Below are positions 1 to 64,000 of a stretch of 64,000 nucleotides of DNA, one piece after another. The DNA lies in assembly GCF_003668575.1 (NCBI RefSeq), contig NZ_RCVZ01000002.1:310001-374000 (forward strand), given 5' to 3'. The stretch is from Falsibacillus albus (GTDB taxonomy: Bacteria > Bacillota > Bacilli > Bacillales > DSM-25281). Numbering within the stretch: the stretch's first letter is position 1; every line of letters starts with the position of its first letter. Below the pieces are notes generated by a model that searched no databases, was not told the DNA's origin, and saw only the letters and a list, made by a program, of their open reading frames with translations. Position numbers and translations under genes: made by a program.

Positions 1-217
1 TCAATGTCTTTCGTACACCGACAACAAGCGTTGATTTTGCTACACGATATTTTTGGAAATGATTCTCTCCTGGTAAATTTCTGACTTGGTTATGCGAAGT
101 CGTAAATCGAATTTCCACATCCTCTTTTTCGAATTTTTCCTTCAATAATTTCCCAAGCGGATAATTCAAAGCATCCGGTTCAAAGTAAACCAATTGAGGC
201 ATGAAGGGCTTCACCAT
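1..217 (-). CDS. splB: Spore photoproduct lyase, N-terminal part (runs off left edge)
   Basis: Only the first 72 codons are in the window. The radical-SAM enzyme SplB repairs the UV lesion 5-thyminyl-5,6-dihydrothymine (spore photoproduct) during germination. The visible residues, including PQLVYFEP near the start, TTSHNQVRN and the final VVGVRKTL, match the N-terminus of B. subtilis SplB as I recall it; the CxxxCxxC iron-sulfur motif lies beyond the edge. The start ATG at 217 is preceded by AGGGAGG at good spacing; the ATG at 221 is in another frame and gives no product. It lies 16 bases downstream of splA in the same direction, as expected for the splAB operon. Confidence 0.93.
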   Translation of the reverse strand, partial: MVKPFMPQLVYFEPDALNYPLGKLLKEKFEKEDVEIRFTTSHNQVRNLPGENHFQKYRVAKSTLVVGVRKTL

Positions 218-233
218 TCATTCCAACCTCCCT

Positions 234-479
234 TTACATGTCTCCAAAATAATATTGATATGCTTCCTCTGCCTCAGCCTCTGTGGCATAAACAGCTACT
301 TCATCTGTCAACGGATAGTAATTATCATACAAGAATATGGAGAGTCCCCCGTCATTCTCAGGATCTTGCACAATCGCAGCGGACTGTATATTGGCCACGT
401 TTTGTGTATGCGGATTTCGGTAAAGGACATACACAATGTCCCCAGCTTTATAGGTTGAGCCATAGTCGTATATATTCAC
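234..479 (-). CDS. splA: Transcriptional regulator SplA
   Basis: An 81-residue protein matching SplA, the small negative regulator of the splAB operon, known to be expressed in the forespore under sigma-G in B. subtilis. The recognisable stretch is YRNPHTQNVANIQSAA followed by YYPLTDE and AYQYYFG at the end. Translation begins at GTG 479, with AAAGGGGAT about nine bases upstream; the nearby ATG runs straight into a TAG stop. I looked for a sigma-G promoter upstream and found a CATAATA element near 545-551 on the minus strand but no convincing -35, so I do not call one. Confidence 0.9.
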   Translation of the reverse strand: MNIYDYGSTYKAGDIVYVLYRNPHTQNVANIQSAAIVQDPENDGGLSIFLYDNYYPLTDEVAVYATEAEAEEAYQYYFGDM

Positions 480-605
480 TACATAGATCCCCTTTCAATT
501 CCTTATTGTCTTCATTATTCCTCAGCACCAAGGAATCATGAATATTATGAGGAGGTAAAAAAAGGGATTGGAGCAGAATGTTTTTTTATTTCATTCGCTT
601 TCCTG

Positions 606-624
606 TATAATGAAAACGATTAAA
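606..624 (+). promoter_or_regulatory. TATAAT -10 element overlapping a CcpA (cre)-like site
   Basis: TATAAT at 606-611 is followed directly by TGAAAACGATTAAA (611-624), which fits the cre consensus TGWAANCGNTNWCA at all but one position (A for C at position 13). No good -35 hexamer was found upstream. The site lies 24 bases before the aldo/keto reductase start, so CcpA could repress this gene. This is inferred from sequence only. Confidence 0.4.
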
Positions 625-647
625 TTCGAAGGGGAGGCACTTACATA

Positions 648-1550
648 ATGGAAAGAATTAAATTGGCAGAGGAATTGTCTTTTTCAAGAATCATACACGG
701 CTTATGGAGGTTAAACGAGTGGAACTACTCTTCACAAGAGACGCTCTCCTTGATCAATCATGCACTGGATGCCGGTATAACTACTTTTGACCATGCCGAT
801 ATTTACGGCAGCTATACTTGTGAGGAACTGTTCGGTCAGGCTCTTGCATTGAACCCGAGCCTCCGCGAAAAAATGGAACTTGTCACAAAGTGTGGAATCG
901 TGCTGGAATCTCCAAACCGTCCACAGCATCGATCACACCATTACAATACAAGCAAAGAGCACATCATCAAATCTGCAGAACAATCCTTGAAAAACCTGCA
1001 AACAGATTATATTGATGTATTACTCATACACCGCCCAGACCCGTTAATGGATCCGGAGCAGGTAGCCGAGGCATTTGCCGCATTGAAAAAAGATGGAAAA
1101 GTCCGCTATTTCGGTGTTTCCAATTTTAAAGAACACCAGTATCAACTTCTTAAATCTTACCTGGATGTTCCATTGGTTACGAATCAGCTGGAATTATCTG
1201 CGTATGAATTGGAAAATTTCGATGATGGCACCCTGAACTTATGTATGAAGGAAAGAATTGCCCCGATGGCCTGGTCGCCGCTTGCAGGTGGAAAAATATT
1301 TACTTCTGATGAAGAAAAAGCCGTACGTCTGCGCACTGCCTTACAAAAGGTAGGAAAAGAAATCGGAGCGGGAAGCATCGATCAAGTCATGTATACCTGG
1401 CTGCTGCATCACCCAGCGAAAATCATGCCAATTGTTGGATCAGGCAAAACGAACCGAATGGATTCAGCTGTCCAATCCTTGAAATTATCGATGAATGTCG
1501 ACCAATGGTTCGAAATCCTCCAATCCTCAATGGGCCACGATATACCATAG
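648..1550 (+). CDS. Aldo/keto reductase family oxidoreductase (YdhF-like)
   Basis: A 300-residue NADPH-dependent TIM-barrel oxidoreductase. The AKR catalytic tetrad is visible as Asp48, Tyr53 (TFDHADIYG), Lys81 (VTKCG) and His128 (LLIHRPD). The region GVSNF and the C-terminal PIVGSGKTNR cofactor-binding segment are also typical. The overall pattern resembles E. coli YdhF and related Bacillus proteins; the substrate is unknown. The start ATG is preceded by GGGGAGG. The gene is monocistronic, divergent from splA, and has a possible cre site at its promoter. Confidence 0.88.
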   Translation: MERIKLAEELSFSRIIHGLWRLNEWNYSSQETLSLINHALDAGITTFDHADIYGSYTCEELFGQALALNPSLREKMELVTKCGIVLESPNRPQHRSHHYNTSKEHIIKSAEQSLKNLQTDYIDVLLIHRPDPLMDPEQVAEAFAALKKDGKVRYFGVSNFKEHQYQLLKSYLDVPLVTNQLELSAYELENFDDGTLNLCMKERIAPMAWSPLAGGKIFTSDEEKAVRLRTALQKVGKEIGAGSIDQVMYTWLLHHPAKIMPIVGSGKTNRMDSAVQSLKLSMNVDQWFEILQSSMGHDIP

Positions 1551-1766
1551 AAAAGCGGAGCCGGCTCCTTCAGAGGCGTAGAGTCTTTTTTACATTTGGT
1601 TCTTTTCTCGTACTTTGTTGCTTCAGTTAATAAAGTAGGATTGTTTAAGCAAAGTTTCAACTTCAAATGAGCTGAAAGGTTAAATTCAATGAGATAACAG
1701 CTATTCTTCGTTAAAATCGGCAATAGGATTTTAACAACAATCTTTACGAAAACAGCAATACAGTAT

Positions 1767-1797
1767 GAAACACCCTAGCATAATGTTAGGGTGTTTC
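1767..1797. terminator. Hairpin between the aldo/keto reductase and YjcZ genes
   Basis: Perfect 11-bp arms GAAACACCCTA and TAGGGTGTTTC with a nine-base loop lie between two convergent genes. The plus-strand tail is TGTTTAAAAAA, so the U-tract is weak. It probably terminates one or both genes. A second hairpin, with arms GTTAAAATC/GATTTTAAC at 1710-1735, lies just before it. Confidence 0.5.
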
Positions 1798-1815
1798 TGT
1801 TTAAAAAAGCTTATC

Positions 1816-1941
1816 TTACAAAAATGAAGCACCGACAATGATCAACAAGATAAATAGAACAACGATCAATACGAAAGTTGAACCACCGTAACCATAGCCG
1901 TAGCCGCCGCCATAGCCACATCCACCGTAACCCCAGCACAT
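1816..1941 (-). CDS. YjcZ family sporulation micropeptide
   Basis: A 41-residue protein. It starts MCWGYGG, continues as a Gly/Tyr-rich head (residues 2-22), and ends in one hydrophobic membrane segment (about residues 23-41, [15 protein letters not shown]). This is the signature layout of the YjcZ/SscA-type small spore proteins that occur in many Bacillus genomes and are made in the mother cell or spore coat. An AGGAGGTGAAAGGAT ribosome-binding site precedes the ATG. The role of most family members is unknown; B. subtilis SscA is reported to influence coat assembly. Confidence 0.88.
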
Positions 1942-2060
1942 ATCCTTTCACCTCCTGGGAAGTTGTTAAGGATAATCCTTACACTGCTACAATATTCAAC
2001 TTTCAGCAAATAGGTATGGACTTCAACCCACGTTTTTGATTAATTGTTCGTTTGCCTGTA

Positions 2061-2966
2061 TTATTCTGTGGTAGATAACAGATATTTAATTACCTTGATG
2101 TATGATTCCGCTGTGCTTTCATAATACAGCTGGAGTGAAAAATAAATAACATAACAACACGCAATGAACAGCATGACATCCGGCAATAGCTCTTTCTCCA
2201 AAACAGATAAGGGCACCAAGCTTTCATAGTTGCATAAAAAGTTGTGAAAAGCCTCGTCAAAATGATCGTCATGGGAATGGTCCAGGATTCTCCTCTTTAA
2301 CACCGCAACCATGAAATAAGCGATATCGTACACCTTGCATCCGATCTGACACATATCAAAATCAATAAACCCTTTAAACCTGCCCTTGTTGAATATCATA
2401 TTATTCGGATGGAGGTCACGATGTATCAACTGTTTTGGCAGTTTCCCTTCCATCGCATCCAATCGCATCATGCGATTAAAAAGTTTACTTTTCTCTTGAT
2501 TACACAATGAAAAACGATGTATCCAAGTCAATACCTCATATATTTGATCCCCTAATTCCATTTCATTATAATTTATACATTCTGTATAGTTTTCCGCTAA
2601 ATAATGAAATTCAGAAATGAGCCTCCCAGATTGATTAATATACTCCATTGCCCCTTCTTCGATGAAAGAATAAGGCTTTCCTGCTGTATATGGATAAATG
2701 CAGTATACTCCTCCTTCATACCGGAAAACTTGTTTTCCATATTTATTATATATCGGAACTTGGACACTCAGTCCCTCCTGATACAGATAGGAGAGGAATC
2801 CCCCTTCAAGCTCTGCATGGTGAAAGCATCCTTTTTCCTTTAGGAGATAATGTGATCCCCGATCGGTTGTAAAGAAGCTAACATGATCTTTGTATCGGAT
2901 TAAATGGACAACAGAACCGATATCCCAGCATGAACCAAGCCAATCCAGATTATGGACTTTATTCAT
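2061..2966 (-). CDS. Phosphotransferase (APH/CotS-like kinase fold)
   Basis: A 301-residue protein with the aminoglycoside-phosphotransferase kinase fold. The catalytic loop HRDLHPNN is at residues 182-189 and the metal-binding IDFD at 201-204. Proteins of this type in spore formers include CotS and YsxE/YutH-like coat-associated kinases, but the true substrate is not predictable. The start overlaps the stop of the upstream membrane-protein gene by four bases (ATGA), which suggests translational coupling. It is the last gene of a three-gene set with two small membrane proteins. Confidence 0.75.
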   Translation of the reverse strand: MNKVHNLDWLGSCWDIGSVVHLIRYKDHVSFFTTDRGSHYLLKEKGCFHHAELEGGFLSYLYQEGLSVQVPIYNKYGKQVFRYEGGVYCIYPYTAGKPYSFIEEGAMEYINQSGRLISEFHYLAENYTECINYNEMELGDQIYEVLTWIHRFSLCNQEKSKLFNRMMRLDAMEGKLPKQLIHRDLHPNNMIFNKGRFKGFIDFDMCQIGCKVYDIAYFMVAVLKRRILDHSHDDHFDEAFHNFLCNYESLVPLSVLEKELLPDVMLFIACCYVIYFSLQLYYESTAESYIKVIKYLLSTTE

Positions 2967-3469
2967 ATTTGCCCTTTTTGCATATTATTTTCTTTTTGGA
3001 TTCTATTGAATAGTAAAAACACTGTAAATTGCATCAATGGATACACAGCGAAAGAATAATATATCTCATATCCTTGGCGGTAATGATAAACCCCTAACTG
3101 ATGAGCGATGAATTCCATTACCATGGATATGATGGACCAAATAAAAATGTAAAGGGGGATATGTTTATCGGTTATCTTCAACGCATCCCAAATATACACA
3201 AAATAGTATGAAAATGGTCCGTACATGAAATAGGAGATAAAATCCATTAATTGAAATTCAGAAGTATCATTTACATCATAAAAATTCCATGGCGGGACAC
3301 TGATGGTATGATCATAAAAATTACCGATAAACATCCCTAAAATGACATATAGTGCTTTATCCTGTTTGCTGAATCTCCGAGGCAAAATGAAGAGAAAAGC
3401 ATATGCGGCAAAGAAAACACCGCATGTAAACCATTCGTTGGCATTAAATGAATGATCATACACTTTCAT
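2963..3469 (-). CDS. CBO0543-like multi-pass membrane protein
   Basis: A 168-residue protein with about four or five hydrophobic segments (for example TCGVFFAAYAFLFILP near the N-terminus and YPLMQFTVFLLF near the C-terminus). It carries aromatic-rich conserved-looking blocks (GNFYDHTISVPPWNFYDV, HQLGVYHYRQGYE). It resembles the uncharacterised CBO0543 family found mostly in Bacillaceae and Clostridia. Its 3' end overlaps the kinase start, and its 5' end overlaps the preceding membrane-protein gene by 14 bases. Function unknown. Confidence 0.65.
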   Translation of the reverse strand: MKVYDHSFNANEWFTCGVFFAAYAFLFILPRRFSKQDKALYVILGMFIGNFYDHTISVPPWNFYDVNDTSEFQLMDFISYFMYGPFSYYFVYIWDALKITDKHIPLYIFIWSIISMVMEFIAHQLGVYHYRQGYEIYYSFAVYPLMQFTVFLLFNRIQKENNMQKGQI

Positions 3470-3929
3470 GATGCTTTATCCTTTCAAGTGCTTTAAACCC
3501 TTTTAGCAAGAAATTCATGACAGCTAAAAATAGAATGTAGAAAAGCAGCGTCATTAGCAGGTTCCATTTTAAATAATGATAAACTGAGAAGCTTAGATTG
3601 ATGGATTCCATTCCAATAATGGCGATAAAATAAAATACCACTGCTAATCCCTTTCCGCTCTTCCCCGCCTTGCTGATGATTGCCAAAACCGCAGTAAACA
3701 TTAAAGGCATGCATAAATTTCTGAATAATAAAAAGCCGATAAACTTTTCATAGTGATCGCTTACAGCGATCCACTTTAAATTTAATGACATGACCGTATA
3801 CGAATTCATTAAAAGGATGGACGACACTAAAAAAACAAAAATAAACTCTTTAAACGGCAGCTTATACTTACTGTAAACACATACAAACAGCAGGAGAAAA
3901 AATAAAATGATTTGAATGGCAATGATCAT
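3456..3929 (-). CDS. Multi-pass membrane protein, CBO0543-like
   Basis: A 157-residue integral membrane protein with about five hydrophobic segments. It shares a hydrophobicity pattern and SVYHYLKW-type motifs with its downstream neighbour, so the pair may be paralogues. ATG 3929 is chosen over TTG 3935 because GAGG lies eight bases ahead of it. It is the first gene of the overlapping three-gene set ending with the kinase. Function unknown. Confidence 0.6.
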   Translation of the reverse strand: MIIAIQIILFFLLLFVCVYSKYKLPFKEFIFVFLVSSILLMNSYTVMSLNLKWIAVSDHYEKFIGFLLFRNLCMPLMFTAVLAIISKAGKSGKGLAVVFYFIAIIGMESINLSFSVYHYLKWNLLMTLLFYILFLAVMNFLLKGFKALERIKHHESV

Positions 3930-3952
3930 CCACAAAACCTCTTTTGAATTTT

Positions 3953-3980
3953 TTGTAAATTCAGATTTTTATGTTATAAT
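3953..3980 (+). promoter_or_regulatory. Sigma-A promoter with extended -10
   Basis: TTGTAA (3953-3958), a 16-bp spacer, and TATAAT (3975-3980) preceded by TGT, which makes an extended -10. It points at the 47-residue ORF that starts at 4017. Confidence 0.7.
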
Positions 3981-3983
3981 TTA

Positions 3984-3997
3984 TGAAAGCGATTTCA
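3984..3997 (+). promoter_or_regulatory. CcpA cre site
   Basis: TGAAAGCGATTTCA matches the cre consensus TGWAANCGNTNWCA at every defined position and is nearly palindromic. It lies four bases after the -10 box, across the expected transcription start, the classic position for CcpA repression of the small membrane-protein gene that follows. Confidence 0.75.
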
Positions 3998-4016
3998 AGA
4001 AGGGTGGTCCTTTGAA

Positions 4017-4160
4017 TTGTTTATCAATGAAACCAAGCTTAGAATGGCTGTATTGGAGCAGATGAACCAAGATTCTTTCAAAGAGCACAGGCAGGGGCAT
4101 TTTCTTTTAAATTACTCCATTGCAATCGCAGGCATCATTTTTTTGATTCTGTTTAACTAA
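4017..4160 (+). CDS. 47-residue membrane micropeptide under predicted CcpA control
   Basis: A small ORF starting with TTG and preceded by GGGTGGT at eight bases. The polar head (residues 1-28, FINETKLRMAVLEQMNQ and so on) is followed by one hydrophobic segment (about residues 29-46, LLNYSIAIAGIIFLILF). A good sigma-A promoter, a perfect cre site and a downstream terminator bracket it closely, which supports it being a real gene. I do not recognise the family. Confidence 0.65.
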   Translation: MFINETKLRMAVLEQMNQDSFKEHRQGHFLLNYSIAIAGIIFLILFN

Positions 4161-4208
4161 ATGAAGAATGTTTTCAAACCAATCGGATTCCACAATAAAT
4201 CAAGATTT

Positions 4209-4253
4209 GAAAGAGGCTGTCCCGTTAGACATGGATCAGCCTCTTTCTTTTAT
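4209..4253 (+). terminator. Intrinsic terminator after the 47-residue ORF
   Basis: Arms GAAAGAGGCTG and CAGCCTCTTTC with a 17-base loop, followed by a T-rich tail on the plus strand. It also abuts the 3' end of the convergent CBS-protein gene and may serve both. Confidence 0.8.
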
Positions 4254-4673
4254 TTATTGAAGGTCGTTATTTTTTGAAATTTGGCTCAATGCACCGCCTG
4301 CACTATTATTGGACTGATCTCTCACAGCTAAGTCACCAAGAGAGAGCATACCGACAATCTGTCCATTATCGACGACGGGAAGCCTGCGGATTTGATGCTG
4401 GGACATTAAAGCCGCCGCTTCTTCCAATGATGCATCAGATTGAACCGTTACGATGTTATTGGACATGATTTGGGATACAGAACTATGTGCATTTCCATCA
4501 GTAACTCCTCTGATGGCCAAATCGCGATCGGTTACCATCCCTACAACTTGTCCGTTTTGCACAACTGGGATCGCACCGATATTGGAAGAATGCATTTTGT
4601 TTGCTACATCTTGCAAAGAATCCTGATTTGAACATGATTGAACATTTGTTGACATTACATCGCGTACCTGCAT
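4254..4673 (-). CDS. yhcV: CBS-domain-pair protein (YhcV-like)
   Basis: A 139-residue protein made almost entirely of two CBS domains (about residues 8-57 and 73-121), with the repeated pattern IGAIPVV..GQVVGMVTDRDLA and IRRLPVVDNGQIVGMLSLGDLA. CBS pairs bind adenosine nucleotides and act as energy sensors. The C-terminal tail NSAGGALSQIS resembles B. subtilis YhcV as I recall it. TAAGGAGG precedes the ATG. Exact role unknown. Confidence 0.82.
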   Translation of the reverse strand: MQVRDVMSTNVQSCSNQDSLQDVANKMHSSNIGAIPVVQNGQVVGMVTDRDLAIRGVTDGNAHSSVSQIMSNNIVTVQSDASLEEAAALMSQHQIRRLPVVDNGQIVGMLSLGDLAVRDQSNNSAGGALSQISKNNDLQ

Positions 4674-4804
4674 GAGAATTCCTCCTTAAAAAAATCAACA
4701 TACAAGCATATTTTGCGAAGATTTCAGGAAATTATTCGTTTTGATCCTGGTGTATTTTATATGATCGATTTCCAAGGTATAATAGTGATGGAGGATGATG
4801 ATAA

Positions 4805-5131
4805 ATGAATAATAATGAAAACAACGATAAATCACAATATACAGAATTGGACGAAGAAACACTCTTCATCGTATCTCAGACATTCAAAGCTCTATCCGAT
4901 CCGACACGTCTGCGGATACTCTATCTATTGTTTCATGGGGAGCATTCAGTCAATGAAATTGCTGAAAAGTTATCGCTTCTTCAATCCACCGTGTCCCATC
5001 AGCTTCGATTCCTTAAAAACTTAAGGCTGGTCAAATTCCGGAGAGAAGGTACGACCTTCTATTATACACATGATGATGAACATGTTTTGGACCTATTAAA
5101 GCAGTCCATCGAACATGCCTTGCATCATTAA
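4805..5131 (+). CDS. czrA: Zn/Co-responsive ArsR-family repressor CzrA
   Basis: A 108-residue winged-helix repressor. The recognition helix region is about residues 47-70 ([19 protein letters not shown]). The alpha-5 metal site is intact: by alignment with CzrA, Asp91 and His93 pair with His104 and His107 of the other subunit (DEHV and EHALHH). It should repress czcD until Zn2+ or Co2+ binds. The stop codons of czrA and the convergent czcD overlap by four bases. A CzrA-like operator is present at the czcD promoter (6057-6076). Confidence 0.9.
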
Positions 5132-6039
5132 TTGCATGTTTCAGGATGCAAAACACAATCTCCTTTGCTTTTTTCGATTTGGATGGTGCTGTGCTTGATG
5201 CCAAATTGGCTATATAAAAGGTTTTGTGCATGTTTCAGTACTTCTTCATGCACCCCTTCTTCTTCCATGACCAGATGACAGCTGAAGCTTTGGAATCCAG
5301 AGGTAATGCTCCACACATGCAAATCATGGATATCCTCTACCTTGTCCATTGCTAGCAGGGCTTTTCTCACTTCAGCGACATCTATCGAAGAAGGTGCTCC
5401 TTCCATCAATATATGAAGGGATTCTTTTAAAACGCGATAGCCGCTTACAAGCACCAGAATGGCCACAATGACACTCGCAATCGGATCCGCAATGCCCCAG
5501 TTCAAAAAATAAATCAGTATGGCTGCCACTATAGCCCCCACTGAGCCCATCAAATCTCCAAGGACGTGCAGAAATGCACTTTTTACATTTAAATTTTCCT
5601 CTTTTTCACCTTTCATCAATATCCATGCAACAATGATATTGATGATCAGCCCAATTATTGCAATCAACAGCATACCTTTGCTCTGTACTTCCGGTGGATT
5701 AAAGAACCGATGAATGGCTTCATAAATGATCATTAAGGAGATCATTGCCAATGCAGCACCATTGATGAGCGCCGCAATGATTTCAAATCGCTTGTATCCA
5801 TACGTTTTCGAATCCGTGCTTTGGCGTTCTCCCAACTTCATCGCAAAAAAACTAAGCCCTAGTGATGCAGAATCCGATAACATATGCCCTGCATCCGAAA
5901 GCAACGCCAAGCTATTTGTCACCCATCCGCCGATGGCTTCTATGATCATGAATGATGTAATCAACAGGAATGAAATAAAAAGTACTTTTTTATTGTTGGT
6001 ATGATGATGTCCATGAGAATGATTGTGATTATGTCCCAA
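5128..6039 (-). CDS. czcD: Cation diffusion facilitator (Zn/Co/Cd efflux) CzcD
   Basis: A 303-residue CDF antiporter that exports Zn2+, Co2+ or Cd2+. The N-terminus is His-rich ([12 protein letters not shown]). The two intramembrane HxxxD sites are visible in [13 protein letters not shown] and [14 protein letters not shown], and the cytoplasmic C-terminal domain keeps [12 protein letters not shown] place the start at TTG 6039, because GGAGG lies eight bases before it and the protein then begins MGHNHNH like B. subtilis CzcD; the upstream GTG at 6054 lies inside that ribosome-binding site. Regulation is by CzrA. Confidence 0.9.
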
Positions 6040-6056
6040 AATAGACGCCTCCACTT

Positions 6057-6076
6057 ATATGATTATATGTTCATAT
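6057..6076 (-). promoter_or_regulatory. Candidate CzrA operator at the czcD promoter
   Basis: An imperfect 20-bp palindrome with ATATGA and TCATAT outer arms and a TATGTTCATAT right half (16 of 20 positions symmetric). This resembles ArsR/CzrA operators built on TGAACA-type half sites. On the minus strand it lies just downstream of a TTGAAG-17 bp-TATCAT promoter, covering the start region, and upstream of czcD. Confidence 0.65.
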
Positions 6077-6171
6077 ATATGATATAATACAGCAGCTTCC
6101 ACTTCAAGCGTTGCTGTTTTTTCATTTCCCTTCTCTCCATGTCCGGAAACCATAAGTCAACGGGCCATAGA

Positions 6172-6495
6172 TCATTTCTCTCCAGAAACTGCTTTCAATC
6201 CAATCATTCCTATTATTATCAAACCTAAGAAGATGAATCTTGCCAATGTTTTTGGTTCATCGAATAATATAATTCCCATAATGACAGCTCCAGCTGCTCC
6301 AATCCCTGTCCAAATCGCATAGGCCGTGCCAATCGGTAAAATTTTGACGGCTGCTGATAAAAAATATAAGCTTATGAGCATCCCGACAACAGTAACTATG
6401 CTTGGATAGACCTTTGAAAAACCGTTAGAGAGTTTTAATCCCATCGCCCAAACCACTTCAAATACACCTGCAATAATCAAATAAATCCATGCCAT
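6172..6495 (-). CDS. SMR-family guanidinium exporter (Gdx/SugE type)
   Basis: A 107-residue four-helix small multidrug resistance protein. The essential Glu13 (GVFEVVWA), the GLKLSNGF loop, and the GTAYAIWTGIGAAG segment define the SugE/Gdx branch, which exports guanidinium in exchange for protons. ATG 6495 follows AAGGAGGA. The guanidine-I riboswitch directly upstream fixes the substrate class and predicts induction by guanidine. The dimer is expected to be antiparallel and formed from this single gene. Confidence 0.9.
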   Translation of the reverse strand: MAWIYLIIAGVFEVVWAMGLKLSNGFSKVYPSIVTVVGMLISLYFLSAAVKILPIGTAYAIWTGIGAAGAVIMGIILFDEPKTLARFIFLGLIIIGMIGLKAVSGEK

Positions 6496-6537
6496 AATCG
6501 AATCCTCCTTAACATACATTATTTTGTGCAAAAATCG

Positions 6538-6578
6538 AAAAAAGCCTCGGAATATCCAAAGATATCTCCCAGGCTTTT
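6538..6578 (-). terminator. Riboswitch expression-platform terminator
   Basis: Minus-strand arms AAAAGCCTGGGAGATATC and GATATTCCGAGGCTTTT pair around a TTTG loop and run into a U-tract. The 5' arm overlaps the conserved 3' strand of the guanidine-I aptamer, so the two structures exclude each other. Confidence 0.85.
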
Positions 6579-6657
6579 GTCCTTCCGTGAACGCAGCAGC
6601 TGCGCGTTTCCTCTCGGACCTGCCCTGCCTTTGAATGGCAGCGGAACCCTAGGAAAC
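6563..6657 (-). ncRNA. Guanidine-I (ykkC) riboswitch aptamer
   Basis: The minus strand carries the conserved ykkC motifs in order: CTAGGGTTCCG (6652-6642), GGTCCGAGAGGAAACGC (6620-6604), then ACGGAAGGACAAAAGCC and TGGGAGATA (6587-6562). It precedes the Gdx exporter gene. The conserved AAAAGCCTGGGAGATATC segment is also the 5' arm of a terminator, so ligand binding should favour read-through. Confidence 0.92.
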
Positions 6658-6686
6658 TTTGTGAATGTATGATGATTTTGTTTGCA

Positions 6687-7979
6687 TTATTCTTTTGTTG
6701 GCGTGCTTTTTATCAATGTCAAAAATCTGAAAATCTCGATCAATAAAATGACCAAGCTCACCCAGACTCCGCCAAATGCAAAGCCCCCGACCAAATCGCT
6801 GGGCTGCTGGATCTGAAGATAACTTTTGCTGATTGCGATCATTGCCAAAATCGAGATGGTTAATACAAGTGCAACCACACTAAAAAAATGGCTGATCGGA
6901 TGCCTGATGATGACATATAAAAAAAAGCCATAGATGACAATCGAAATGAGCATCGACTCGCTTGGAAAAGCATCGCTGAAATTCCGACCTTCAGTAAAAT
7001 AATCGAATAATATATGCAGCCCCTTCCCGAAAATGAGGGCTCCGATTAAATTTACTGCGTAGAACTGCAATTCCATCAGCTTGTTTTTACCGAGAACAAG
7101 CAGCCAAAAAACAGTAAGAAGGATGACCCCATCCAGTGGCTTCCAAGAAGAAAGGGCACTAAAGTAGTGCATCGCCCCCCTCCATCGATCATCAAAGATA
7201 TAATTGATGACTGTCGTAGAAATGATGTTAAATTGTCCAAACTCATTTGCGATAAAGTCTTGGATCAGACCTACCATAAAGCTGATAAGGGTAATCAATA
7301 CCAATGAAACAAACAAAATAAATAACTTGATCCCGATAAAGCTCTTAAATCGTTTAAATGTATGTTCATACAAAAGCCAGCTGTTTTCTTTGATTTTTTC
7401 TCGATTTGTTTTAATAAAAAAATATATTACGTAAATAAGCGCTCCCAGAACACTTGCGACGCCGAGAAATTTGCTCGCTTCCTGATGGAATTCCTCCCAT
7501 TTCGGACCAAAGATTTTCCCAAGCGTGATGAACGTCCCAACCCAAATGAAAACACCGATGTAGGCAAAAATGGCGAATGTTTTAAAATTCATTTTTGTAA
7601 TGCCAGAGAAAATACTGGTCACATGCCTCACACCAGGAACAAAATACGCGAACACCAAAAGCGCCTTGCCGTATTTTTTATGCCAGGCAGCCATCTTGTC
7701 CAGCTTTTCCGGACCTAAATGGATTTTCCTCCCGTGTTTATAGAAAAACGGCGCGCCTAATTTGTAGCCGATCCAATAGGAAACGCTGACCCCGATGATC
7801 CCTCCGACACCACCAAACATAATAGTCAAAAACCAGTTGAGTTTCCCTTGATATACAACAAAACCGACATAGCTCATCAGAACCTCATTCGGTATCGGTA
7901 CAATAATCAACTCGAGCATCAATGAAAAGAAGAGGAAAAGATATCCGTGATGATCAATCATATTCATAAAAAAATCCAC
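6687..7979 (-). CDS. DedA-family membrane protein fused to a degenerate PAP2 domain
   Basis: A 430-residue protein. Residues about 1-190 form a DedA/VTT domain (E23-x4-PIPNE loop; FVPGVRHVTSIFSG re-entrant motif), the family that includes undecaprenyl-phosphate and phospholipid flippases. Residues about 215-425 match the PAP2 phosphatase layout, but the catalytic motifs are altered: KxxxxxxRP reads as KGLHILFDY, PSGH as PSES, and SRx5Hx3D as SKSYLQIQQPSD. All three key Arg/His positions are lost. It begins with GTG 7979 behind AGGAGGGGG. It may be a lipid transporter with a substrate-binding pseudophosphatase. Confidence 0.8.
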   Translation of the reverse strand: MDFFMNMIDHHGYLFLFFSLMLELIIVPIPNEVLMSYVGFVVYQGKLNWFLTIMFGGVGGIIGVSVSYWIGYKLGAPFFYKHGRKIHLGPEKLDKMAAWHKKYGKALLVFAYFVPGVRHVTSIFSGITKMNFKTFAIFAYIGVFIWVGTFITLGKIFGPKWEEFHQEASKFLGVASVLGALIYVIYFFIKTNREKIKENSWLLYEHTFKRFKSFIGIKLFILFVSLVLITLISFMVGLIQDFIANEFGQFNIISTTVINYIFDDRWRGAMHYFSALSSWKPLDGVILLTVFWLLVLGKNKLMELQFYAVNLIGALIFGKGLHILFDYFTEGRNFSDAFPSESMLISIVIYGFFLYVIIRHPISHFFSVVALVLTISILAMIAISKSYLQIQQPSDLVGGFAFGGVWVSLVILLIEIFRFLTLIKSTPTKE

Positions 7980-8186
7980 AAATTTCCCCCTCCTAAATGT
8001 TGTTTTATAAAAAAAGTATACTGAAAAAGATGGAAAAAAGCGAAAAAATGCATAAAGAAAATCTATTTTCGTAATTAATCCAAGATTAAGTAAGGATGGT
8101 CCCCACTTTCCGACGGGGGCTCATACCTTCCACTTCATCCACTTATATGATGACAAATTGTGAGAAATTAGCCTTTGAAAAACAGC

Positions 8187-8214
8187 AAAAAAAGAGAGCC
8201 TGCTATTTAGGCTC
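8187..8214 (-). terminator. Intrinsic terminator of spoVR
   Basis: On the minus strand GAGCCTAAATAGCAGGCTC forms a hairpin followed by TCTTTTTTT. It lies 33 bases after the spoVR stop codon. Confidence 0.85.
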
Positions 8215-8246
8215 CCACTCCCTTAAAATAATTTCGGCAAGGCACA

Positions 8247-9665
8247 TTATAAATATTTTCTTTGGACAGATCGGCCGTCATAAGAAAAGAGCATGTTTTT
8301 CCCTTCTACGACAGTATCGAGATGAACCGTCCTTCCCCATAGCTGATGGACATATGGAAGGACCTTTTCTAAATATTTCAAATCGAGTTCTACATCTTCG
8401 AACCAATGCTTCAAGTACAGCTCACCGTTTTTCATATAGTCCCCATCGGTCACTGTGAGGTAAGGGAAACCACCGTTCACTCTCATGTTCACCAGCTGAT
8501 CCCTTACATTTTCCCACTGTTTATCGACCACTTTGTAATCCTTCCCTTGCTTTTGGAAAAGGTACATATCTTCCCGCATGACCAAATCCTTCGTTAAATA
8601 ATTTCTCAGGAAAGAGATATCGGATTCGATTTCGCGCACCTCAAACATTTTTTCCCTTCCTGAATTAGGTTTGACGCCCAGCTCCTTCATATCATCTGTC
8701 GGGTTGTCGTACCTTTCTTCAATATCTTCAAAAATTTTCAAACCGAGATAATATGGGTTGATGCTAGTTCTTGACGGCTGCACGACTCCTGCGTTGAGTT
8801 TCGCAAATTCCAGCGCTTCCCCGCTTGTCAAATCCAGCTCCCGAAGAATCCGCTGGTGCCAATACGATGCCCAGCCTTCATTCATGATTTTCGTTTCAAG
8901 CTGCGGCCAAAAATATAACATTTCTTCCCTGATCATCGTCAAAATATCCCGTTGCCAATCAGCAAGTTCCCTGCTGTAGGACTCAATGAAAAGCAAAATA
9001 TCCTTTTCCGGCTGAGGCGGGAATTTCTTTCGTTTTTTCTTTTTTTCCATCGGTTTCGGTTTCTCATCAAGCGACCATAGATCATCATAAGGAGAAGACA
9101 ACTTTGTATCCTCGTCTTCTTCCCATTCCTCTGCATCCGCCATGGTCCATGACAGCTTTGGCCGCATGAGTGAGGGATCAATATGCTCTTCGATTGCCAG
9201 GACTGCATCGATAAACGTTTCTACCTCCCGCTTTCCGTACTGAATTTCATACTCGCGGATCCTCTCAGCCGTGGCAGACATGCTCTCGACCATGTCTCTT
9301 TTCGTATTCTGAAAACGGACATTATTCTTGAAGAAATCGCAATGGGCCAAAACATGTGCAACGATCAGTTTGTTTTGGATCAACGAGTTTGAATCCAATA
9401 AAAAAGCATAGCAGGGATCGGAATTGATGACCAATTCGTAAATTTTACTCAGTCCAAGGTCATAATGAAGTTTCATTTTAAAAAATTGCTTCCCAAAACT
9501 CCAGTGAGAGAACCTTGTCGGCATCCCATATGCTCCAAAGGTATAAATAATATCAGCAGGACAAATTTCGTAACGCATTGGATAGAAATCTAGACCAAAA
9601 CCTTTGGCAATTTCCGTGATCTCAGCAATTGATTGTTGAAGCTGTTTATGTTCAACCTCTCTCAT
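8247..9665 (-). CDS. spoVR: Stage V sporulation protein R
   Basis: A 472-residue SpoVR-family protein, involved in spore cortex formation in B. subtilis; the biochemical role is not established. Family blocks seen include [42 protein letters not shown] and HRVFEV-like regions near the C-terminus. A highly charged linker (residues about 180-225, [10 protein letters not shown] then [10 protein letters not shown]) is typical. The start ATG follows GGGGGAA. It is monocistronic with its own terminator. Confidence 0.93.
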
Positions 9666-9758
9666 AGGCGTTTCCCCCTTTACCTCTTATCACAATGTAT
9701 GAGCTGATAAAGGTGAACATGAAAGGAGATTTAAAATTCATGATCGTTAAATCCAGAT

Positions 9759-9803
9759 AAAAACTGCCCCTTAGGTCGACAGGTCGCCTGCAGGGCAGTT
9801 TTA
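9759..9803 (-). terminator. Intrinsic terminator of the MFS gene
   Basis: Arms AAAACTGCCC and GGGCAGTTTT, with an internal partly paired loop, followed by TTTTTATC on the minus strand. It lies just downstream of the MFS transporter stop. Confidence 0.8.
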
Positions 9804-9809
9804 AAAAGA

Positions 9810-11021
9810 TTACGTTTCGCTTTTTAGTGATTTTGCCAGCACCTTTGCAGGGATGATGCTTATCGACAGACATATCGCCGAAAGGATAAAAGCGGATCGA
9901 ACGCCATGATGCTCCACGAACCATCCTGCTGCAAGCGATGCAGCTCCAAAGGTCATGGTCACTAATGAAGTCTGTGCAGCATATACCTTAGGGAGCCGGT
10001 CAGGTTCCGCTTCCCATTGGACGATGGTCTGCAGGACCACTGTCTTCGATTGATCGAATAAACCAAATAAGCATGACAAGAGCAGCGCCAATACAGGAAT
10101 GGCATTAAAAGAGAAGGCAAATGTGATAATGGCCGTTAGCATACTTGACAGCCAAATATAAGATTGCTGCCCCTTCCCGAGGATTCCATGAAACCTCAAC
10201 ATCATGATGCTGGCTAAAATTAAGCCGACAAAGAAAGCGGCATTGATGAATCCCCACCATTCTTCGCCAACCTTCAGCTGCTTTTCAACGAAAATATACA
10301 TAATGGCTGCAATCCAAACAACACTGGCAGCCGTTTCTATCCAATAAATATAATGGACTCTCCTCAAACGGGCATTCGACCAAATTTCCGTCCACCCTGT
10401 CGTCAATGAATGCACATAGTCCAGAAATAGCTTTTTATTTGCAGCAGATGGAGTCTGCTGGGATGCAAGCGATATCCTTGCCATAAAAATGGTACTGAAA
10501 ATATATAAAATAAATGTAACAGCCATGGTTCCTTTAGTTGAAATCATGGCGGTCAATATCCCTCCGATGCTCCAGCCGCTGATGCCAATCAGATGATCGA
10601 CTGTCGACAAAAAACCGTTGGTACCCAATAGTTCTTCCCTTTTCACCAGCAACGGCACCATCGCATTTTGTGCAGGCTGCGCCCATCCATCCAAAAAGGC
10701 AATCATCGCTGCCAAAACCAGCAGCGGCCATATGGCGCCTATTTGCACCGTCATAGTAAAAAACAACAGGAGCAAAAGACCTGTCTTAAGCACCTGGGAA
10801 TGAAACAACAAAGCCTTCAAGGCATAACGATCTAAAAGCAGAGGTGCGATGATGCTGCTCAAGAAACGAGAGAACGTCACTATGAATGGCACTAAAGCCA
10901 TGTAAAGCGGCGAATGCGACTCATCATATATCTCCGCAATCAATGCTACGACATAAAGCACATCCCCTGCATTTGCAAAAGCCTGCCCCAACCATAAATA
11001 ACGAAAGGCTTTAGACTTCAT
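9810..11021 (-). CDS. MFS transporter
   Basis: A 403-residue protein with about twelve hydrophobic segments. The N-terminal LWLGQAFANAGDVLYVVAL and the helix 2-3 loop DRYALKALLF follow the pattern of the MdtH/EntS-like drug and siderophore exporter branch of the major facilitator superfamily. ATG 11021 is chosen over TTG 11027 because the GGGGGG ribosome-binding site sits nine bases before the ATG. It is a single gene, with a terminator; substrate unknown. Confidence 0.82.
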   Translation of the reverse strand: MKSKAFRYLWLGQAFANAGDVLYVVALIAEIYDESHSPLYMALVPFIVTFSRFLSSIIAPLLLDRYALKALLFHSQVLKTGLLLLLFFTMTVQIGAIWPLLVLAAMIAFLDGWAQPAQNAMVPLLVKREELLGTNGFLSTVDHLIGISGWSIGGILTAMISTKGTMAVTFILYIFSTIFMARISLASQQTPSAANKKLFLDYVHSLTTGWTEIWSNARLRRVHYIYWIETAASVVWIAAIMYIFVEKQLKVGEEWWGFINAAFFVGLILASIMMLRFHGILGKGQQSYIWLSSMLTAIITFAFSFNAIPVLALLLSCLFGLFDQSKTVVLQTIVQWEAEPDRLPKVYAAQTSLVTMTFGAASLAAGWFVEHHGVRSAFILSAICLSISIIPAKVLAKSLKSET

Positions 11022-11144
11022 TTTCAAAGTCCCCCCATTTCAATATCATTCATCATTTCTTCATTAGGAGAACTCCTTACATCGGAACACTCACCTTTCC
11101 AAAATCCGCAAATAATAACTTCATCTTACCACAACAGAAAAAGA

Positions 11145-11179
11145 CCCTGCACTTTGGTGCCAGGCACCAAAGGACAGGG
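11145..11179 (-). terminator. Terminator of yhdC containing the GGTGCC/GGCACC palindrome
   Basis: A long hairpin, CCCTG-cac-TTTGGTGCC with its complement GGCACCAAA-gga-CAGGG, followed on the minus strand by TCTTTTTC. It is one of four copies in the window of a palindrome with core GGTGCC-N-GGCACC. Confidence 0.8.
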
Positions 11180-11190
11180 TTAGAAATCGT

Positions 11191-11508
11191 TTATTGGCTG
11201 GCTTCTTTGACTGCGAGTGTAACCAGTTTCTCATTTTGCGGACTGTGGGTCACTTGGACAATGATGATCTTATCCATGTTGTTTTCTTTTACTGTAAATT
11301 TAAAGTTATCCTGTACGAGATCTTCCCCAAGTTTTTTTCTTCCCATATACTGATATTCCGTCAATTCTTCGGAAGGGTAATCTTCCTTTACGATTGCTGT
11401 GGCCATTCTCCCATACTTTGCATAATCCACTTTTTGAGCGGATGCCTGCAGAGAAGACCCCAAGAGCATGAGTATACAAAAACCAACGGAAAGGACGATG
11501 TGTTTCAT
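11191..11508 (-). CDS. yhdC: Secreted DUF3889 protein (YhdC/YqzG family)
   Basis: A 105-residue protein with a Sec signal peptide (residues about 1-25, hydrophobic core IVLSVGFCILMLLG, cleavage near ASA-QK) and a DUF3889 domain (YAKYGRMATAIVKEDYP, YQYMGRK, VQVTH). Family members in Bacillus are YqzG and YhdC; function unknown. ATG 11508 follows AGGAGGAAAAAGG, so the longer upstream reading is rejected. Its position beside yhdB and yhdA matches the B. subtilis order. Confidence 0.82.
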   Translation of the reverse strand: MKHIVLSVGFCILMLLGSSLQASAQKVDYAKYGRMATAIVKEDYPSEELTEYQYMGRKKLGEDLVQDNFKFTVKENNMDKIIIVQVTHSPQNEKLVTLAVKEASQ

Positions 11509-11698
11509 TCCTTTTTCCTCCTGCATGTTTTTTATTAGGATGACTCCTGCATCCAAAATTATTCAAAACCTTTGGGTCCGAAAGATATCCATGCAAATGA
11601 AGGAAAGGCGATGAAATCAACTCCTCCAACTTTTTCAGGGGAAGAAAGTCTTGATGCGGCATAAACTATTCATAACTCCTTTAGAAGGAGGTACAGGA

Positions 11699-11950
11699 AT
11701 GAATCGAGTGGATTACGACCGCGCATTATATTATACCCATCGATCAGAATGGGATAATTTATTGATACTAATGGTCAGAACGCAAGATGATGTTTTGTCG
11801 AAGAGAATTGAGCATTTCCTGCATGCTTACAATTTTTCAGATGATTATGCAGTGATCGAAAGAAAACTGTATAACCTTTTACGTTATGTTGATTATGCAA
11901 ACTCACTTACCACCTTCCAACCCATGGAAGAAGAAGTTGTGCTTCACTGA
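11699..11950 (+). CDS. yhdB: YhdB family protein
   Basis: An 83-residue soluble protein starting MNRVDYDRALYYTHRSEWD and containing LLILMVRTQDD and IEHFLHAYNF, which match B. subtilis YhdB as I recall it. Function unknown. The start ATG at 11699 has a strong AGAAGGAGG eight bases upstream. It is convergent with yhdA, and they share the terminator that follows. Confidence 0.85.
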   Translation: MNRVDYDRALYYTHRSEWDNLLILMVRTQDDVLSKRIEHFLHAYNFSDDYAVIERKLYNLLRYVDYANSLTTFQPMEEEVVLH

Positions 11951-12001
11951 CGTAGGGTGGCTGGGCTGCCGTTGATGTAACAAGAAAAGAATTCCACCAA
12001 T

Positions 12002-12039
12002 AAAAAAAGAAGCTGACTCGTTTTCGGAGTCAGCTTTTT
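12002..12039. terminator. Bidirectional terminator between yhdB and yhdA
   Basis: Arms AAGCTGACTC and GAGTCAGCTT with a loop of seven bases, flanked by an A-run on the left and a T-run on the right, so it works on both strands. Confidence 0.9.
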
Positions 12040-12042
12040 AAA

Positions 12043-13246
<1,204 letters not shown>

Positions 13247-13260
13247 CAAGCTCCATCCCC

Positions 13261-14388
13261 CTAATATGGCATTGTGACTGTAATCTTCGTACCACTTCCC
13301 AACTTGCTCTCAAATCGAAAAGTCCCCGATAAGGCTTCGGTTCGTTCCTTCATGCTTTGAAGCCCGACCGAATATAGTGTCCTCCCCTTTTCAAAATCAA
13401 AGCCGCATCCCTTATCCTCGATATTCATTTCAAATGACTTTTCACTGACTTTCATCTGAATGAATACCTCGTTTTGACCAGAATGTTTTTTGCAATTATT
13501 CAACGCTTCCTGGCAGATGCGCCAAAGAGCTTCTTCAATCTTTGAAGGCAGGCACATGACGCCTGTTAATTTTGTATGGACTTTTAAACCAAGCATTTCC
13601 CCGTATCCTTTTATCGCTTCCAGCAGTCCGACTTCAAGCCCCTTTGGCCGCAGCTGCCAAATGAGGGCACGCATTTCTGTCAATGCTTCCTGCGCCAACT
13701 CCCCTATCATCGAGAATGTATCCTTGATATCTGGATCTTCCGTGAGCGAAGCCCCGCCGCGTGCCGTCAAAGTAAGGGAAAACAAAAGCTGATTGACAGA
13801 ATCGTGTAAATCTCTCGCAAGTCGATTCCGTTCTTGCATGAGCGCGACTTCCTGCTCTTTCTTTGTCAGCTTCATTCGCTTGATTGCCGAACCTATTTGA
13901 AGGGCGACAGATTCCAACAGCGCCAACTCGTTGGAAGTGAATTGTTTTTTGTGAGGCGAAGCGACATTCAATAAACCGAATGTTTCTTTGCCGGATTGAA
14001 GCGGCACTGTTGCATGATGTGTGATTCCTTCCGTCTCTCCCCACTCATGTTCGATGGCATCTTCGATCCTTTTGCATTCAATTATGTTAGAAGCTTTCGT
14101 CAGCTTTCCTTTTTGCAGTTTATCTACGCACCAGCAACTTCCTTTTTTCATGGGCTGACACTGGCAGTAAGTCAAAGCTGCCGGCAGATTTTCTGCAGCG
14201 ACCATGGAATGTGCACCTTGTTCACCATCTATAAAGAAGATCCAGCCAGTCGTAAAGCCGGTTATTTGCAGTAGTTTCTTCAGCACCCCTTTGAGCATGG
14301 GGGCGAGATCTGTCTCTTCATTCAAAAGCTCGGCGATGCTTTTTAATATATGAAGGTCGGATTGATGTTTAATTTCCTCCAATGACAT
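13261..14388 (-). CDS. yhcY: GAF-domain sensor histidine kinase (YhcY-like)
   Basis: A 375-residue soluble kinase. An N-terminal GAF sensor (about 20-175) contains a cysteine cluster, C75xC77...C85xC87 plus C105. It is followed by a HisKA_3 dimerisation domain with phospho-acceptor His195 (ARDLHDSVNQ) and a HATPase_c domain (N-box CQEALNNCKKHS; G-box DKGCGFD and SVGLQSMKERTEAL). No membrane segment is seen, so it senses a cytoplasmic signal. It is paired with yhcZ. Confidence 0.88.
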   Translation of the reverse strand: MSLEEIKHQSDLHILKSIAELLNEETDLAPMLKGVLKKLLQITGFTTGWIFFIDGEQGAHSMVAAENLPAALTYCQCQPMKKGSCWCVDKLQKGKLTKASNIIECKRIEDAIEHEWGETEGITHHATVPLQSGKETFGLLNVASPHKKQFTSNELALLESVALQIGSAIKRMKLTKKEQEVALMQERNRLARDLHDSVNQLLFSLTLTARGGASLTEDPDIKDTFSMIGELAQEALTEMRALIWQLRPKGLEVGLLEAIKGYGEMLGLKVHTKLTGVMCLPSKIEEALWRICQEALNNCKKHSGQNEVFIQMKVSEKSFEMNIEDKGCGFDFEKGRTLYSVGLQSMKERTEALSGTFRFESKLGSGTKITVTMPY

Positions 14389-14563
14389 AATGATTCTCCT
14401 TTGGCTTACTTCCTCTTACTACCATTATACAAATTGATTCAAATAAATCCCATTCGAATTTTGATCGAATTTCTTCTACGACTTTCGTATGAGATGTGCA
14501 TTTCATTGGATGAATTTAATTTGATATAGTATGTTTTATGTTGATGAGGAAGGAGACTTGATG

Positions 14564-15088
14564 ATGAAGAGAATTGCCATCGATATGGACGAGGTCATGG
14601 CTGATTTTGTGACTAAACATTTGTATCTCTACAACAGCGATTTCAATGAATCGTTGACGAAAAAAGATCTTCTAGGAAAGAAGTTAAGGCACTTGCGGCC
14701 AGGACGTGAAAAAGAATTAATGGAATATATTGATGAACCAGATTTCTTTCGGGATTTAGAAGTAATGGAGGGCTCCCAAGAAGTCATTCGAGAATTAAGC
14801 GAGCATTATGAAATTTTCATTACTACTGCTGCAATGGAGCATCCTGCTTCCTTCACTGCGAAGTACGAATGGCTAAACGAGCATTTTCCATTTCTATCAG
14901 ATATGAATATTGTGTTCTGCGGCGACAAAAGCATCATCCATGCAGATTATTTAATCGATGACAATGCACGCCATTTCAGACGCTTCACAGGACAAGGTAT
15001 ATTGTTTACTTCACCACATAATGTCAATGAAACAGATTATGTCCGGGTCAACAACTGGAAGGAAGTTCGAGAATTCTTCTTGAAATGA
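14564..15088 (+). CDS. 5'(3')-deoxyribonucleotidase (NT5C family, HAD fold)
   Basis: A 174-residue HAD phosphatase. Motif I is IDMDEVMADF, with nucleophile Asp7 and acid/base Asp9; motif II is TTAAMEHP, and motif III is DYLIDDNARHF. This is the NT5C-type nucleotidase seen in many Bacilli (YorS/YqfW-like), which dephosphorylates deoxynucleoside monophosphates. Two ATGs precede Lys2; ATG 14564 sits eight bases from AGGAG. It shares a symmetrical terminator with the convergent SDR gene. Confidence 0.85.
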   Translation: MKRIAIDMDEVMADFVTKHLYLYNSDFNESLTKKDLLGKKLRHLRPGREKELMEYIDEPDFFRDLEVMEGSQEVIRELSEHYEIFITTAAMEHPASFTAKYEWLNEHFPFLSDMNIVFCGDKSIIHADYLIDDNARHFRRFTGQGILFTSPHNVNETDYVRVNNWKEVREFFLK

Positions 15089-15135
15089 AATAAGGTATGC
15101 ACGTTGGTGCCTGGCACCAACGTGCATACCTTATT
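15089..15135. terminator. Bidirectional terminator, perfect 23-bp arms, GGTGCC/GGCACC core
   Basis: A 47-base perfect inverted repeat with a single central T. The outer arms are AATAAGGTATGCACGTT and its complement, and the core is GGTGCC-T-GGCACC. It lies between two convergent genes, 3 bases from each. It is one of four related palindromes in the window. Confidence 0.85.
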
Positions 15136-15137
15136 AT

Positions 15138-15860
15138 TTAGGCGATTGGATAGTCTTGTGCGAATGGGTGGATGATCATTTCATCAATCATCATATGCTT
15201 CGGTGCCGATGCCATATATACGACTGCCTTCGCAATATCCTGAACCTTCAGCCAGTCTTGCTTCTCAGGCAGTCCTTGCTGAGAGCCAGCCAAGTATGTA
15301 TCGACCATTCCTGGATTTATGGTCCCAACTCTTATACCATGTTCTCTCACTTCTTGAGCAAGTGCGCCTGAAAAGCCTTGAACAGCATATTTTGTCGCAG
15401 TATATGCTGCACCATTCGGAATCGTGTAACGTGCAACATCTGAAGAGATGGTGATGATTGTCCCGAATTTCTGGTCTTTCATGGTCGGAAGGACGGCCTT
15501 CGCGCACAAGAAGACGCCTTGGACATTTACATCGAATACCTTCTTCCATTCATCAGCGCTTGTATCTTCCACTGATTTAAAGAAGCCAATCCCTGCGTTA
15601 TTTACCAATATATCGATTTTGCCAAATGCGTTTTTGGCTTCTTCAATCACACGATTGACTTCTTCCTCGCTGCTGACATCCGCTTGGACGGCGAATGCAT
15701 CTGGATATCCAATCTCTTTTAGATGATCTGCTGTTTTAAAAATTTCTTTGGAACTGCCGACGACCACAAGCTTTGCCCCTTCCTTTGCAAGCTGGATTGC
15801 CGTTTCTCTGCCGATTCCACGCGAAGCTCCTGTGACGATGGCGATTTGATCTGTTAGCAT
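15138..15860 (-). CDS. SDR-family oxidoreductase
   Basis: A 240-residue classical short-chain dehydrogenase/reductase. The cofactor motif TGASRGIG is at 10-17, NNAG at 87-90, and the catalytic Ser140, Tyr153 and Lys157 (YTATK) are present. NADP preference is suggested by the Arg in the glycine motif. Substrate unknown. ATG 15860 is preferred over the ATG nine bases upstream, which lies within the AGGATGAGG ribosome-binding region. Confidence 0.87.
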   Translation of the reverse strand: MLTDQIAIVTGASRGIGRETAIQLAKEGAKLVVVGSSKEIFKTADHLKEIGYPDAFAVQADVSSEEEVNRVIEEAKNAFGKIDILVNNAGIGFFKSVEDTSADEWKKVFDVNVQGVFLCAKAVLPTMKDQKFGTIITISSDVARYTIPNGAAYTATKYAVQGFSGALAQEVREHGIRVGTINPGMVDTYLAGSQQGLPEKQDWLKVQDIAKAVVYMASAPKHMMIDEMIIHPFAQDYPIA

Positions 15861-16016
15861 TTTCCTCATCCTTTCATCTTTGTCGTGTTTTCATATTGTT
15901 TATTGGATGCCTGTCCATTATAGCTGTTTATACAGATGAGAACAAAGGTAAATCGATCTGTGCGAAACCAGCTAATAGAAAAGAACGCACCCGATAGAGA
16001 TGCGTTCCTATACTGA

Positions 16017-17768
16017 CTATACTTTAAGATTTTTCACGGAATTCAATGTATGCTCGACGATGTCCATAAAACTATTCGTGATTTCTTCAAGTTTTTTGGC
16101 ACTTTCATCGTTGTCCTTCCCGACCACCCCGAAGTAGAACTTCACTTTTGGTTCAGTTCCAGATGGCCGCAGGCAGATCCAAGAACCGTCTTCCAAAATG
16201 TATTTAATGACGTTCGATGAAGGCAATGTCAGTTTTTCAGATTTCCCTTCTGCATCGACTTTGGTCTGAGTTGCATAGTCTTCTGTCATCACCACGCTCA
16301 TCCCATTGACAACAGTCAATGGCTGGCGGCGAAACTCATCGATGAGGGCGCTGATCTGCTCTGCGCCTTCTTTTCCTTTCAGGGTCATCGATTTCAAGTT
16401 TTCACGATGGTAGCCATGATTTTCAAATAGTTCAAATAATACTTCATAAAGCGTATTGCCTTGTTTTTTGTAGTAAGCGCATGCTTCCACTGCCAACAGT
16501 GCAGCTTGGATCGCATCCTTGTCGCGGGCAAAGTCTCCGATTAGATAGCCGTAGCTTTCCTCATAACCGAACAAGAAGGAATGCGAACCATCACCATTGT
16601 ATTGCTTGATTTTTTCCCCAATGAATTTAAAGCCAGTCAAGACATCCTCGACTTCAGCTCCGAAACTTCTCGCTACCTTTTCACCGAGCTGGGAAGTGAC
16701 AATCGTTTTAAAAACGATGCCGTTTTCAGGGATGTTATTCTTTTCAGCCTTTTGACTGAGAATATAGTGCAATAGCAGAGAACCTGTTTGATTTCCTGTC
16801 AAAAGGACGTACTCCCCAACCTCATTTTTGACAGCGACACCCAAGCGGTCAGCATCGGGATCAGTTGCAATCAAAATATCTGCATCATGTTTTTTTCCAT
16901 CCCTTATCGCTAGCTCGAAAGCAGCCTGCTCTTCCGGATTAGGTGATTTGACTGTAGAAAATTCAGCATCTGGCTGTTCCTGCTCTTCAACGATATAGAC
17001 ATTCTCATAGCCATAAGCCTTAAGCGACTGCCTTAAAGGTTTGTTTGCCGTCCCATGCAGCGGAGTGAAAACAATCTTTAAGTCCACTTCACCGGAAATA
17101 CCAGGATTTTCGCTGATGGTCATTAATTTATCAACATATTGGCGGTCCATTTCATCACCAAGCATGGTAATGAGCCCGCGTGATTTTAATGCATCTTCTG
17201 TTTCTACTTGAATTAATAATTCATTCTCCACCTCATTGACTTTCTCAATGACGGCTTCCGCATCTGCAAGATTTAATTGTGCTCCATCTTCACCGTAAAC
17301 TTTGTATCCATTATATTCAGGCGGATTATGACTTGCCGTGATGACGATTCCAGAGAATGCATTCAAATCCCTGACTGCAAAAGATAGTTGAGGGGTCGGA
17401 CGCAATTCAGAGAATACATAGGTTTGAATGCCATGTGTCGCAAGTGTTCTTGCTGCTTCCATCGCAAATTCAGGAGATTTATGACGAGAATCATATGCGA
17501 TGGCGACACCCCTTTTCTTTGCATCCTCACCATGATTTTCTATGTATCGTGCCAGGCCTTCCGATGCTTTTCGGATGGTGTAAAGATTCATTCGGTTCGT
17601 TCCAGGTCCAATGACTCCCCGCATGCCGCCTGTCCCGAACTCTAAATTTTTATAAAAAGCATCCTCTAAATGCTTCTCGTCTTCCTTCATTTCATTCAAT
17701 TGTGATGCAATTTCTTCATCCAGGCCTTGAAAGCTGCTCCATCTCTCATATGTATGCTGCCAAGTCAT
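16017..17768 (-). CDS. pgcA: Alpha-phosphoglucomutase
   Basis: A 583-residue phosphohexomutase converting glucose 6-phosphate and glucose 1-phosphate, needed for UDP-glucose, cell-wall teichoic acid and glycolipid synthesis. The phosphoserine loop TASHNP centres on Ser146, the Mg2+ loop is DPDADR, the sugar-binding loop GYEESYG, and the phosphate-binding loop RPSGTEPK. The length and sequence match B. subtilis PgcA (YhxB). I start at ATG 17768 ([10 protein letters not shown]), nine bases after GGAGG; the frame is open for 27 more codons upstream but without a ribosome-binding site. Confidence 0.93.
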
Positions 17769-17956
17769 CTTCATTCGCCTCCAATACGTATTGTTCAGAC
17801 TGGTGACAAACGCTCGTATTCTCCGTTGCTCGTCAGTCTGATTGTTCATATTATCATTTCGTGAAAAAAAGCGAATTTCCTGTCAAAACAATCCGAGGAA
17901 ATACGACAAATCTCCAACACTCGTTCATTATACAACTTCCTTCCACCTTTATTAAG

Positions 17957-17987
17957 TAAAAAAAAGAACCGTTTGAACAACGGCTCG
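17957..17987 (-). terminator. Intrinsic terminator of the symporter gene
   Basis: On the minus strand GAGCCGTT and AACGGTTC (one G-T pair) form a short hairpin, followed by eight Ts. It lies just beyond the tandem repeat at the symporter stop codon. Confidence 0.8.
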
Positions 17988-17991
17988 AAAT

Positions 17992-18083
17992 GACTAGGTC
18001 TTCATGCTTATTCAGACTTGGTCTTCATGCTTATTCAGACTTGGTCTTCATGCTTATTCAGACTTGGTCTTCATGCTTATTCA
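17992..18083. repeat. Tandem repeat, 4 x 23 bp, across the symporter stop codon
   Basis: Four head-to-tail 23-bp units (17992-18014, 18015-18037, 18038-18060, 18061-18083), each beginning GACTTGGTC and ending TTATTCA; only the first differs, at one base (GACTAGG). On the minus strand the fourth unit supplies the symporter stop codon TAA and the other three form the 3' untranslated region. In the mRNA sense each junction spells ATGAAGACCAAG...TAA, a six-codon mini-ORF. Confidence 0.95.
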
Positions 18084-19666
18084 GAAATGGCTGCCTCCAC
18101 CAAATCCTCTTTGTTAATCTGTGCACTTTTGTCAATCAAACTGACGACTATAAAGACGATCGCTGCCAATGGAAGTGCATAGAACAACGGATCGATATGT
18201 GTTAACGGAAACTTAAACAACGCATCCCTGCCGAAAATAGCCTTTGACAAACCTAGTGCAGAGGATTCCTTTTGGTGAATGAATAAGAAACCAAAAATGC
18301 TAACTGTAAACCCAGTAATGATACTAGAAATAGCACCAGCACGAGTTGCATTTTTCCAATAGAATGCCCCAATCAAGGCAGGAAGAAAACCAGCTGCACA
18401 AATTCCAAACCAAAACGCGGTGGCTTGGGCAATAACCCCTCCCGGAAGTATATAAGCCAGACCTATAGCAGCGATCACTCCAATGATGACCCCAACTCGT
18501 GAAGGACTGATATTAGTACCGAATACGGATCGAACACCAAGCGTTTTAAGGATGTCTTCACCAAAAACCGTTGCTTGAACATGGATGAGGGAACTTACTG
18601 TTGAAATTGTTGCTGATAGTAATGTGAGGGTAAACAAATAGATAAACCATTTCGGCATTAAAGCATTTATTAGCTTAGGAATGACAAGATCTACATTTCC
18701 ACCAGCCACAACTATGGATATGTTTCCAGTTGTATTGGCGAAATATACATTGCTCAAAGGACCGATCATAAAGGCAGTTCCTGTCATAAAGAAAATAAAT
18801 ATCCCACCGACCAGCACAGACCTATATAAAGCACGGTCATCCTTTACGGTCATACACCTCATGGCGAGCTGAGGCTGGGCAAGAACACCTATACCAACTC
18901 CCATGATGATGGTGCTGACAAGCGTCCACCATAATGGAGAACCGAGCTGAGGCATACTGGTCCATCCGCGGTGCCCTTGTTCAATCAGTGACTCAGGCAC
19001 CATATTCTTCATTGCTGACAATGCCCTGTGCCCCTCTACAAGACCGCCGACTGCCATATAGCTGACCACCAGAAATATTGCCATTCCCAGAAGCATAATG
19101 ATTGCACCGAAGGCATCTGTATACATGACCGCCTTAATCCCACCACTGACAACATATACAGCAATGACTATGGCTAATATCATCAAGGAAAGATTAAAAT
19201 TCATGGATAGTGATTCTTGAAGGAAGCGCCCTCCTCCAATTAATACAATACTCGTGTATGCCGGCATGAAAACAAAAATCATAGCTCCTGAAAATACAGT
19301 AATGAATTTTGAATTGTATCTTTTTCCCAATAAAGATGGAAAGGTCGTTGCATCCAATGAAATCGATAGCTTCCTTATCCTTGTCCCAAAAATGGCAAAT
19401 GCAACAAAAATGCCGAGAACGATATTCAATAAGGCCAACCAAAGCAATCCAAATCCATAAATGGCTGAAACACCGCCAAATCCTACAATTGCTGAGGTGC
19501 TGATAAATGTGGCTCCATAAGAAAGAGCCATCACCGCAGGATGGATGTTCCTTCCCCCTACCAAATAGTCCGATTCTGTTTTTGTTTTTTTATATCCATA
19601 ATATGCCAGACAGGACATGATGACAAAATACACCAAGCATAATGGAATCAGTACCGAAAGGTTCAT
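18077..19666 (-). CDS. Sodium:solute symporter (SSS family)
   Basis: A 529-residue LeuT-fold symporter with about 13 hydrophobic segments. Family landmarks are YYGYKKTKTESDYLVGGRN after helix 1, GATFISTSAIVGFGG, and the sodium-site region SATISTVSSLIHVQATVFGED. The start is ATG 19666, whose ATGA overlaps the stop of the small accessory gene; the open frame upstream is not used. The substrate is unknown. Because it lies next to and in the same direction as the 4-hydroxyphenylacetate genes, an aromatic or carboxylate substrate is possible. Confidence 0.87.
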   Translation of the reverse strand: MNLSVLIPLCLVYFVIMSCLAYYGYKKTKTESDYLVGGRNIHPAVMALSYGATFISTSAIVGFGGVSAIYGFGLLWLALLNIVLGIFVAFAIFGTRIRKLSISLDATTFPSLLGKRYNSKFITVFSGAMIFVFMPAYTSIVLIGGGRFLQESLSMNFNLSLMILAIVIAVYVVSGGIKAVMYTDAFGAIIMLLGMAIFLVVSYMAVGGLVEGHRALSAMKNMVPESLIEQGHRGWTSMPQLGSPLWWTLVSTIIMGVGIGVLAQPQLAMRCMTVKDDRALYRSVLVGGIFIFFMTGTAFMIGPLSNVYFANTTGNISIVVAGGNVDLVIPKLINALMPKWFIYLFTLTLLSATISTVSSLIHVQATVFGEDILKTLGVRSVFGTNISPSRVGVIIGVIAAIGLAYILPGGVIAQATAFWFGICAAGFLPALIGAFYWKNATRAGAISSIITGFTVSIFGFLFIHQKESSALGLSKAIFGRDALFKFPLTHIDPLFYALPLAAIVFIVVSLIDKSAQINKEDLVEAAISE

Positions 19667-19782
19667 TCTTGGCCGCCACCTCCACGATTCCACATGATTG
19701 CCCCAAATAAAATGCATCCAATAGCAGAAACAACTGTTGCATACCACACAAACGCAATTGATACGTCTTCCATTCCAAGCAA
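19663..19782 (-). CDS. Symporter small accessory protein
   Basis: A 39-residue, single-span membrane peptide (LGMEDVSIAFVWYATVVSAIGCILFG..., ending in a WNRGGGGQE tail) encoded immediately before the symporter and overlapping it by four bases. This gene pair matches the recently recognised 'symporter small accessory protein' arrangement seen beside SSS transporters. It begins with TTG 19782 behind a run of seven Gs. The hydrophobic span is about residues 6-28. Role presumed to be assembly or regulation of the transporter. Confidence 0.75.
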   Translation of the reverse strand: MLGMEDVSIAFVWYATVVSAIGCILFGAIMWNRGGGGQE

Positions 19783-19911
19783 GGTATTTCCCCCCCAAAA
19801 ACAAATTTTGTTTCTGTGCTCACTTGATGGTTTCATATTGTATCTTTTAGGCTGTTTTCTCAAAGATAGTTGTTTTTAACAGCTTTTCTTTTCGAACATT
19901 AACCATATGAT

Positions 19912-20033
19912 GTTGATTTGAGCGGAAGGCGCGAGACTCCGGAGGGATCGGAGGCATGGTGAGACCCCACAGCCGAGCGAGGAGGCTCATCTACCTCCCC
20001 TCGGAAAGCGAGCATCCTGCCGCGGAAATCAAC
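19912..20033. repeat. Dispersed intergenic repeat, copy A (122 bp)
   Basis: A GC-rich non-coding element bounded by GTTGATTTGAGCG and CGCGGAAATCAAC, which are imperfect inverted ends. Related copies occur at 37503-37668 (opposite orientation) and 42611-42655 (internally deleted). The left flank (19852-19895, TTTTCTCAAAGAT, TTAACAG) is also shared with copy C. From memory, similar 120-170 bp elements are scattered through many Bacillaceae genomes. Confidence 0.8.
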
Positions 20034-20095
20034 CTTCTCACTATTTTATTTATAACAACAAACCTTTAATAAATGAGTCATCTGTTACAATCCCC

Positions 20096-21079
20096 CTATG
20101 TCATAAACGTCGGCTTTTGCTGGGCAAGAGTGGCTTCCTTCAGATCCATCGGCTTCCCGCTGTGTACATCCAGTACTTCTGATGCTTCTTCAAACCAGCA
20201 GTCCGGAGCGGCGTGACCCCAAAATGTTTGTCTTCTTGGATCGTTAATATCCCACTTGATCGGTTTAAAATCAGGGTCGCTCGTCAGATAATCCCCTGTA
20301 TATAGCTCAATCCTATGGCCATCAGGATCTCTTAAATAAAGGAAGAACGCATTGGACAGCCCGTGTCGGCCCGGTCCCCTTTCGATGCTTTCCCCATATC
20401 CCATCGAAGCCAGGACGTCGCATGTATGAATGACGCACATCGGATCACTCAGCCAGTAGCCCACATGATGGAGCCTCGGCCCCTTCCCATTCATGAATGC
20501 AACATCGTGGACCGTCGGCTTGCGGTGGAGCCAAGCGGCCCATATTCTATCCTCTCCGGTTGCCGTATACTCAGAACACGAAAACTTAAGCTTGTTCATA
20601 TAAAAATCATAAGCTTTTTCCACATCGGGAACCATGCAATTGAAATGATCAATCCGCTGCACCCGTGATCCTTTGTAAAGATCATAGCGCTGCAAAAATC
20701 TTTCAACGGTATCCATCTTTGCAAAGAACTCCAGCGGCATCCCGGAAATATCCTGAACACGGAAAGATTTCCCCAGTGCTTTTTGGCTCCCTTCTTCCAG
20801 CCACTTCACCTTGTGTCCAGCCTCGGCAAACACATTGGAGAGCGCTTCCAAATCTGATTCTGAACGAAGCTTATAGCTCAACGCCTCCACGGCTGGTTTA
20901 TCTGCCTTTTTTAGCACGAGACTATGATGAACGTGTTCTTCAAGGCCACGCAAGTAAATATGTTCCTCATCAGCATCCGTTTCTACAAATCCAAGTGCAT
21001 TGACGTAAAAGTCCCTTGATTGATTCAAGTCTGTGACATGAAGGATTGATCTGGCTGTCCGAATAATGTCAAACCCCAT
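20096..21079 (-). CDS. hpaD: 3,4-dihydroxyphenylacetate (homoprotocatechuate) 2,3-dioxygenase
   Basis: A 327-residue type-I extradiol dioxygenase of the vicinal-oxygen-chelate fold with two tandem domains (about 5-125 and 140-265). The metal ligands by spacing to the Brevibacterium enzyme are His145 (RIDHFN), His204/205 (RLHHVGYW) and Glu258 (HRIELYTGDY). It opens the catechol ring to 5-carboxymethyl-2-hydroxymuconate semialdehyde. It is the last gene of the minus-strand hpa operon, 12 bases after hpaB. GGGGGCAGGAA precedes the ATG. Confidence 0.93.
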   Translation of the reverse strand: MGFDIIRTARSILHVTDLNQSRDFYVNALGFVETDADEEHIYLRGLEEHVHHSLVLKKADKPAVEALSYKLRSESDLEALSNVFAEAGHKVKWLEEGSQKALGKSFRVQDISGMPLEFFAKMDTVERFLQRYDLYKGSRVQRIDHFNCMVPDVEKAYDFYMNKLKFSCSEYTATGEDRIWAAWLHRKPTVHDVAFMNGKGPRLHHVGYWLSDPMCVIHTCDVLASMGYGESIERGPGRHGLSNAFFLYLRDPDGHRIELYTGDYLTSDPDFKPIKWDINDPRRQTFWGHAAPDCWFEEASEVLDVHSGKPMDLKEATLAQQKPTFMT

Positions 21080-21091
21080 TTTCCTGCCCCC

Positions 21092-22567
21092 TTACATTTT
21101 GACGAAATGCGGCTTTGTTCCCCCGACATTCCCTAAGAAATCACGGATTATATTTTTATACGGCTCTTTTTCATAGTTATCAAAGTAGGTCATGCCCATT
21201 TTGACTGGATCACCGAAAAAGTAATATTCATAATGCAGCTGTCTTCCTCCGAATGCGCTTAATGTCATATCCCAGGCCAATCGGAATAATTGAACCCTTT
21301 CATATCCTTCCAGGTTTTTGCCTTGGACGGCCCTGTTCAATATCGGTCCGATTTCAGGGTGTTGAAAATCAGCTTCGCTTGGAATGCCCATTAGGCCGGA
21401 TGCACCTAATATCCTTAAGATTTCCACCATCCTCGGGTAGATCCTCGGATACCAATTCCGGGCTGCATCCAATGCAGCATAATCAGGTGTCATCGTTCCC
21501 CATTTATCCAAAGAGGCATTATGCTCAGCACGATATAAATGAGATTTCATCGTTTCGAGCGTCAGCATCACTTCCGTCCCTTTGTCTTTCACATGCTGAA
21601 ATTGATCGATGCCGATCGCGTCCATCAAGCTAAGTACGACACCAAGCAGAAATTCTGTTTTGACCACATTTTTAGCGACTACTTGATGGGCCATATGAAC
21701 GACAGCATTCGTCTCCCTGAAAGTACGGTTGCAGATGGAGGAATCTTCACAGACAAACACCCGATCCCAAGGAACAAATACATGATCGAAAGCAACGATC
21801 GCATCTCCTTCTTCAAAACGGGAGGAAAGTGGATGATCCCAATGATTCTTCCCATGATCAAAGGACTCGCGGCTTAAAAATTTCAGCCCTGGCGTATTAT
21901 TTGGCAGGGCAAATGCCAATGAATATGGATCATCTTTTTCACCGGATTTTTTCACTGTCGAAGGGAAGACCAATATTTCATCCGTGATTCCGCCCTGGGT
22001 GGCAAGAAGACGCACTCCATCGACGATGATCCCATCCTTGTTCTTTTCCACAAGGTGCAGGGCCACATTGGCATCCTTCTGCTCATGCTGCGCCTTCGCC
22101 CTGTTTACTTGAGGATGGATAAGCGTATGGGTCAGGCTGATATCATTTTCACGTGCAAATTCATAATATTTCCTGGCGTTATCTGCAAACATGGGATCGG
22201 CTTCTGCAAACAGGTCATTCGCCACTCCCATTGCCATAACCTCAGCATTCAAGTAATCCGGCGATCTTCCCATCATTCCGCCGGAAGTCCTTGCCCATTC
22301 TGTAATCGCCTCACGCCTCTTAATCAGATCATCGATGGATTTTGGCTGAAGGAAGGTCATCCCCACCTTTTCTCCACTGGTTGGAGAAGTGTACAGCATT
22401 TTGTCTTTTTTTTCGTATTGCAAATCGTAAAGATTGGCCATTGAGTCGATGACATTCTTAAAAGCCGAATGCTCCGTCACATCCTCCACTCTTTCTCCAT
22501 GGATATAAACATTGTTTTTGGCATTTTTCAGACGTTCTTTATATTCCTTCCCTGTCTTTGCCGGCAT
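21092..22567 (-). CDS. hpaB: 4-hydroxyphenylacetate 3-monooxygenase, oxygenase component
   Basis: A 491-residue FADH2-dependent monooxygenase that converts 4-hydroxyphenylacetate to 3,4-dihydroxyphenylacetate. Family blocks include SPTSGEKVGMTFLQPKS, RSPDYLNAEVMAMG, FVPWDRVFV and FGGRQLHYEYYFFGDPVKM. It needs a flavin reductase (HpaC); no hpaC-like gene is seen beside it or elsewhere in the window. Start ATG is preceded by GGGGGAATC. It lies between hpaE and hpaD in the operon. Confidence 0.93.
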   Translation of the reverse strand: MPAKTGKEYKERLKNAKNNVYIHGERVEDVTEHSAFKNVIDSMANLYDLQYEKKDKMLYTSPTSGEKVGMTFLQPKSIDDLIKRREAITEWARTSGGMMGRSPDYLNAEVMAMGVANDLFAEADPMFADNARKYYEFARENDISLTHTLIHPQVNRAKAQHEQKDANVALHLVEKNKDGIIVDGVRLLATQGGITDEILVFPSTVKKSGEKDDPYSLAFALPNNTPGLKFLSRESFDHGKNHWDHPLSSRFEEGDAIVAFDHVFVPWDRVFVCEDSSICNRTFRETNAVVHMAHQVVAKNVVKTEFLLGVVLSLMDAIGIDQFQHVKDKGTEVMLTLETMKSHLYRAEHNASLDKWGTMTPDYAALDAARNWYPRIYPRMVEILRILGASGLMGIPSEADFQHPEIGPILNRAVQGKNLEGYERVQLFRLAWDMTLSAFGGRQLHYEYYFFGDPVKMGMTYFDNYEKEPYKNIIRDFLGNVGGTKPHFVKM

Positions 22568-22588
22568 TTTGATTCCCCCTTTTTAAAC

Positions 22589-24112
22589 TTATTTCCTTTT
22601 ACCGAACTGAGGGATATGATGGTCCCCCATTGCGACATGGATCACTTTTGCTTCGGTATAAAATTCAAACATGGCATAGTGGCCGCCTTCTCTTCCAATA
22701 CCGCTTGCCTTCATCCCGCCGAAAGGAATCCTTAAGTCCCTTACATTCTGTGCATTCACCCAAAGCATACCTGCCTCGACGGCCTGGGCGACACGGTGGC
22801 CCCTCTTCATGTCATTGGTCCAAACATAACCAGCTAACCCATACTTCACATCATTGGCTGCTTCAATGACCTCATCTTCCGTTTCGAATTCAATGACGCT
22901 CATGACAGGACCAAAAATCTCCTCCTGTGAGCTCTTCATGTCATTTGCCGCATTCAGCAATAATGTTGGCGGCACAAAATTCCCCATTGCGATTTCTTCA
23001 GGAATGTTCCCTTGAATAACCTCACATCCCTCTTTTCTTGCCACTTCAATATACTCTGTCACCTTTTGAAAATGTCCTTTATCAATCAATGGTCCGAGTT
23101 CAGTGGAAGGGTCCATCGGATCGCCGATCGTGATATTCGCCACCCGCTCCTTCAAGGCATCAATGAACTTGTCTTTAATGTTTTTATGAATGAAAACTCG
23201 GGAGTTTGCCGTACATCGTTCTCCATTGAAGGAAAAGATCCCCCAGACAGCCGCATCCAGTGCACGTTCGAAGTCGGCATCATCAAATACGATCAGCGGT
23301 GATTTCCCGCCAAGCTCCATGGATGTTCTTTTCAAGGAGTCGGCTGCATTTTTAATAATCGTCGCTCCTGTTACCGTCTCTCCGGTAAACGAAATGGCTG
23401 AGACATCAGGATGGGCTACCAATGCTGCCCCTGCAGTTTCGCCATATCCATGAACCACATTAAAAACGCCATCGGGCAAGCCGGCTTTATGGATGACTCG
23501 CGCAAGCTTATTTGCCGTCAAAGGCGACAGCTCAGCCGGTTTCAATACAACGGTATTGCCTGTGGCCAATGCTGGGGCCACTTTCCAAGTTTCAAGCATA
23601 AAAGGGGCATTCCAAGGAGTAATGAGACCGACAACACCAAGCGGCTTATGCACTGTATAATTGATGAATTCATCATCCACAGCATAGGCATCCCCATGAA
23701 GCTTGGTCTGGACCATCCTTGCATAGAAGCGGAAATTCTCAGCCGCACGCGCCGTCATTTTCTTCGTCTGGCTTATAGGGAGACCTGTATCCAATGCCTC
23801 TAGCATAGCGATCTCTTCAATCTCTTCATCTATCAAATCTGCAATTTTATTAATATATTTCATTCGTTCCGCAACTTTCATACTTCCCCATGGCCCTTTA
23901 ACAAATGCAAGTTTTGCCGACTCAACGGCACTTTTGATATCCTCGCTCCTTCCTTCCGCAACCTGATTGATCACTTCATTTGTATAGGGATTTCGGTTGT
24001 CGAAGGAAGCACCTCCCATTGCATCGACAAACTTTCCGTTAACATATAATTGAACATTTTCGACTTTTTGGCGGAGTGCACCGCCGTCTTTTTGCACTGT
24101 ATTGTGCTGCAT
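22589..24112 (-). CDS. hpaE: 5-carboxymethyl-2-hydroxymuconate semialdehyde dehydrogenase
   Basis: A 507-residue NAD-dependent aldehyde dehydrogenase. The catalytic Cys is in FNGERCTANSRVF, the general-base Glu in ELGGKSPL, and the Asn in TPWNAPF. By context (between hpaB and an aldolase) it oxidises the ring-cleavage semialdehyde made by HpaD. ATG 24112 follows GGTGGTGAAA; an in-frame ATG at 24127 has no ribosome-binding site, so the shorter start is preferred with moderate certainty. Confidence 0.9.
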   Translation of the reverse strand: MQHNTVQKDGGALRQKVENVQLYVNGKFVDAMGGASFDNRNPYTNEVINQVAEGRSEDIKSAVESAKLAFVKGPWGSMKVAERMKYINKIADLIDEEIEEIAMLEALDTGLPISQTKKMTARAAENFRFYARMVQTKLHGDAYAVDDEFINYTVHKPLGVVGLITPWNAPFMLETWKVAPALATGNTVVLKPAELSPLTANKLARVIHKAGLPDGVFNVVHGYGETAGAALVAHPDVSAISFTGETVTGATIIKNAADSLKRTSMELGGKSPLIVFDDADFERALDAAVWGIFSFNGERCTANSRVFIHKNIKDKFIDALKERVANITIGDPMDPSTELGPLIDKGHFQKVTEYIEVARKEGCEVIQGNIPEEIAMGNFVPPTLLLNAANDMKSSQEEIFGPVMSVIEFETEDEVIEAANDVKYGLAGYVWTNDMKRGHRVAQAVEAGMLWVNAQNVRDLRIPFGGMKASGIGREGGHYAMFEFYTEAKVIHVAMGDHHIPQFGKRK

Positions 24113-24149
24113 GCTTTTCACCACCATCGTTATTTGTTGTATCAGTTGT

Positions 24150-25076
24150 TTATTTTGCAGAGACTTGATCGCTCAATGTTACATATTGCTTGAGTACTTT
24201 CCTGATTTCCTCCTGCAGCTCCGATGATGGCAAGTCCATCGGCAGCCGCAGAACCGGTTTGATTTTCCCCATCATTCCAAGAGCTGCTTTCAACGGGGCC
24301 GGGTTCGTATCTTTAAAAAGGACATCATTCAGCGGCATGAGCTCATAATGAAGATCCTGTGCACGTTTGACATCGCCTTCTGCCCAAGCATCATAGATTT
24401 CTGCCACTTTTCCGGGCAAGATATTCGCAGTTGCGCTAATATGGCCGGCGCCGCCAATCGCCAGCATCGGATAGCAAAGGAGCTCGATTCCTGAATAAAG
24501 CAGAAAGTCCCTTCCACAGTTCAACAACACACGATTGACATGCTCGAAGTCTTTATTGGACTCCTTGACTCCAATGATATTCGGGCAATCCTTGCTCAGC
24601 TTTGCCAGTGTTTTAACATCAAGATTCGTTGCCGTCCGCCCCGGGATGTTATAAATGATGATTGGAATATCGACTGAATCTGCTACCGCTTTAAAGTGCT
24701 TATATAATGCGTGTTGGGAAGGTTTATTATAGTAGGGTACGATGACCAAGGCGGCATCAGCACCGATTTCTTGTGCTTTTTTTGTGAGGAATAAGGTTTC
24801 TTCATGATTTGTGGTGCCCGTACCAGGCACAAAGGGCACTCTCCGATCAACCGCCTTAGCCGCGTGCTCCATCACCTGCACCCTTTCATCAACGGTAAGT
24901 GAACTTGGTTCTCCTGTTGTCCCGGTCACTGATATGGCATGTGTCCCGCTTTCTATGTGCCAATCAATCAAATTTTTCAACGATCCAAAATCTATGGAAC
25001 CGCTTTCAAAAAATGGTGTAATAATTGGAGCTATCGACCCTCTCAGCTTTCTTTTTACTTCTGCATAACGCGTCAT
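24150..25076 (-). CDS. DapA/NAL-superfamily class I aldolase in the hpa operon
   Basis: A 308-residue TIM-barrel lyase of the dihydrodipicolinate synthase family. The Schiff-base Lys171 (IGVKESNKD), Tyr142 and Arg147 (IIYNIPGRT) and the GTTGEPSSLT pyruvate-binding loop are all present. In an hpa operon that lacks a class II HpaI gene, the likely role is the last step: cleaving the C7 hydroxy-oxo-diacid to pyruvate and succinic semialdehyde. A true DapA for lysine synthesis is the alternative but fits the context less well. ATG 25076 follows AGGAGTG; the longer frame to 25175 crosses the promoter. Confidence 0.8.
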   Translation of the reverse strand: MTRYAEVKRKLRGSIAPIITPFFESGSIDFGSLKNLIDWHIESGTHAISVTGTTGEPSSLTVDERVQVMEHAAKAVDRRVPFVPGTGTTNHEETLFLTKKAQEIGADAALVIVPYYNKPSQHALYKHFKAVADSVDIPIIIYNIPGRTATNLDVKTLAKLSKDCPNIIGVKESNKDFEHVNRVLLNCGRDFLLYSGIELLCYPMLAIGGAGHISATANILPGKVAEIYDAWAEGDVKRAQDLHYELMPLNDVLFKDTNPAPLKAALGMMGKIKPVLRLPMDLPSSELQEEIRKVLKQYVTLSDQVSAK

Positions 25077-25156
25077 AGTTTTCACTCCTATTAATCGTTT
25101 TGGATTTATTTTAATTATCAGAAATATCCAACAATATAACTGTACCATGTGGTAAG

Positions 25157-25173
25157 ATATATTAAAAATATTC
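25157..25173. promoter_or_regulatory. Candidate LysR operator (dapA-like/lysR divergent region)
   Basis: ATATATT-AAA-AATATTC, an AT-rich palindrome in the intergenic region between the divergent aldolase and LysR genes. It resembles the perfect palindrome TAATATT-CCC-AATATTA (28100-28116) upstream of the other hpa half-operon, as would be expected if one LysR regulator controls both. Confidence 0.35.
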
Positions 25174-25236
25174 AAAAAGTTTCATTTGCATATTAAATAA
25201 ATATACTTGAAATCGAAATGATAAAGGAGCATGGAT

Positions 25237-26121
25237 ATGAATATTAAACAGCTTCGATACTTTTCAACCTTCGCTGAAGAAGGGCAGATCACCAAGGCTG
25301 CAAAGAAACTTTTCATGGCTCAGCCCCCTTTGAGCCAACAGCTGAAGCTACTGGAAGAAGAATTAGGAGTTGAATTGATTCACCGCAATGGACGCAAGCT
25401 TGAATTGACCGAAGCCGGGATTGTCTTATATCAGAAGGCAAAAAAAATATTGGAAGATGTTGATGAGACCATCATGGAAGTGAGGGAGACCGGGGAGGGC
25501 ATACGAGGTGTGCTGGCAATCGGATCCGTAAAAACATGCTTTCACCACATTCCTTACAGGATCCGAAATTTCCAGGAAAAATTTCCGCAGCTCAGCTTTA
25601 AACTCATTGAAGGGGATACGTTCAGGCTTCAGCACTATTTAAAAGAAAAAGAAATCGAGGTTGCCGTAGTAAGGCTTCCTATGAAAATGAAAGAGTATTC
25701 CCATATCCCCCTTCCTACCGATCATTTTGTCGCCATCCTACCCGAAGACTGGATGTCAGACCCGGACATGCCCTGCATGACCTTGGAGGAATTGGCGAAG
25801 CTGCCGATGATGCTTCTCCACCGCGCAGGAGAAGGGGAACGGGGGCTTTATGAATTGGTGCTTGACGCTTTCAAAGAAAAAAACTTAAAGCCGCATGTCG
25901 TTTGCGAATGCCCGGATGCAGCCATGCTACTTTCACTTGTAAGGGCAGGGGTGGGCATCACCCTGCTGCCGAAGTCGACCCTTCATGCCTTTCCACCTCA
26001 AGGTGTCAAAGTTGTGGAAATCAGCGGGGAGGTCATCAAATCGGAGTCAGCTGTCATCTGGCTGAAAGATCGATACCTTTCGAAAAATGCCGTTCGCTTC
26101 ATTGAAACCTTTAGTGACTGA
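25237..26121 (+). CDS. LysR-family transcriptional regulator of the hpa cluster
   Basis: A 294-residue LTTR. The N-terminal winged HTH is residues 1-60 (MNIKQLRYFSTFAEEGQITKAAKKL, PLSQQLKLLEEELG), followed by a two-lobe periplasmic-binding-type effector domain. ATG 25237 is seven bases after AAGGAG; the ATG six bases upstream is too close. It is the only plus-strand gene within the hpa cluster, divergent from the aldolase and ending 9 bases before the convergent hpaF stop. It probably activates hpa genes in response to an aromatic intermediate. Confidence 0.85.
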   Translation: MNIKQLRYFSTFAEEGQITKAAKKLFMAQPPLSQQLKLLEEELGVELIHRNGRKLELTEAGIVLYQKAKKILEDVDETIMEVRETGEGIRGVLAIGSVKTCFHHIPYRIRNFQEKFPQLSFKLIEGDTFRLQHYLKEKEIEVAVVRLPMKMKEYSHIPLPTDHFVAILPEDWMSDPDMPCMTLEELAKLPMMLLHRAGEGERGLYELVLDAFKEKNLKPHVVCECPDAAMLLSLVRAGVGITLLPKSTLHAFPPQGVKVVEISGEVIKSESAVIWLKDRYLSKNAVRFIETFSD

Positions 26122-26130
26122 TTAATATAA

Positions 26131-26511
26131 TCACTTGAAGCGTTTATGGATGTTATTGTGTTTATATGTTCCGTGGGCAAATTCCATCAGTTCCATCGAT
26201 AATGCCAAATATCTTTTATCAAATAGGCCGGCGAAATGTTCTTTCATCAATGAAAAGAGTTCTTCACAAACCAATTTCTTCACTTCTTCAGACCGGCCCT
26301 TCCCCAACTTTAAAGTCGCATGGACGAATGCATCATCTTCCTGCCCGTCCGCTATGACATAGTCATGAAGCTCGATTGCACGTGAACGGATGCCGCCTGT
26401 CGGGAAGACATCCCCCCTCGACATCATATATTCATTCACTTTTTGCAAAAAAGCCTTTATATCGCCTTCTTGCTTTAGATTATCTGTGTATTCCACAATG
26501 AAATGCGGCAT
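26131..26511 (-). CDS. hpaF: 5-carboxymethyl-2-hydroxymuconate isomerase
   Basis: A 126-residue tautomerase-superfamily enzyme. The catalytic N-terminal proline follows the initiator Met (MPHFIVEYTDNL), and the blocks GGIRSRAIELHDYVIADG and FVHATLKLGKGRS match HpaF/CHMI. It converts 5-carboxymethyl-2-hydroxymuconate to its oxo isomer. AGGAGTGAACGG precedes the ATG. It is the third gene after hpaG1 and hpaG2. Confidence 0.92.
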   Translation of the reverse strand: MPHFIVEYTDNLKQEGDIKAFLQKVNEYMMSRGDVFPTGGIRSRAIELHDYVIADGQEDDAFVHATLKLGKGRSEEVKKLVCEELFSLMKEHFAGLFDKRYLALSMELMEFAHGTYKHNNIHKRFK

Positions 26512-26554
26512 TTTCCGTTCACTCCTAATTTGTTCGATTAAAGTACAATTCAGA

Positions 26555-27295
26555 TTAAGCTTCCTTGATCGTATTAGTCAAACGCCCAATCCCTTCGATT
26601 TCCGTCTCAACAATATCTCCCACTACCGTATTGACTGTCCCTTTCGGAGTGCCGGTCAAAATGATGTCCCCTGCATTGAGTGTCATGAAACTGCTCAAGT
26701 ATTCCACCAGGAATGGAATCTTAAAAATCATATCTTTTGTCGATCCTTCTTGTGTCAGTTCCCCATTCACATATGTTCTGAGCTGAAGGTTCATCGGATC
26801 GGCAATATCCTTTGCATCGACAAACCAAGGGCCGATAGGTGTGGAGGAATCACGATTTTTAACCCGGAGATTCGGCCGATAATAATTTTCCAAATAGTCG
26901 CGAAATGCGTAATCATTCGCAATCGTATAGCCTGAAATATATTCATAGGCATTCTCCCGGCTCACCCCTTTTGCCTGCTTTCCAATGATTACTGCCAATT
27001 CACATTCATAATGCATATAATCCACGTCAACAGGCCTTGGTGTAAATCCTCGATGACCGACGAACGTATTCCGCCCTTTTAAAAAGACAAGCGGTTCTTC
27101 TGGTGCTTGAAAAGACAATTCATTCGCATGGTCAGAGTAATTCAAACCAAGGGCGAAAGTCGTATTCGGTTCGACTGGAGGAAGCCAAACAACAGCTTCT
27201 TCCTTGACGATCGTTCCGTCTGAAAGCACTAACTTCCCATCCTGCTCTTTAGCTTCATGCACTTTCCCTGCGTATGCCACCCTTGCGTGCCTCAT
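26555..27295 (-). CDS. hpaG2: HpaG C-terminal-type subunit (fumarylacetoacetase-fold isomerase/decarboxylase)
   Basis: A 246-residue FAH-fold enzyme. It matches the second half of E. coli HpaG (ALGLNYSDHANEL, EPLVFLKGRNTF, YMHYECELAVIIGKQ, YAFRDYLENYYRPNLRVKNRD). Metal-binding acidic residues are in the YECEL block. It works with the N-terminal-type subunit next door to decarboxylate 5-oxopent-3-ene-1,2,5-tricarboxylate and tautomerise the product. The two halves are separate genes here, six bases apart. Confidence 0.88.
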   Translation of the reverse strand: MRHARVAYAGKVHEAKEQDGKLVLSDGTIVKEEAVVWLPPVEPNTTFALGLNYSDHANELSFQAPEEPLVFLKGRNTFVGHRGFTPRPVDVDYMHYECELAVIIGKQAKGVSRENAYEYISGYTIANDYAFRDYLENYYRPNLRVKNRDSSTPIGPWFVDAKDIADPMNLQLRTYVNGELTQEGSTKDMIFKIPFLVEYLSSFMTLNAGDIILTGTPKGTVNTVVGDIVETEIEGIGRLTNTIKEA

Positions 27296-27301
27296 TCCGA
27301 T

Positions 27302-28072
27302 TCACCCCTTGTCCTTTAAGATTGTATTTTCGAGGATGCCGATCCTTTCCACTTCAATCCTTACGCAGTCACCGGCTTTAACGAGTGGTGCATCCTCCGG
27401 TATCCCGACAAGAAGGACATCGCCTTTGTTTAATGTCATGAATTCGGTCACATCGGCTATCAATCTGGAGATGGGCCGAATCAAATTGGCCGTTGTATTT
27501 TCCTGCACCAATTCACCGTTCACATAGACTTTGATTGTAAGAAAGTCTGGATTGTCCAACTCTTCCCGCTTCACTACCCATGGACCGACCGGACAAAAAC
27601 CGTCTCGGCAATTGTATTTGATCGGCGGCCTGTAAATGCTTTCGTGGGGAATGCTTATATCATTTACGATTGTATATCCTTCGACATAGCTTATTGCTTC
27701 CTTCTCTGGAACCCGAGTGGCTGTTTTTCCGATGACGATGCCAACAGTCGCACCAACTTGCAGCTTTCCTTCATCATGGGGCATGGGGATAGTGGAATTT
27801 GCCCCGATGATCGTATTACCTGTCTTTATGTATAAAATTGGGGCTTTTGGCGGCTGCTTATACGGAGGATTTAAGACTTTGCCTCCCATTTCAGCAAGTG
27901 CGCCCTTGAAGTTTAACAGTGTTCCGTAAATGGATCCTTCTACAGGTGCTTCCCATTTTGCCTCTGATGCATCCAGATTTTCATTATTCCATTCAAATCT
28001 ATGCTGTCGTGCATCGACATTGATTTCACAGTGCTGAAACATCCCGTTCAGCTTTGCCCTGGCTAATGGCAT
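27302..28072 (-). CDS. hpaG1: HpaG N-terminal-type subunit (5-oxopent-3-ene-1,2,5-tricarboxylate decarboxylase)
   Basis: A 256-residue FAH-fold protein matching the first half of E. coli HpaG: KAPILYIKTGNTIIG, GATVGIVIGKTATRV, NDISIPHESIYRP, CRDGFCPVGPW, TEFMTLNKGDVLLVG. In enterobacteria both halves are one polypeptide. ATG 28072 is preferred over TTG 28078 because GGGAG is nine bases from the ATG. It is the first gene of the upstream hpa half-operon (hpaG1-hpaG2-hpaF). Confidence 0.88.
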   Translation of the reverse strand: MPLARAKLNGMFQHCEINVDARQHRFEWNNENLDASEAKWEAPVEGSIYGTLLNFKGALAEMGGKVLNPPYKQPPKAPILYIKTGNTIIGANSTIPMPHDEGKLQVGATVGIVIGKTATRVPEKEAISYVEGYTIVNDISIPHESIYRPPIKYNCRDGFCPVGPWVVKREELDNPDFLTIKVYVNGELVQENTTANLIRPISRLIADVTEFMTLNKGDVLLVGIPEDAPLVKAGDCVRIEVERIGILENTILKDKG

Positions 28073-28099
28073 AATCAATCACTCCCATCAAAAAAATAA

Positions 28100-28116
28100 T
28101 AATATTCCCAATATTA
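28100..28116. promoter_or_regulatory. Candidate LysR operator upstream of hpaG1
   Basis: A perfect palindrome TAATATT-CCC-AATATTA, 28 bases before the hpaG1 start. A similar AT-rich palindrome lies in the lysR/aldolase divergent region. The spacing fits LysR-type binding boxes in general; the assignment is inferred. Confidence 0.35.
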
Positions 28117-28192
28117 CAACTATAAAACAAACTCACTCCAATGATAAATATATAAAACATAATTACAGCATATGAAAAAGATATATAAACAG

Positions 28193-28226
28193 GTATGCCC
28201 CCCGGTGCCTGGCACCGGGGGGCATA
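28193..28226. terminator. GGTGCC/GGCACC palindrome downstream of yhcX
   Basis: Arms TATGCCCCCCGGTGCC and GGCACCGGGGGGCATA around a central T form a very stable hairpin 17 bases after the yhcX stop. There is no clear U-tract on either strand, so termination is less certain than for the other copies. Confidence 0.55.
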
Positions 28227-28242
28227 ACTGAAGATTGATTCA

Positions 28243-29784
28243 TTATTTTTTATATTTGATTTCGTATACGTCATGGCGGCGGTCTTTCAATTGCCTTACC
28301 GTTCCTGATTGCCTTTGCCTTCTAAGGATTTCCAGGTCGACATCTCCAATCAGGACCATTTCGATATTTGGATTGGTTTCACCAACGATTCCATCCCGTG
28401 CATATTCAAAATCCGATGGGGCAAATATGCCGGATTGAGCATATTGAATATCCATGTTCTCCGTTTGTGGGAGATTGCCTACCGTACCTGAAATGACCGT
28501 GTAAACTTGATTTTCGACAGCTCGCGCCTGAGAACAGTAGCGGACCCTCAAATAGCCTTGGCGATCCTCTGTACAGAAAGGTGTGAATATGATTTTCGCC
28601 CCTTTCTCGGTGGCAATCCTGGCAAGCTCCGGAAACTCAATATCATAGCAGATTTGAATGGCAACCTTTCCGCAGTCGGTATCAAATACCTTAACCTGAT
28701 CGCCGGCACTGATCCCCCACCATTTGCGTTCGTTCGGCGTAATATGGATTTTATATTGCTTTTCGATCGTTCCATCCCGTCTGAACAGGTACGCAATGTT
28801 GTAGATTTCTTCGTTTTCTTCTTCAACAAGATGCGAACCTCCGATAATATTTACATTGTAGCGGACAGCCAAATCCGTGAACAATTCAATGTATTCCTCC
28901 GTGTATTCCGTTACTTTACGGACCGCAAGGCTTGGGGATTTTTCGTCCATGAATGACATCAGCTGAGTTGTGAAAATCTCCGGGAATACTACAAAGTCCG
29001 ATTTTGCATCGGAGGCGACATCAGTAAAATACTCAACCTGATTCGCAAAATCCTCGAAGGAACTGATTTGCCTCATCATATACTGCACGACGCAAATGCG
29101 CACTGGATAGCTTGTCTTGAAATGCCTCTTGCTGTTTGGCAAATATTCGACGTTGTTCCATTCCATCAGCGTAGCATATTTATGCGACCTTTTATCATCC
29201 GGTAAATAATTAGGGTTGATCCTCATTAAAGTAAAGCCATTCAATAATTGAAAGGAAAGGACCGGATCGTAGATTTTGTGGCGCGAAACCGCTTCGACAT
29301 ACTCCCGCGGCGACATTTCTTCAGCATGTTTAAAATAATTGGGGATCCTTCCGCCTATTATGATGCTCTTTAAATTTAATTGGCGTGCCAGATCCTTCCT
29401 CGCTTCGTATAATCTGTGCCCTACTTTCATCCTTCTGAATTCCGGATGGACCATCACTTCAATGCCGTATAAGTTATAGCCGTCCGGATTATGGTTGGTA
29501 ATATATCCGTTATCCGTCACATCGTCCCACGTGTGGCGGTCATCATACTCATCAAAATTGATGATCAGGCTTGAACAGGACCCGATTATTTCTCCATCAT
29601 ATTCTGCAACGATCTGCCCTTCGGGAAACATATCCAAATGGCTTTGTAAATGCGATTTCTTCCACGGATCCATCCCCGGGAAGCAGACTTTCTGCAGTTC
29701 GATAATTTGAGCAATATCCTTATGTTCAAGATTTCGAATGATCATTTTCTTTTCAAATTGTGATAAATCAAGTTTATCTGACAT
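28243..29784 (-). CDS. yhcX: GNAT acetyltransferase / carbon-nitrogen hydrolase fusion (YhcX-like)
   Basis: A 513-residue two-domain protein. Residues about 15-195 form a GNAT acetyltransferase (IEVMVHPEFRRMKVGHRLYE acetyl-CoA loop); residues about 225-510 form a nitrilase-superfamily amidohydrolase with catalytic Glu269 (VVFPEIF), Lys345 (QYKIHITPNE) and Cys379 (IQICYDIEFPE). B. subtilis YhcX has the same architecture. The substrate is not established. ATG 29784 follows AAGGAG by nine bases. It is divergent from the TetR gene. Confidence 0.9.
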   Translation of the reverse strand: MSDKLDLSQFEKKMIIRNLEHKDIAQIIELQKVCFPGMDPWKKSHLQSHLDMFPEGQIVAEYDGEIIGSCSSLIINFDEYDDRHTWDDVTDNGYITNHNPDGYNLYGIEVMVHPEFRRMKVGHRLYEARKDLARQLNLKSIIIGGRIPNYFKHAEEMSPREYVEAVSRHKIYDPVLSFQLLNGFTLMRINPNYLPDDKRSHKYATLMEWNNVEYLPNSKRHFKTSYPVRICVVQYMMRQISSFEDFANQVEYFTDVASDAKSDFVVFPEIFTTQLMSFMDEKSPSLAVRKVTEYTEEYIELFTDLAVRYNVNIIGGSHLVEEENEEIYNIAYLFRRDGTIEKQYKIHITPNERKWWGISAGDQVKVFDTDCGKVAIQICYDIEFPELARIATEKGAKIIFTPFCTEDRQGYLRVRYCSQARAVENQVYTVISGTVGNLPQTENMDIQYAQSGIFAPSDFEYARDGIVGETNPNIEMVLIGDVDLEILRRQRQSGTVRQLKDRRHDVYEIKYKK

Positions 29785-29915
29785 TCGCGACAACTCCTTT
29801 ACCTAGTAAATTTACCCTCGATTTCAAATAATGAAACGCAATGGCAAATAGTTATGAAATGCGAAAATTGAATTATTACATAACTTTCTATATGATTATC
29901 GTTAGAGGTGGTACC

Positions 29916-30527
29916 ATGAACGGATTTGAAAGAAGACGACAACAAAAGATGAATCAAATACGACAGGCAGCATTTTCCTTATTCAGCAAATATGGCATTC
30001 AAAAAGTGAGCATCCAGGATATTGCCAAAAAAGCAAACGTTTCTCAAGTTACAATCTATAATTATTTTGGCAGTAAAGATGAGTTATTACTCGATGCGTT
30101 AAAGGAATATTTTGAAGAGCAGCTAAGCACTTTTGAGAAAATAAAAAACAGCTCGATCCCATTCACGGATAAGATCAAAAAGATCTTCGCAATGAAGCTG
30201 GAAGCCACACAGGCAATCAGTTCCGAGTTAATGGAATCACTTTTTACGGAAAGCGGACCGATTGCTGATTTAATTCAATATTATACATCCGAGAAAACTG
30301 TTCCACAATTCATGGAATTTCTGGATCAGGGAAAAGAGCTCGGAGTTATTTCCAATGAAGTCTCCATTGACACCATTCTACTATTCCTCGATAGTATGAC
30401 CCTCGCCATCAAGCGGCATCCTCAGCTGCTTTCGACCGATGAAAAAATGGAGAAAACCACGAAAGAAATCCTCCATTTTTTCTTTTATGGCATGGTCGTC
30501 CCTGAGAAGGAGCAAAAAAAAGACTAG
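29916..30527 (+). CDS. TetR/AcrR-family transcriptional regulator
   Basis: A 203-residue regulator. The HTH lies at about residues 25-50 (SIQDIAKKANVSQVTIYNYFGSKDELL), followed by a helical ligand-binding domain typical of the family. ATG 29916 follows GAGGTGG; the open frame upstream has no ribosome-binding site. It is divergent from yhcX and may control it or itself. Ligand unknown. Confidence 0.85.
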   Translation: MNGFERRRQQKMNQIRQAAFSLFSKYGIQKVSIQDIAKKANVSQVTIYNYFGSKDELLLDALKEYFEEQLSTFEKIKNSSIPFTDKIKKIFAMKLEATQAISSELMESLFTESGPIADLIQYYTSEKTVPQFMEFLDQGKELGVISNEVSIDTILLFLDSMTLAIKRHPQLLSTDEKMEKTTKEILHFFFYGMVVPEKEQKKD

Positions 30528-30531
30528 CTCT

Positions 30532-30580
30532 GAAAAAGGCTGTCCAGCTCGATAGAATCAAGCATGAACAAGCCTTTTTC
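30532..30580. terminator. Bidirectional terminator between the TetR gene and malL
   Basis: Arms GAAAAAGGCT and AGCCTTTTTC, loop about 29 bases, giving A-rich and T-rich flanks that suit both convergent genes. Confidence 0.75.
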
Positions 30581-30593
30581 AAGACAGTCTCGT

Positions 30594-32285
30594 TTAATTT
30601 GCAGGGTATTTATATACGCGGACTTCCCAAGGCTTCAATTCAAATCGCTGAGCAGACTCCATCTTTTCCACTCCATAATTACTGATCAATATCCTTTTTT
30701 CTTCTTCATTTATTTTTACGTCTTCAGGTGCTTCAAATAGCCCAGTTTCATTTGATACATTTCCCACGACCAGCAATTCCTCCCCTTCATACCTGCGTAT
30801 ATAAGCATAAAGCGTTGGATGGTCCCCATGTAAAAGTTCAAATGAACCATAAGGGATGATCGGGTTCATTTTCCGAAGCTCAATCAGCTGTTTATAGAAA
30901 TGAAAAATAGATTGAGGATCCTTCATCGCAGCTTCGGCATTGATTGCCTTATAATTCGGGTTGACTTGCAGCCAAGGGGTCCCCGCTGTGAAACCTGCGT
31001 TCTCAGTTGCATTCCATTGCATCGGGGTGCGGGCATTGTCCCTTCCCTTCGTGTAAATGGATGCCATGATATCTTCAGGTGCTTTGCCTTCCTGCACTTT
31101 CTCCTTGAACATATTCAATGTTTCAATATCTTGATAGTCATCGATCGACTCGAATCGGACGTTTGTCATCCCAAGCTCTTCGCCTTGATAGATATACGGA
31201 GTGCCTTGCATCATATGCAGCAGGGTTCCGAGCATTTTTGCCGATTCAACGCGATATTCACTGTCATTTCCAAATCTCGAAACGACGCGCGGCTGATCAT
31301 GATTGTTCCAATAGAGGCTATTCCACCCTTTTCCATGCAGCCCTGTCTGCCACTTGGTCAATATCTCTTTCAGCTTGGGTAAATCGAATGGTATGACGTC
31401 CCATTTCCCTCCTGCACCTGAGTCCACGTCCATGTGCTCGAATTGGAACACCATATTTAGTTCATTCCGGTCATTCCCTGTATATAATTCAGCTTCTTCC
31501 GGAGTTACACCAGGCATTTCCCCTACAGTCATGGCATCATAACGTGAAAGGACTTTTTCGTTCATTTCCTGTAAAAATTCATGGATGCGTGGACCATTCA
31601 TGAAATAATCATGACCAGATGCATATGGTTTCCCTTCCGGATTAGGTGCATCCGGCAGACCAGGCACCTTCGAAATGAAATTAATGACATCCATCCTGAA
31701 TCCATCGATGCCCTTATCAAGCCAAAACTTCATCATGTCATAAATTTCGCTGCGGAGCTGTGGATTTTCCCAGTTCAGATCAGGCTGTTTTTGAGAGAAA
31801 AGATGCAAATAATATTCACCCGTCTGATCATCGTACTTCCAAGCTGATCCACTGAAAACAGATTCCCAGTTATTCGGCTCCTTCCCATCTTTTCCTTCTC
31901 TCCATATGTAATATTCCCTATAAACATTTTCCTTCGATTTCCTTGACTCAATGAACCATGCATGCTCATCGGAAGAATGGTTGACAACAAGGTCCATCAC
32001 CAGTTTGATACCTCTTTTATGCATCTCTCCAAGCATTTCTTCCCAATCCGCCATTGAACCGAATTCATGCATGATATTTCGGTAATCACTGATGTCATAA
32101 CCATTATCATCATTAGGTGAATCGTAAACTGGCGACAACCACACCACATCAATCCCCAATTCTTGCAAATAATCCAGTTTAGAGATGATTCCTTGAATAT
32201 CACCGATTCCATCTCCATTGGAGTCCATGAAGCTCCTAGGATAGATTTGATAGACAACGGATTCCTTCCACCACTGCTTTTTCAT
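30594..32285 (-). CDS. malL: Oligo-1,6-glucosidase / alpha-glucosidase (GH13)
   Basis: A 563-residue intracellular GH13_31 enzyme hydrolysing isomaltose, isomaltulose and short malto-oligosaccharides. The catalytic triad is Asp199 (GFRMDVI), Glu256 (TVGEMPG) and Asp330 (NNHDQPR). Val200 after the nucleophile is typical of enzymes that accept alpha-1,6 bonds. A Ca2+ loop DSNGDGIGD is present at 21-29. ATG 32285 follows TGAGGTGATAT. It stands alone here, with a CcpA-like site and a LacI-type palindrome upstream. Confidence 0.92.
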   Translation of the reverse strand: MKKQWWKESVVYQIYPRSFMDSNGDGIGDIQGIISKLDYLQELGIDVVWLSPVYDSPNDDNGYDISDYRNIMHEFGSMADWEEMLGEMHKRGIKLVMDLVVNHSSDEHAWFIESRKSKENVYREYYIWREGKDGKEPNNWESVFSGSAWKYDDQTGEYYLHLFSQKQPDLNWENPQLRSEIYDMMKFWLDKGIDGFRMDVINFISKVPGLPDAPNPEGKPYASGHDYFMNGPRIHEFLQEMNEKVLSRYDAMTVGEMPGVTPEEAELYTGNDRNELNMVFQFEHMDVDSGAGGKWDVIPFDLPKLKEILTKWQTGLHGKGWNSLYWNNHDQPRVVSRFGNDSEYRVESAKMLGTLLHMMQGTPYIYQGEELGMTNVRFESIDDYQDIETLNMFKEKVQEGKAPEDIMASIYTKGRDNARTPMQWNATENAGFTAGTPWLQVNPNYKAINAEAAMKDPQSIFHFYKQLIELRKMNPIIPYGSFELLHGDHPTLYAYIRRYEGEELLVVGNVSNETGLFEAPEDVKINEEEKRILISNYGVEKMESAQRFELKPWEVRVYKYPAN

Positions 32286-32318
32286 ATATATCACCTCATA
32301 ATTAAAAATTTAGTATAA

Positions 32319-32332
32319 TGCAAACGATTGCA
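32319..32332. promoter_or_regulatory. LacI-family-type operator at the malL promoter
   Basis: TGCAAACGATTGCA is a near-perfect palindrome around a central CG, typical of LacI/GalR sugar-repressor sites. On the minus strand it directly precedes a TATACT -10-like element (32317-32312), 27 bases before the malL start. It fits the cre consensus less well, so a dedicated sugar repressor is as likely as CcpA. Confidence 0.5.
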
Positions 32333-32342
32333 CAAAAATTAC

Positions 32343-32356
32343 AGTAAACGCTCTCA
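32343..32356. promoter_or_regulatory. cre-like site upstream of malL
   Basis: AGTAAACGCTCTCA matches the cre consensus at all but the first position. It lies about 60 bases before malL, so catabolite control by CcpA is plausible. Confidence 0.45.
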
Positions 32357-32494
32357 TTTCATTTTACATGAAGTATTGAAGTTGGCAACTGATTTATTTT
32401 TCTTTGGCCAAGTTATATCTATTTGTAGAAGTACTCCTATTGATGAATACGAAGATAACTAAAAAAAACAGCAGGACGGATCATCCTGCTGTCA

Positions 32495-32899
32495 TCAAAC
32501 CAATAACTCGTTTGCGGCTTTCGTATAAATACTGAAATTGGTTTGCATACTAATTTCTTCTTGAAATTGCTCCAAATGGAAAGGAAACAATAAACCGAAT
32601 TTCTGAAGAATTTTGGTATTCCGCTCAAATACTTCTTGATAGTGATTTTCCAGTTTTCCTTTTTGCTGTACATCAAGTATGCTTATAATGGTTTGTAAGC
32701 ATGAAATGACTTGAAAGGCTTCTTTTAATGTCCCGAAATATTCAAAGTGACGAGTGGTGGTATGTAAGATTTTTAATTCATGGAATTTGGCGATTTCTTC
32801 ATCACTAAAATATTGTGGAAAAATTTGAGTATAAAACGTATTGATAAGTTCACTGATTTTCTCTTCTTGCTCATGTGTAGACGCAAACAAGATCTTCAT
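32495..32899 (-). CDS. yhcU: DUF5365 family protein (YhcU-like)
   Basis: A 134-residue soluble protein with the pattern MKILFASTHEQEEKISELI, FPQYFSDEEI, FGTLKEAFQVISCLQTI and a C-terminal FPFHLEQF block. It resembles B. subtilis YhcU (DUF5365), of unknown function. It is predicted to be mostly alpha-helical. It is transcribed divergently from yhcT, as in B. subtilis where yhcT and yhcU adjoin. Confidence 0.78.
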   Translation of the reverse strand: MKILFASTHEQEEKISELINTFYTQIFPQYFSDEEIAKFHELKILHTTTRHFEYFGTLKEAFQVISCLQTIISILDVQQKGKLENHYQEVFERNTKILQKFGLLFPFHLEQFQEEISMQTNFSIYTKAANELLV

Positions 32900-33062
32900 T
32901 CATAACCCACCTTTTGTCATTATTGTAATCTTTCTGTAACAGTTATTAATAGAATAACATATTCAAAATTCCCTTCGTGTGGTAATTATACCCATGAGAT
33001 TGTTAGAAATGTCGAATTTTCGGGACTAATAGATCATATAAGGAAAGTATTGGTGAAATGTT

Positions 33063-33980
33063 ATGATTATTTCAAAAAAAGGACCAGTATTGGAGCTTCA
33101 TACACCTAAAAAATGGGAACAACATAATCTTGATAACATATTAAGAAATATATGGAAGGCGCCTAAAAAGTGGATTCATAAAATGAGAATGGAAAAAAAG
33201 ATTACCATAAACCATTCTCCTCCTGATTGGAATAGCCCGTTAAAGGCGGGAGACATCATTCAGATTCATTTATTCGTGGATGAACAATATGGCGTCATTC
33301 CCCATTATCATCCATTAGAAATATTATATGAAGACAATCATCTATTAGTCGTCAACAAACCGGCCAATATGGATACACATCCCAATGAACCGGGTCAGAC
33401 AAATACGCTCGCAAATGCCGTCGCTTCTTATTTTCAACAAAACGGGGAGCAAATAAAGGTGCGGCATGTCCACAGATTGGACAGGGATACAACCGGTGCG
33501 GTTCTATTTGCCAAAAATGATTTAAGCGGGGCCATATTGGATCGCATGCTCGAAGAACGAAGAATCAAGCGGACTTATTGGGCATTGGCAGATGGTGTAC
33601 TGAAGGTAAAAAAAGGAACGATCAATAAAGCGATAGGAAAGGACCGTCATCATCCTACCCGCAGAAGAGTCTCCCCAGGCGGCCAACCAGCCGTTACTCA
33701 TTATAAAGTGTTGAAATCTTTCCCTAAAGCAGAAATAACGCTGGTTGAATGCACGTTGGATACGGGAAGGACACACCAGATCCGGGTCCACCTCAGCGAC
33801 ATGGGATTCCCGCTTTGCGGGGACAAATTATACGGAGGAAGCAGCAGGTTTGCGCGCCAGGCACTTCATGCACGATACTTGGACCTACCGCATCCCCTTT
33901 CTGGTGAACCCATCCACTGCACCGCACCTTTTTTGGATGAGCCTCCGATATTTGAAAAGTGGGTTCCAGAGGGAAAGTGA
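33063..33980 (+). CDS. yhcT: RluA-family pseudouridine synthase (YhcT-like)
   Basis: A 305-residue enzyme that isomerises uridine in rRNA or tRNA. The catalytic Asp140 lies in HRLDRDTTGAVLFA; other family blocks are LLVVNKPANMDTHP, TGRTHQIRVHLSDMGFPLCGD and LHARYLDLPHP. The N-terminal S4-like region is degenerate. The start ATG is preceded by GGTGAAATGTT, a weak ribosome-binding site. The exact RNA target is unknown. Confidence 0.88.
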   Translation: MIISKKGPVLELHTPKKWEQHNLDNILRNIWKAPKKWIHKMRMEKKITINHSPPDWNSPLKAGDIIQIHLFVDEQYGVIPHYHPLEILYEDNHLLVVNKPANMDTHPNEPGQTNTLANAVASYFQQNGEQIKVRHVHRLDRDTTGAVLFAKNDLSGAILDRMLEERRIKRTYWALADGVLKVKKGTINKAIGKDRHHPTRRRVSPGGQPAVTHYKVLKSFPKAEITLVECTLDTGRTHQIRVHLSDMGFPLCGDKLYGGSSRFARQALHARYLDLPHPLSGEPIHCTAPFLDEPPIFEKWVPEGK

Positions 33981-34241
33981 TTGTAAGGAAAGAGTGGGGT
34001 TTCAATGAATGCATCAGCGCTAAACTTTTACTCGGATATTGTTTATATTTGTTGAATGTCAGATATATTGGTGAAATTGGTTGATATACGGCAAAAAATC
34101 GGCTGATATAATTTATTTGCCGAAAAGTCTGATATCCATCTTGAGTCAAAAAGTACATTTTTGAGCATCTAAATTGCTTTTTTATGTAGATTGGTTTAGT
34201 CGTTAGGCGTGAAATTTCTCCTTCATTCCATTTGATTAACT
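33981..34241. other. Gene-free spacer after yhcT
   Basis: About 260 bases between yhcT and the following terminator. I see no ORF with a ribosome-binding site, no clear promoter and no structured element in it. Confidence 0.5.
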
Positions 34242-34280
34242 AAAAAAGGCTGTCGAACAGTTGTCGACAGCCTTTTAAAA
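34242..34280. terminator. Bidirectional terminator before wrbA
   Basis: Arms AAAAGGCTGTCGA and TCGACAGCCTTTT with a seven-base loop, A-run on the left and T-run on the right. It ends the minus-strand quinone reductase gene and could also end yhcT transcripts. Confidence 0.85.
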
Positions 34281-34282
34281 TT

Positions 34283-34894
34283 CTATTTCATTCCGGCTTT
34301 AACCCATCCTGCAACTTCAATCGTTCTTCGTGCCTGATGTTTAACCGCTTCTTGAACATCCTCGACCATATTTCCCTCTTGGTCGACAGTCACACTTGTG
34401 CCGTATGGATTCCCTCCGGATGCAAATGCCGATTGATCCGTGTATCCTGGAGCTGCAATGATCGCCCCCCAATGCATCATTGTCGTATACAGTGCCAAAA
34501 TGGTCTGTTCCTGCCCTCCATGGGAATTGCTCGCTGATGACATTCCGCTTACGACTTTATTTGCCAACTTTCCTTGAAACCAAAGTCCTCCGGTTGTATC
34601 AAGGAATTGCTTCATCTGGGCTGGGAGATTTCCGAATCGGGTCGGGATACTGAAAATATATGCATCCGCCCATTCCAAATCATCCAGTGCTGCGACAGGA
34701 ACGTCCCTTGTTTCCTCATAATGCTTTTTCCAAGCAGGATTGCTCTCAATTGCAGCCTGTGGCGCAAGTTCTTCAGCCTTTACAAGTTTCACTTCTGCCC
34801 CAGATTCTTTTGCTGCCGCCTCCGCCCATTTCGCCATTTGATAATTGGTGCCGGTTGAACTGTAATAGATGATTGCTAAATTAATATTGGACAT
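34283..34894 (-). CDS. wrbA: NAD(P)H:quinone oxidoreductase, WrbA type
   Basis: A 203-residue flavodoxin-like FMN protein that makes two-electron reductions of quinones. The phosphate loop YYSSTGTNYQMA (residues 10-21), SIPTRFGNLPAQMKQFLD, and SSNSHGGQEQT-type flavin-binding segments identify the WrbA family. The length is close to the family norm. GGAGAG precedes the ATG. Its neighbours (DoxX protein, glyoxal reductase, nitroreductase further on) are all linked to electrophile and quinone stress. Confidence 0.88.
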   Translation of the reverse strand: MSNINLAIIYYSSTGTNYQMAKWAEAAAKESGAEVKLVKAEELAPQAAIESNPAWKKHYEETRDVPVAALDDLEWADAYIFSIPTRFGNLPAQMKQFLDTTGGLWFQGKLANKVVSGMSSASNSHGGQEQTILALYTTMMHWGAIIAAPGYTDQSAFASGGNPYGTSVTVDQEGNMVEDVQEAVKHQARRTIEVAGWVKAGMK

Positions 34895-35035
34895 ATTGAC
34901 TCTCCTTTATCGATAAATTTTATATTTAACATGGTTTGCCCATGGAGTATTTTACGGCCAAAGCGATCAGCATGAATCGGATATTTTTGTCAGTGTGAAA
35001 GGGTTGCTGAATCCCACCTGTTTATCTTTGTAACT

Positions 35036-35446
35036 TCATCCAAATAATATTGCATCAAGCGAATAGGAACCTGCGCCAGTCAGGGCAATGCCTAAAGCGA
35101 GCACAATTAGAATGAGATTGTATTCATATCCATTTTGAGTTGCCCAAAAGCCATTGGCGCCATGAACTTTGACGATTGCCACAATCATCGGAATGATGAT
35201 GAACATTGCCGCTAGAGGGGTCAATAAGCCTAAGGCAAAGAGCATGCCTCCCACAGCTTCCATCAGGCCCGCCATAGCTGCCATCGATTTACCAGGCTTA
35301 ATTCCGATGGATTCAAAAAAACCTCCTGTCCCTTCAAGTCCGTGTCCTCCGAACCAGCCAAACAGCTTCTGTGCACCATGCCCGGCAAAGGATAAGCCAA
35401 CAACTAAACGAATAATCAAAATCCCTAAACTTCCTAAAACTGTCAT
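35036..35446 (-). CDS. DoxX family membrane protein (MhqP/CatD-like)
   Basis: A 136-residue protein with four hydrophobic segments. The DoxX signature GLSFAGHGAQKLFGWFGGHG occupies about residues 18-37 and the second block is GLMEAVGGMLFALGLLTPL. Relatives include MhqP and CatD, induced by quinones in B. subtilis. AGGAGG precedes the ATG. Two MhqR-like boxes lie upstream, in keeping with that regulon. Confidence 0.82.
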   Translation of the reverse strand: MTVLGSLGILIIRLVVGLSFAGHGAQKLFGWFGGHGLEGTGGFFESIGIKPGKSMAAMAGLMEAVGGMLFALGLLTPLAAMFIIIPMIVAIVKVHGANGFWATQNGYEYNLILIVLALGIALTGAGSYSLDAILFG

Positions 35447-35520
35447 TGTATTTCCTCCTTTATAATCTTCCCGATTAATTCTTCAAGAAACATCTCAAAA
35501 GCTTTTGCTTCAAATTAATA

Positions 35521-35538
35521 TATTATGAATTCGAGATA
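35521..35538. promoter_or_regulatory. MhqR-type operator, upstream of the DoxX gene (site 1)
   Basis: The sequence TATTATGAATTCGAGATA matches the B. subtilis MhqR box as I recall it (TATCTCGAATTCGAGATA) at 15 of 18 positions. It lies 75 bases upstream of the doxX-like gene. Confidence 0.55.
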
Positions 35539-35586
35539 TTTATTCAAAAAAAGAGATGAAACTCTGTAATTAATCTTGAAATAAAA

Positions 35587-35604
35587 TGTTTTTAATTCGA
35601 GATA
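35587..35604. promoter_or_regulatory. MhqR-type operator, site 2
   Basis: The right half AATTCGAGATA is identical to the MhqR box and to site 1; the left half is degenerate (14 of 18 overall). It is about 66 bases from site 1, roughly six helical turns. Confidence 0.45.
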
Positions 35605-35705
35605 AATTATATAAATTGTTTCTTAGGATGTCAATTGCTTTTCATTCATTTTGATTCCCATTCTCTATCCGAAGGCTTTAAGCGCAGCAGTCTCTCTAAT
35701 ATAAG

Positions 35706-35740
35706 AAAAAAACCTGCCCCGTAATTAGGGAACAGGCTTT
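35706..35740 (-). terminator. Terminator of the glyoxal-reductase-like gene
   Basis: On the minus strand GCCTGTTCCC and GGGGCAGG pair around TAATTAC, followed by seven Ts. Confidence 0.8.
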
Positions 35741-35752
35741 GTCAGTCGAGCA

Positions 35753-36583
35753 TTAAAAATCAAATGTATCTGGATTTGGTCCGAATCTCTCATCGCGGTT
35801 CAATTCATTGATTTGCTCCATTTCATTTTGGGACAATTCAAAATCGAATAAATCAGCATTTTCTTTGATGCGATTTTCATGAACCGATTTTGGGATGATG
35901 ATCGTATCATTTTGCAGATGCCAACGAAGGATCACTTGTGCTGCTGTTTTGTTATGTTTATTGCCAAGTTCTTTCAATACATTCTCACCCAAAAGCTTCC
36001 CTTGTCCAAGCGGTGACCAAGCTTCCAGAGCGATTTCTTGTTTCTTGCAGTATTCTTTCAGTGCAGCCTGATTTAAGCGGGGATGGGTTTCCACCTGGTT
36101 GACAACCGGCTTTTCATTGCTCTTGGATAGCAGGTCCTCCAAGTGATGTTGATGAAAGTTGCTCACACCGATGGATTTTACAAGTCCATCAGCATATAGC
36201 TTTTCCATCGCCCTCCACGTATCATTATATTTTCCTTCAACCGGCCAATGGATCAAATAAAGGTCAAGATAATCCATGTCCAGTCTTTTCAAGCTGGCTT
36301 CAAACGCCTTCAGGGTCGTGTCATATCCTTGGTCGCTGTTCCAAACTTTTGATGTGATGAACAAGTCTTCCCTTGGTACCGAAGATTCCTTTACACCGAG
36401 GCCCACACTCTCTTCATTTTCATAGACGGCAGCGGTATCGATGGAACGATATCCGGCTGCAATCGCTGATTTCACAGCATTTCTTGCTTCATTTTCATCC
36501 TTCATCTGCCAAACACCAAGTCCTACATACGGCATTTTCACACCATTATGTAACGTGATCGTATCTTGTAAGCTTTTAACCAT
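35753..36583 (-). CDS. Aldo/keto reductase, glyoxal/methylglyoxal reductase type (YvgN-like)
   Basis: A 276-residue AKR5-type enzyme. The tetrad is Asp49, Tyr54 ([10 protein letters not shown]), Lys79 (ITSKVWN) and His112 (YLIHWPV). The NADPH motif [14 protein letters not shown] lies near the C-terminus. It resembles B. subtilis YvgN/YtbE, which detoxify methylglyoxal. AAGGAGGTT precedes the ATG; its own terminator follows. Confidence 0.88.
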
Positions 36584-36716
36584 CTTGGAACCTCCTTGTT
36601 ATTTTAATCATTTCAATTTTACCTTTTCCCTAAATAAAACTCTATTAACTAGTCTTACGATTAAAATTTAATAAGTGTAAAATGAACATATTAGGACACA
36701 AAGGAGTGGATGGCCC

Positions 36717-37469
36717 TTGAACCAACAGCGTTTTTCTGCACTTGCTCATACAAATCACACATTCTGCAACCCCATGAGCACAAATAAAATGAATAAAGTT
36801 CTTTCAAAAATCCCATTAAACATGGGTGAACATGTTCTTGATGTGGGAGCCGGCAAATATGAACTATTATTCCAGCTCGCAGAAAAATATGGCGTTGAAG
36901 GAACTGGAATTGAAATCTCAAAACCATTCATTAAAGAAGCCAAAAACATGGAACAAAAAAGATCCTCGAACGGTTCCATCCAATACATCGAAATGGAAGC
37001 ATTGGAATTCATGAAAATAAATCAGGCTGAGTACTCTCTATCCATATGCTTGGGAGCGAGCCATGCCTTGGTTGATTATCCAACAGCATTGAAGCATCTA
37101 AAAGCGCACACAAAACATAAAGGCTATATCCTTATCGGGGAAGGCTATTGGAAGAAGAAACCAGAACTTGCTTACCTGGAAGCATTGGGTGGAGCGATGG
37201 AGGATGAAATGCTGACACACGCAGGGAATGTCGCTGCAGCCGAGGAATTGGGACTGATCCCGCTATGGTCCGTCACAGCAAATGAAGATGAATGGGATGA
37301 CTACGAATGGCTGTATTCCTCTTCGATTGAAAAATATTTTATGGAGCATCCTGATGATCCTGATGCTGAAGCGTTTTTGGCAAAAATCCGCTCATGGAGA
37401 AGGACCTATCTTCATTGGGGGAGAGACACGCTTGGATTCGGGCTGTACTTATTTCAAAATCAAAAATAA
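36717..37469 (+). CDS. Class I SAM-dependent methyltransferase
   Basis: A 250-residue protein with a Rossmann methyltransferase fold. Motif I is HVLDVGAGKYELL (about 40-52), the acidic residue after beta-2 is in GIEISKPF, and motif IV-like residues are in LSICLGASHAL. The C-terminal part (ANEDEWDDYEWLY...) is typical of an uncharacterised Bacillus group. It begins with TTG 36717, ten bases after AAGGAG; the ATG seven bases earlier is in another frame and stops early. Substrate unknown. Confidence 0.78.
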   Translation: MNQQRFSALAHTNHTFCNPMSTNKMNKVLSKIPLNMGEHVLDVGAGKYELLFQLAEKYGVEGTGIEISKPFIKEAKNMEQKRSSNGSIQYIEMEALEFMKINQAEYSLSICLGASHALVDYPTALKHLKAHTKHKGYILIGEGYWKKKPELAYLEALGGAMEDEMLTHAGNVAAAEELGLIPLWSVTANEDEWDDYEWLYSSSIEKYFMEHPDDPDAEAFLAKIRSWRRTYLHWGRDTLGFGLYLFQNQK

Positions 37470-37502
37470 CAATAAAATATGTTTTTTTTCTATTGCACCA
37501 CT

Positions 37503-37668
37503 GTTGATTTCCGCGCAAGACTTCGCTTTCCGCGTGCCTCACAGGAAGTGAGTTCGTTCGAGGTTGGCACCGGACGTGCCGAACTTAATCGAACATCCGC
37601 CTATTGCCTGTGGGGTCTCACCTGTTCCACTTTTCCAGCCGGAGTCTACGACTTGCGCTCCAATCAAC
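37503..37668. repeat. Dispersed intergenic repeat, copy B (166 bp, inverted orientation)
   Basis: Begins GTTGATTTCCGCGC and ends GCGCTCCAATCAAC, so its ends are the reverse complement of those of copies A and C. It fills most of the 306-base gap between the methyltransferase and helD genes. Internal blocks TGTGGGGTCTCACC and GGAGTCTACG correspond to the reverse complement of copy A segments. Confidence 0.75.
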
Positions 37669-37737
37669 TGCTTGAAACAGCTTGAAAATCAACATTAGGC
37701 TTTAACATAGCCTTTAGGAAAAAACCAAAATTAATAT

Positions 37738-37762
37738 GAGGAGAGCAATATTCTCTCTCCTC
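37738..37762 (-). terminator. Terminator of helD
   Basis: Arms GAGGAGAG and CTCTCCTC with a nine-base loop; the minus-strand tail is ATATTAATTTTGG, T-rich but interrupted. Confidence 0.6.
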
Positions 37763-37775
37763 ACTAAATGCTTGG

Positions 37776-40046
37776 CTACAAATCAAGCAGAAAATCTTCC
37801 TGTTTATCCCCAAAGAATATGAGTCTATGAAGAGGTCGCGTCATGACGACATACAGAAGTTTGATATCCAATTCATTCGACCGGTCATACGATTCATCCA
37901 AAGACACAGCGATGACGGCATCAAACTCCAGCCCCTTCGCCAAATACGATGGGACGATGACTACTTTATCCTTTGGAATGGTCTCTTGCTCCTGCAATAA
38001 CTTGACCTCTCCTGGATATTGTTTTTCAAATCCCGCGATGACCTTTTTACAGTCCTTCATCGTTTTGCAGATGATGGCAAAGGTTTTAAATTCCTCATTT
38101 CTGAGTCCCTGTACTTTTTCATACAGCTGGGTGATAAATTCCTTATCCGCTTTCCTTTTGTGAAACGATGGTTTTTCCCCATGACGCACCACAGGGGTCA
38201 CCTCTGGGAAATAGTAAGGGAGCATGGCTAAAAGTTTATTTGCTTCTTTCATGATTTCGATGGTGGTACGATAGCTCTTTTGCAGTTCTGTATAAGTAGC
38301 TCTTGGAAAAATGCCCTCTTTGATCGATTCCCATGAGGAAATCCCCCTGTAGGAGTGAATGCCCTGGGCCAAATCACCGACAAGCGTGAACATATCTGTA
38401 TCCAGCGCTTTTTTCAATGACTGCAGCTGCATGAAGCTGTAATCCTGGGCTTCATCAATGACAATGTTTTTCGCCTTATGAGTTTTATCGATGCCAAACA
38501 AGAAAGTTTGCAGATACAACAGCAGAGCAAGATCTTCCATTTCATATACACCCTTTGCCAGCTGTCCGCTCGTATATCGGCCGAGTTCCCTTGCATCCTC
38601 CAGGGACATTTCACCTTCTGAGTAATGAACCAGCCTTTCCGGTGATGAAAACAACTCTTTATAGTATTGAAGGAGCTTTTTTTTCTCAAATGGCTTCATA
38701 TAAGCAGATACTGCAGTCCGAATGCTTTTTTTCAATTCGATGATACGCTCAGCCTTCTTATCCAAAGCAAGCGAAACGTATTGCTTTCGTTTTTCAGGAT
38801 CTTTCGTTTGATAAAGTGCACGGTCGATTTTGTCATCATAAAAAGCTTCGACCCGCTCCATCATAACTTTTTTATTGGAGCGCACCTGCTCTTGGAGCAC
38901 TTGCCGAAGTTTATCTATTCGTTTATATAGTGGAAGATAAAAATATTCATTCCGCAGCAACTTTATATATCTTTTTTTGGAATATAGACGATACTTATCC
39001 ACTACAAAATCCTCTTGTGGATGGAAACGCTGAAAAATTTCATCGATATATTTTTTTAGGATTTTTTGAAAGATCGGGGCACCTTTCAACCCTGAATAAT
39101 AGGCATTTTTTGCCGTTTTCTCATCTGGGTGTTCCACTAAACGAACGAGCTTATCATCCTCTTTCAACTTTAATTTTTTCCCAATGCACGTCATGACATA
39201 ATCCGAGAAGGTCGTTTGCCGGACTTTTTCGACGCCCAGTTCAGGAAGTGCTTCCGAAATGTAATCTATGAAAAGCTTACTCGGAGCCAAAATCATCAAC
39301 TGCCTTGGATCGAAATAGTCTTTATAGTTATAAATGAAATAAGAGATTCTGTGGAGAGCAATCGTTGTCTTACCGCTTCCGGCCGCTCCCTGTACGATGA
39401 TCGGCTTGTTAAGGTCGGCCCGGATGATTTTGTTTTGTTCTTCCTGGATGGTGGATATGATTTCTGTTAACCGGTTGCTTGAGCTTTTGGCGAGGGACTC
39501 TTGAAGCAGCTCATCTGTAGTCGTTAAGTCAATATCGCGGATTTCATCAAGTTTTCCTTCTTCGATCATGAATTGGCGCTTCAGTGATAAATCGCCAAGG
39601 TATGTTTCCCCTTCCGCTTCATAGGAAACTTCCCCAATTCTACCTTCATAGTATAGATTGGCAATCGGCGAACGCCAATCGACGATGATCTGTTCCTGGT
39701 TTTCCCGCTGGTAAAGGGATGTTTTCCCGATGTAGAGGCGTTCAGGTTCTTCCGTATCCTCTCCTTGAAAATCAATCCGTGCGAAATATGGCTTTTTCTT
39801 AGCAAGAATCAAGCTCTCCAACTCTTCCTTTGACATTTCAAAAAAGCTGGCATTCGTTAATATGTCAGTATACGCTGCACTGGATTCCAGCCAATCGACA
39901 TCTCCGAAGGCCTCTTGGATATTTGCTTTGAATTGATCCTTGCTTGTGGAGGAAGTCTTGATGACAACATCAATGTATCTTGTCGTGAAGTCCAATCTGT
40001 TTTGTTCATGATGAAAATCAGGATGCTGTGGAGTTTGTGATGTCAT
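37776..40046 (-). CDS. helD: HelD-family RNA polymerase recycling helicase
   Basis: A 756-residue UvrD-like SF1 ATPase. Walker A is GAAGSGKTT (220-228), motif II is VIDEAQDYSFMQ, motif III GDLAQGIHSYRG, and motif VI is near VVMTRPLHRL. The N-terminal region (1-160, with YFARIDF and IVDWRSPIANLYYEG) is the HelD-specific part that reaches into RNA polymerase channels and removes it from stalled complexes. GAAAGGAG precedes the ATG. Some relatives also confer rifamycin resistance. Confidence 0.88.
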   Translation of the reverse strand: MTSQTPQHPDFHHEQNRLDFTTRYIDVVIKTSSTSKDQFKANIQEAFGDVDWLESSAAYTDILTNASFFEMSKEELESLILAKKKPYFARIDFQGEDTEEPERLYIGKTSLYQRENQEQIIVDWRSPIANLYYEGRIGEVSYEAEGETYLGDLSLKRQFMIEEGKLDEIRDIDLTTTDELLQESLAKSSSNRLTEIISTIQEEQNKIIRADLNKPIIVQGAAGSGKTTIALHRISYFIYNYKDYFDPRQLMILAPSKLFIDYISEALPELGVEKVRQTTFSDYVMTCIGKKLKLKEDDKLVRLVEHPDEKTAKNAYYSGLKGAPIFQKILKKYIDEIFQRFHPQEDFVVDKYRLYSKKRYIKLLRNEYFYLPLYKRIDKLRQVLQEQVRSNKKVMMERVEAFYDDKIDRALYQTKDPEKRKQYVSLALDKKAERIIELKKSIRTAVSAYMKPFEKKKLLQYYKELFSSPERLVHYSEGEMSLEDARELGRYTSGQLAKGVYEMEDLALLLYLQTFLFGIDKTHKAKNIVIDEAQDYSFMQLQSLKKALDTDMFTLVGDLAQGIHSYRGISSWESIKEGIFPRATYTELQKSYRTTIEIMKEANKLLAMLPYYFPEVTPVVRHGEKPSFHKRKADKEFITQLYEKVQGLRNEEFKTFAIICKTMKDCKKVIAGFEKQYPGEVKLLQEQETIPKDKVVIVPSYLAKGLEFDAVIAVSLDESYDRSNELDIKLLYVVMTRPLHRLIFFGDKQEDFLLDL

Positions 40047-40242
40047 ATGTTTCTCCTTTCATTGATATTTCAGCCGCATTGGAGAAAGCTAGACGTATGT
40101 AGGCGTGTGTGAAGTAAGCAGAAGATTATATTATCAGAAAAATACCAATAATTCAACATGCTCTTTTCAATACAAATAATTTTATCTTTCTCTTTCGGTT
40201 TCGATACAATATTTCTATATTCTATAGAAGGAAGTGAGTTGC

Positions 40243-40770
40243 ATGAAAATAACGGTTTTAAGCGGAAGCGCACGCCATAATGGCAACACGGAGTACTTGG
40301 CAAAGACGGCAGTTGAAAAGCATGCCCACACGCTTTTCAAGCTTAAAGATTACAAAATCCTGCCGATTGACGATATGAGGCATGATCCCAAGGGGTTTGC
40401 ACCTGTAGAAGATGATTATGAAGCCATTATAGAACAAGTCCTTGAATCTGATATTCTCATTTTTGCCACTCCGATTTACTGGTATGGCATGTCCGGGCAA
40501 ATGAAGAACTTCATCGATCGCTGGTCGCAAAGCCTGCGTGATCCCATGTTGAACTTCAAGGAACATATGTCAAAGAAAAAGGCATATGTCATTATTTGCG
40601 GAGGCGATCAAGCCAAAATAAAAGGACTCCCGTTAATTATGCAATTTAAACACATTTTTGAGTTTATGGGGATGGAGTTTGGGGGTTACATAATAGGAGA
40701 GGCAAATGCACCAAATGATATTTTGAACAATGAATTTGCATTAGAAAGTGCACGAAGACTGCTTTCTTAA
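40243..40770 (+). CDS. NAD(P)H-dependent FMN reductase / flavodoxin-fold oxidoreductase
   Basis: A 175-residue flavodoxin-like protein. The phosphate loop LSGSARHNGNTEYLAK lies at about 5-20 and the flavin block TPIYWYGMSGQMKNFIDRW at about 80-98. This is the iron-sulfur-free NADPH-dependent FMN reductase (ArsH/SsuE-like) superfamily. ATG 40243 follows GAAGGAAGTGAG. Physiological electron acceptor unknown. It is not close enough to hpaB to be called its reductase. Confidence 0.8.
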   Translation: MKITVLSGSARHNGNTEYLAKTAVEKHAHTLFKLKDYKILPIDDMRHDPKGFAPVEDDYEAIIEQVLESDILIFATPIYWYGMSGQMKNFIDRWSQSLRDPMLNFKEHMSKKKAYVIICGGDQAKIKGLPLIMQFKHIFEFMGMEFGGYIIGEANAPNDILNNEFALESARRLLS

Positions 40771-40910
40771 GAAGCAATCATTTTTAGCCAAAATTTACAT
40801 TTAGATTATTTTTTCGACAATATCTTTCAAATTCTCTAAAAAAAAGTTAGAATAGTAACGTTTGAATAAACAACTTGGATGAATTTAAAATTGATGGAGG
40901 GGTAAATACC

Positions 40911-41531
40911 ATGGCTTTATTGAGCAAGAAAGATAAGTTTTCTGTCTTATTGGGAAACGTTTCTACAAATTTACTAGAAGCAGCAAATTATTACACAGAT
41001 TTTAAAATTAAAAATGTAAGTGATTTAAAGGTGTTTTCCGAAAAAATGAAGGAATATGAAACAAAAGGCGACAATTATGTCCACGACATGATCCTTGAAT
41101 TGAACCATGCCTTCATTACACCGATCGAGCGCGAGGATTTGCTTGCATTGACTATGACAATGGATGATGTACTAGATGGTCTTGAGCACAATGCAGCACT
41201 TTTCGAAATGTATTCCATCACCCAGGCTGATGATTACATGATCAAGTTTGTCGATGCCATTCAGAAATGCGCAATCGAAATTGAAAAAGCAATCGACCTT
41301 CTTTCTACAAAGAAATTGAAAAAAATCCGCGAGCATGCTATCAAAATTAAAGAACACGAATCTACATGTGACAGCGTTCTTCGCCAATCCATCAAAAACT
41401 TATTTGCGACGGAAAAAGATCCGATTCAGCTTATCAAAGTAAAAGAAATATATGAAAACCTTGAAGAAATCGCCGATGATTGCCAGAACGTGGCAAATAC
41501 TTTAGAATCCATCGTTATGAAGAATGCGTAA
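40911..41531 (+). CDS. ykaA: DUF47 (PhoU-like) protein, accessory to Pit (YkaA-like)
   Basis: A 206-residue all-helical DUF47 protein, structurally related to PhoU. Signature regions are ETKGDNYVHDMILELNHAFI, TPIEREDLLALTMTMDDVLDG and EESTCDSVLRQ-type helices. Such proteins are encoded directly before Pit transporters and are thought to regulate phosphate uptake. ATG 40911 follows GGAGGGG. It is cotranscribed with the pit gene, 13 bases downstream. Confidence 0.88.
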   Translation: MALLSKKDKFSVLLGNVSTNLLEAANYYTDFKIKNVSDLKVFSEKMKEYETKGDNYVHDMILELNHAFITPIEREDLLALTMTMDDVLDGLEHNAALFEMYSITQADDYMIKFVDAIQKCAIEIEKAIDLLSTKKLKKIREHAIKIKEHESTCDSVLRQSIKNLFATEKDPIQLIKVKEIYENLEEIADDCQNVANTLESIVMKNA

Positions 41532-41544
41532 GGGGTTTTAAATT

Positions 41545-42543
41545 ATGGATACTTTATTCATCGTAACGATTCTAATTGTAATTGGTGCATTAATTTTTGA
41601 TTTCATCAATGGCTTTCACGACACAGCAAATGCCATTGCAACGTCTGTTTCAACGAAAGCCCTGAAGCCAAGACATGCCATTTTACTGGCTGCAGTCATG
41701 AATTTCCTTGGGGCCTTGACGTTTACAGGTGTGGCAAAGACGATCACGAAGGATATTGTCGATCCCTTTACTTTGCACAATGGCTCGATCGTCATTCTAG
41801 CTGCATTAATTTCGGCAATCGCCTGGAACTTGATTACTTGGTATTATGGAATTCCCAGCAGTTCCTCACATGCCATCATCGGTTCGATTGCAGGTGCTGC
41901 CATTGCTGCAGCAGGATTCTCTTCCCTGAATTATGGAGGATTCCTTAAAATTCTTGAAGCTTTGATTATTTCACCTATCCTTGCATTTATTGTCGGTTTT
42001 ATCATATACAGCATTTTCAAGGTTGTCTTTAAAAATCACAACCTTGCGAAAACAAACAAGCGTTTCAGAATTTATCAAATCGCGACAGCTGCCATCCAAT
42101 CGTATTCCCATGGAACGAATGATGCGCAAAAGGCGATGGGGATCATTACGTTGGCGTTGATCTCCAATAATTACATCACCACAACGGACATTCCGTTTTG
42201 GGTCCAGCTATCCTGTGCGATCGCCATGGGGGTAGGAACATCCGTAGGCGGCTGGAAAATCATCAAAACCGTCGGGGGCGGCATCATGAAGCTTCGCCCT
42301 GTAAACGGTGTTGCTGCAGACTTATCTTCTGCATTGATCATTTTCGGCGCAACGTATATCCATTTGCCGGTCAGTTCAACCCACGTCATTTCTTCCGCCA
42401 TCCTTGGCGTAGGTACATCACACCGGGTGAAAGGCGTCAAGTGGAATACAGCACAGCGCATCGTCATCACATGGTTCATCACACTGCCAATCGCAGCCAT
42501 GCTGGCGGCGGTCGTCTATTTTATCTTAAATGCAATTTTTTAA
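41545..42543 (+). CDS. pit: Low-affinity inorganic phosphate transporter Pit
   Basis: A 332-residue membrane transporter that imports metal-phosphate complexes with protons. The duplicated Pit signatures GFHDTANAIATSVSTKAL (N-half) and SHGTNDAQKAMGIITLAL (C-half) are intact, as are PSSSHAIIGSIAG and PVSSTHVISSAILGVG. It has about ten hydrophobic spans. It is the second gene after the DUF47 partner, as in B. subtilis ykaA-pit. Confidence 0.93.
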   Translation: MDTLFIVTILIVIGALIFDFINGFHDTANAIATSVSTKALKPRHAILLAAVMNFLGALTFTGVAKTITKDIVDPFTLHNGSIVILAALISAIAWNLITWYYGIPSSSSHAIIGSIAGAAIAAAGFSSLNYGGFLKILEALIISPILAFIVGFIIYSIFKVVFKNHNLAKTNKRFRIYQIATAAIQSYSHGTNDAQKAMGIITLALISNNYITTTDIPFWVQLSCAIAMGVGTSVGGWKIIKTVGGGIMKLRPVNGVAADLSSALIIFGATYIHLPVSSTHVISSAILGVGTSHRVKGVKWNTAQRIVITWFITLPIAAMLAAVVYFILNAIF

Positions 42544-42610
42544 TAAAAGGCTCTTTTCTCAAAGATTGTTGTTATTAACAGTTTTTCCTTAAAATTACTC
42601 ATCCTATGAA

Positions 42611-42655
42611 GTTGATTGGAGCGCAAGGTGCGAAACTCCTGCAGCGGAAATCAAC
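42611..42655. repeat. Dispersed intergenic repeat, copy C (45 bp core, internally deleted)
   Basis: GTTGATTGGAGCGCAAGG at the left and GCGGAAATCAAC at the right, with most of the interior missing. The left flank from 42549 (TTTTCTCAAAGAT, TTAACAG) and the right flank (AACAAACCTT) are shared with copy A, so the repeat unit is longer than the core. Confidence 0.75.
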
Positions 42656-42704
42656 CATACGCAGCCTTTAATGAATAGCAACAAACCTTACGAAAAGAGC
42701 GTAA

Positions 42705-42746
42705 TAAAAAACGCATGTCCATTATTTTTTGGACATGCGTTTTTTG
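42705..42746. terminator. Terminator overlapping the last codons of mscL
   Basis: Arms AAAAAACGCATGTCC and GGACATGCGTTTTTT with a ten-base loop. The right arm lies inside the mscL coding sequence (its last six codons), so the hairpin forms across the stop codon. A-run and T-run flanks suit both directions. Confidence 0.85.
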
Positions 42747-43207
42747 ATCAACGGACGTACTTTATTCAATTTTCTTGCGCGTATGATAAAGGTAGGAGCA
42801 GGTCCGTTTTGCTTATTCCCCTCTTGATCTTCATTTGGAGGGTGCTGGCCTTTTAATAAGTCCCTGATTTCTGTGAGTAATTCATTGGTGGTTTTTGAAG
42901 ACAAATGGTATTTCTCATGCTTCCCTTTCAAGCGCATCAGCAATTTGATAAAAAGGAAAATAGAATAGGAAATGAGGATAAAATCCACTGCCGACTGAAT
43001 AAATGCCCCATATTTCAAGGTGACTCTTCCAACGGTAACGGTTAAAGAGGTTAGATTGATTCCACCGATGACCATCCCCGCAACAGGCATCATCAAGTCA
43101 TTGACCAATGATTCTACAATATGACCAAAGGCAGCACCGATGATCACAGCAATGGCAAGATCAAAGACGTTTCCCTTCAAAGCAAATTCTTTAAATTCCT
43201 TCCACAT
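42722..43207 (-). CDS. mscL: Large-conductance mechanosensitive channel MscL
   Basis: A 161-residue homopentameric channel subunit that opens under membrane tension in hypo-osmotic shock. The N-terminal helix and pore helix MWKEFKEFALKGNVFDLAIA and GHIVESLVNDLMMPV are typical; TM2 is AVDFILISYSIFLFIKLL. The C-terminus is longer than the usual 130-140 residues, ending in a basic stretch (ARKLNKVRPLIKKRMSKK). AAGGGG precedes the ATG. Confidence 0.92.
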   Translation of the reverse strand: MWKEFKEFALKGNVFDLAIAVIIGAAFGHIVESLVNDLMMPVAGMVIGGINLTSLTVTVGRVTLKYGAFIQSAVDFILISYSIFLFIKLLMRLKGKHEKYHLSSKTTNELLTEIRDLLKGQHPPNEDQEGNKQNGPAPTFIIRARKLNKVRPLIKKRMSKK

Positions 43208-43296
43208 GAAGACAGCCCCTTTTGAACAGCCTATGCAGATGAAATCTTAATCATGACCTTTAAGTTCTGAGCAGAAAACCTGCCTCCAATATCCCG

Positions 43297-43392
43297 TCAA
43301 AATAAATAATTTCGCAGCAGTGCAAAAAGCAAAAACACGGCAACTATGACCATCACGATCACCAATATTTTTTCTTCCTTGTTCCCCTGCAT
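43297..43392 (-). CDS. Possible 31-residue membrane micropeptide
   Basis: ATG 43392 opens a short frame: a charged head MQGNKEEK, one hydrophobic span ILVIVMVIVAVFLLFALL and a tail RNYLF. It lies just downstream of the LacI-regulator gene on the same strand. The upstream AAAGGCAGG is a weak ribosome-binding site. The composition is what a one-pass micropeptide looks like, but nothing else supports it. Confidence 0.4.
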   Translation of the reverse strand: MQGNKEEKILVIVMVIVAVFLLFALLRNYLF

Positions 43393-43437
43393 CTTATGAA
43401 CCTGCCTTTCATCACGAATTCTTCTGCAATCACTCAC

Positions 43438-44409
43438 TTACACCGTTCCACGCTTAACAATCAGAGCATCCAATTCTTCATGAATGATTGTGTTTCCTTT
43501 CGTATTTTCGATAAACAACTCAAAAGACCTTTTTCCAAGTTTCCTGACAGGTATATCAATCGAAGTGAGATTGATGATTTCCGCTATAGGATGATTATCA
43601 GAGCTAAGGATTGCCAAGTCCCCGGGCACCTCTATGCCCTTCAATCTTGCCTCCGACACGATGCCAGCGGCAACTTGATCACTCGTGACAATGAGTGCAG
43701 AGGGACGCTCTTGCAGCTGCTGCCACTTATGAAAGATTTCCTTCCCATCCTTCATCGTATAGCAATCCGTAAAGATCCATTCCTCCCTGCCTTTTACTTG
43801 CAGCATCTCACATTCCGTGAAATATGCCTTGATCCGTTCTTGGCTGTTTGTTCCAAACCTTCGATGAATGCAGACTCCAATGGAGTCATACCCATGATCT
43901 TTCAGCATCCTGATTCCCTTTTTAAATACATCGTAATGATCGATATAAACAGTGGATACTTGAGGATCGTCTATCCTTTCACAAATAATAATGTGCCCTT
44001 CTTCTTCAAATGAGGAAATAATGTCCCACTCATTCGCTCGGGAAGCAATGATCAATCCATCCACCTGTCGGCTTTTTAATTTCTGCAGCGCTTCAATCTC
44101 AATCGATTTTTGATAGTTCGTTTGAAAAACTTGAAGGCTTGTCCCGTATTTCAAGGCTTCTTCTGCAATTCCATGCAGCCACTCCCCGTAATATGGAAGA
44201 TTCAAAAAAGGAAGGACAACCCCGACGGAATTCGTCTTTCCATTTGATAAATGGACAGCATTCACATTTTTTGTATAATTTAATCTTTCTACTGCCGCCC
44301 ATACTGCCTGCCTTTTTTCAACCGAAACATACGGATGGTGGTTTAAAACCCTTGAGGCTGTTGTGACTGAGACCCCGGCTTCCTTAGCTATTTCTCGAAT
44401 ATTACCCAT
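43438..44409 (-). CDS. LacI-family transcriptional regulator
   Basis: A 323-residue repressor. The HTH and hinge occupy residues 1-60 (IREIAKEAGVSVTTASRVLN), followed by a periplasmic-binding-like ligand domain (SVGVVLPFLNLPYYGEWLHG, VDGLIIASR, ALIVTSDQVAAGI, SIDIPVRKLG). The ligand is unknown, probably a sugar or nucleoside. A perfect LacI-type palindrome lies 46 bases upstream of its start (44455-44476), shared with a divergent micropeptide gene. AAGGTGATAG precedes the ATG. Confidence 0.88.
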   Translation of the reverse strand: MGNIREIAKEAGVSVTTASRVLNHHPYVSVEKRQAVWAAVERLNYTKNVNAVHLSNGKTNSVGVVLPFLNLPYYGEWLHGIAEEALKYGTSLQVFQTNYQKSIEIEALQKLKSRQVDGLIIASRANEWDIISSFEEEGHIIICERIDDPQVSTVYIDHYDVFKKGIRMLKDHGYDSIGVCIHRRFGTNSQERIKAYFTECEMLQVKGREEWIFTDCYTMKDGKEIFHKWQQLQERPSALIVTSDQVAAGIVSEARLKGIEVPGDLAILSSDNHPIAEIINLTSIDIPVRKLGKRSFELFIENTKGNTIIHEELDALIVKRGTV

Positions 44410-44454
44410 GCTATCACCTTATTATATTGGCTGATTTTTTTAAAAAATATGGTT

Positions 44455-44476
44455 GCTATGAAACGCGTTTCATAGC
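44455..44476. promoter_or_regulatory. Perfect 22-bp LacI-type operator
   Basis: GCTATGAAACG followed directly by its exact reverse complement, with the central CGCG typical of LacI-family sites. It lies between the divergent lacI-like gene and the 45-residue micropeptide gene, so it could repress both. Confidence 0.75.
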
Positions 44477-44510
44477 TTATATTGGTTTCAAATTAGGAGG
44501 TGCTGACCAA

Positions 44511-44648
44511 ATGATGGGAATTTTGATTTTTTTACTATTGTGCTCTGCCATTGTCCTTGGAGCCTATGGTGCCCTTAGCGAAAGAAAGAGCTTGAACGAT
44601 GACGACCCCAAAGATCCATTTGACCATATCTTCAAGCAGCCTGATTGA
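44511..44648 (+). CDS. 45-residue membrane micropeptide divergent from the LacI regulator
   Basis: Starts at ATG 44511, ten bases after AGGAGG. Residues 1-20 (MMGILIFLLLCSAIVLGAYG) form a single hydrophobic span, followed by an acidic tail SERKSLNDDDPKDPFDHIF. I do not recognise the family. It is preceded by the perfect LacI-type operator and followed by a terminator, so it is likely a monocistronic, regulated gene. Confidence 0.65.
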   Translation: MMGILIFLLLCSAIVLGAYGALSERKSLNDDDPKDPFDHIFKQPD

Positions 44649-44656
44649 TCTATTTT

Positions 44657-44695
44657 AGTGTCAGGCACCATGGTGCCTGGCACTGCATCTTTTTC
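44657..44695 (+). terminator. Terminator with permuted GGTGCC/GGCACC palindrome
   Basis: AGTGTCAGGCACC-AT-GGTGCCTGGCACT (44657-44684) folds into a hairpin with one mismatch, followed by TCTTTTT. It ends the 45-residue ORF. It is the fourth copy of this palindrome family, here arranged with the GGCACC half first. Confidence 0.8.
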
Positions 44696-44776
44696 CCCTC
44701 CATTATATCCCTCTTATTTTTGAAAAGATATTAAAAATCTGTGTTATTTGTTTATGCATATCTCATACTAAGATAG

Positions 44777-44805
44777 TTGACATCGTAAAATAATCTCTTT
44801 ATAGT
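44777..44805 (+). promoter_or_regulatory. Strong sigma-A promoter of the nitroreductase gene
   Basis: Consensus -35 TTGACA (44777-44782), a 17-bp spacer, and -10 TATAGT (44800-44805). An inverted repeat TTAC-AAAAA-GTAA (44822-44834) follows 16 bases after the -10 and could be an operator for a MarR- or DUF24-type redox regulator. Confidence 0.8.
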
Positions 44806-44888
44806 ATATAACGTATTACACTTACAAAAAGTAACCAAGTGACAAACTATAACAAATATTAACAATATTACCATCAGGAGGTAACTTC

Positions 44889-45500
44889 ATGTCCAACTTT
44901 TTTGAGATTATTGAAGAAAGAAAAGCTACAAAAATTTATGATCCTAATGTAGAAATTCCCCGTGAGGATTTAGTTGAAATTTTGGAGTTGGCTGGAAAAG
45001 CGCCATCCGCATGGAATCTGCAACATTGGAATTTCATGGTATTTGACAAAAAAGAAGTTCAGCAAAAGCTGCTTCCTATTGCGTACAACCAGCAGCAGGT
45101 CCTTGATTCATCCGCTGTAGTAGCTGTTTTGGGAGATTTGGAAGCAAATAAAAATGTTGATCCCGTCTTTGATCCAGCAGTCGAATCTGGTGCTATGACA
45201 TCAGAAATCAAGGAAGTATTGAATGGTCAAATCCAAGGAGCTTATCAGAATGAACAATATGCACGGGATGCAGCATTCAGTAATGCATCATTGGCAGCTA
45301 TGCAATTAATGCTCGCCGCAAAGGCTAAAGGCTGGGACACTTGTGCAATCGGAGGATTCAATCCACAGCAGCTTGTCGAGCAATTCAATATCTCCTCACG
45401 ATATATTCCGGTTATGTTGATTTCAGTAGGCAAACCGCTTCAAGAAGCACGAAAATCAGACCGCTTAAATATAAAAGATTTAGTTAAGTGGGCTGACTAA
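44889..45500 (+). CDS. Nitroreductase family protein (YodC/MhqN-like)
   Basis: A 203-residue FMN-dependent NAD(P)H nitroreductase. Typical blocks are ERKATKIYDPNVEI, LAGKAPSAWNLQHWNFMVF and WDTCAIGGFNPQQLVEQF. B. subtilis MhqN and YodC, its closest relatives as I recall, are induced by quinones. AGGAGGT precedes the ATG. A near-consensus promoter precedes it. Confidence 0.88.
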   Translation: MSNFFEIIEERKATKIYDPNVEIPREDLVEILELAGKAPSAWNLQHWNFMVFDKKEVQQKLLPIAYNQQQVLDSSAVVAVLGDLEANKNVDPVFDPAVESGAMTSEIKEVLNGQIQGAYQNEQYARDAAFSNASLAAMQLMLAAKAKGWDTCAIGGFNPQQLVEQFNISSRYIPVMLISVGKPLQEARKSDRLNIKDLVKWAD

Positions 45501-45508
45501 AATAAAGG

Positions 45509-45545
45509 ATGCCCCGTGCAAAAATAGCTGCACGGGGCATTTTTG
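45509..45545. terminator. Terminator between the nitroreductase and RocB-like genes
   Basis: Perfect arms ATGCCCCGTGCA and TGCACGGGGCAT with an eight-base loop and a TTTTT tail on the plus strand; the minus-strand tail is CCTTTATTTT. Confidence 0.9.
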
Positions 45546-45547
45546 AT

Positions 45548-47197
45548 CTAAATATTCCAAAATGCTTTTGTCACTTCCCTGATCACTTTCGGAAGGACGT
45601 TGAATGTATATGGTTTATATACTCTTTCTGTCCATTTGTGGCCATCTTGTCCATATACGCCGATATTGATGGAGGGGATGTTCAGTTTCCGGATCCTATC
45701 GATCGGCAATGGGTAAAGTTTATCCATCAATGGAATGTTTTTCGTTAAATATTCAATATCCTCATCGGTTTCATGGAGAGAAAGAAAGCTGCCGTCCGCT
45801 AAATAGGGGAAAAACCGTCTGATTTCAAATTCTTCCCCGGTTGCTGCACTGATTTCATCCAAACTGGATTCCAAAGCCGCTTTTGTTTTTGTGCCATATT
45901 GATTTTCGACGTTCAAATAGTTATGTGGTAAAAATGGCGGGGCAAAGAACACTACGACCCTCGGAGTTTTATCGGTATCAAGCTGCTGAAGCCCCTCCAC
46001 CAGTTTGAACACTTGCTCCCTTGTTTCAAGGTCTGCATTTTCAGCCAGTACTCTTTCCATAACCTTGTCAGGCTCTCTCCCTTCAGACTTAAGCTTTTCA
46101 ATCAACTGATACAGTGTGACGACCTCTATCTTCCAAGAAAGATTCCTCTTTGGGTAATGGTGGAGCATGCGAAACTGTTCGTTGCGTTCCATCAACAGCT
46201 GTTCATAGTCCTCACAAACCGCAGAAGCAATATGGACCATTTCATTCAATACATCCTTTGCCGTCCGCTCATACATAAAATAATTGAAATAAATCCGGCT
46301 GCTGACTGGCGTCTGGACATTATAATGATATTTATCATCCTTTTGATAAAGGCATGAAGGCGGCAAAACAAACTCCCCGCTTATCTTCTCCATCAAAAAA
46401 ATATTTTGATTGATCCTGCGATTCAGCTCTGAGGTGATATAGGTTGGATCGATTGCCGTCAAACCATCACCGACATGTGCTTCACGGCCGAATGCGTAAA
46501 AGCACGGAAGCACCTTCCCAGCGGCGCCGGTATAAATATATCGTTTGCAATCTCCTTCAAAAAGAGGAGAAATAAAGTCATTATTGATCGCTGCCACAAT
46601 ATGAGCATCATCCTTTTCCTCCAGCCTTTCCAACTCCTCCAATGCAGCAATCATTCCAGCATGCTGACTCTCTTCATCTGCATTGAATAAAAGTAGGATG
46701 CTGCCTTCCAGTTCATCAGGATGATCCATATAATAAAGCGCATTGGCCATATGAACGGCGATGCCGCTCTGCATATCCAACGCCCCCCTGCCAAACAGCC
46801 ATTTTCCTGATTCTGCATCCAAACGAACCTTCTCCTCACCTTCATATTGGCAAAAAAATCGCTCTAAATAATCAGGATCATGCGCTTTATCCTGAAGGCT
46901 TCCAAAGTCCTCAGTGGAAACCGTGTCAAAATGAGCATGATATAAAACAGTCCGGTTTGATTTTCCTTTAATGAATGCAAATATATTTTTCCTGCCTATT
47001 GGGTCATGATCTATGTTTTGTTCCCATAAAAAATCAGGATTTTGCTGATAATAAGGGAACGACTTTAAAATATTTTTGATTTGGATGGATTTTGTAACTT
47101 CTCCCTCTGTACCGTTGTAGCTTTTGTGCGCGATTAACGATCTTGTCAGCAGTTCTGCCTGATCTTGCAAGGTTAATTTCCTCAATTGTGAGTACAC
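45548..47197 (-). CDS. M20-family metallopeptidase, RocB-like
   Basis: A 549-residue zinc peptidase. The metal-ligand motifs are HAHFDTV, GRGALDMQSG and NADEESQHAG (with catalytic Glu in EE). The overall length and C-terminal region match RocB, encoded with arginine-catabolism genes in B. subtilis; the substrate is not known. I prefer GTG 47197 as the start because AGGAG lies ten bases upstream; GTG 47206 sits only one base from it. No rocABC neighbours are present. Confidence 0.83.
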   Translation of the reverse strand: MYSQLRKLTLQDQAELLTRSLIAHKSYNGTEGEVTKSIQIKNILKSFPYYQQNPDFLWEQNIDHDPIGRKNIFAFIKGKSNRTVLYHAHFDTVSTEDFGSLQDKAHDPDYLERFFCQYEGEEKVRLDAESGKWLFGRGALDMQSGIAVHMANALYYMDHPDELEGSILLLFNADEESQHAGMIAALEELERLEEKDDAHIVAAINNDFISPLFEGDCKRYIYTGAAGKVLPCFYAFGREAHVGDGLTAIDPTYITSELNRRINQNIFLMEKISGEFVLPPSCLYQKDDKYHYNVQTPVSSRIYFNYFMYERTAKDVLNEMVHIASAVCEDYEQLLMERNEQFRMLHHYPKRNLSWKIEVVTLYQLIEKLKSEGREPDKVMERVLAENADLETREQVFKLVEGLQQLDTDKTPRVVVFFAPPFLPHNYLNVENQYGTKTKAALESSLDEISAATGEEFEIRRFFPYLADGSFLSLHETDEDIEYLTKNIPLMDKLYPLPIDRIRKLNIPSINIGVYGQDGHKWTERVYKPYTFNVLPKVIREVTKAFWNI

Positions 47198-47342
47198 CTT
47201 AACCACGCTCCTTTTCTCTTTTTACTCATCTTATCCTACTAAAATTCATATTGGAAGGGGTTTCATTGAAAAGAGCTGTTCCTGGAAATAGGCGCCTTAT
47301 TGTGGATAAAATGGACAGTTTTCATAAATCACTTGCATATGC

Positions 47343-47394
47343 AGAAAAGAACGAATAATATATGATATGTAATAAAATAATGTTCGTGTTTCGG
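47343..47394. promoter_or_regulatory. Possible PurR box pair upstream of the purine permease
   Basis: Two divergent PurBox-like elements around CGAA/TTCG: AAGAACGAATAAT and, reversed, AAACACGAACATT. They fit AWWWCCGAACWWT at 10 and 11 of 13 positions and are about 19 bases apart, slightly off the usual 16-17. Weak, listed because the gene downstream is a purine permease. Confidence 0.25.
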
Positions 47395-47406
47395 AGGGTT
47401 TACTTC

Positions 47407-48705
47407 ATGTTTAATTTAAAAGAAAATGGGACATCGGTTAAAACTGAATTAACAGCAGGCTTAACGACTTTTTTAACGATGGTTTATATAGTGATCGTGA
47501 ATCCTGTCATTTTGTCGGATGCAGGGGTTCCTTTCAATCAAGTATTTACAGCCACAATCATTGCAACAGTTATCGGGACGCTTTGGATGGCATTAGCCGC
47601 AAATTACCCGATTGCCATCGCGCCGGGAATGGGACTGAATGCATACTTTGCTTATTCCGTCGTCGGAAATCAAACCAATATTTCTTATCAAGTAGCATTT
47701 TCAGCAGTCTTCGTCGCAGGTCTCATTTTTGTCCTGCTATCTTTGACGCCATTCAGGAAAAAGCTTATTGAAGCGATACCGGATAATCTCAAATATGGAA
47801 TCACATCTGGAATCGGTCTGTTCATTGCTTTTATCGGGCTGCGTTTGACACATATCATCGTTGCGCACCCTACCAATTTAGTTGCACTTGGCGACCTTCG
47901 TGCACCATCCGCACTGCTTGCACTGATCGGATTGGCGATTACGCTGATTTTGATGGTATTGAATGTCAATGGAGCGTTATTCATCGGAATGATCGCAACG
48001 GGAATTATTGCTTATTTTACAGGCCAATTGGATTTTAAAGAAGGATTTGTATCGACACCCTCCCTTCCACAAGGGATCATGATCAATCCGCTGCATGCCA
48101 TCGGCGATGTGTTTCAATATGGGTTATTTGCAGTCGTTTTCTCATTCTTACTCGTGACGATTTTTGATACGACCGGCACCATGATCGGGGTTGCCCAGCA
48201 AGCAGGCTTGATGAAAGGAAAATCAATGCCTCGTGCCCGTCAAGCTCTCTTGGCTGATTCCATCGCGACTACTGTCGGAGCCATTTTTGGAACAAGCCCA
48301 ACGAGTGCCTATATCGAATCTTCCAGTGGGGTTGCCGCTGGTGGACGAACTGGTCTAACTGCTTTGACAGTAGCGATTCTCTTTGTTTTATCGGCATTTT
48401 TCGGTCCACTCGTCAGTGCGGTTTCCGGCTTATCGGCGATTACGGCACCAGCATTGATCATCGTTGGAAGTTTGATGATGGGAAGCATCGCAAAAATCAG
48501 CTGGAACGAACTTGACGAAGCATTCCCGGCATTTTTGGTCATCATCAGCATGCCGCTTACTTCCAGCATCGCGACCGGAATCGCTCTTGGATTCATTTCC
48601 TACCCGATTTTAAAAATCGTCAAAGGTAAATGGAAACAAGTCCATCCACTCGTTTATCTATTTGCTGTACTGTTCTTTTATCAACTCGCTTTTCTACAGC
48701 ATTAA
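47407..48705 (+). CDS. NCS2/AzgA-family purine (hypoxanthine/guanine/adenine) permease
   Basis: A 432-residue membrane transporter with about 12-14 spans. AzgA-type motifs include TMVYIVIVNPVILSDAG, IAIAPGMGLNAYFAYSVVG, FDTTGTMIGVAQQAG and GTSPTSAYIESSSGVAAGGRTG. It imports purine bases with protons; PbuG and PbuO of B. subtilis are closest. ATG 47407 follows CGGAGGG. A strong terminator follows. Confidence 0.9.
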   Translation: MFNLKENGTSVKTELTAGLTTFLTMVYIVIVNPVILSDAGVPFNQVFTATIIATVIGTLWMALAANYPIAIAPGMGLNAYFAYSVVGNQTNISYQVAFSAVFVAGLIFVLLSLTPFRKKLIEAIPDNLKYGITSGIGLFIAFIGLRLTHIIVAHPTNLVALGDLRAPSALLALIGLAITLILMVLNVNGALFIGMIATGIIAYFTGQLDFKEGFVSTPSLPQGIMINPLHAIGDVFQYGLFAVVFSFLLVTIFDTTGTMIGVAQQAGLMKGKSMPRARQALLADSIATTVGAIFGTSPTSAYIESSSGVAAGGRTGLTALTVAILFVLSAFFGPLVSAVSGLSAITAPALIIVGSLMMGSIAKISWNELDEAFPAFLVIISMPLTSSIATGIALGFISYPILKIVKGKWKQVHPLVYLFAVLFFYQLAFLQH

Positions 48706-48715
48706 TTTGTATTTG

Positions 48716-48743
48716 CCCCGCAAGCAAGCTTGCGGGGTTTTTA
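48716..48743 (+). terminator. Terminator of the purine permease gene
   Basis: CCCCGCAAG and CTTGCGGGG with a CAAG loop, followed by TTTTTAT. Confidence 0.92.
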
Positions 48744-49092
48744 TATGGTTCGGGCATATTTAGATGAGCAGGATCTGATAGCATTACGGACTTTTGTCTG
48801 TGGTGGAAGCCATTTTTTTGCGCCTTTGCTACCGGTTTGCTATCCCTGCCTTGAAATTGGCGCTATTCCAGCTTTTTTGCTACCGTTTCGTTTCTCCTCC
48901 TTTCCCCTCCAAAATGGGGACATTTCCCTCTACTTCAACGTTGTCTGCTAATAAATCCACTCCTTTCTGGATGTATGAGTACCTCACTCATCGCATGAAC
49001 TTCACCTAATACCGGATCGCCAGATAAAGTTTTCATTTGGTCAAGTATCTAGTAAAGTAAACATATGAATACATCGGAATGGGGGATTTTCA
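48744..49092. other. Gene-free stretch before the RibD-like gene
   Basis: About 350 bases. Open frames here lack ribosome-binding sites and have unusual composition. Two imperfect copies of a GCGC...TTTGCTACCG motif (48820-48835 and 48862-48888) suggest a decayed repeat. No RNA gene or clear promoter was recognised apart from the immediate GGGGGA ribosome-binding site of the next gene. Confidence 0.45.
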
Positions 49093-49626
49093 ATGAGCAA
49101 GAAAAGAAATATCGTCCTATACATTGCAGCAAGTTTGGATGGCTACATCGCGCGAGAGGACGATTCATTGGATTGGCTCTTTAAGGTCGAGGGTGAAGGG
49201 GATAATGGATACTCAGATTTTTACGGGAGCGTGGATTCCATCTTAATCGGAAGAAAGACTTATGACTGGGTGATGGAGCATGAAAAAGGAAATTTCCCAT
49301 ATAAGGATAAGGATTGTTATGTATTTTCCAATACTGAATCTGATGATCATGAATATGTTAAATTCATCAATGGGGACATTGCAGCTTTTTCAAAACAATT
49401 AAAAAATCAACCAGGAAATAATATTTGGCTGGTCGGCGGTGGGGGAGTCATCCATTCCTTCATGAAAGAAAAATTAATAGATGAAATTAGATTGACTGTT
49501 GCTCCCACCATAATCGGGAAAGGAATCCCGCTTTTTTCAAAGGGAGATTTCGAATTCGAGCTGGAATTAATCGATATTAAGCGCTTCAATCAGTTTGTGG
49601 AACTGAATTATGTCGTGAAAAAGTAA
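49093..49626 (+). CDS. RibD C-terminal / dihydrofolate-reductase-like protein
   Basis: A 177-residue DHFR-fold protein. The N-terminal IVLYIAASLDGYIARED, the SILIGRKTYDWVM block and the C-terminal IWLVGGGGVIHSFM and LTVAPTIIGKGIPLF motifs match the RibD_C/YyaP family, which is not a true DHFR. Function unknown, possibly pterin or flavin reduction. GGGGGATTTTCA precedes the ATG. Confidence 0.83.
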   Translation: MSKKRNIVLYIAASLDGYIAREDDSLDWLFKVEGEGDNGYSDFYGSVDSILIGRKTYDWVMEHEKGNFPYKDKDCYVFSNTESDDHEYVKFINGDIAAFSKQLKNQPGNNIWLVGGGGVIHSFMKEKLIDEIRLTVAPTIIGKGIPLFSKGDFEFELELIDIKRFNQFVELNYVVKK

Positions 49627-49654
49627 ATAGCCTGCATACTCGGCAGGCTATTTC
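49625..49654. terminator. Bidirectional terminator at the end of the Phe-catabolic operon
   Basis: AAATAGCCTGC and GCAGGCTATTT with a seven-base loop. It overlaps the stop codon of the RibD-like gene and lies two bases past the end of the E3 gene of the nine-gene operon. Confidence 0.85.
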
Positions 49655-49656
49655 AT

Positions 49657-51069
49657 TCACACATTCTGCATAGTTTTAGATTTCTTTTTGGCCTTGGGTG
49701 CTTGATGAATGGCCAGACCGAATGCGTCCTCACATGCTTCGAGCAAGCTTTCAGACAGGCTTGGGTGGGCATAGCTCGGAAAAAGGAGGTCCTCATCCCT
49801 TGCTACAAGCTCCATTCCGAGGACACCGGTTTGAATCAATTCAACAGCTCCCTCTCCAATAATATGGATCCCCAATAGCCGATCTGATCCTTCTTCAAAG
49901 AGGACCTTGACAAGCCCGTCCTTTCGTTCCATGAGTGATGCATATCCGTTGCCACCTAATGCATATACCCCTGAACGAAATGATATTCCCTCCTCTTTTG
50001 CCTCTTCTTCCGTGTATCCGACTGACGCAATCGGCGGCTGCGAATGGATGATTCTTGGCATATAGGTAAAATCGGCTTCGGCAGGCTTCCCTTGAATAAT
50101 ATCAATAATCACTTTTGCCTGCTTGATGGCTTTCACAGCGGAAAACGGACCGCCTGTCACATCCCCTGCAGCAAAGATGTGGGAGACACTTGTTTTTCCA
50201 GACTGATCGACCCGCACAAAACCGAGTTCATCCATTTCAACCCCGATTCTGTCAATGCCTAACGTCCCAGTATTCCCATGAAAAATGGGGTCCTGATAAA
50301 CCATGGAAGCTGGGAGTTCGCACATCTCCCCTTTTTTGTCGATAAAATTACATCTTCCACTGTCGCAAACGATTTTCTCCACGGAGTTATAATAGTTGAT
50401 TTTTGCTTTTTTCATTTGCCTGAGCAATTCTTTTTCAATTGAGGCATCCAGTCCGAAGCCGTTTTGCTCATTTACAACAGAAACTTTGCTCCCGAATGCT
50501 GCGTACGCAAATGCGGCCTCAAGGACGATATAGCTGCTGCCGATCAATACGAGATGCGCAGGCAATTCCCTGACATGGAATAACTCATTAACATTTATAT
50601 TCCATCCGTTCTTTTCACTCATTGCCCCCGTTGCAATAATCGCATCTTGAAATTGATAGATATCAAAATGGTGGTTCGTTTCCACACCGATCCTGTCCTC
50701 TGAAAGAAACGCTGCCTCCCCATAAACCACTTCGATTTTATTCGCTTTACAGAGAGCTTCTACTCCTTTTCTTAGCTGATCGATTTTATCACTTTGATAC
50801 TTCGTGAACCGATTAAAATCAAAAGTATGATCCTCTATGTTCAGCCCAATGCTTTTAAGGTGGTGAAGCTGCTTCAGCTGTTTTCCCGCTTCGGTGGCTG
50901 CCTTGGAAGGAATGCACCCTTTATTGAGGCAGACGCCGCCGAGTTCTTCCTTTTCAATGAGCAGTACTTCCTTTCCGTTTTGCGCAGCCCGAATCGCCGC
51001 TGAATAGCCAGCTGGCCCCCCGCCGATGATCACGATATCCTTTTCTTGGGCGATTTCTCCAACAACCAT
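49657..51069 (-). CDS. lpd: Dihydrolipoyl dehydrogenase (E3) of the 2-oxoacid dehydrogenase complex
   Basis: A 470-residue FAD flavoprotein that reoxidises the E2 lipoamide. The FAD motif GGGPAGYSAA (16-25), the redox disulfide Cys47/Cys52 (GGVCLNKGCIPSK) and the active-site HPSLSE near the C-terminus are present; the canonical sequence is HPTLSE. An NAD motif GSSYIVLEAAFAYAAFG is seen. Its gene lies two bases after E2 and is the last of the operon. A basic C-terminal tail PKAKKKSK is unusual. Confidence 0.9.
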   Translation of the reverse strand: MVVGEIAQEKDIVIIGGGPAGYSAAIRAAQNGKEVLLIEKEELGGVCLNKGCIPSKAATEAGKQLKQLHHLKSIGLNIEDHTFDFNRFTKYQSDKIDQLRKGVEALCKANKIEVVYGEAAFLSEDRIGVETNHHFDIYQFQDAIIATGAMSEKNGWNINVNELFHVRELPAHLVLIGSSYIVLEAAFAYAAFGSKVSVVNEQNGFGLDASIEKELLRQMKKAKINYYNSVEKIVCDSGRCNFIDKKGEMCELPASMVYQDPIFHGNTGTLGIDRIGVEMDELGFVRVDQSGKTSVSHIFAAGDVTGGPFSAVKAIKQAKVIIDIIQGKPAEADFTYMPRIIHSQPPIASVGYTEEEAKEEGISFRSGVYALGGNGYASLMERKDGLVKVLFEEGSDRLLGIHIIGEGAVELIQTGVLGMELVARDEDLLFPSYAHPSLSESLLEACEDAFGLAIHQAPKAKKKSKTMQNV

Positions 51070-51071
51070 GT

Positions 51072-52274
51072 TTACACCATCTCCAATAGCATTTTTGCCG
51101 GATTTTCGATTAACTCAATAAACTGGTTCGTGAATCTTACTGCCGCGACACCGTCTGCAACCCGGTGATCGAATGACATCGACACGTTCATCATGGAGCG
51201 GATGACGATTTGATCATCGACGACGGCCGGCCGTTTCTTAGTTTTATGGAATGCCATCAACCCAGCTTCCGGGTGATTGATGATCGGTGTCGCACCAGTG
51301 CTTCCAAGAGGACCGACATTGCTGATCGTGAAAGTTCCCCCAGTCAGTTCCTTATGGGATAATTCATTCTGTTGAGCTTTGCTGATCAATTCCTTCATCT
51401 CTTTCTGGATTTCGCTTATGCTTTTCTTTTCGACATGATGGATGACCGGAACGATCAATCCTTCTTCTGTATCTACCGCAATGCCGATATTGAATTCTTT
51501 CTTCAATTGAATGACTTCGTTTTCCTCATCCAGCACTGAGTTAAATATAGGATGGGCTCTCAATGAAAGCTGGATGGCTTTGATGAAAAAGGATGCAACT
51601 GAAATCTTTTCCCCGTCATCCTTTAAGGTTTGAATCAAAGCCAGCAGCTCGGTCATGTCTACTTCATCAAAGTGGCTTACATGCGGAATGGTGAATAGAG
51701 ACTGGGTCATTTTCTTGGCGATCTGTTTCCTTCTTCCCTTGAATGGTATGGTTTCCCTATTTTCACTTTCGCACACAGGGGCATCTTGCATTATAGCTTT
51801 TTCCGAAGGAGAGGCAGGTTCATTTACAAACCGATAAACATCTTCATCGGTGACCCTGCCAGCGGGGCCGGACCCAGTGATTTCCTCGATATCGATTCCC
51901 AGATCGCGAGCGATTTTTCTTGTATAGGGAGCGGCTAGGATATTCCGTTTTGATCCCTTTTTGGAAACAAAAGAGATTTGCCTTGTACCTTCGCTTGTTT
52001 CTTTCTGCGGTTTATCGACTGTCTTTAATTTCTGTTGTTTTCCGTCTTCAATGATCAGCAGCGTTGTGCCGACCTCGACTGTATTGCCTGTTTGGATCAG
52101 TATCTCTTTGACGACACCTGTTGCCGGAGAAGGAAGCTCTGCCGTCATTTTATCCGTTTGTACTTCAACAAGGGGCTGATCGCTTTTTACTTGGTCCCCG
52201 ACTTTTACAAAATAATGAAGGACTTCTCCTTCGGTCATTCCTTCTCCAATATCATGAAGCTTTAATTCAACCAT
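51072..52274 (-). CDS. 2-oxoacid dehydrogenase E2 (dihydrolipoamide acyltransferase)
   Basis: A 400-residue core enzyme. One lipoyl domain (1-77, lipoyl Lys42 in QTDKMTAEL), a peripheral-subunit-binding domain (about 113-151, YTRKIARDLGIDIEEI), and a catalytic acyltransferase domain with His370 (SFDHRVADG). By context it should transfer an aryl-acyl group, perhaps phenylacetyl, to CoA. AGGAGGTGTGAAG precedes the ATG. It lies 17 bases after E1beta. Confidence 0.9.
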   Translation of the reverse strand: MVELKLHDIGEGMTEGEVLHYFVKVGDQVKSDQPLVEVQTDKMTAELPSPATGVVKEILIQTGNTVEVGTTLLIIEDGKQQKLKTVDKPQKETSEGTRQISFVSKKGSKRNILAAPYTRKIARDLGIDIEEITGSGPAGRVTDEDVYRFVNEPASPSEKAIMQDAPVCESENRETIPFKGRRKQIAKKMTQSLFTIPHVSHFDEVDMTELLALIQTLKDDGEKISVASFFIKAIQLSLRAHPIFNSVLDEENEVIQLKKEFNIGIAVDTEEGLIVPVIHHVEKKSISEIQKEMKELISKAQQNELSHKELTGGTFTISNVGPLGSTGATPIINHPEAGLMAFHKTKKRPAVVDDQIVIRSMMNVSMSFDHRVADGVAAVRFTNQFIELIENPAKMLLEMV

Positions 52275-52291
52275 TCTTCACACCTCCTCCT

Positions 52292-53290
52292 TTAAAATGT
52301 CCAAACTTTGTTGATGGCTTTTTTGATTCGATCCACCGTCGGGATATAATGATCCTCCAATGCTGAGAATGGTACAGGCACATCGAACCCTGTGACTCTC
52401 TCGATCGGAGCTTTTAATGACAAAAAGGAAGTATCATTGACCAATGAAATAAGATCTGTTCCGACCCCTCCGGTAGAATGGGCTTCGTGGACAATTACGA
52501 CCCTCCCCGTTTTCTGGACGGATTCGCTGATCGTTTTCTTGTCTAGTGGGTATAGCGTCCTGATATCTATGACCTCGCAGTGGATATCCTGTTTTTTATA
52601 CTCCTCTGCTGCTTTTTCGGCAAGCATGACCATCGCTCCCCATGCCAGGATCGTGATATCCTCGCCTTCTTTAAGCACGTTCGCCTTCCCGATATCGACT
52701 GTGTATTTTCCAGAAGGGACTCCGCCTTTCGTGGATCGGTAGCATCTCATCGACTCCATGAATAGGACCGGATCGGGATCTTCAATGCTTGCAATCAGCA
52801 ATCCTTTTGCATCATATGGATTGGATGGACAGACGACCTTGATTCCCGGCATATGAGTAAACAGCGCCTCCACACTGTCAGAATGAATTTCAGGGGCCCT
52901 TATCCCAGCACCATATGGAGCGCGGATGACCATAGGAACGTGGTATTTTCCGAGGGTCCTCATTCTGATTCTTGTGGCATGTGTCATGATTTGTTCGAAA
53001 GCGGGATAGATAAAGCCGAGGAATTGCATTTCAACAACCGGCAGGAAGCCGTTCAGCGCCAACCCGATTCCCGTCCCGATAATGCCGGATTCGCTTAATG
53101 GAGTATCAATGACACGCTGTTCGCCAAATTCCTCAATCAATCCTTCCGTCGCCCTGAATACTCCTCCGTTTTGTCCGACATCCTCGCCCATGACAATTAC
53201 TTCCTTATGCTCGCTCATCATTGTCCTTAAACCGTCAGTTACCGCTTGCACCAATGATAGCTTTTGTACATTTGCTACAGCTGTCTTCAT
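52292..53290 (-). CDS. 2-oxoacid dehydrogenase E1 beta subunit
   Basis: A 332-residue transketolase-fold subunit. Typical blocks are MGEDVGQNGGVFRATEGL, DTPLSESGIIGTGIGLAL, MQFLGFIYPAFEQIMTHATRIR and GAGIRAPEIHSDSVEALFTH. It forms an alpha2beta2 heterotetramer with the gene before it, overlapping it by four bases (ATGA). The substrate is inferred only from neighbours. Confidence 0.9.
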   Translation of the reverse strand: MKTAVANVQKLSLVQAVTDGLRTMMSEHKEVIVMGEDVGQNGGVFRATEGLIEEFGEQRVIDTPLSESGIIGTGIGLALNGFLPVVEMQFLGFIYPAFEQIMTHATRIRMRTLGKYHVPMVIRAPYGAGIRAPEIHSDSVEALFTHMPGIKVVCPSNPYDAKGLLIASIEDPDPVLFMESMRCYRSTKGGVPSGKYTVDIGKANVLKEGEDITILAWGAMVMLAEKAAEEYKKQDIHCEVIDIRTLYPLDKKTISESVQKTGRVVIVHEAHSTGGVGTDLISLVNDTSFLSLKAPIERVTGFDVPVPFSALEDHYIPTVDRIKKAINKVWTF

Positions 53291-54357
53291 GCATCCTCAC
53301 CTCTCATTTGCTGAAGATATTCTTCTTTTTGCTGCTGGATGGTCCACGTCGGACTCGCAAAGACATGGTCGAATATATCTTCCACTTTCGGCTTTGGAAA
53401 TGCCTCCATTTCCTCCACCGCTTCTTCGATGACCGCCGATGCATTTGCCTGCATTTCAGCAGCCCATTCGTCATCCCAGTAACCTTGATTTTTCAGATAG
53501 CGTTCAACCCGCAGCAATGGATCGATCTGTTCCCTTTTTTGGATGCTTTCATCTTGATTGCGATATTTGGTCGGATCGTCAGCCGTCGTATGTGCCCCAA
53601 ATCTCCAGGTCACGGCTTCAATCAGCGTAGGCCCCTCTCCATTCCTTGCTCGTTCCAATGCTTTCTGCGTTTCGAAATAGACAGCGAAAACATCGCTGCC
53701 ATCCACTCGGACACCCGGGATTCCGTAAGCAACCGACTTTTGAGCGATTGTTTCAGAATTCATTTGCTTGCTGATGTGTACCGAAATGGCATATTGATTG
53801 TTTTGATTGAAAAAGACAACCGGTGCTTTAAATACGCTTGCAAAGTTCAATCCTTCGTGGAAGTCCCCCTCTGATGTTGCACCATCTCCGAAATACACGA
53901 TTGAGGCATTATCCGTTCCCTTCCATTTTTCCGCCAATGCTGCACCTGTGGCATGCGGAAGCTGTGTTGCGATAGGGACAGCTGGAGGAAAAATGTGCTT
54001 GCCTTCAGGAGCGACACAACCTTCTACTCTGCCATTCCAATATAAAAAGACACGTGGAATGGAATGGCCGAAGGTAATACTCGCAGCATGATCACGGTAG
54101 GTCGGGAAAAGCCAATCGCCTTCCTTCAGAGCAGATGCACTTCCAACCTGCGCCCCTTCCTGCCCTTCAAAAGGGGCATAAGTCCCAAGTCTTCCTTGCC
54201 GTTGAAGGCTGATCGCCTTGCGGTCGAACGTTCTGACAAGAAGGAGTTTCTCATACATCTCTTTTGCCAGTTTTTCATTAATTCGAGCCGCCCCTTCTTC
54301 ATTCCGGACGTTTCCGTTTTCGTCAATATAGCAAATCGTTTCAAATGTCTCCATCAT
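53287..54357 (-). CDS. 2-oxoacid dehydrogenase E1 alpha subunit
   Basis: A 356-residue thiamine-diphosphate-binding subunit. The ThDP motif GDGATSEGDFHEGLNFA...NQNNQYAIS is intact, and the phosphorylation-type loop YGIPGVRVDGSD is present. In overall pattern it looks closer to PdhA than to branched-chain BkdA. GGAAAGGATG precedes the ATG; a second ATG follows at once. It lies 24 bases after the phenylalanine dehydrogenase gene. Confidence 0.9.
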   Translation of the reverse strand: MMETFETICYIDENGNVRNEEGAARINEKLAKEMYEKLLLVRTFDRKAISLQRQGRLGTYAPFEGQEGAQVGSASALKEGDWLFPTYRDHAASITFGHSIPRVFLYWNGRVEGCVAPEGKHIFPPAVPIATQLPHATGAALAEKWKGTDNASIVYFGDGATSEGDFHEGLNFASVFKAPVVFFNQNNQYAISVHISKQMNSETIAQKSVAYGIPGVRVDGSDVFAVYFETQKALERARNGEGPTLIEAVTWRFGAHTTADDPTKYRNQDESIQKREQIDPLLRVERYLKNQGYWDDEWAAEMQANASAVIEEAVEEMEAFPKPKVEDIFDHVFASPTWTIQQQKEEYLQQMRGEDA

Positions 54358-54381
54358 TGTTTCATCCTTTCCATTTGGGAA

Positions 54382-55491
54382 TTAACTGCGAATGCTCCAT
54401 TTTGGACGTTTGTGATGGGAGAAAAAGCTGCTTCTCTTTCTTCTCGATTCAATTCGTTTTTCGCAGAACACGTTGGCAGCATGGGCGGTGGATACTCCTT
54501 CATTTTCGGAATGCAAATAGATTTCAAGCAATGAATCGTAAATCGCCTTCGTTTTATTCAACACCCGATTCTTATTGGGACCATAAAGCTCATCTGCGAC
54601 CTGAATCAGTCCTCCGGCATTGACAATATAGTCAGGTGCATAGAGAATGCCCCTGTGATTTAATTGCTCGCCTTGTTCTTCACTAAGGAGCTGGTTATTA
54701 GCGGAGCCAACGATGGCTTTCACATTGAGCAGATCAATCGATTCATCATTGATGACTCCACCAAGGGCGCAAGGGACAAACACATCGGCTTCGACGCCGA
54801 GAATATCCTGCCCCGCCACGACTTTGATCGATTCATTGCCAATTTCCCTTCCCTTTGAAAGCAGATTCTCAATCGCTTTTGGATTAATATCTGTAACATA
54901 TAGAGATGCTCCTTGCTCCAACAGTTTTTCAGCCACTTTAAAGCCCACTTTGCCCAATCCTTGGATCGCATACGTTTTTTCTCCCAGGTCCGATGTCCCG
55001 AAAACGACTTGGTTGGTTGCTTGGATTCCATATATGACCCCGAGGGCAGTGGGTACGGATGAATCACCGCTTCCGCCATACTCCTCAGGTACGCCGACAA
55101 TGCAATTTGTTTCTTTTAATGCATGCACAAAGTCATCCGGAGTCGTCCCCATATCAGTGCCGGTATAGAATCTGCCATTCAAAGATTCGACGAATTGTCC
55201 GAAAGCCCGAAAAAGCTCCGGTGTTTTGTCCTTTAATGGGTCACCGATAATGACCGATTTCCCCCCGCCGAAATCGACATCCGCCGCAGCGCACTTGTAG
55301 GTCATCCCCTTGGATAAGCGAAGCACATCTTCCAGCGCTTCATCGAAGGTAGCGTACGGCCTCATACGGCACCCGCCAAGTGCTGGCCCCAATGTCGTAT
55401 TATGTATGGCGATGATTGCCTTTAACCCTGTTTCCGGATCATTGCAAAAAACAACCTGTTCATGTTCACGGATATCATTAAATAAATCCAT
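54382..55491 (-). CDS. pdh: Phenylalanine dehydrogenase
   Basis: A 369-residue NAD-dependent amino-acid dehydrogenase. The catalytic Lys region [29 protein letters not shown] and the nucleotide motif [13 protein letters not shown] are present. The stretches [34 protein letters not shown] and the C-terminal [13 protein letters not shown] match Lysinibacillus-type phenylalanine dehydrogenases as I recall them and differ from leucine dehydrogenase (GSSGNPSPVTAYG). It converts phenylalanine to phenylpyruvate. ATG 55491 is nine bases after GGAGG; ATG 55497 is too close. Confidence 0.85.
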
Positions 55492-55516
55492 GTGCATTTC
55501 CCTCCTTGAGCGATAT

Positions 55517-55530
55517 CGTAAACGCTTTCA
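55517..55530. promoter_or_regulatory. cre-like site before phenylalanine dehydrogenase
   Basis: On the minus strand TGAAAGCGTTTACG matches the cre consensus except for the last base. It overlaps the thioesterase stop codon and lies 26 bases upstream of the dehydrogenase start, where CcpA could act as a roadblock or control an internal promoter. Confidence 0.6.
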
Positions 55531-55926
55531 TTTTAGTGTTGAGCTTTTTATTTTTTGAGTGATATCGGCTTTCGGCAAAATCACCTGGGTCACTTCGCCT
55601 AATCCGATCATGCCCGATGCGATGAACGCTTCCGTTTTGGTGATCACCACATTTTTCTTTAATTCGATAAGCGTCGCTCTGACTGTGACGATCGTGCCCT
55701 CCCCGGTCGGTGCAACATGCTTGACGGAAACCGCCCCGCCGATACCCTCTTCATGATCCTCCAAATAGGAGAGGATGATTTTTCTTGACGCTAACTCCAT
55801 GTGATAAACCATCGACACGGTTGAATAAGCTGGATGAACCACTTCTCCTCCGAACTGGGCAAACATTTCCGGGGTCACTTCAAAGGTTACCTCCGCTGTC
55901 TGCCCTACCTCCATACCGTCTTTCAT
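55528..55926 (-). CDS. FlK-like hot-dog thioesterase
   Basis: A 132-residue single hot-dog-fold protein. The residues Thr36, Glu44 and His70 have exactly the spacing (8 and 26) of the Thr42/Glu50/His76 triad of fluoroacetyl-CoA thioesterase FlK. It should cleave small or toxic acyl-CoAs and return CoA, perhaps relieving phenylacetyl-CoA build-up. AAAGGAG precedes the ATG. It lies 15 bases after the ABC ATPase gene and 36 before the dehydrogenase start. Confidence 0.8.
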   Translation of the reverse strand: MKDGMEVGQTAEVTFEVTPEMFAQFGGEVVHPAYSTVSMVYHMELASRKIILSYLEDHEEGIGGAVSVKHVAPTGEGTIVTVRATLIELKKNVVITKTEAFIASGMIGLGEVTQVILPKADITQKIKSSTLK

Positions 55927-55941
55927 GCAAGCAGCTCCTTT

Positions 55942-56739
55942 CTATATGCTAAGCATGGCGCGGTCATTCGCCATTTGTTCCCCTTTGATTCTCTGAAATT
56001 CCTTCAAAAGTTTTTCAATGGTTAATTTATTCTTTTCCTCTTCTTCAACTGCAAGGATTATTTCGCCTTTATCCATCATGATCAGTCGATTGCCCAAGTC
56101 CAGTGCTTGTTTCATATTATGAGTGACCATCAGTGTCGTAAGTTGATGCTTTTGGACAATCTCCTTCGTCAACTCCGTAATCAACTGGGCACGAGAAGGA
56201 TCAAGGGCTGCTGTATGTTCATCCAATAAAAGGATTTCCGGTTCGGTGAAAGTGGCCATCAGTAAAGACAGAGCTTGGCGCTCCCCACCTGAAAGAAGGC
56301 CCACCTTGGCATTCATGCGGTTTTCCAATCCCAAATGAAGTGTACTCAATGACTCCCTAAAGAAATTTCGCCGCTTTTTATCTACACCTTTTTTCAGCCC
56401 GCGTTTCTGATTGCGTGAGTAGGCCATCGCCAAATTCTCTTCGATTGTCATGGATGGTGCTGTACCTGCCATCGGATCTTGAAACACCCTACCTATAAAT
56501 CTCGAGCGCTTATATTCTGGCAGTCCCGTTACTTCTTTGCCATCGATTTCAACCGATCCGGCATCAGGTGAGAGTACACCTGAAATGACATTCATCAGGG
56601 TTGACTTTCCTGCACCGTTGCTGCCTATGACCGTTACAAAGTCGCCTTTTTCCAGTTTCAAGTCCACTTGATCCAGCGCGACCTTTTCGTCAGGAGTCCC
56701 TTCATTGAATATTTTTCCGATATGAGCCAGATTAAGCAT
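55942..56739 (-). CDS. ABC transporter ATP-binding protein (TrpZ/PF04392-associated importer)
   Basis: A 265-residue ABC ATPase. Walker A is GSNGAGKST (about 39-47), signature LLSGGERQALSLLMA, Walker B EILLLDEHTAALD, and the H-loop MVTHNM. It pairs with the permease three bases upstream and the lipoprotein before that. AGGAGGGATG precedes the ATG. Family-mates in streptococci (TrpXYZ) take up tryptophan and tyrosine. Confidence 0.88.
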   Translation of the reverse strand: MLNLAHIGKIFNEGTPDEKVALDQVDLKLEKGDFVTVIGSNGAGKSTLMNVISGVLSPDAGSVEIDGKEVTGLPEYKRSRFIGRVFQDPMAGTAPSMTIEENLAMAYSRNQKRGLKKGVDKKRRNFFRESLSTLHLGLENRMNAKVGLLSGGERQALSLLMATFTEPEILLLDEHTAALDPSRAQLITELTKEIVQKHQLTTLMVTHNMKQALDLGNRLIMMDKGEIILAVEEEEKNKLTIEKLLKEFQRIKGEQMANDRAMLSI

Positions 56740-56742
56740 CGT

Positions 56743-57771
56743 TCATCCCTCCTGGTCAGCGGCCATTTTCACGGACGCCATCCGTTCGGCATGCCGTTTG
56801 GCCTTTCGTTTTTTCTCCTTCTGCTTATCGATCAGCTTCGGCATGACAAGGGCAAGAATGACGATGACTGCCGTAATCAGCTTCATATCGCCGGTATCCA
56901 GAAATTGAACCCTTAAAGCGATGCTGACGACTATGCGATAAACGATCGCCCCCCCTATGACAGCAAGAGTGGTCCTGAAAATGGATTTTGTCCCGAATAG
57001 CGCTTCACCGATGATGACCGACGCCAGACCAATGATGATCATACCGATCCCCATCCCGATATCGGCGAACTTTGAATACTGCGCAACAAGGGCACCTGAC
57101 AAAGCTACAAAGCCATTGGAAATGCCAAGGCCCAAGATGATCAATAAATCTGTATTGGCTGAAAAGCTGCGGATCATTTTCTGGTTATCCCCGGTTGCTC
57201 TGAGTGCGAGACCTACCTCAGTCTGTAAAAACCAATCGGTTCCCCATTTTATGAGGAATACCACGATGATCATGAAAAATAGAATTCCCCATGTGGCAGG
57301 AAGCCGTTCGACGTGAAGAGAGGAAAAAAGACCATTCATCCAGCCGTCGATTCCTAATGGCTTCCAAAAACTTGCAAACTGTGAAAATAGGGTTTCACTG
57401 TTTAAAAGGGGAATGTTCGGCCTGCCGACAGATGTGTCTGAGGTCAATCCCATGATTCGTAAATTAATAGAGTACAAGGCAATCATCATCAAGATTCCAG
57501 ACAAGAGAGAATTGATCTTCCCCTTTGTGTGCAAAAGTCCTGTGATACAGCCCGCAAAAAAACCTGCCACAAGGGCAAGCACTGTTGCAGCAAGTGGGGA
57601 ATACCCCATTGTAATCATCGTAGCCGCAACAGCAGCCCCTGTCACAAAGCTCCCATCGACCGTCAAATCCGGGAAATCGAGCACACGAAACGAAAGATAC
57701 ACGCCCAATGCCAATATGGCATAGATGATTCCAAGCTCCACTGAGCCGAATATTGCTACAAATGAGAACAT
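56743..57771 (-). CDS. ABC transporter permease (BPD_transp_2 type)
   Basis: A 342-residue permease with about nine hydrophobic segments. The block LSFRVLDFPDLTVDGSFVTGAA and the GIGMIIIGLASVIIGEALFG region are typical of the branched-chain/TrpY-type permease family. The C-terminus is a basic cytoplasmic tail (KEKKRKAKRHAERM). Only one permease gene is present, so it probably forms a homodimer. Confidence 0.88.
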   Translation of the reverse strand: MFSFVAIFGSVELGIIYAILALGVYLSFRVLDFPDLTVDGSFVTGAAVAATMITMGYSPLAATVLALVAGFFAGCITGLLHTKGKINSLLSGILMMIALYSINLRIMGLTSDTSVGRPNIPLLNSETLFSQFASFWKPLGIDGWMNGLFSSLHVERLPATWGILFFMIIVVFLIKWGTDWFLQTEVGLALRATGDNQKMIRSFSANTDLLIILGLGISNGFVALSGALVAQYSKFADIGMGIGMIIIGLASVIIGEALFGTKSIFRTTLAVIGGAIVYRIVVSIALRVQFLDTGDMKLITAVIVILALVMPKLIDKQKEKKRKAKRHAERMASVKMAADQEG

Positions 57772-57786
57772 ATTCGAATCATCTCC

Positions 57787-58797
57787 TTATTGTTCAATGT
57801 ATTCAGCCATGTCGTCCCATTCAGGCTTCAATTCGATTCCCATATCCTTTGCCGCTTTTTTATTGATTTCCAGCTTCAAGTTTTGCGGAAGCTGTACCGG
57901 AAGCTCGGAAGGTTTCTTCTCCCCCTTTAAAATCTTCGCAGCCATCTCTCCCGCTTCATGGCCAATGTCGAAGTAATCAAATCCGTAGGCGGCAAAAGCC
58001 CCTCGCTTGACGGAATCAAATTCAGATGCCAACAATGGGATGTGCTGTTCATCCGCAACGGAAACAACCGATTCAAAGGCGGATACAACGGTATTATCGG
58101 AGACGATATAAAAAGCATCGATTTTCCCGACCAGCGATTCTGCCGCCTGCTTTACGTCAGCAGATGTCGCAACCGAAGCTTCGACTGCTTTTAATCCACC
58201 GATATCAGCCATGATTTTTTTCACACTGTCTACCTGTGCACGTGAATTTTGTTCACCGGCATTATAAATCAGGCCGACATTTTTTACATTCAGCTGGTCC
58301 TTCATGAATTTAAGAGTATCGGGAATGGCATCTGGATGAGAATCAACGGTTCCGGTAATATTCCCGCCTGGCTGGTCCATTGATTTTACCAGCTCTGCCC
58401 CAACTGGATCTGTAACAGAGGTAAATACGATTGGAATATCTTTTGTACTGCTCAGTGCAGCCTGGGCACTTGGTGTGGAATTCGCGAAGATCATATCGAC
58501 GTTGGAACTGACAAGGTTTGCTGCAATCGTCGTATTCGCTGAAGAATCGCCTTGAGCGTTTTGGACATCATATTTGACATTTAGACCATTTTCTTTCAGC
58601 GCCGCCTTGAAGCCATCAAAGGCAGCATCAAGGGATGGATGTTCTACGATTTGTGTGACGCCGATTTTATAAGTCGTTTTGTCTTTTCCTGAACCGGAAG
58701 AGTTGCTGGAGGAGCCTGTTTCGGAACTGCCGCATGCTGATAATACGACGGAAGAGGTCAAAATTAACGCCAAGCTTTTTTTCCACAAATGCTTCAT
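57787..58797 (-). CDS. ABC transporter substrate-binding lipoprotein (PF04392/TrpX-like)
   Basis: A 336-residue lipoprotein. The signal peptide ends in the lipobox LSAC (Cys22), followed by a Ser/Gly linker. The mature part follows the pattern of the PF04392 ABC_sub_bind family (IGVTQIVEHPSLDAAFDGFK, SVTDPVGAELV, GLIYNAGEQNSRAQV). Members bind aromatic amino acids in TrpX systems. It is the first gene of the nine-gene operon. Confidence 0.88.
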   Translation of the reverse strand: MKHLWKKSLALILTSSVVLSACGSSETGSSSNSSGSGKDKTTYKIGVTQIVEHPSLDAAFDGFKAALKENGLNVKYDVQNAQGDSSANTTIAANLVSSNVDMIFANSTPSAQAALSSTKDIPIVFTSVTDPVGAELVKSMDQPGGNITGTVDSHPDAIPDTLKFMKDQLNVKNVGLIYNAGEQNSRAQVDSVKKIMADIGGLKAVEASVATSADVKQAAESLVGKIDAFYIVSDNTVVSAFESVVSVADEQHIPLLASEFDSVKRGAFAAYGFDYFDIGHEAGEMAAKILKGEKKPSELPVQLPQNLKLEINKKAAKDMGIELKPEWDDMAEYIEQ

Positions 58798-58868
58798 GAT
58801 ATATCCCCCTTGATTATCTAATTTAGTTGGTGCAGATTGATCAACTACAATAGATGTCCTAGCCAGGA

Positions 58869-58882
58869 TGAAAACGATTACA
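58869..58882. promoter_or_regulatory. CcpA cre site of the Phe-catabolic operon
   Basis: TGAAAACGATTACA fits TGWAANCGNTNWCA at every defined position. On the minus strand it starts at the -10 box and covers the predicted transcription start, the standard place for repression by CcpA in the presence of glucose. Confidence 0.8.
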
Positions 58883-58910
58883 TTTTATCGTGTTACAAAA
58901 AATCAAACAA
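58882..58910 (-). promoter_or_regulatory. Predicted sigma-A promoter of the nine-gene operon
   Basis: On the minus strand -35 TTGTTT (58910-58905), a 17-bp spacer, and -10 TAAAAT (58887-58882). The cre site begins where the -10 ends, and an inverted repeat abuts the -35. Confidence 0.65.
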
Positions 58911-58935
58911 CGTTAATTTAGTGTAATATTAACGT
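58910..58935. promoter_or_regulatory. Inverted repeat abutting the -35 of the Phe-catabolic operon
   Basis: Perfect 8-bp arms ACGTTAAT (58910-58917) and ATTAACGT (58928-58935), with centres 18 bases apart; a third half-site ACGTCAAT lies at 58949-58956. Position suggests an activator or repressor site specific to this operon. It does not look like the enterobacterial PaaX box. Confidence 0.55.
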
Positions 58936-58978
58936 ATTTTTTCACAAAACGTCAATAATATTTCCAATTTTAAAAAAA

Positions 58979-59941
58979 CTATAAACTCTCCGATTCTTTT
59001 ATAGGCAAGAGTTTATTTAACTGCAGGTTATATTCCGTCATCATCCCTTCGATAAGTTCTTGCACCGTCGGAAGGCTGTGGATCAAGCCAGCGATTTGTC
59101 CGCTGTTCATGAACCCATTCTCTTCGTCCCCATTCAAGGCGCCTGCACAATGAAAGTCTTCGTCCGTCGCTTTATTGAATTCTTCAACACTAATATTCTG
59201 ATTCTCTAATTCTCTTAAATTTTTCGCATAACTTCCTGCAAGAACCCTTCTAATTTTCCCTACCGACCTTCCGATAATCATCGTACTGGTATCATCCGCC
59301 CCCAGGACCCTTTTCTTATATTCATCAGAAAAAGGGGCATCTTGAGTGGCGATGAATCTCGTCCCCATTTGAACTCCCTGGGCGCCGAGTGCACAGACAG
59401 CCAGCAATCCCCTTCCATCGCCAATCCCGCCTGCAGCGGCTACTGGTTTATTTATGGCAGCAACCACCTGAGGGATCAAGGTCATGGTAGTCGATTCGTT
59501 CGGCGAATTGATCCCAGCAGCTTCATAGCCTTCTGCGACTATGATATCCGAGCCGGCATCTGCAGCCTTTACAGCGTGCTTTACCGTCCCCACTACAGTC
59601 ATCACCTTTACCCCGAATTCATGAAAAATAGGGATTAATGGAGCCGGATTTCCCGCAGAAAGTGAAACAACTGGGACACGGTGCTTCAGGATCAAGGAAA
59701 CCATTTCCTTCACATGGGCATTTACCATCATTGGAATATTGACGGCAAATGGATGCGTGGTAAGTTCCTTTGTCCTGATGATCAGTTCTTCCACCTTTTC
59801 AGGGGTCATCGTCCCTGCACCAATTGTCCCCAATCCACCTGCATTGGATACCGCTGCCGTCAACTGTGCGTTGCTGATATTCCCCATCCCCCCTTGTATG
59901 ACGGGATATGATATACCCAATATATTCGTCAATTCATTCAT
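58979..59941 (-). CDS. Nitronate monooxygenase-like flavoprotein
   Basis: A 320-residue FMN TIM-barrel protein of the nitronate monooxygenase/FabK superfamily. Motifs: YPVIQGGMGNISN near the N-terminus, AEGYEAAGINSPNE, AAAGGIGDGRGLLAVCALGAQGVQMGTRF. It could act on nitronates or as an enoyl reductase; neither has an obvious role in phenylacetate degradation. It lies between paaX and the ABC-lipoprotein gene, same direction. GGAGGGAAG precedes the ATG. Confidence 0.82.
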   Translation of the reverse strand: MNELTNILGISYPVIQGGMGNISNAQLTAAVSNAGGLGTIGAGTMTPEKVEELIIRTKELTTHPFAVNIPMMVNAHVKEMVSLILKHRVPVVSLSAGNPAPLIPIFHEFGVKVMTVVGTVKHAVKAADAGSDIIVAEGYEAAGINSPNESTTMTLIPQVVAAINKPVAAAGGIGDGRGLLAVCALGAQGVQMGTRFIATQDAPFSDEYKKRVLGADDTSTMIIGRSVGKIRRVLAGSYAKNLRELENQNISVEEFNKATDEDFHCAGALNGDEENGFMNSGQIAGLIHSLPTVQELIEGMMTEYNLQLNKLLPIKESESL

Positions 59942-59974
59942 ACTGCTTCCCTCCTCGAGGCCCGTTTCATGAAG

Positions 59975-60865
59975 CTAGTCTTCTATAATAAGAGGATGCT
60001 GGAGAACATCATACTCTTTATCTTTTTTCTTCAACTCATTCCCGTCATCAAAAACATATTCAAAGAAAATGCTGGACGGTTCAGCCAATTCCCGATAATA
60101 ATCGGCAAAGAGCGATGCCGCCTGACTGCCAAGCCACTTTTCAGGCAGAAGCTCTTGGGGAAGGCCTGGGTCGATGAATAAAAACTTCCTGTATTCATGG
60201 ACAAGCTTGGTCCTCTCCACAAAGCAGTCTGCATCCGATATTTCTCCTTTTTGGATACGTTTCTGATCATGTTCGAACTTTTTGCTGTATTCATTGATGA
60301 ATTGCTCATATTTCTCATTAATTTCAGCAATGTTCCAGCATTCCTCCACCAGCCTTCTGCTTTCATGAGGACCTTTATATTCGCTGATAAAGTAGTGCAC
60401 ATGATCATGGATATCGTATTTCTCCAAAAGGGCATAAACCTGCTTTGTCAAATCATTCGGTGAAAGCCAGCAGCTGTTTGAAATGGTGCCAAAACCGCTC
60501 CAAACCAATTCCTTGCGGAGTTCATCACGCACATTCCTTCTGTCTTCCGGGATGGAGTAGATCAACATCCGCCAATTTCCATCCCAGTCGTCCGGTTTCA
60601 ATTTAAAAATCCGGTTGGCTGCCTCTTCCATCCGGTCGACTCCGATCGGCGACAGAAAATAGTAGCTTTTATTTCCTTCCTTTCGGGACTGAACCCATCC
60701 TTGCTTGTTCATCCGTGAAATCGCGGCCCTCACTGACTGCTCGTTATGGCCGAACTCCTTCAGCAGACGGATCAGGCTCCCGATCCAGATTTCACTGCCG
60801 TAATGGCGGATGTAATCACCGTATAATGTAAAAATCATTGATCTTGTATTTAGGCTGTTATTCAT
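59975..60865 (-). CDS. paaX: PaaX-family repressor of phenylacetate degradation
   Basis: A 296-residue regulator. The N-terminal winged HTH (about 20-95, RSMIFTLYGDYIRHYG, NEQSVRAAISRMNKQGW, YYFLSPIGVDRMEEAANRIF) and the middle domain with YSIPEDRRNVRDELRKELVWSGFG match PaaX. PaaX in proteobacteria dissociates from DNA on binding phenylacetyl-CoA. The gene is downstream of the thiolase gene by 77 bases. Ribosome-binding site is weak (GGGTAGTGAG). Confidence 0.87.
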   Translation of the reverse strand: MNNSLNTRSMIFTLYGDYIRHYGSEIWIGSLIRLLKEFGHNEQSVRAAISRMNKQGWVQSRKEGNKSYYFLSPIGVDRMEEAANRIFKLKPDDWDGNWRMLIYSIPEDRRNVRDELRKELVWSGFGTISNSCWLSPNDLTKQVYALLEKYDIHDHVHYFISEYKGPHESRRLVEECWNIAEINEKYEQFINEYSKKFEHDQKRIQKGEISDADCFVERTKLVHEYRKFLFIDPGLPQELLPEKWLGSQAASLFADYYRELAEPSSIFFEYVFDDGNELKKKDKEYDVLQHPLIIED

Positions 60866-60942
60866 CTGTTTGTCTCACTACCCTTTTCACAATGTTGAAG
60901 TTGTACAAATTCTACCAGATTCAAACGCCTCCGACAATGACC

Positions 60943-62142
60943 CTATATATTTTCTACAATCGTTGCGATTCCCTGCCCGACACCGACGCACATGGTCGCC
61001 AATCCAAGCTCGGAATCCCTCCGCTTCATCTCGTGGATGAGTGTGGTCAATATCCTGGCGCCGCTTGCTCCCAATGGATGACCGAAAGCGATAGCCCCGC
61101 CATTTACATTCACCCGCTGAGGATCAATATCCAGCTCCTGCATACACGCCAATGATTGCGAAGCAAATGCTTCATTTAATTCAATTAAATCAAAGTTTCC
61201 AATTGATAGACCTTGTCTCATCATGGCTTTTTTCACAGCATGCACAGGACCCATCCCCATCACTTCGGGCTCTAATCCACTTACGGCTGAAAAACGGTAT
61301 GCAGCCAGAGGCTTCAACCCTAATTCTTTTGCTTTCGATTCTCTCATCAACAAAAGGGCAGATGCCCCGTCATTCACACCAGATGCATTTCCTGCAGTGA
61401 CCGTCCCACCTTCAAATATCGGACTTAAATTGGCCAATTTGTCCAGTGTTGTCATGGGACGTGGATGTTCATCCAATTTCACGGCAACAGGCTCCCTCTT
61501 ATCATTACAGGTATGGACGGTTATCAGCTCCTGTGAAAAGGCATGATCTTCCATCGCTTTTTTCGCTTTCATCTGACTTTCAAAAGCGAATCGATCCTGC
61601 TCAGCCCGCGAAATTCGATACTTGGCCGCGACTTTCTCAGCTGTTTCCGGCATCGAATCGGTTCCATACATCGCCTGGATCCGTGGATTGATGAAGCGCC
61701 AGCCGATTGTCGTATCAAACATCTCCATGTTCCCACGCGGAAATTCCTTTTCGGGCTTTGCCATGACAAAAGGGGCGCGGGACATGCTCTCGGTACCGCC
61801 AGTAATAAAGATGTCCCCTTCACCGGCTTTGATTGCCCTTGCAGCATAATTGACCGCATCAAGTCCAGACCCGCATAAGCGATTGATGGTGGTGGCAGCA
61901 ACTTCCACCGGCAGCCCAGCTAATAGAGCAGCCATACGCGCAACGTTTCGGTTGTCCTCCCCCGCCTGATTGGCATTTCCCAAAACAACTTCTTCTATTT
62001 CACTTGGTGGCAGAGACGGATTTCGTTCCAGGAGCGCTTTGATGACTGCAGCACCAAGATCATCCGGCCTGACCTTTTTCAGACTCCCTTTATAGCGTCC
62101 AATCGGTGTCCTGACCGCATCTACAATGACGACCTTCTCCAT
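60943..62142 (-). CDS. paaJ: Thiolase (acetyl-CoA acyltransferase; 3-oxoadipyl-CoA thiolase candidate)
   Basis: A 399-residue thiolase. The nucleophile Cys90 lies in INRLCGSGLDAV, the catalytic His in NGGAIAFGHPLGASG and the second Cys in LATMCVGVGQG. In a paa cluster it would cleave 3-oxoadipyl-CoA (and the oxo-dehydrosuberyl intermediate) to succinyl-CoA and acetyl-CoA. ATG 62142 follows AGAAGGTGAAGG; the longer frame overlaps paaH. Confidence 0.85.
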   Translation of the reverse strand: MEKVVIVDAVRTPIGRYKGSLKKVRPDDLGAAVIKALLERNPSLPPSEIEEVVLGNANQAGEDNRNVARMAALLAGLPVEVAATTINRLCGSGLDAVNYAARAIKAGEGDIFITGGTESMSRAPFVMAKPEKEFPRGNMEMFDTTIGWRFINPRIQAMYGTDSMPETAEKVAAKYRISRAEQDRFAFESQMKAKKAMEDHAFSQELITVHTCNDKREPVAVKLDEHPRPMTTLDKLANLSPIFEGGTVTAGNASGVNDGASALLLMRESKAKELGLKPLAAYRFSAVSGLEPEVMGMGPVHAVKKAMMRQGLSIGNFDLIELNEAFASQSLACMQELDIDPQRVNVNGGAIAFGHPLGASGARILTTLIHEMKRRDSELGLATMCVGVGQGIATIVENI

Positions 62143-62158
62143 TTCCTTCACCTTCTTT

Positions 62159-63013
62159 CTAGAGATTTGAGGGGTATTCGTATACTCCTTTACCTGTCTT
62201 CCGGCCAAGGCGGCCAGCTTTGACGTATTTCACAAGAAGCGGTGCCGGACGGTATTTTTCCCCAAGCGTTTTATGCAAATATTCCAGGTTATTGAGCCGG
62301 GTATCGAGTCCGACCAGATCCCCCAGCTCAAAAGGTCCCATCGGGTAATTCAGCCCAAGCTTGATCGCTTTATCAATTTCTTCTGCAGTACCAACGCCCT
62401 CCTGAAGCATGTAAAAAGCTTCATTGCCGACTAAGGCACTGATCCTGCTCGTCACGAATCCTGGGAACTCATTGACAACTACCGTTTGCTTTCCCATTTG
62501 TTCTGCCGTTTCTTTCACGATTTGGACGCATTCACCACTTGTTTCCAACCCTTTAATAATTTCTACCAAAGGCATCTTATGTACAGGGTTGAAGAAATGC
62601 ATCGCAATGACTTTATCCGGACGTTTCGTAAAGGAGCCGATTTCTGTCGGACTCATCGTCGACGTGTTGGATGCCAAAATACAGGCTTCTTTCGTCAAGT
62701 GATCGAGTTTCTCGAAAACATCCCTTTTGATCTCCAACTTTTCTGGAACGGCTTCGATGACCAAATCCGCTGTATGGACTGCTTCTTCCAAATCATTCAT
62801 AAAGCGGAGGCGGTTCAATGCATCCTTCATATTGGACTCCGTGATTTTCCCCCTCTCCACACCTTTTTGGAAAATCGCGCCGATCTCCTTTTCCGCGTTT
62901 GCAAGGGAATCATTTTGGACATCGAAAAGGTGGACGTGAAATCCCCCGATAGATGCAGCATATGCTATCCCGCGTCCCATTACGCCGGATCCGATGATTG
63001 AAATTTGTTTCAT
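62159..63013 (-). CDS. paaH: 3-hydroxyacyl-CoA dehydrogenase
   Basis: A 284-residue NAD-dependent enzyme. The Rossmann motif IIGSGVMGRGIAYAAS is at 5-20, the catalytic dyad is in AMHFFNPVHKMPLVEII (His, Glu), and the C-terminal dimer domain has DKAIKLGLNYPMGPFELGDLVGLD. By context it oxidises 3-hydroxyadipyl-CoA. ATG 63013 follows AAAGGAGG; the longer frame is not used. Confidence 0.87.
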   Translation of the reverse strand: MKQISIIGSGVMGRGIAYAASIGGFHVHLFDVQNDSLANAEKEIGAIFQKGVERGKITESNMKDALNRLRFMNDLEEAVHTADLVIEAVPEKLEIKRDVFEKLDHLTKEACILASNTSTMSPTEIGSFTKRPDKVIAMHFFNPVHKMPLVEIIKGLETSGECVQIVKETAEQMGKQTVVVNEFPGFVTSRISALVGNEAFYMLQEGVGTAEEIDKAIKLGLNYPMGPFELGDLVGLDTRLNNLEYLHKTLGEKYRPAPLLVKYVKAGRLGRKTGKGVYEYPSNL

Positions 63014-63090
63014 CGCCATTCCTCCTTTACGTGGAAATGGCCCAAAAAATATGAGTTGTTTTTTGAGCCCATTTCTATTATCTTTTTTCA

Positions 63091-63864
63091 CTAATTCCCT
63101 TTAAAGACAGGTTTTCTTTTTTCCATGAAAGCTTTGAGCCCTTCCTGGTGGTCCTCGGATTGACCGGCGATCTTTTGGGCATAAGCTTCTTTTTCAAGCA
63201 TTTCATGAAGTTCGGTATCCCAGCTTTGATAAAGATAGCGTTTGATCAATCCAATCGCCTTCGTTGGCATGGATGACAGCTTTTCTGCAAAACGCTCAAC
63301 TTCATCTTCCCATGTCGCTGCAGGAAAGAGCTTTGTAACAAGCCCCAGTTCAAGCGCTTTGTCAGCCTTGACCTTTTCTCCCAACACCGCAAGTTCCAAT
63401 GCCTTTGCATGGCCAACGAGCCTTGGAAGATAAAATAGATTCCCTGAATCCGGAATCAGTCCGACATGGATAAAGGCTTCCAGGAAACTTGCATTCTCTG
63501 ACGCTATTCTGAAATCACATGCAAGCGCCAAGCTAAAGCCTGCACCGGCTGCAACGCCGTTGATGGCTCCGATAATCGGCTTTTCGAGATTGGCCATTTG
63601 CTGAATCATCGGATTGTATCCTTTTCGCAGTACGTCGCCGAGGTCCATATCGTGGTTCACATCTCCCAAATCCTGCCCCGAGCAAAAGGCTCTTCCTTCC
63701 CCTGTCAACACGACCGCCCTTACGTTGTCGTTTTTCGAGATTTGTTTAAAAGCATTCAACAGCTCGTGATTCATTTGCATTGTGAATGCATTCAGCTTAT
63801 CCGGCCGGTTCAACGTGACCCAAGCAATGTGATTTCTTTCTTCATATAGTATCGTTTCAAACAT
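63091..63864 (-). CDS. paaG: PaaG-type enoyl-CoA isomerase (1,2-epoxyphenylacetyl-CoA isomerase)
   Basis: A 257-residue crotonase-fold enzyme. Oxyanion-hole blocks are FCSGQDLGD and INGVAAGAGFSLALACD. The catalytic Asp sits in GLIPDSGNLFYLPRL, like E. coli PaaG, and the Glu pair of hydratases is absent. This supports the ring-expansion isomerase (forming the oxepin-CoA) rather than a hydratase. Its gene ends 77 bases before the paaH start. AGGAACATG context is a normal ribosome-binding site. Confidence 0.83.
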   Translation of the reverse strand: MFETILYEERNHIAWVTLNRPDKLNAFTMQMNHELLNAFKQISKNDNVRAVVLTGEGRAFCSGQDLGDVNHDMDLGDVLRKGYNPMIQQMANLEKPIIGAINGVAAGAGFSLALACDFRIASENASFLEAFIHVGLIPDSGNLFYLPRLVGHAKALELAVLGEKVKADKALELGLVTKLFPAATWEDEVERFAEKLSSMPTKAIGLIKRYLYQSWDTELHEMLEKEAYAQKIAGQSEDHQEGLKAFMEKRKPVFKGN

Positions 63865-63876
63865 GTTCCTTCCCCC

Positions 63877-64000
63877 TTATCGTCCCCGAAAGTGAGGTTT
63901 GCGTTTTTCAATGAATGCCTTCATGCCTTCTTTTTGATCTTCGGATGAAAACAGAAGATAAAAATTTTTCCGCTCATATTGCATCCCTTCATACAAGGAA
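63877..64000 (-). CDS. C-terminus of a second enoyl-CoA hydratase/isomerase (runs off right edge)
   Basis: The last 40 codons of a crotonase-family protein: [20 protein letters not shown] then [17 protein letters not shown]. The C-terminal pattern with a large aromatic block YERKNFY resembles PaaF-type enoyl-CoA hydratases. Its stop lies 12 bases before the paaG start, in the same operon. The ring-epoxidase genes paaABCDE and ligase gene paaK, if present, must lie beyond this edge. Confidence 0.75.

Follow-up and report, generated by a model that had tools for sequence, protein, structure and literature searches.

The window, a 64,000-nucleotide stretch of the Falsibacillus albus genome (4,485,249 bases), encodes a membrane protein in which a DedA/VTT domain is joined to a predicted PAP2-fold domain devoid of the catalytic motifs of that superfamily. 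The original prediction, made from the window sequence, of a DedA domain fused to a dead PAP2 domain was borne out: the open reading frame is real, an orthologue with 72% identity is present in one other genome of the genus compared, the C-terminal half is modelled with a PAP2 fold and its motifs are lost. The fusion of DedA and PAP2 domains is known already; new, so far as the literature searched shows, is the motif loss in the fusions of Bacillota. A further new point, seen in the alignments, is that the DedA half, too, differs from its UptA counterpart, at R112 and Q64. We propose, with about even confidence, that the protein is a UptA paralogue bearing a non-catalytic PAP2-fold domain of accessory or sensing function; this reading draws on sequence comparison and a predicted structure.

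The fusion gene, its locus and its relatives

The fusion gene starts with a GTG codon, with AGGAGGGGG just ahead of it, and is flanked by spoVR (8247–9665) and a small multidrug-resistance (SMR) gene; the order SpoVR, fusion, SMR, ArsR is kept between the window and the sister species. A terminator-like hairpin parts the fusion gene from spoVR (Table 1), so that the fusion gene is probably transcribed alone, as its own transcription unit; the consensus scan found five such sites in the region, as against 1.6 in shuffled sequences. Among the neighbours identified between positions 2963 and 11027 of the window, none is a gene for PAP2, an ECF sigma factor or UptA. The SMR gene (6172–6531, minus strand) is preceded by a guanidine-I riboswitch (6564–6663, minus strand, 92 bits), which is an ordinary pairing. 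Elsewhere in the window a Bacillaceae-1 RNA was matched (37538–37604, minus strand, 53 bits at a cut-off of 35). Two neighbouring small proteins encoded at 2963–3935 (minus strand) are unmatched by Pfam at E 1, and one of the two is weakly CBO0543-like (19 bits, cut-off 35).

Table 1. Features of the fusion gene and its surroundings, in window coordinates
Feature	Position	Strand	Size, basis or remark
Fusion ORF (DedA/VTT + PAP2-fold pseudophosphatase domain)	6687..7979	-	430 aa
DedA/VTT half, residues 1-193	7401..7979	-	UptA-like, below UptA cut-off
Y112 at UptA R112 position	7644..7646	-	no Arg in 128 fusions
R118-H119, second re-entrant loop	7623..7628	-	in 128/128 fusions
Basic linker, residues 194-213	7341..7400	-	predicted cytoplasmic; model confidence low at 207-212
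PAP2-fold half, residues 214-430	6690..7340	-	fold prediction
PAP2 motif 1 remnant, residues 322-330	6990..7016	-	alignment
PAP2 motif 2 remnant, PSES for PSGH, residues 339-342	6954..6965	-	alignment
PAP2 motif 3 remnant, SKSYLQIQQPSD for SRx5Hx3D, residues 384-395	6795..6830	-	alignment
Terminator-like hairpin 3' of SpoVR	8194..8216	-	consensus scan only

Full-length fusions were identified in at least 36 of 299 genomes of the order, with up to five candidates scored per genome. A search of genome contigs with the single window protein matched no relative; the alignment query succeeded and returned 410 relatives. The best 80 of these 410, to which the analysis was confined, come from Bacilli and Clostridia, with Bacillus, Heyndrickxia, Gottfriedia, Sporolactobacillus, Peribacillus, Paenibacillus, Cohnella, Aneurinibacillus, Clostridium and Desulfosporosinus among the taxa represented. 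In 78 of the 80 named loci the fusion is a single open frame. L099 and L115 are relatives lacking a single frame; in L099, separate ORFs encode a DedA-like protein of 214 aa and a pseudo-PAP2-like one of 196 aa.

The set of 128 fusions comprises 117 alignment rows, six further sequences and five more distant ones, the class and phylum samples included; at least 24 new full-length places occur among the matches listed, and 23 were used. Counts of residues and entropy refer to the 117 rows, those of the four catalytic residues and of the UptA network to all 128. Excluded were L037, which occupies the place of L053; L099 and L115, for want of one open frame; L139–L141, in which no fusion was identified; L152, a control; L164, L165 and L169, which duplicate included rows; and L173, whose frame the pattern missed.

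The PAP2-fold half

Against the Pfam PAP2 family (PF01569) the window protein scored 19.2 bits (E 0.001), under the cut-off of 27.2; the family was matched at E ≤ 0.001 by 57 of 79 alignment rows, with 1e-13 as the best value, and the window protein is not one of the 57. The AlphaFold model of the fusion, built with 79 sequences, has a mean pLDDT of 83.7 and a pTM of 0.65. Its residues 225–423 superpose on PgpB of B. subtilis (5jki) with Z 19.7 and rmsd 2.7 over 188 aligned residues (Foldseek E 2.6e-3, probability 1.00), and the next fold matches include G6PC1, LpxE and E. coli PgpB. The match to 5jki assigns the PAP2 fold to the C-terminal half which, as modelled, is thus a member of the PAP2-fold superfamily despite its Pfam score; it shares the predicted fold of PgpB and differs from it by the loss of the catalytic residues. 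A chance resemblance to PAP2 is ruled out by the fold match together with the stronger Pfam matches of the relatives. The predicted inside loops hold more Lys/Arg than Asp/Glu and the predicted outside loops the reverse, a pattern that would place the old active site on the outside, as in the known enzymes. The layout and membrane topology of PAP2 proteins, which the original prediction had taken to be kept, thus agree with the predicted fold and the loop charges. A sequence search of solved structures gave no match to the window protein, and no solved DedA structure is among the fold matches of the model, which proves nothing. The search of PHROGs matched one family, of unknown function.

Active PAP2 enzymes are characterized by three motifs; (i) KxxxxxxRP, (ii) PSGH and (iii) SRx5Hx3D, and the window protein fails this motif test. 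Aligned with 13 canonical PAP2 proteins, it reads H322, T329 and E330 where these have K, R and P, PSES in motif 2, and S384-K385...Q391...D395 for SR-x5-H-x3-D. The loss of the catalytic Arg and His residues claimed in the original prediction therefore stands, with one correction: motif 1 had been set at K319, a register that is off, the true place being three residues further on.

The loss is family-wide. Scoring of the motif-1 Arg, the motif-2 His, the motif-3 Arg and the motif-3 His in the 128 fusions gave none kept in 64, one in 61, two in three and more in zero, so that no member is catalytically complete; since the relatives were chosen for likeness to the window protein, more remote active members could exist. 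Among 103 distinct fusions the motif-1 Arg is retained in one, the motif-2 His in four, the motif-3 Arg in 44 and the motif-3 His in three. The intact motifs of the 13 canonical proteins are no control, since these were chosen by motif pattern. The control was provided by 25 PAP2 genes encoded near fusions and chosen by similarity, which carry SRx5Hx3D in 25 of 25 and PSxH in 23 of 25 cases. The five more distant fusions (L153–L157) keep the motif-3 His and lack its Arg (for example SPIYLRIH, with Pro in place of Arg). In one family of the class (L134–L138) the C-terminal half is still more degenerate, with neither PSGH nor SRx5Hx3D.

In favour of an altered chemistry of a live enzyme, such as a transferase or hydrolase using other residues, one substituted pattern is the commonest in the family: in the 117 fusions motif 2 reads P, then S/N/D, then mostly E (78) and then mostly Q (60), and the motif-3 His is replaced by Q in 63 and by E in 19. 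This reading is nevertheless improbable, for neither the 117-row alignment nor the model reveals a replacement catalytic residue in the PAP2 half; no column holds a replacement nucleophile, and the two His positions of motifs 2 and 3 are occupied mostly by Q, E, K or L across the fusions and by S and Q in the window protein. H360, the one widely conserved His of this half (91 of 117), was considered as a substitute catalytic His and rejected: together with its conserved neighbour R359 it sits at the opposite, predicted cytoplasmic end of TM4, and it is present in nine of the 13 canonical PAP2 proteins. Catalytic residues elsewhere in the domain, which would have contradicted the original prediction, were accordingly not found.

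A functionless relic in decay is likewise a very improbable account of the PAP2 half. Its sub-cut-off Pfam score in the window protein would suit a relic, as would a dN/dS above that of the DedA half in nine of the ten pairs with both values. The values themselves argue otherwise: of 13 pairs tried, 11 gave 0.06–0.23 for the PAP2 half and 10 gave 0.04–0.10 for the DedA half, with dS saturated in the remaining pairs, the window's own included. The single open frame in nearly all named loci, the spread across Bacilli and Clostridia and the presence of fusion-specific conserved residues likewise stand against decay. By these sequence comparisons both halves are under purifying selection in the relatives, and the PAP2 half is not decaying. 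The most conserved columns (of 211) in the PAP2 half are P339, E415, F250, W406, S394, P393, R359, R418 and E303. F250, P339, P393 and W406 are common to the fusions and the canonical PAP2 proteins, while E415 (103 of 103 fusions) and R418 (100 of 103) occur in one and at most one of the 13 canonical proteins, respectively. By entropy, the columns that once held the catalytic Arg and His take ranks between 108 and 177 of the 211. Lax catalytic columns beside invariant ones suggest that the PAP2 half is kept for something other than its original chemistry.

In a rival reading the PAP2 half binds no lipid and only supports the DedA half, as a scaffold for its structure or dimerisation. The positions of the old phosphate site (S342, K385 and Q391 in the window protein) fall in columns that vary at least about as much as the median column, which argues against a kept phosphate site; in these alignments this is the strongest point against a retained lipid site in the PAP2 half, and it makes the scaffold a serious rival. 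The conserved charges E303, R359, E415 and R418, at helix ends predicted to be cytoplasmic and far from the old active site, point the same way, as do three stand-alone DedA proteins nested in the fusion clade, according to which the PAP2 half can be lost. The rim of the old active site is kept, on the other hand, with P339 in 116, P393 in 113, S394 in 113 and D395 in 100 of 117 fusions, and the substituted site Q342/R385/Q391, common to 25 of the 117, hints at a retained pocket in part of the family. On balance a pure scaffold is regarded as possible, though clearly short of an even chance. A fold kept while the catalytic residues are lost in more than 100 relatives indicates that the PAP2 half is probably a helper or sensor, not an enzyme.

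The DedA half, genome context and proposed function

The window protein belongs to the DedA/VTT family by its score of 61.8 bits to VTT_dom (PF09335; cut-off 33.9). To the UptA model NF052604 (NCBIfam) it reaches 130 bits, short of the cut-off of 250, whereas another protein of the same genome scores 324 bits, has R112 and Q64 and is a genuine UptA. With the residues of the DedA half numbered as in UptA by alignment, E32 is conserved in 124, R118 in 128, H119 in 128 and W146 in 124 of the 128 fusions, and all four are found in the window protein. Neither R112 nor Q64 of the modelled C55-P network is present in any of the 128; the window protein reads Y112 and V64, and residue 112 is Tyr, Phe or Cys in 123 fusions. 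In the available extracts of PMC11474028, single changes of E32, R112, R118 and W146 in B. subtilis UptA cut C55-P binding by 27–30%, changes at Q64 and H119 reduce it only modestly, and R112 is modelled as pairing with Q64. Since the loss of R112 cost about 27–30% of binding and that of Q64 a modest part, the absence of both weakens, without excluding, C55-P flipping by the fusion. Carrier flipping by the DedA half, as assumed in the original prediction, is thus less sure than it seemed because of the two missing residues. Given this absence and the separate genuine UptA of the genome, the fusion would be a UptA paralogue, with C55-P flipping not given. The joint absence of R112 and Q64, together with the additional PAP2-fold half, distinguishes the fusion from B. 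subtilis UptA; the missing pair marks a second type of UptA-like protein, and the genomes concerned frequently encode an ordinary UptA as well.

The neighbourhoods of the relatives were compared by clustering the neighbour genes and typing one representative of each cluster by Pfam; all counts are raw, with kinship ignored. The 25 PAP2 genes mentioned above lie within 5 kb of the fusion in 22 of 78 loci; as 61 genomes of the order hold 178 PAP2 genes, about three each, fewer than one of the 78 loci would be expected to have one near the fusion, kinship aside. ECF sigma genes occur in 19 of the 78 loci, zf-HC2 anti-sigma genes in 15, response regulator genes in 24 and GT28-type glycosyltransferase genes in 13. 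In nine loci the ECF sigma gene has the orientation of the fusion gene and follows it by no more than 200 bp; eight of the nine belong to Paenibacillus or Cohnella, two of them to one strain. A copy of the fusion on a Paenibacillus plasmid has undecaprenyl-diphosphatase and glycosyltransferase genes nearby, and in four genomes, all of one genus, UptA is encoded 29–55 bp downstream of the fusion. A UptA match (E ≤ 1e-70) was obtained in 27 of the 36 listed fusion genomes versus 93 of the 263 others, again as raw counts regardless of kinship. A strict ECF-type promoter pattern was found in none of 79 upstream regions, with 0.23 expected in shuffles, which says little. In B. subtilis, SigM governs bcrC and uptA and responds to UndP shortage, according to the extracts available of PMC11081497. 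Judged from gene content, the context of the relatives fits a part in lipid-carrier recycling. An uncharacterised protein some 280 aa long and unmatched by Pfam at 1e-5 (L114, 7639–8478, and homologues in 16 loci) shares its neighbourhoods with the ECF sigma and zf-HC2 genes that lie around the fusion.

As a UptA paralogue with a non-catalytic PAP2-fold domain, the protein would act at the outer face on a lipid phosphate, through two halves working together in one membrane protein. Hydrolysis of C55-PP would be beyond the dead PAP2 half, which may instead assist the DedA half by docking, capture or regulation; the idea of the original prediction, that a pseudophosphatase binds the carrier and gates the flippase, is one form of this proposal. 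That reaction would be left to separate intact phosphatases, often encoded near the fusion genes of relatives. The paralogue probably takes part in stress-responsive or specialised carrier-lipid traffic and not in bulk recycling, which would be within reach of the true UptA of the genome. A more specific version, in which the Bacillota-wide family senses the outer-leaflet pool of undecaprenyl-phosphate or -pyrophosphate and passes the signal on to ECF sigma/anti-sigma or two-component systems encoded nearby, is considered unlikely; the turn to a sensor would have come about by the loss of one transport arginine from the DedA half and of the catalytic set from the PAP2 half.

Comparison with known systems and origin of the fusion

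DedA-PAP2 fusions are listed in PMC9876793 and were proposed to dephosphorylate before flipping (PMC10127716); in the accessible portions of both papers they are taken as a sign that C55-P return and C55-PP dephosphorylation are coupled. Within the open-licence PMC literature, as far as its text is available and with most subscription papers and preprints outside this scope, no mention was found of a dead PAP2 half in DedA fusions. As all 128 Bacillota fusions lack the full catalytic set, DedA-PAP2 fusions are not all phosphatase-flippases, and the dead-PAP2 branch of Bacillota represents a natural separation of function that bears on C55-P return versus C55-PP dephosphorylation. The animal PLPPR/PRG proteins, non-catalytic members of the lipid phosphatase family described as handling or sensing lipid and not cleaving it, offer a parallel, having a PAP2-type topology with substituted C1–C3 residues in the portions seen of PMC9520309 and PMC5798408. 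They are eukaryotic and have no DedA half, and the likeness is one of kind.

The proteobacterial DedA/PAP2 bifunctional proteins, represented here by plasmid copies, have the same domain order as the window fusion and differ from it in their motifs, 2 and 3 being intact in six of the seven examined; two of these six fail the motif-1 pattern, and the seventh (L162, unannotated) has no motif in the frame taken. One such protein, PA4011 of P. aeruginosa, is described in the part of PMC12893004 at hand as giving a partial phenotype and not replacing PA4029. A tree of 73 DedA halves, including 42 of the 117 fusions and the five distant ones, was rooted at the midpoint, where long branches meet. It sets six proteobacterial fusions and one stand-alone protein apart (support 100/94), with stand-alone DedA proteins between them and the fusions of Bacillota. 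The latter form one group (98/95, falling to 85/70 with the five distant fusions), and the stand-alone proteins nested in it are explained most simply if one fusion event was followed by losses of the PAP2 half. This topology leans towards separate origins of the Bacillota and proteobacterial fusions. Tyr112 is also present in four stand-alone DedA proteins just outside the fusion clade (placement weak, 80/48), so that the change at residue 112 may be older than the fusion event. The fusion genes of Roseibium and Thioclava (L161 and L163; motifs 2 and 3 intact) are located directly after mprF.
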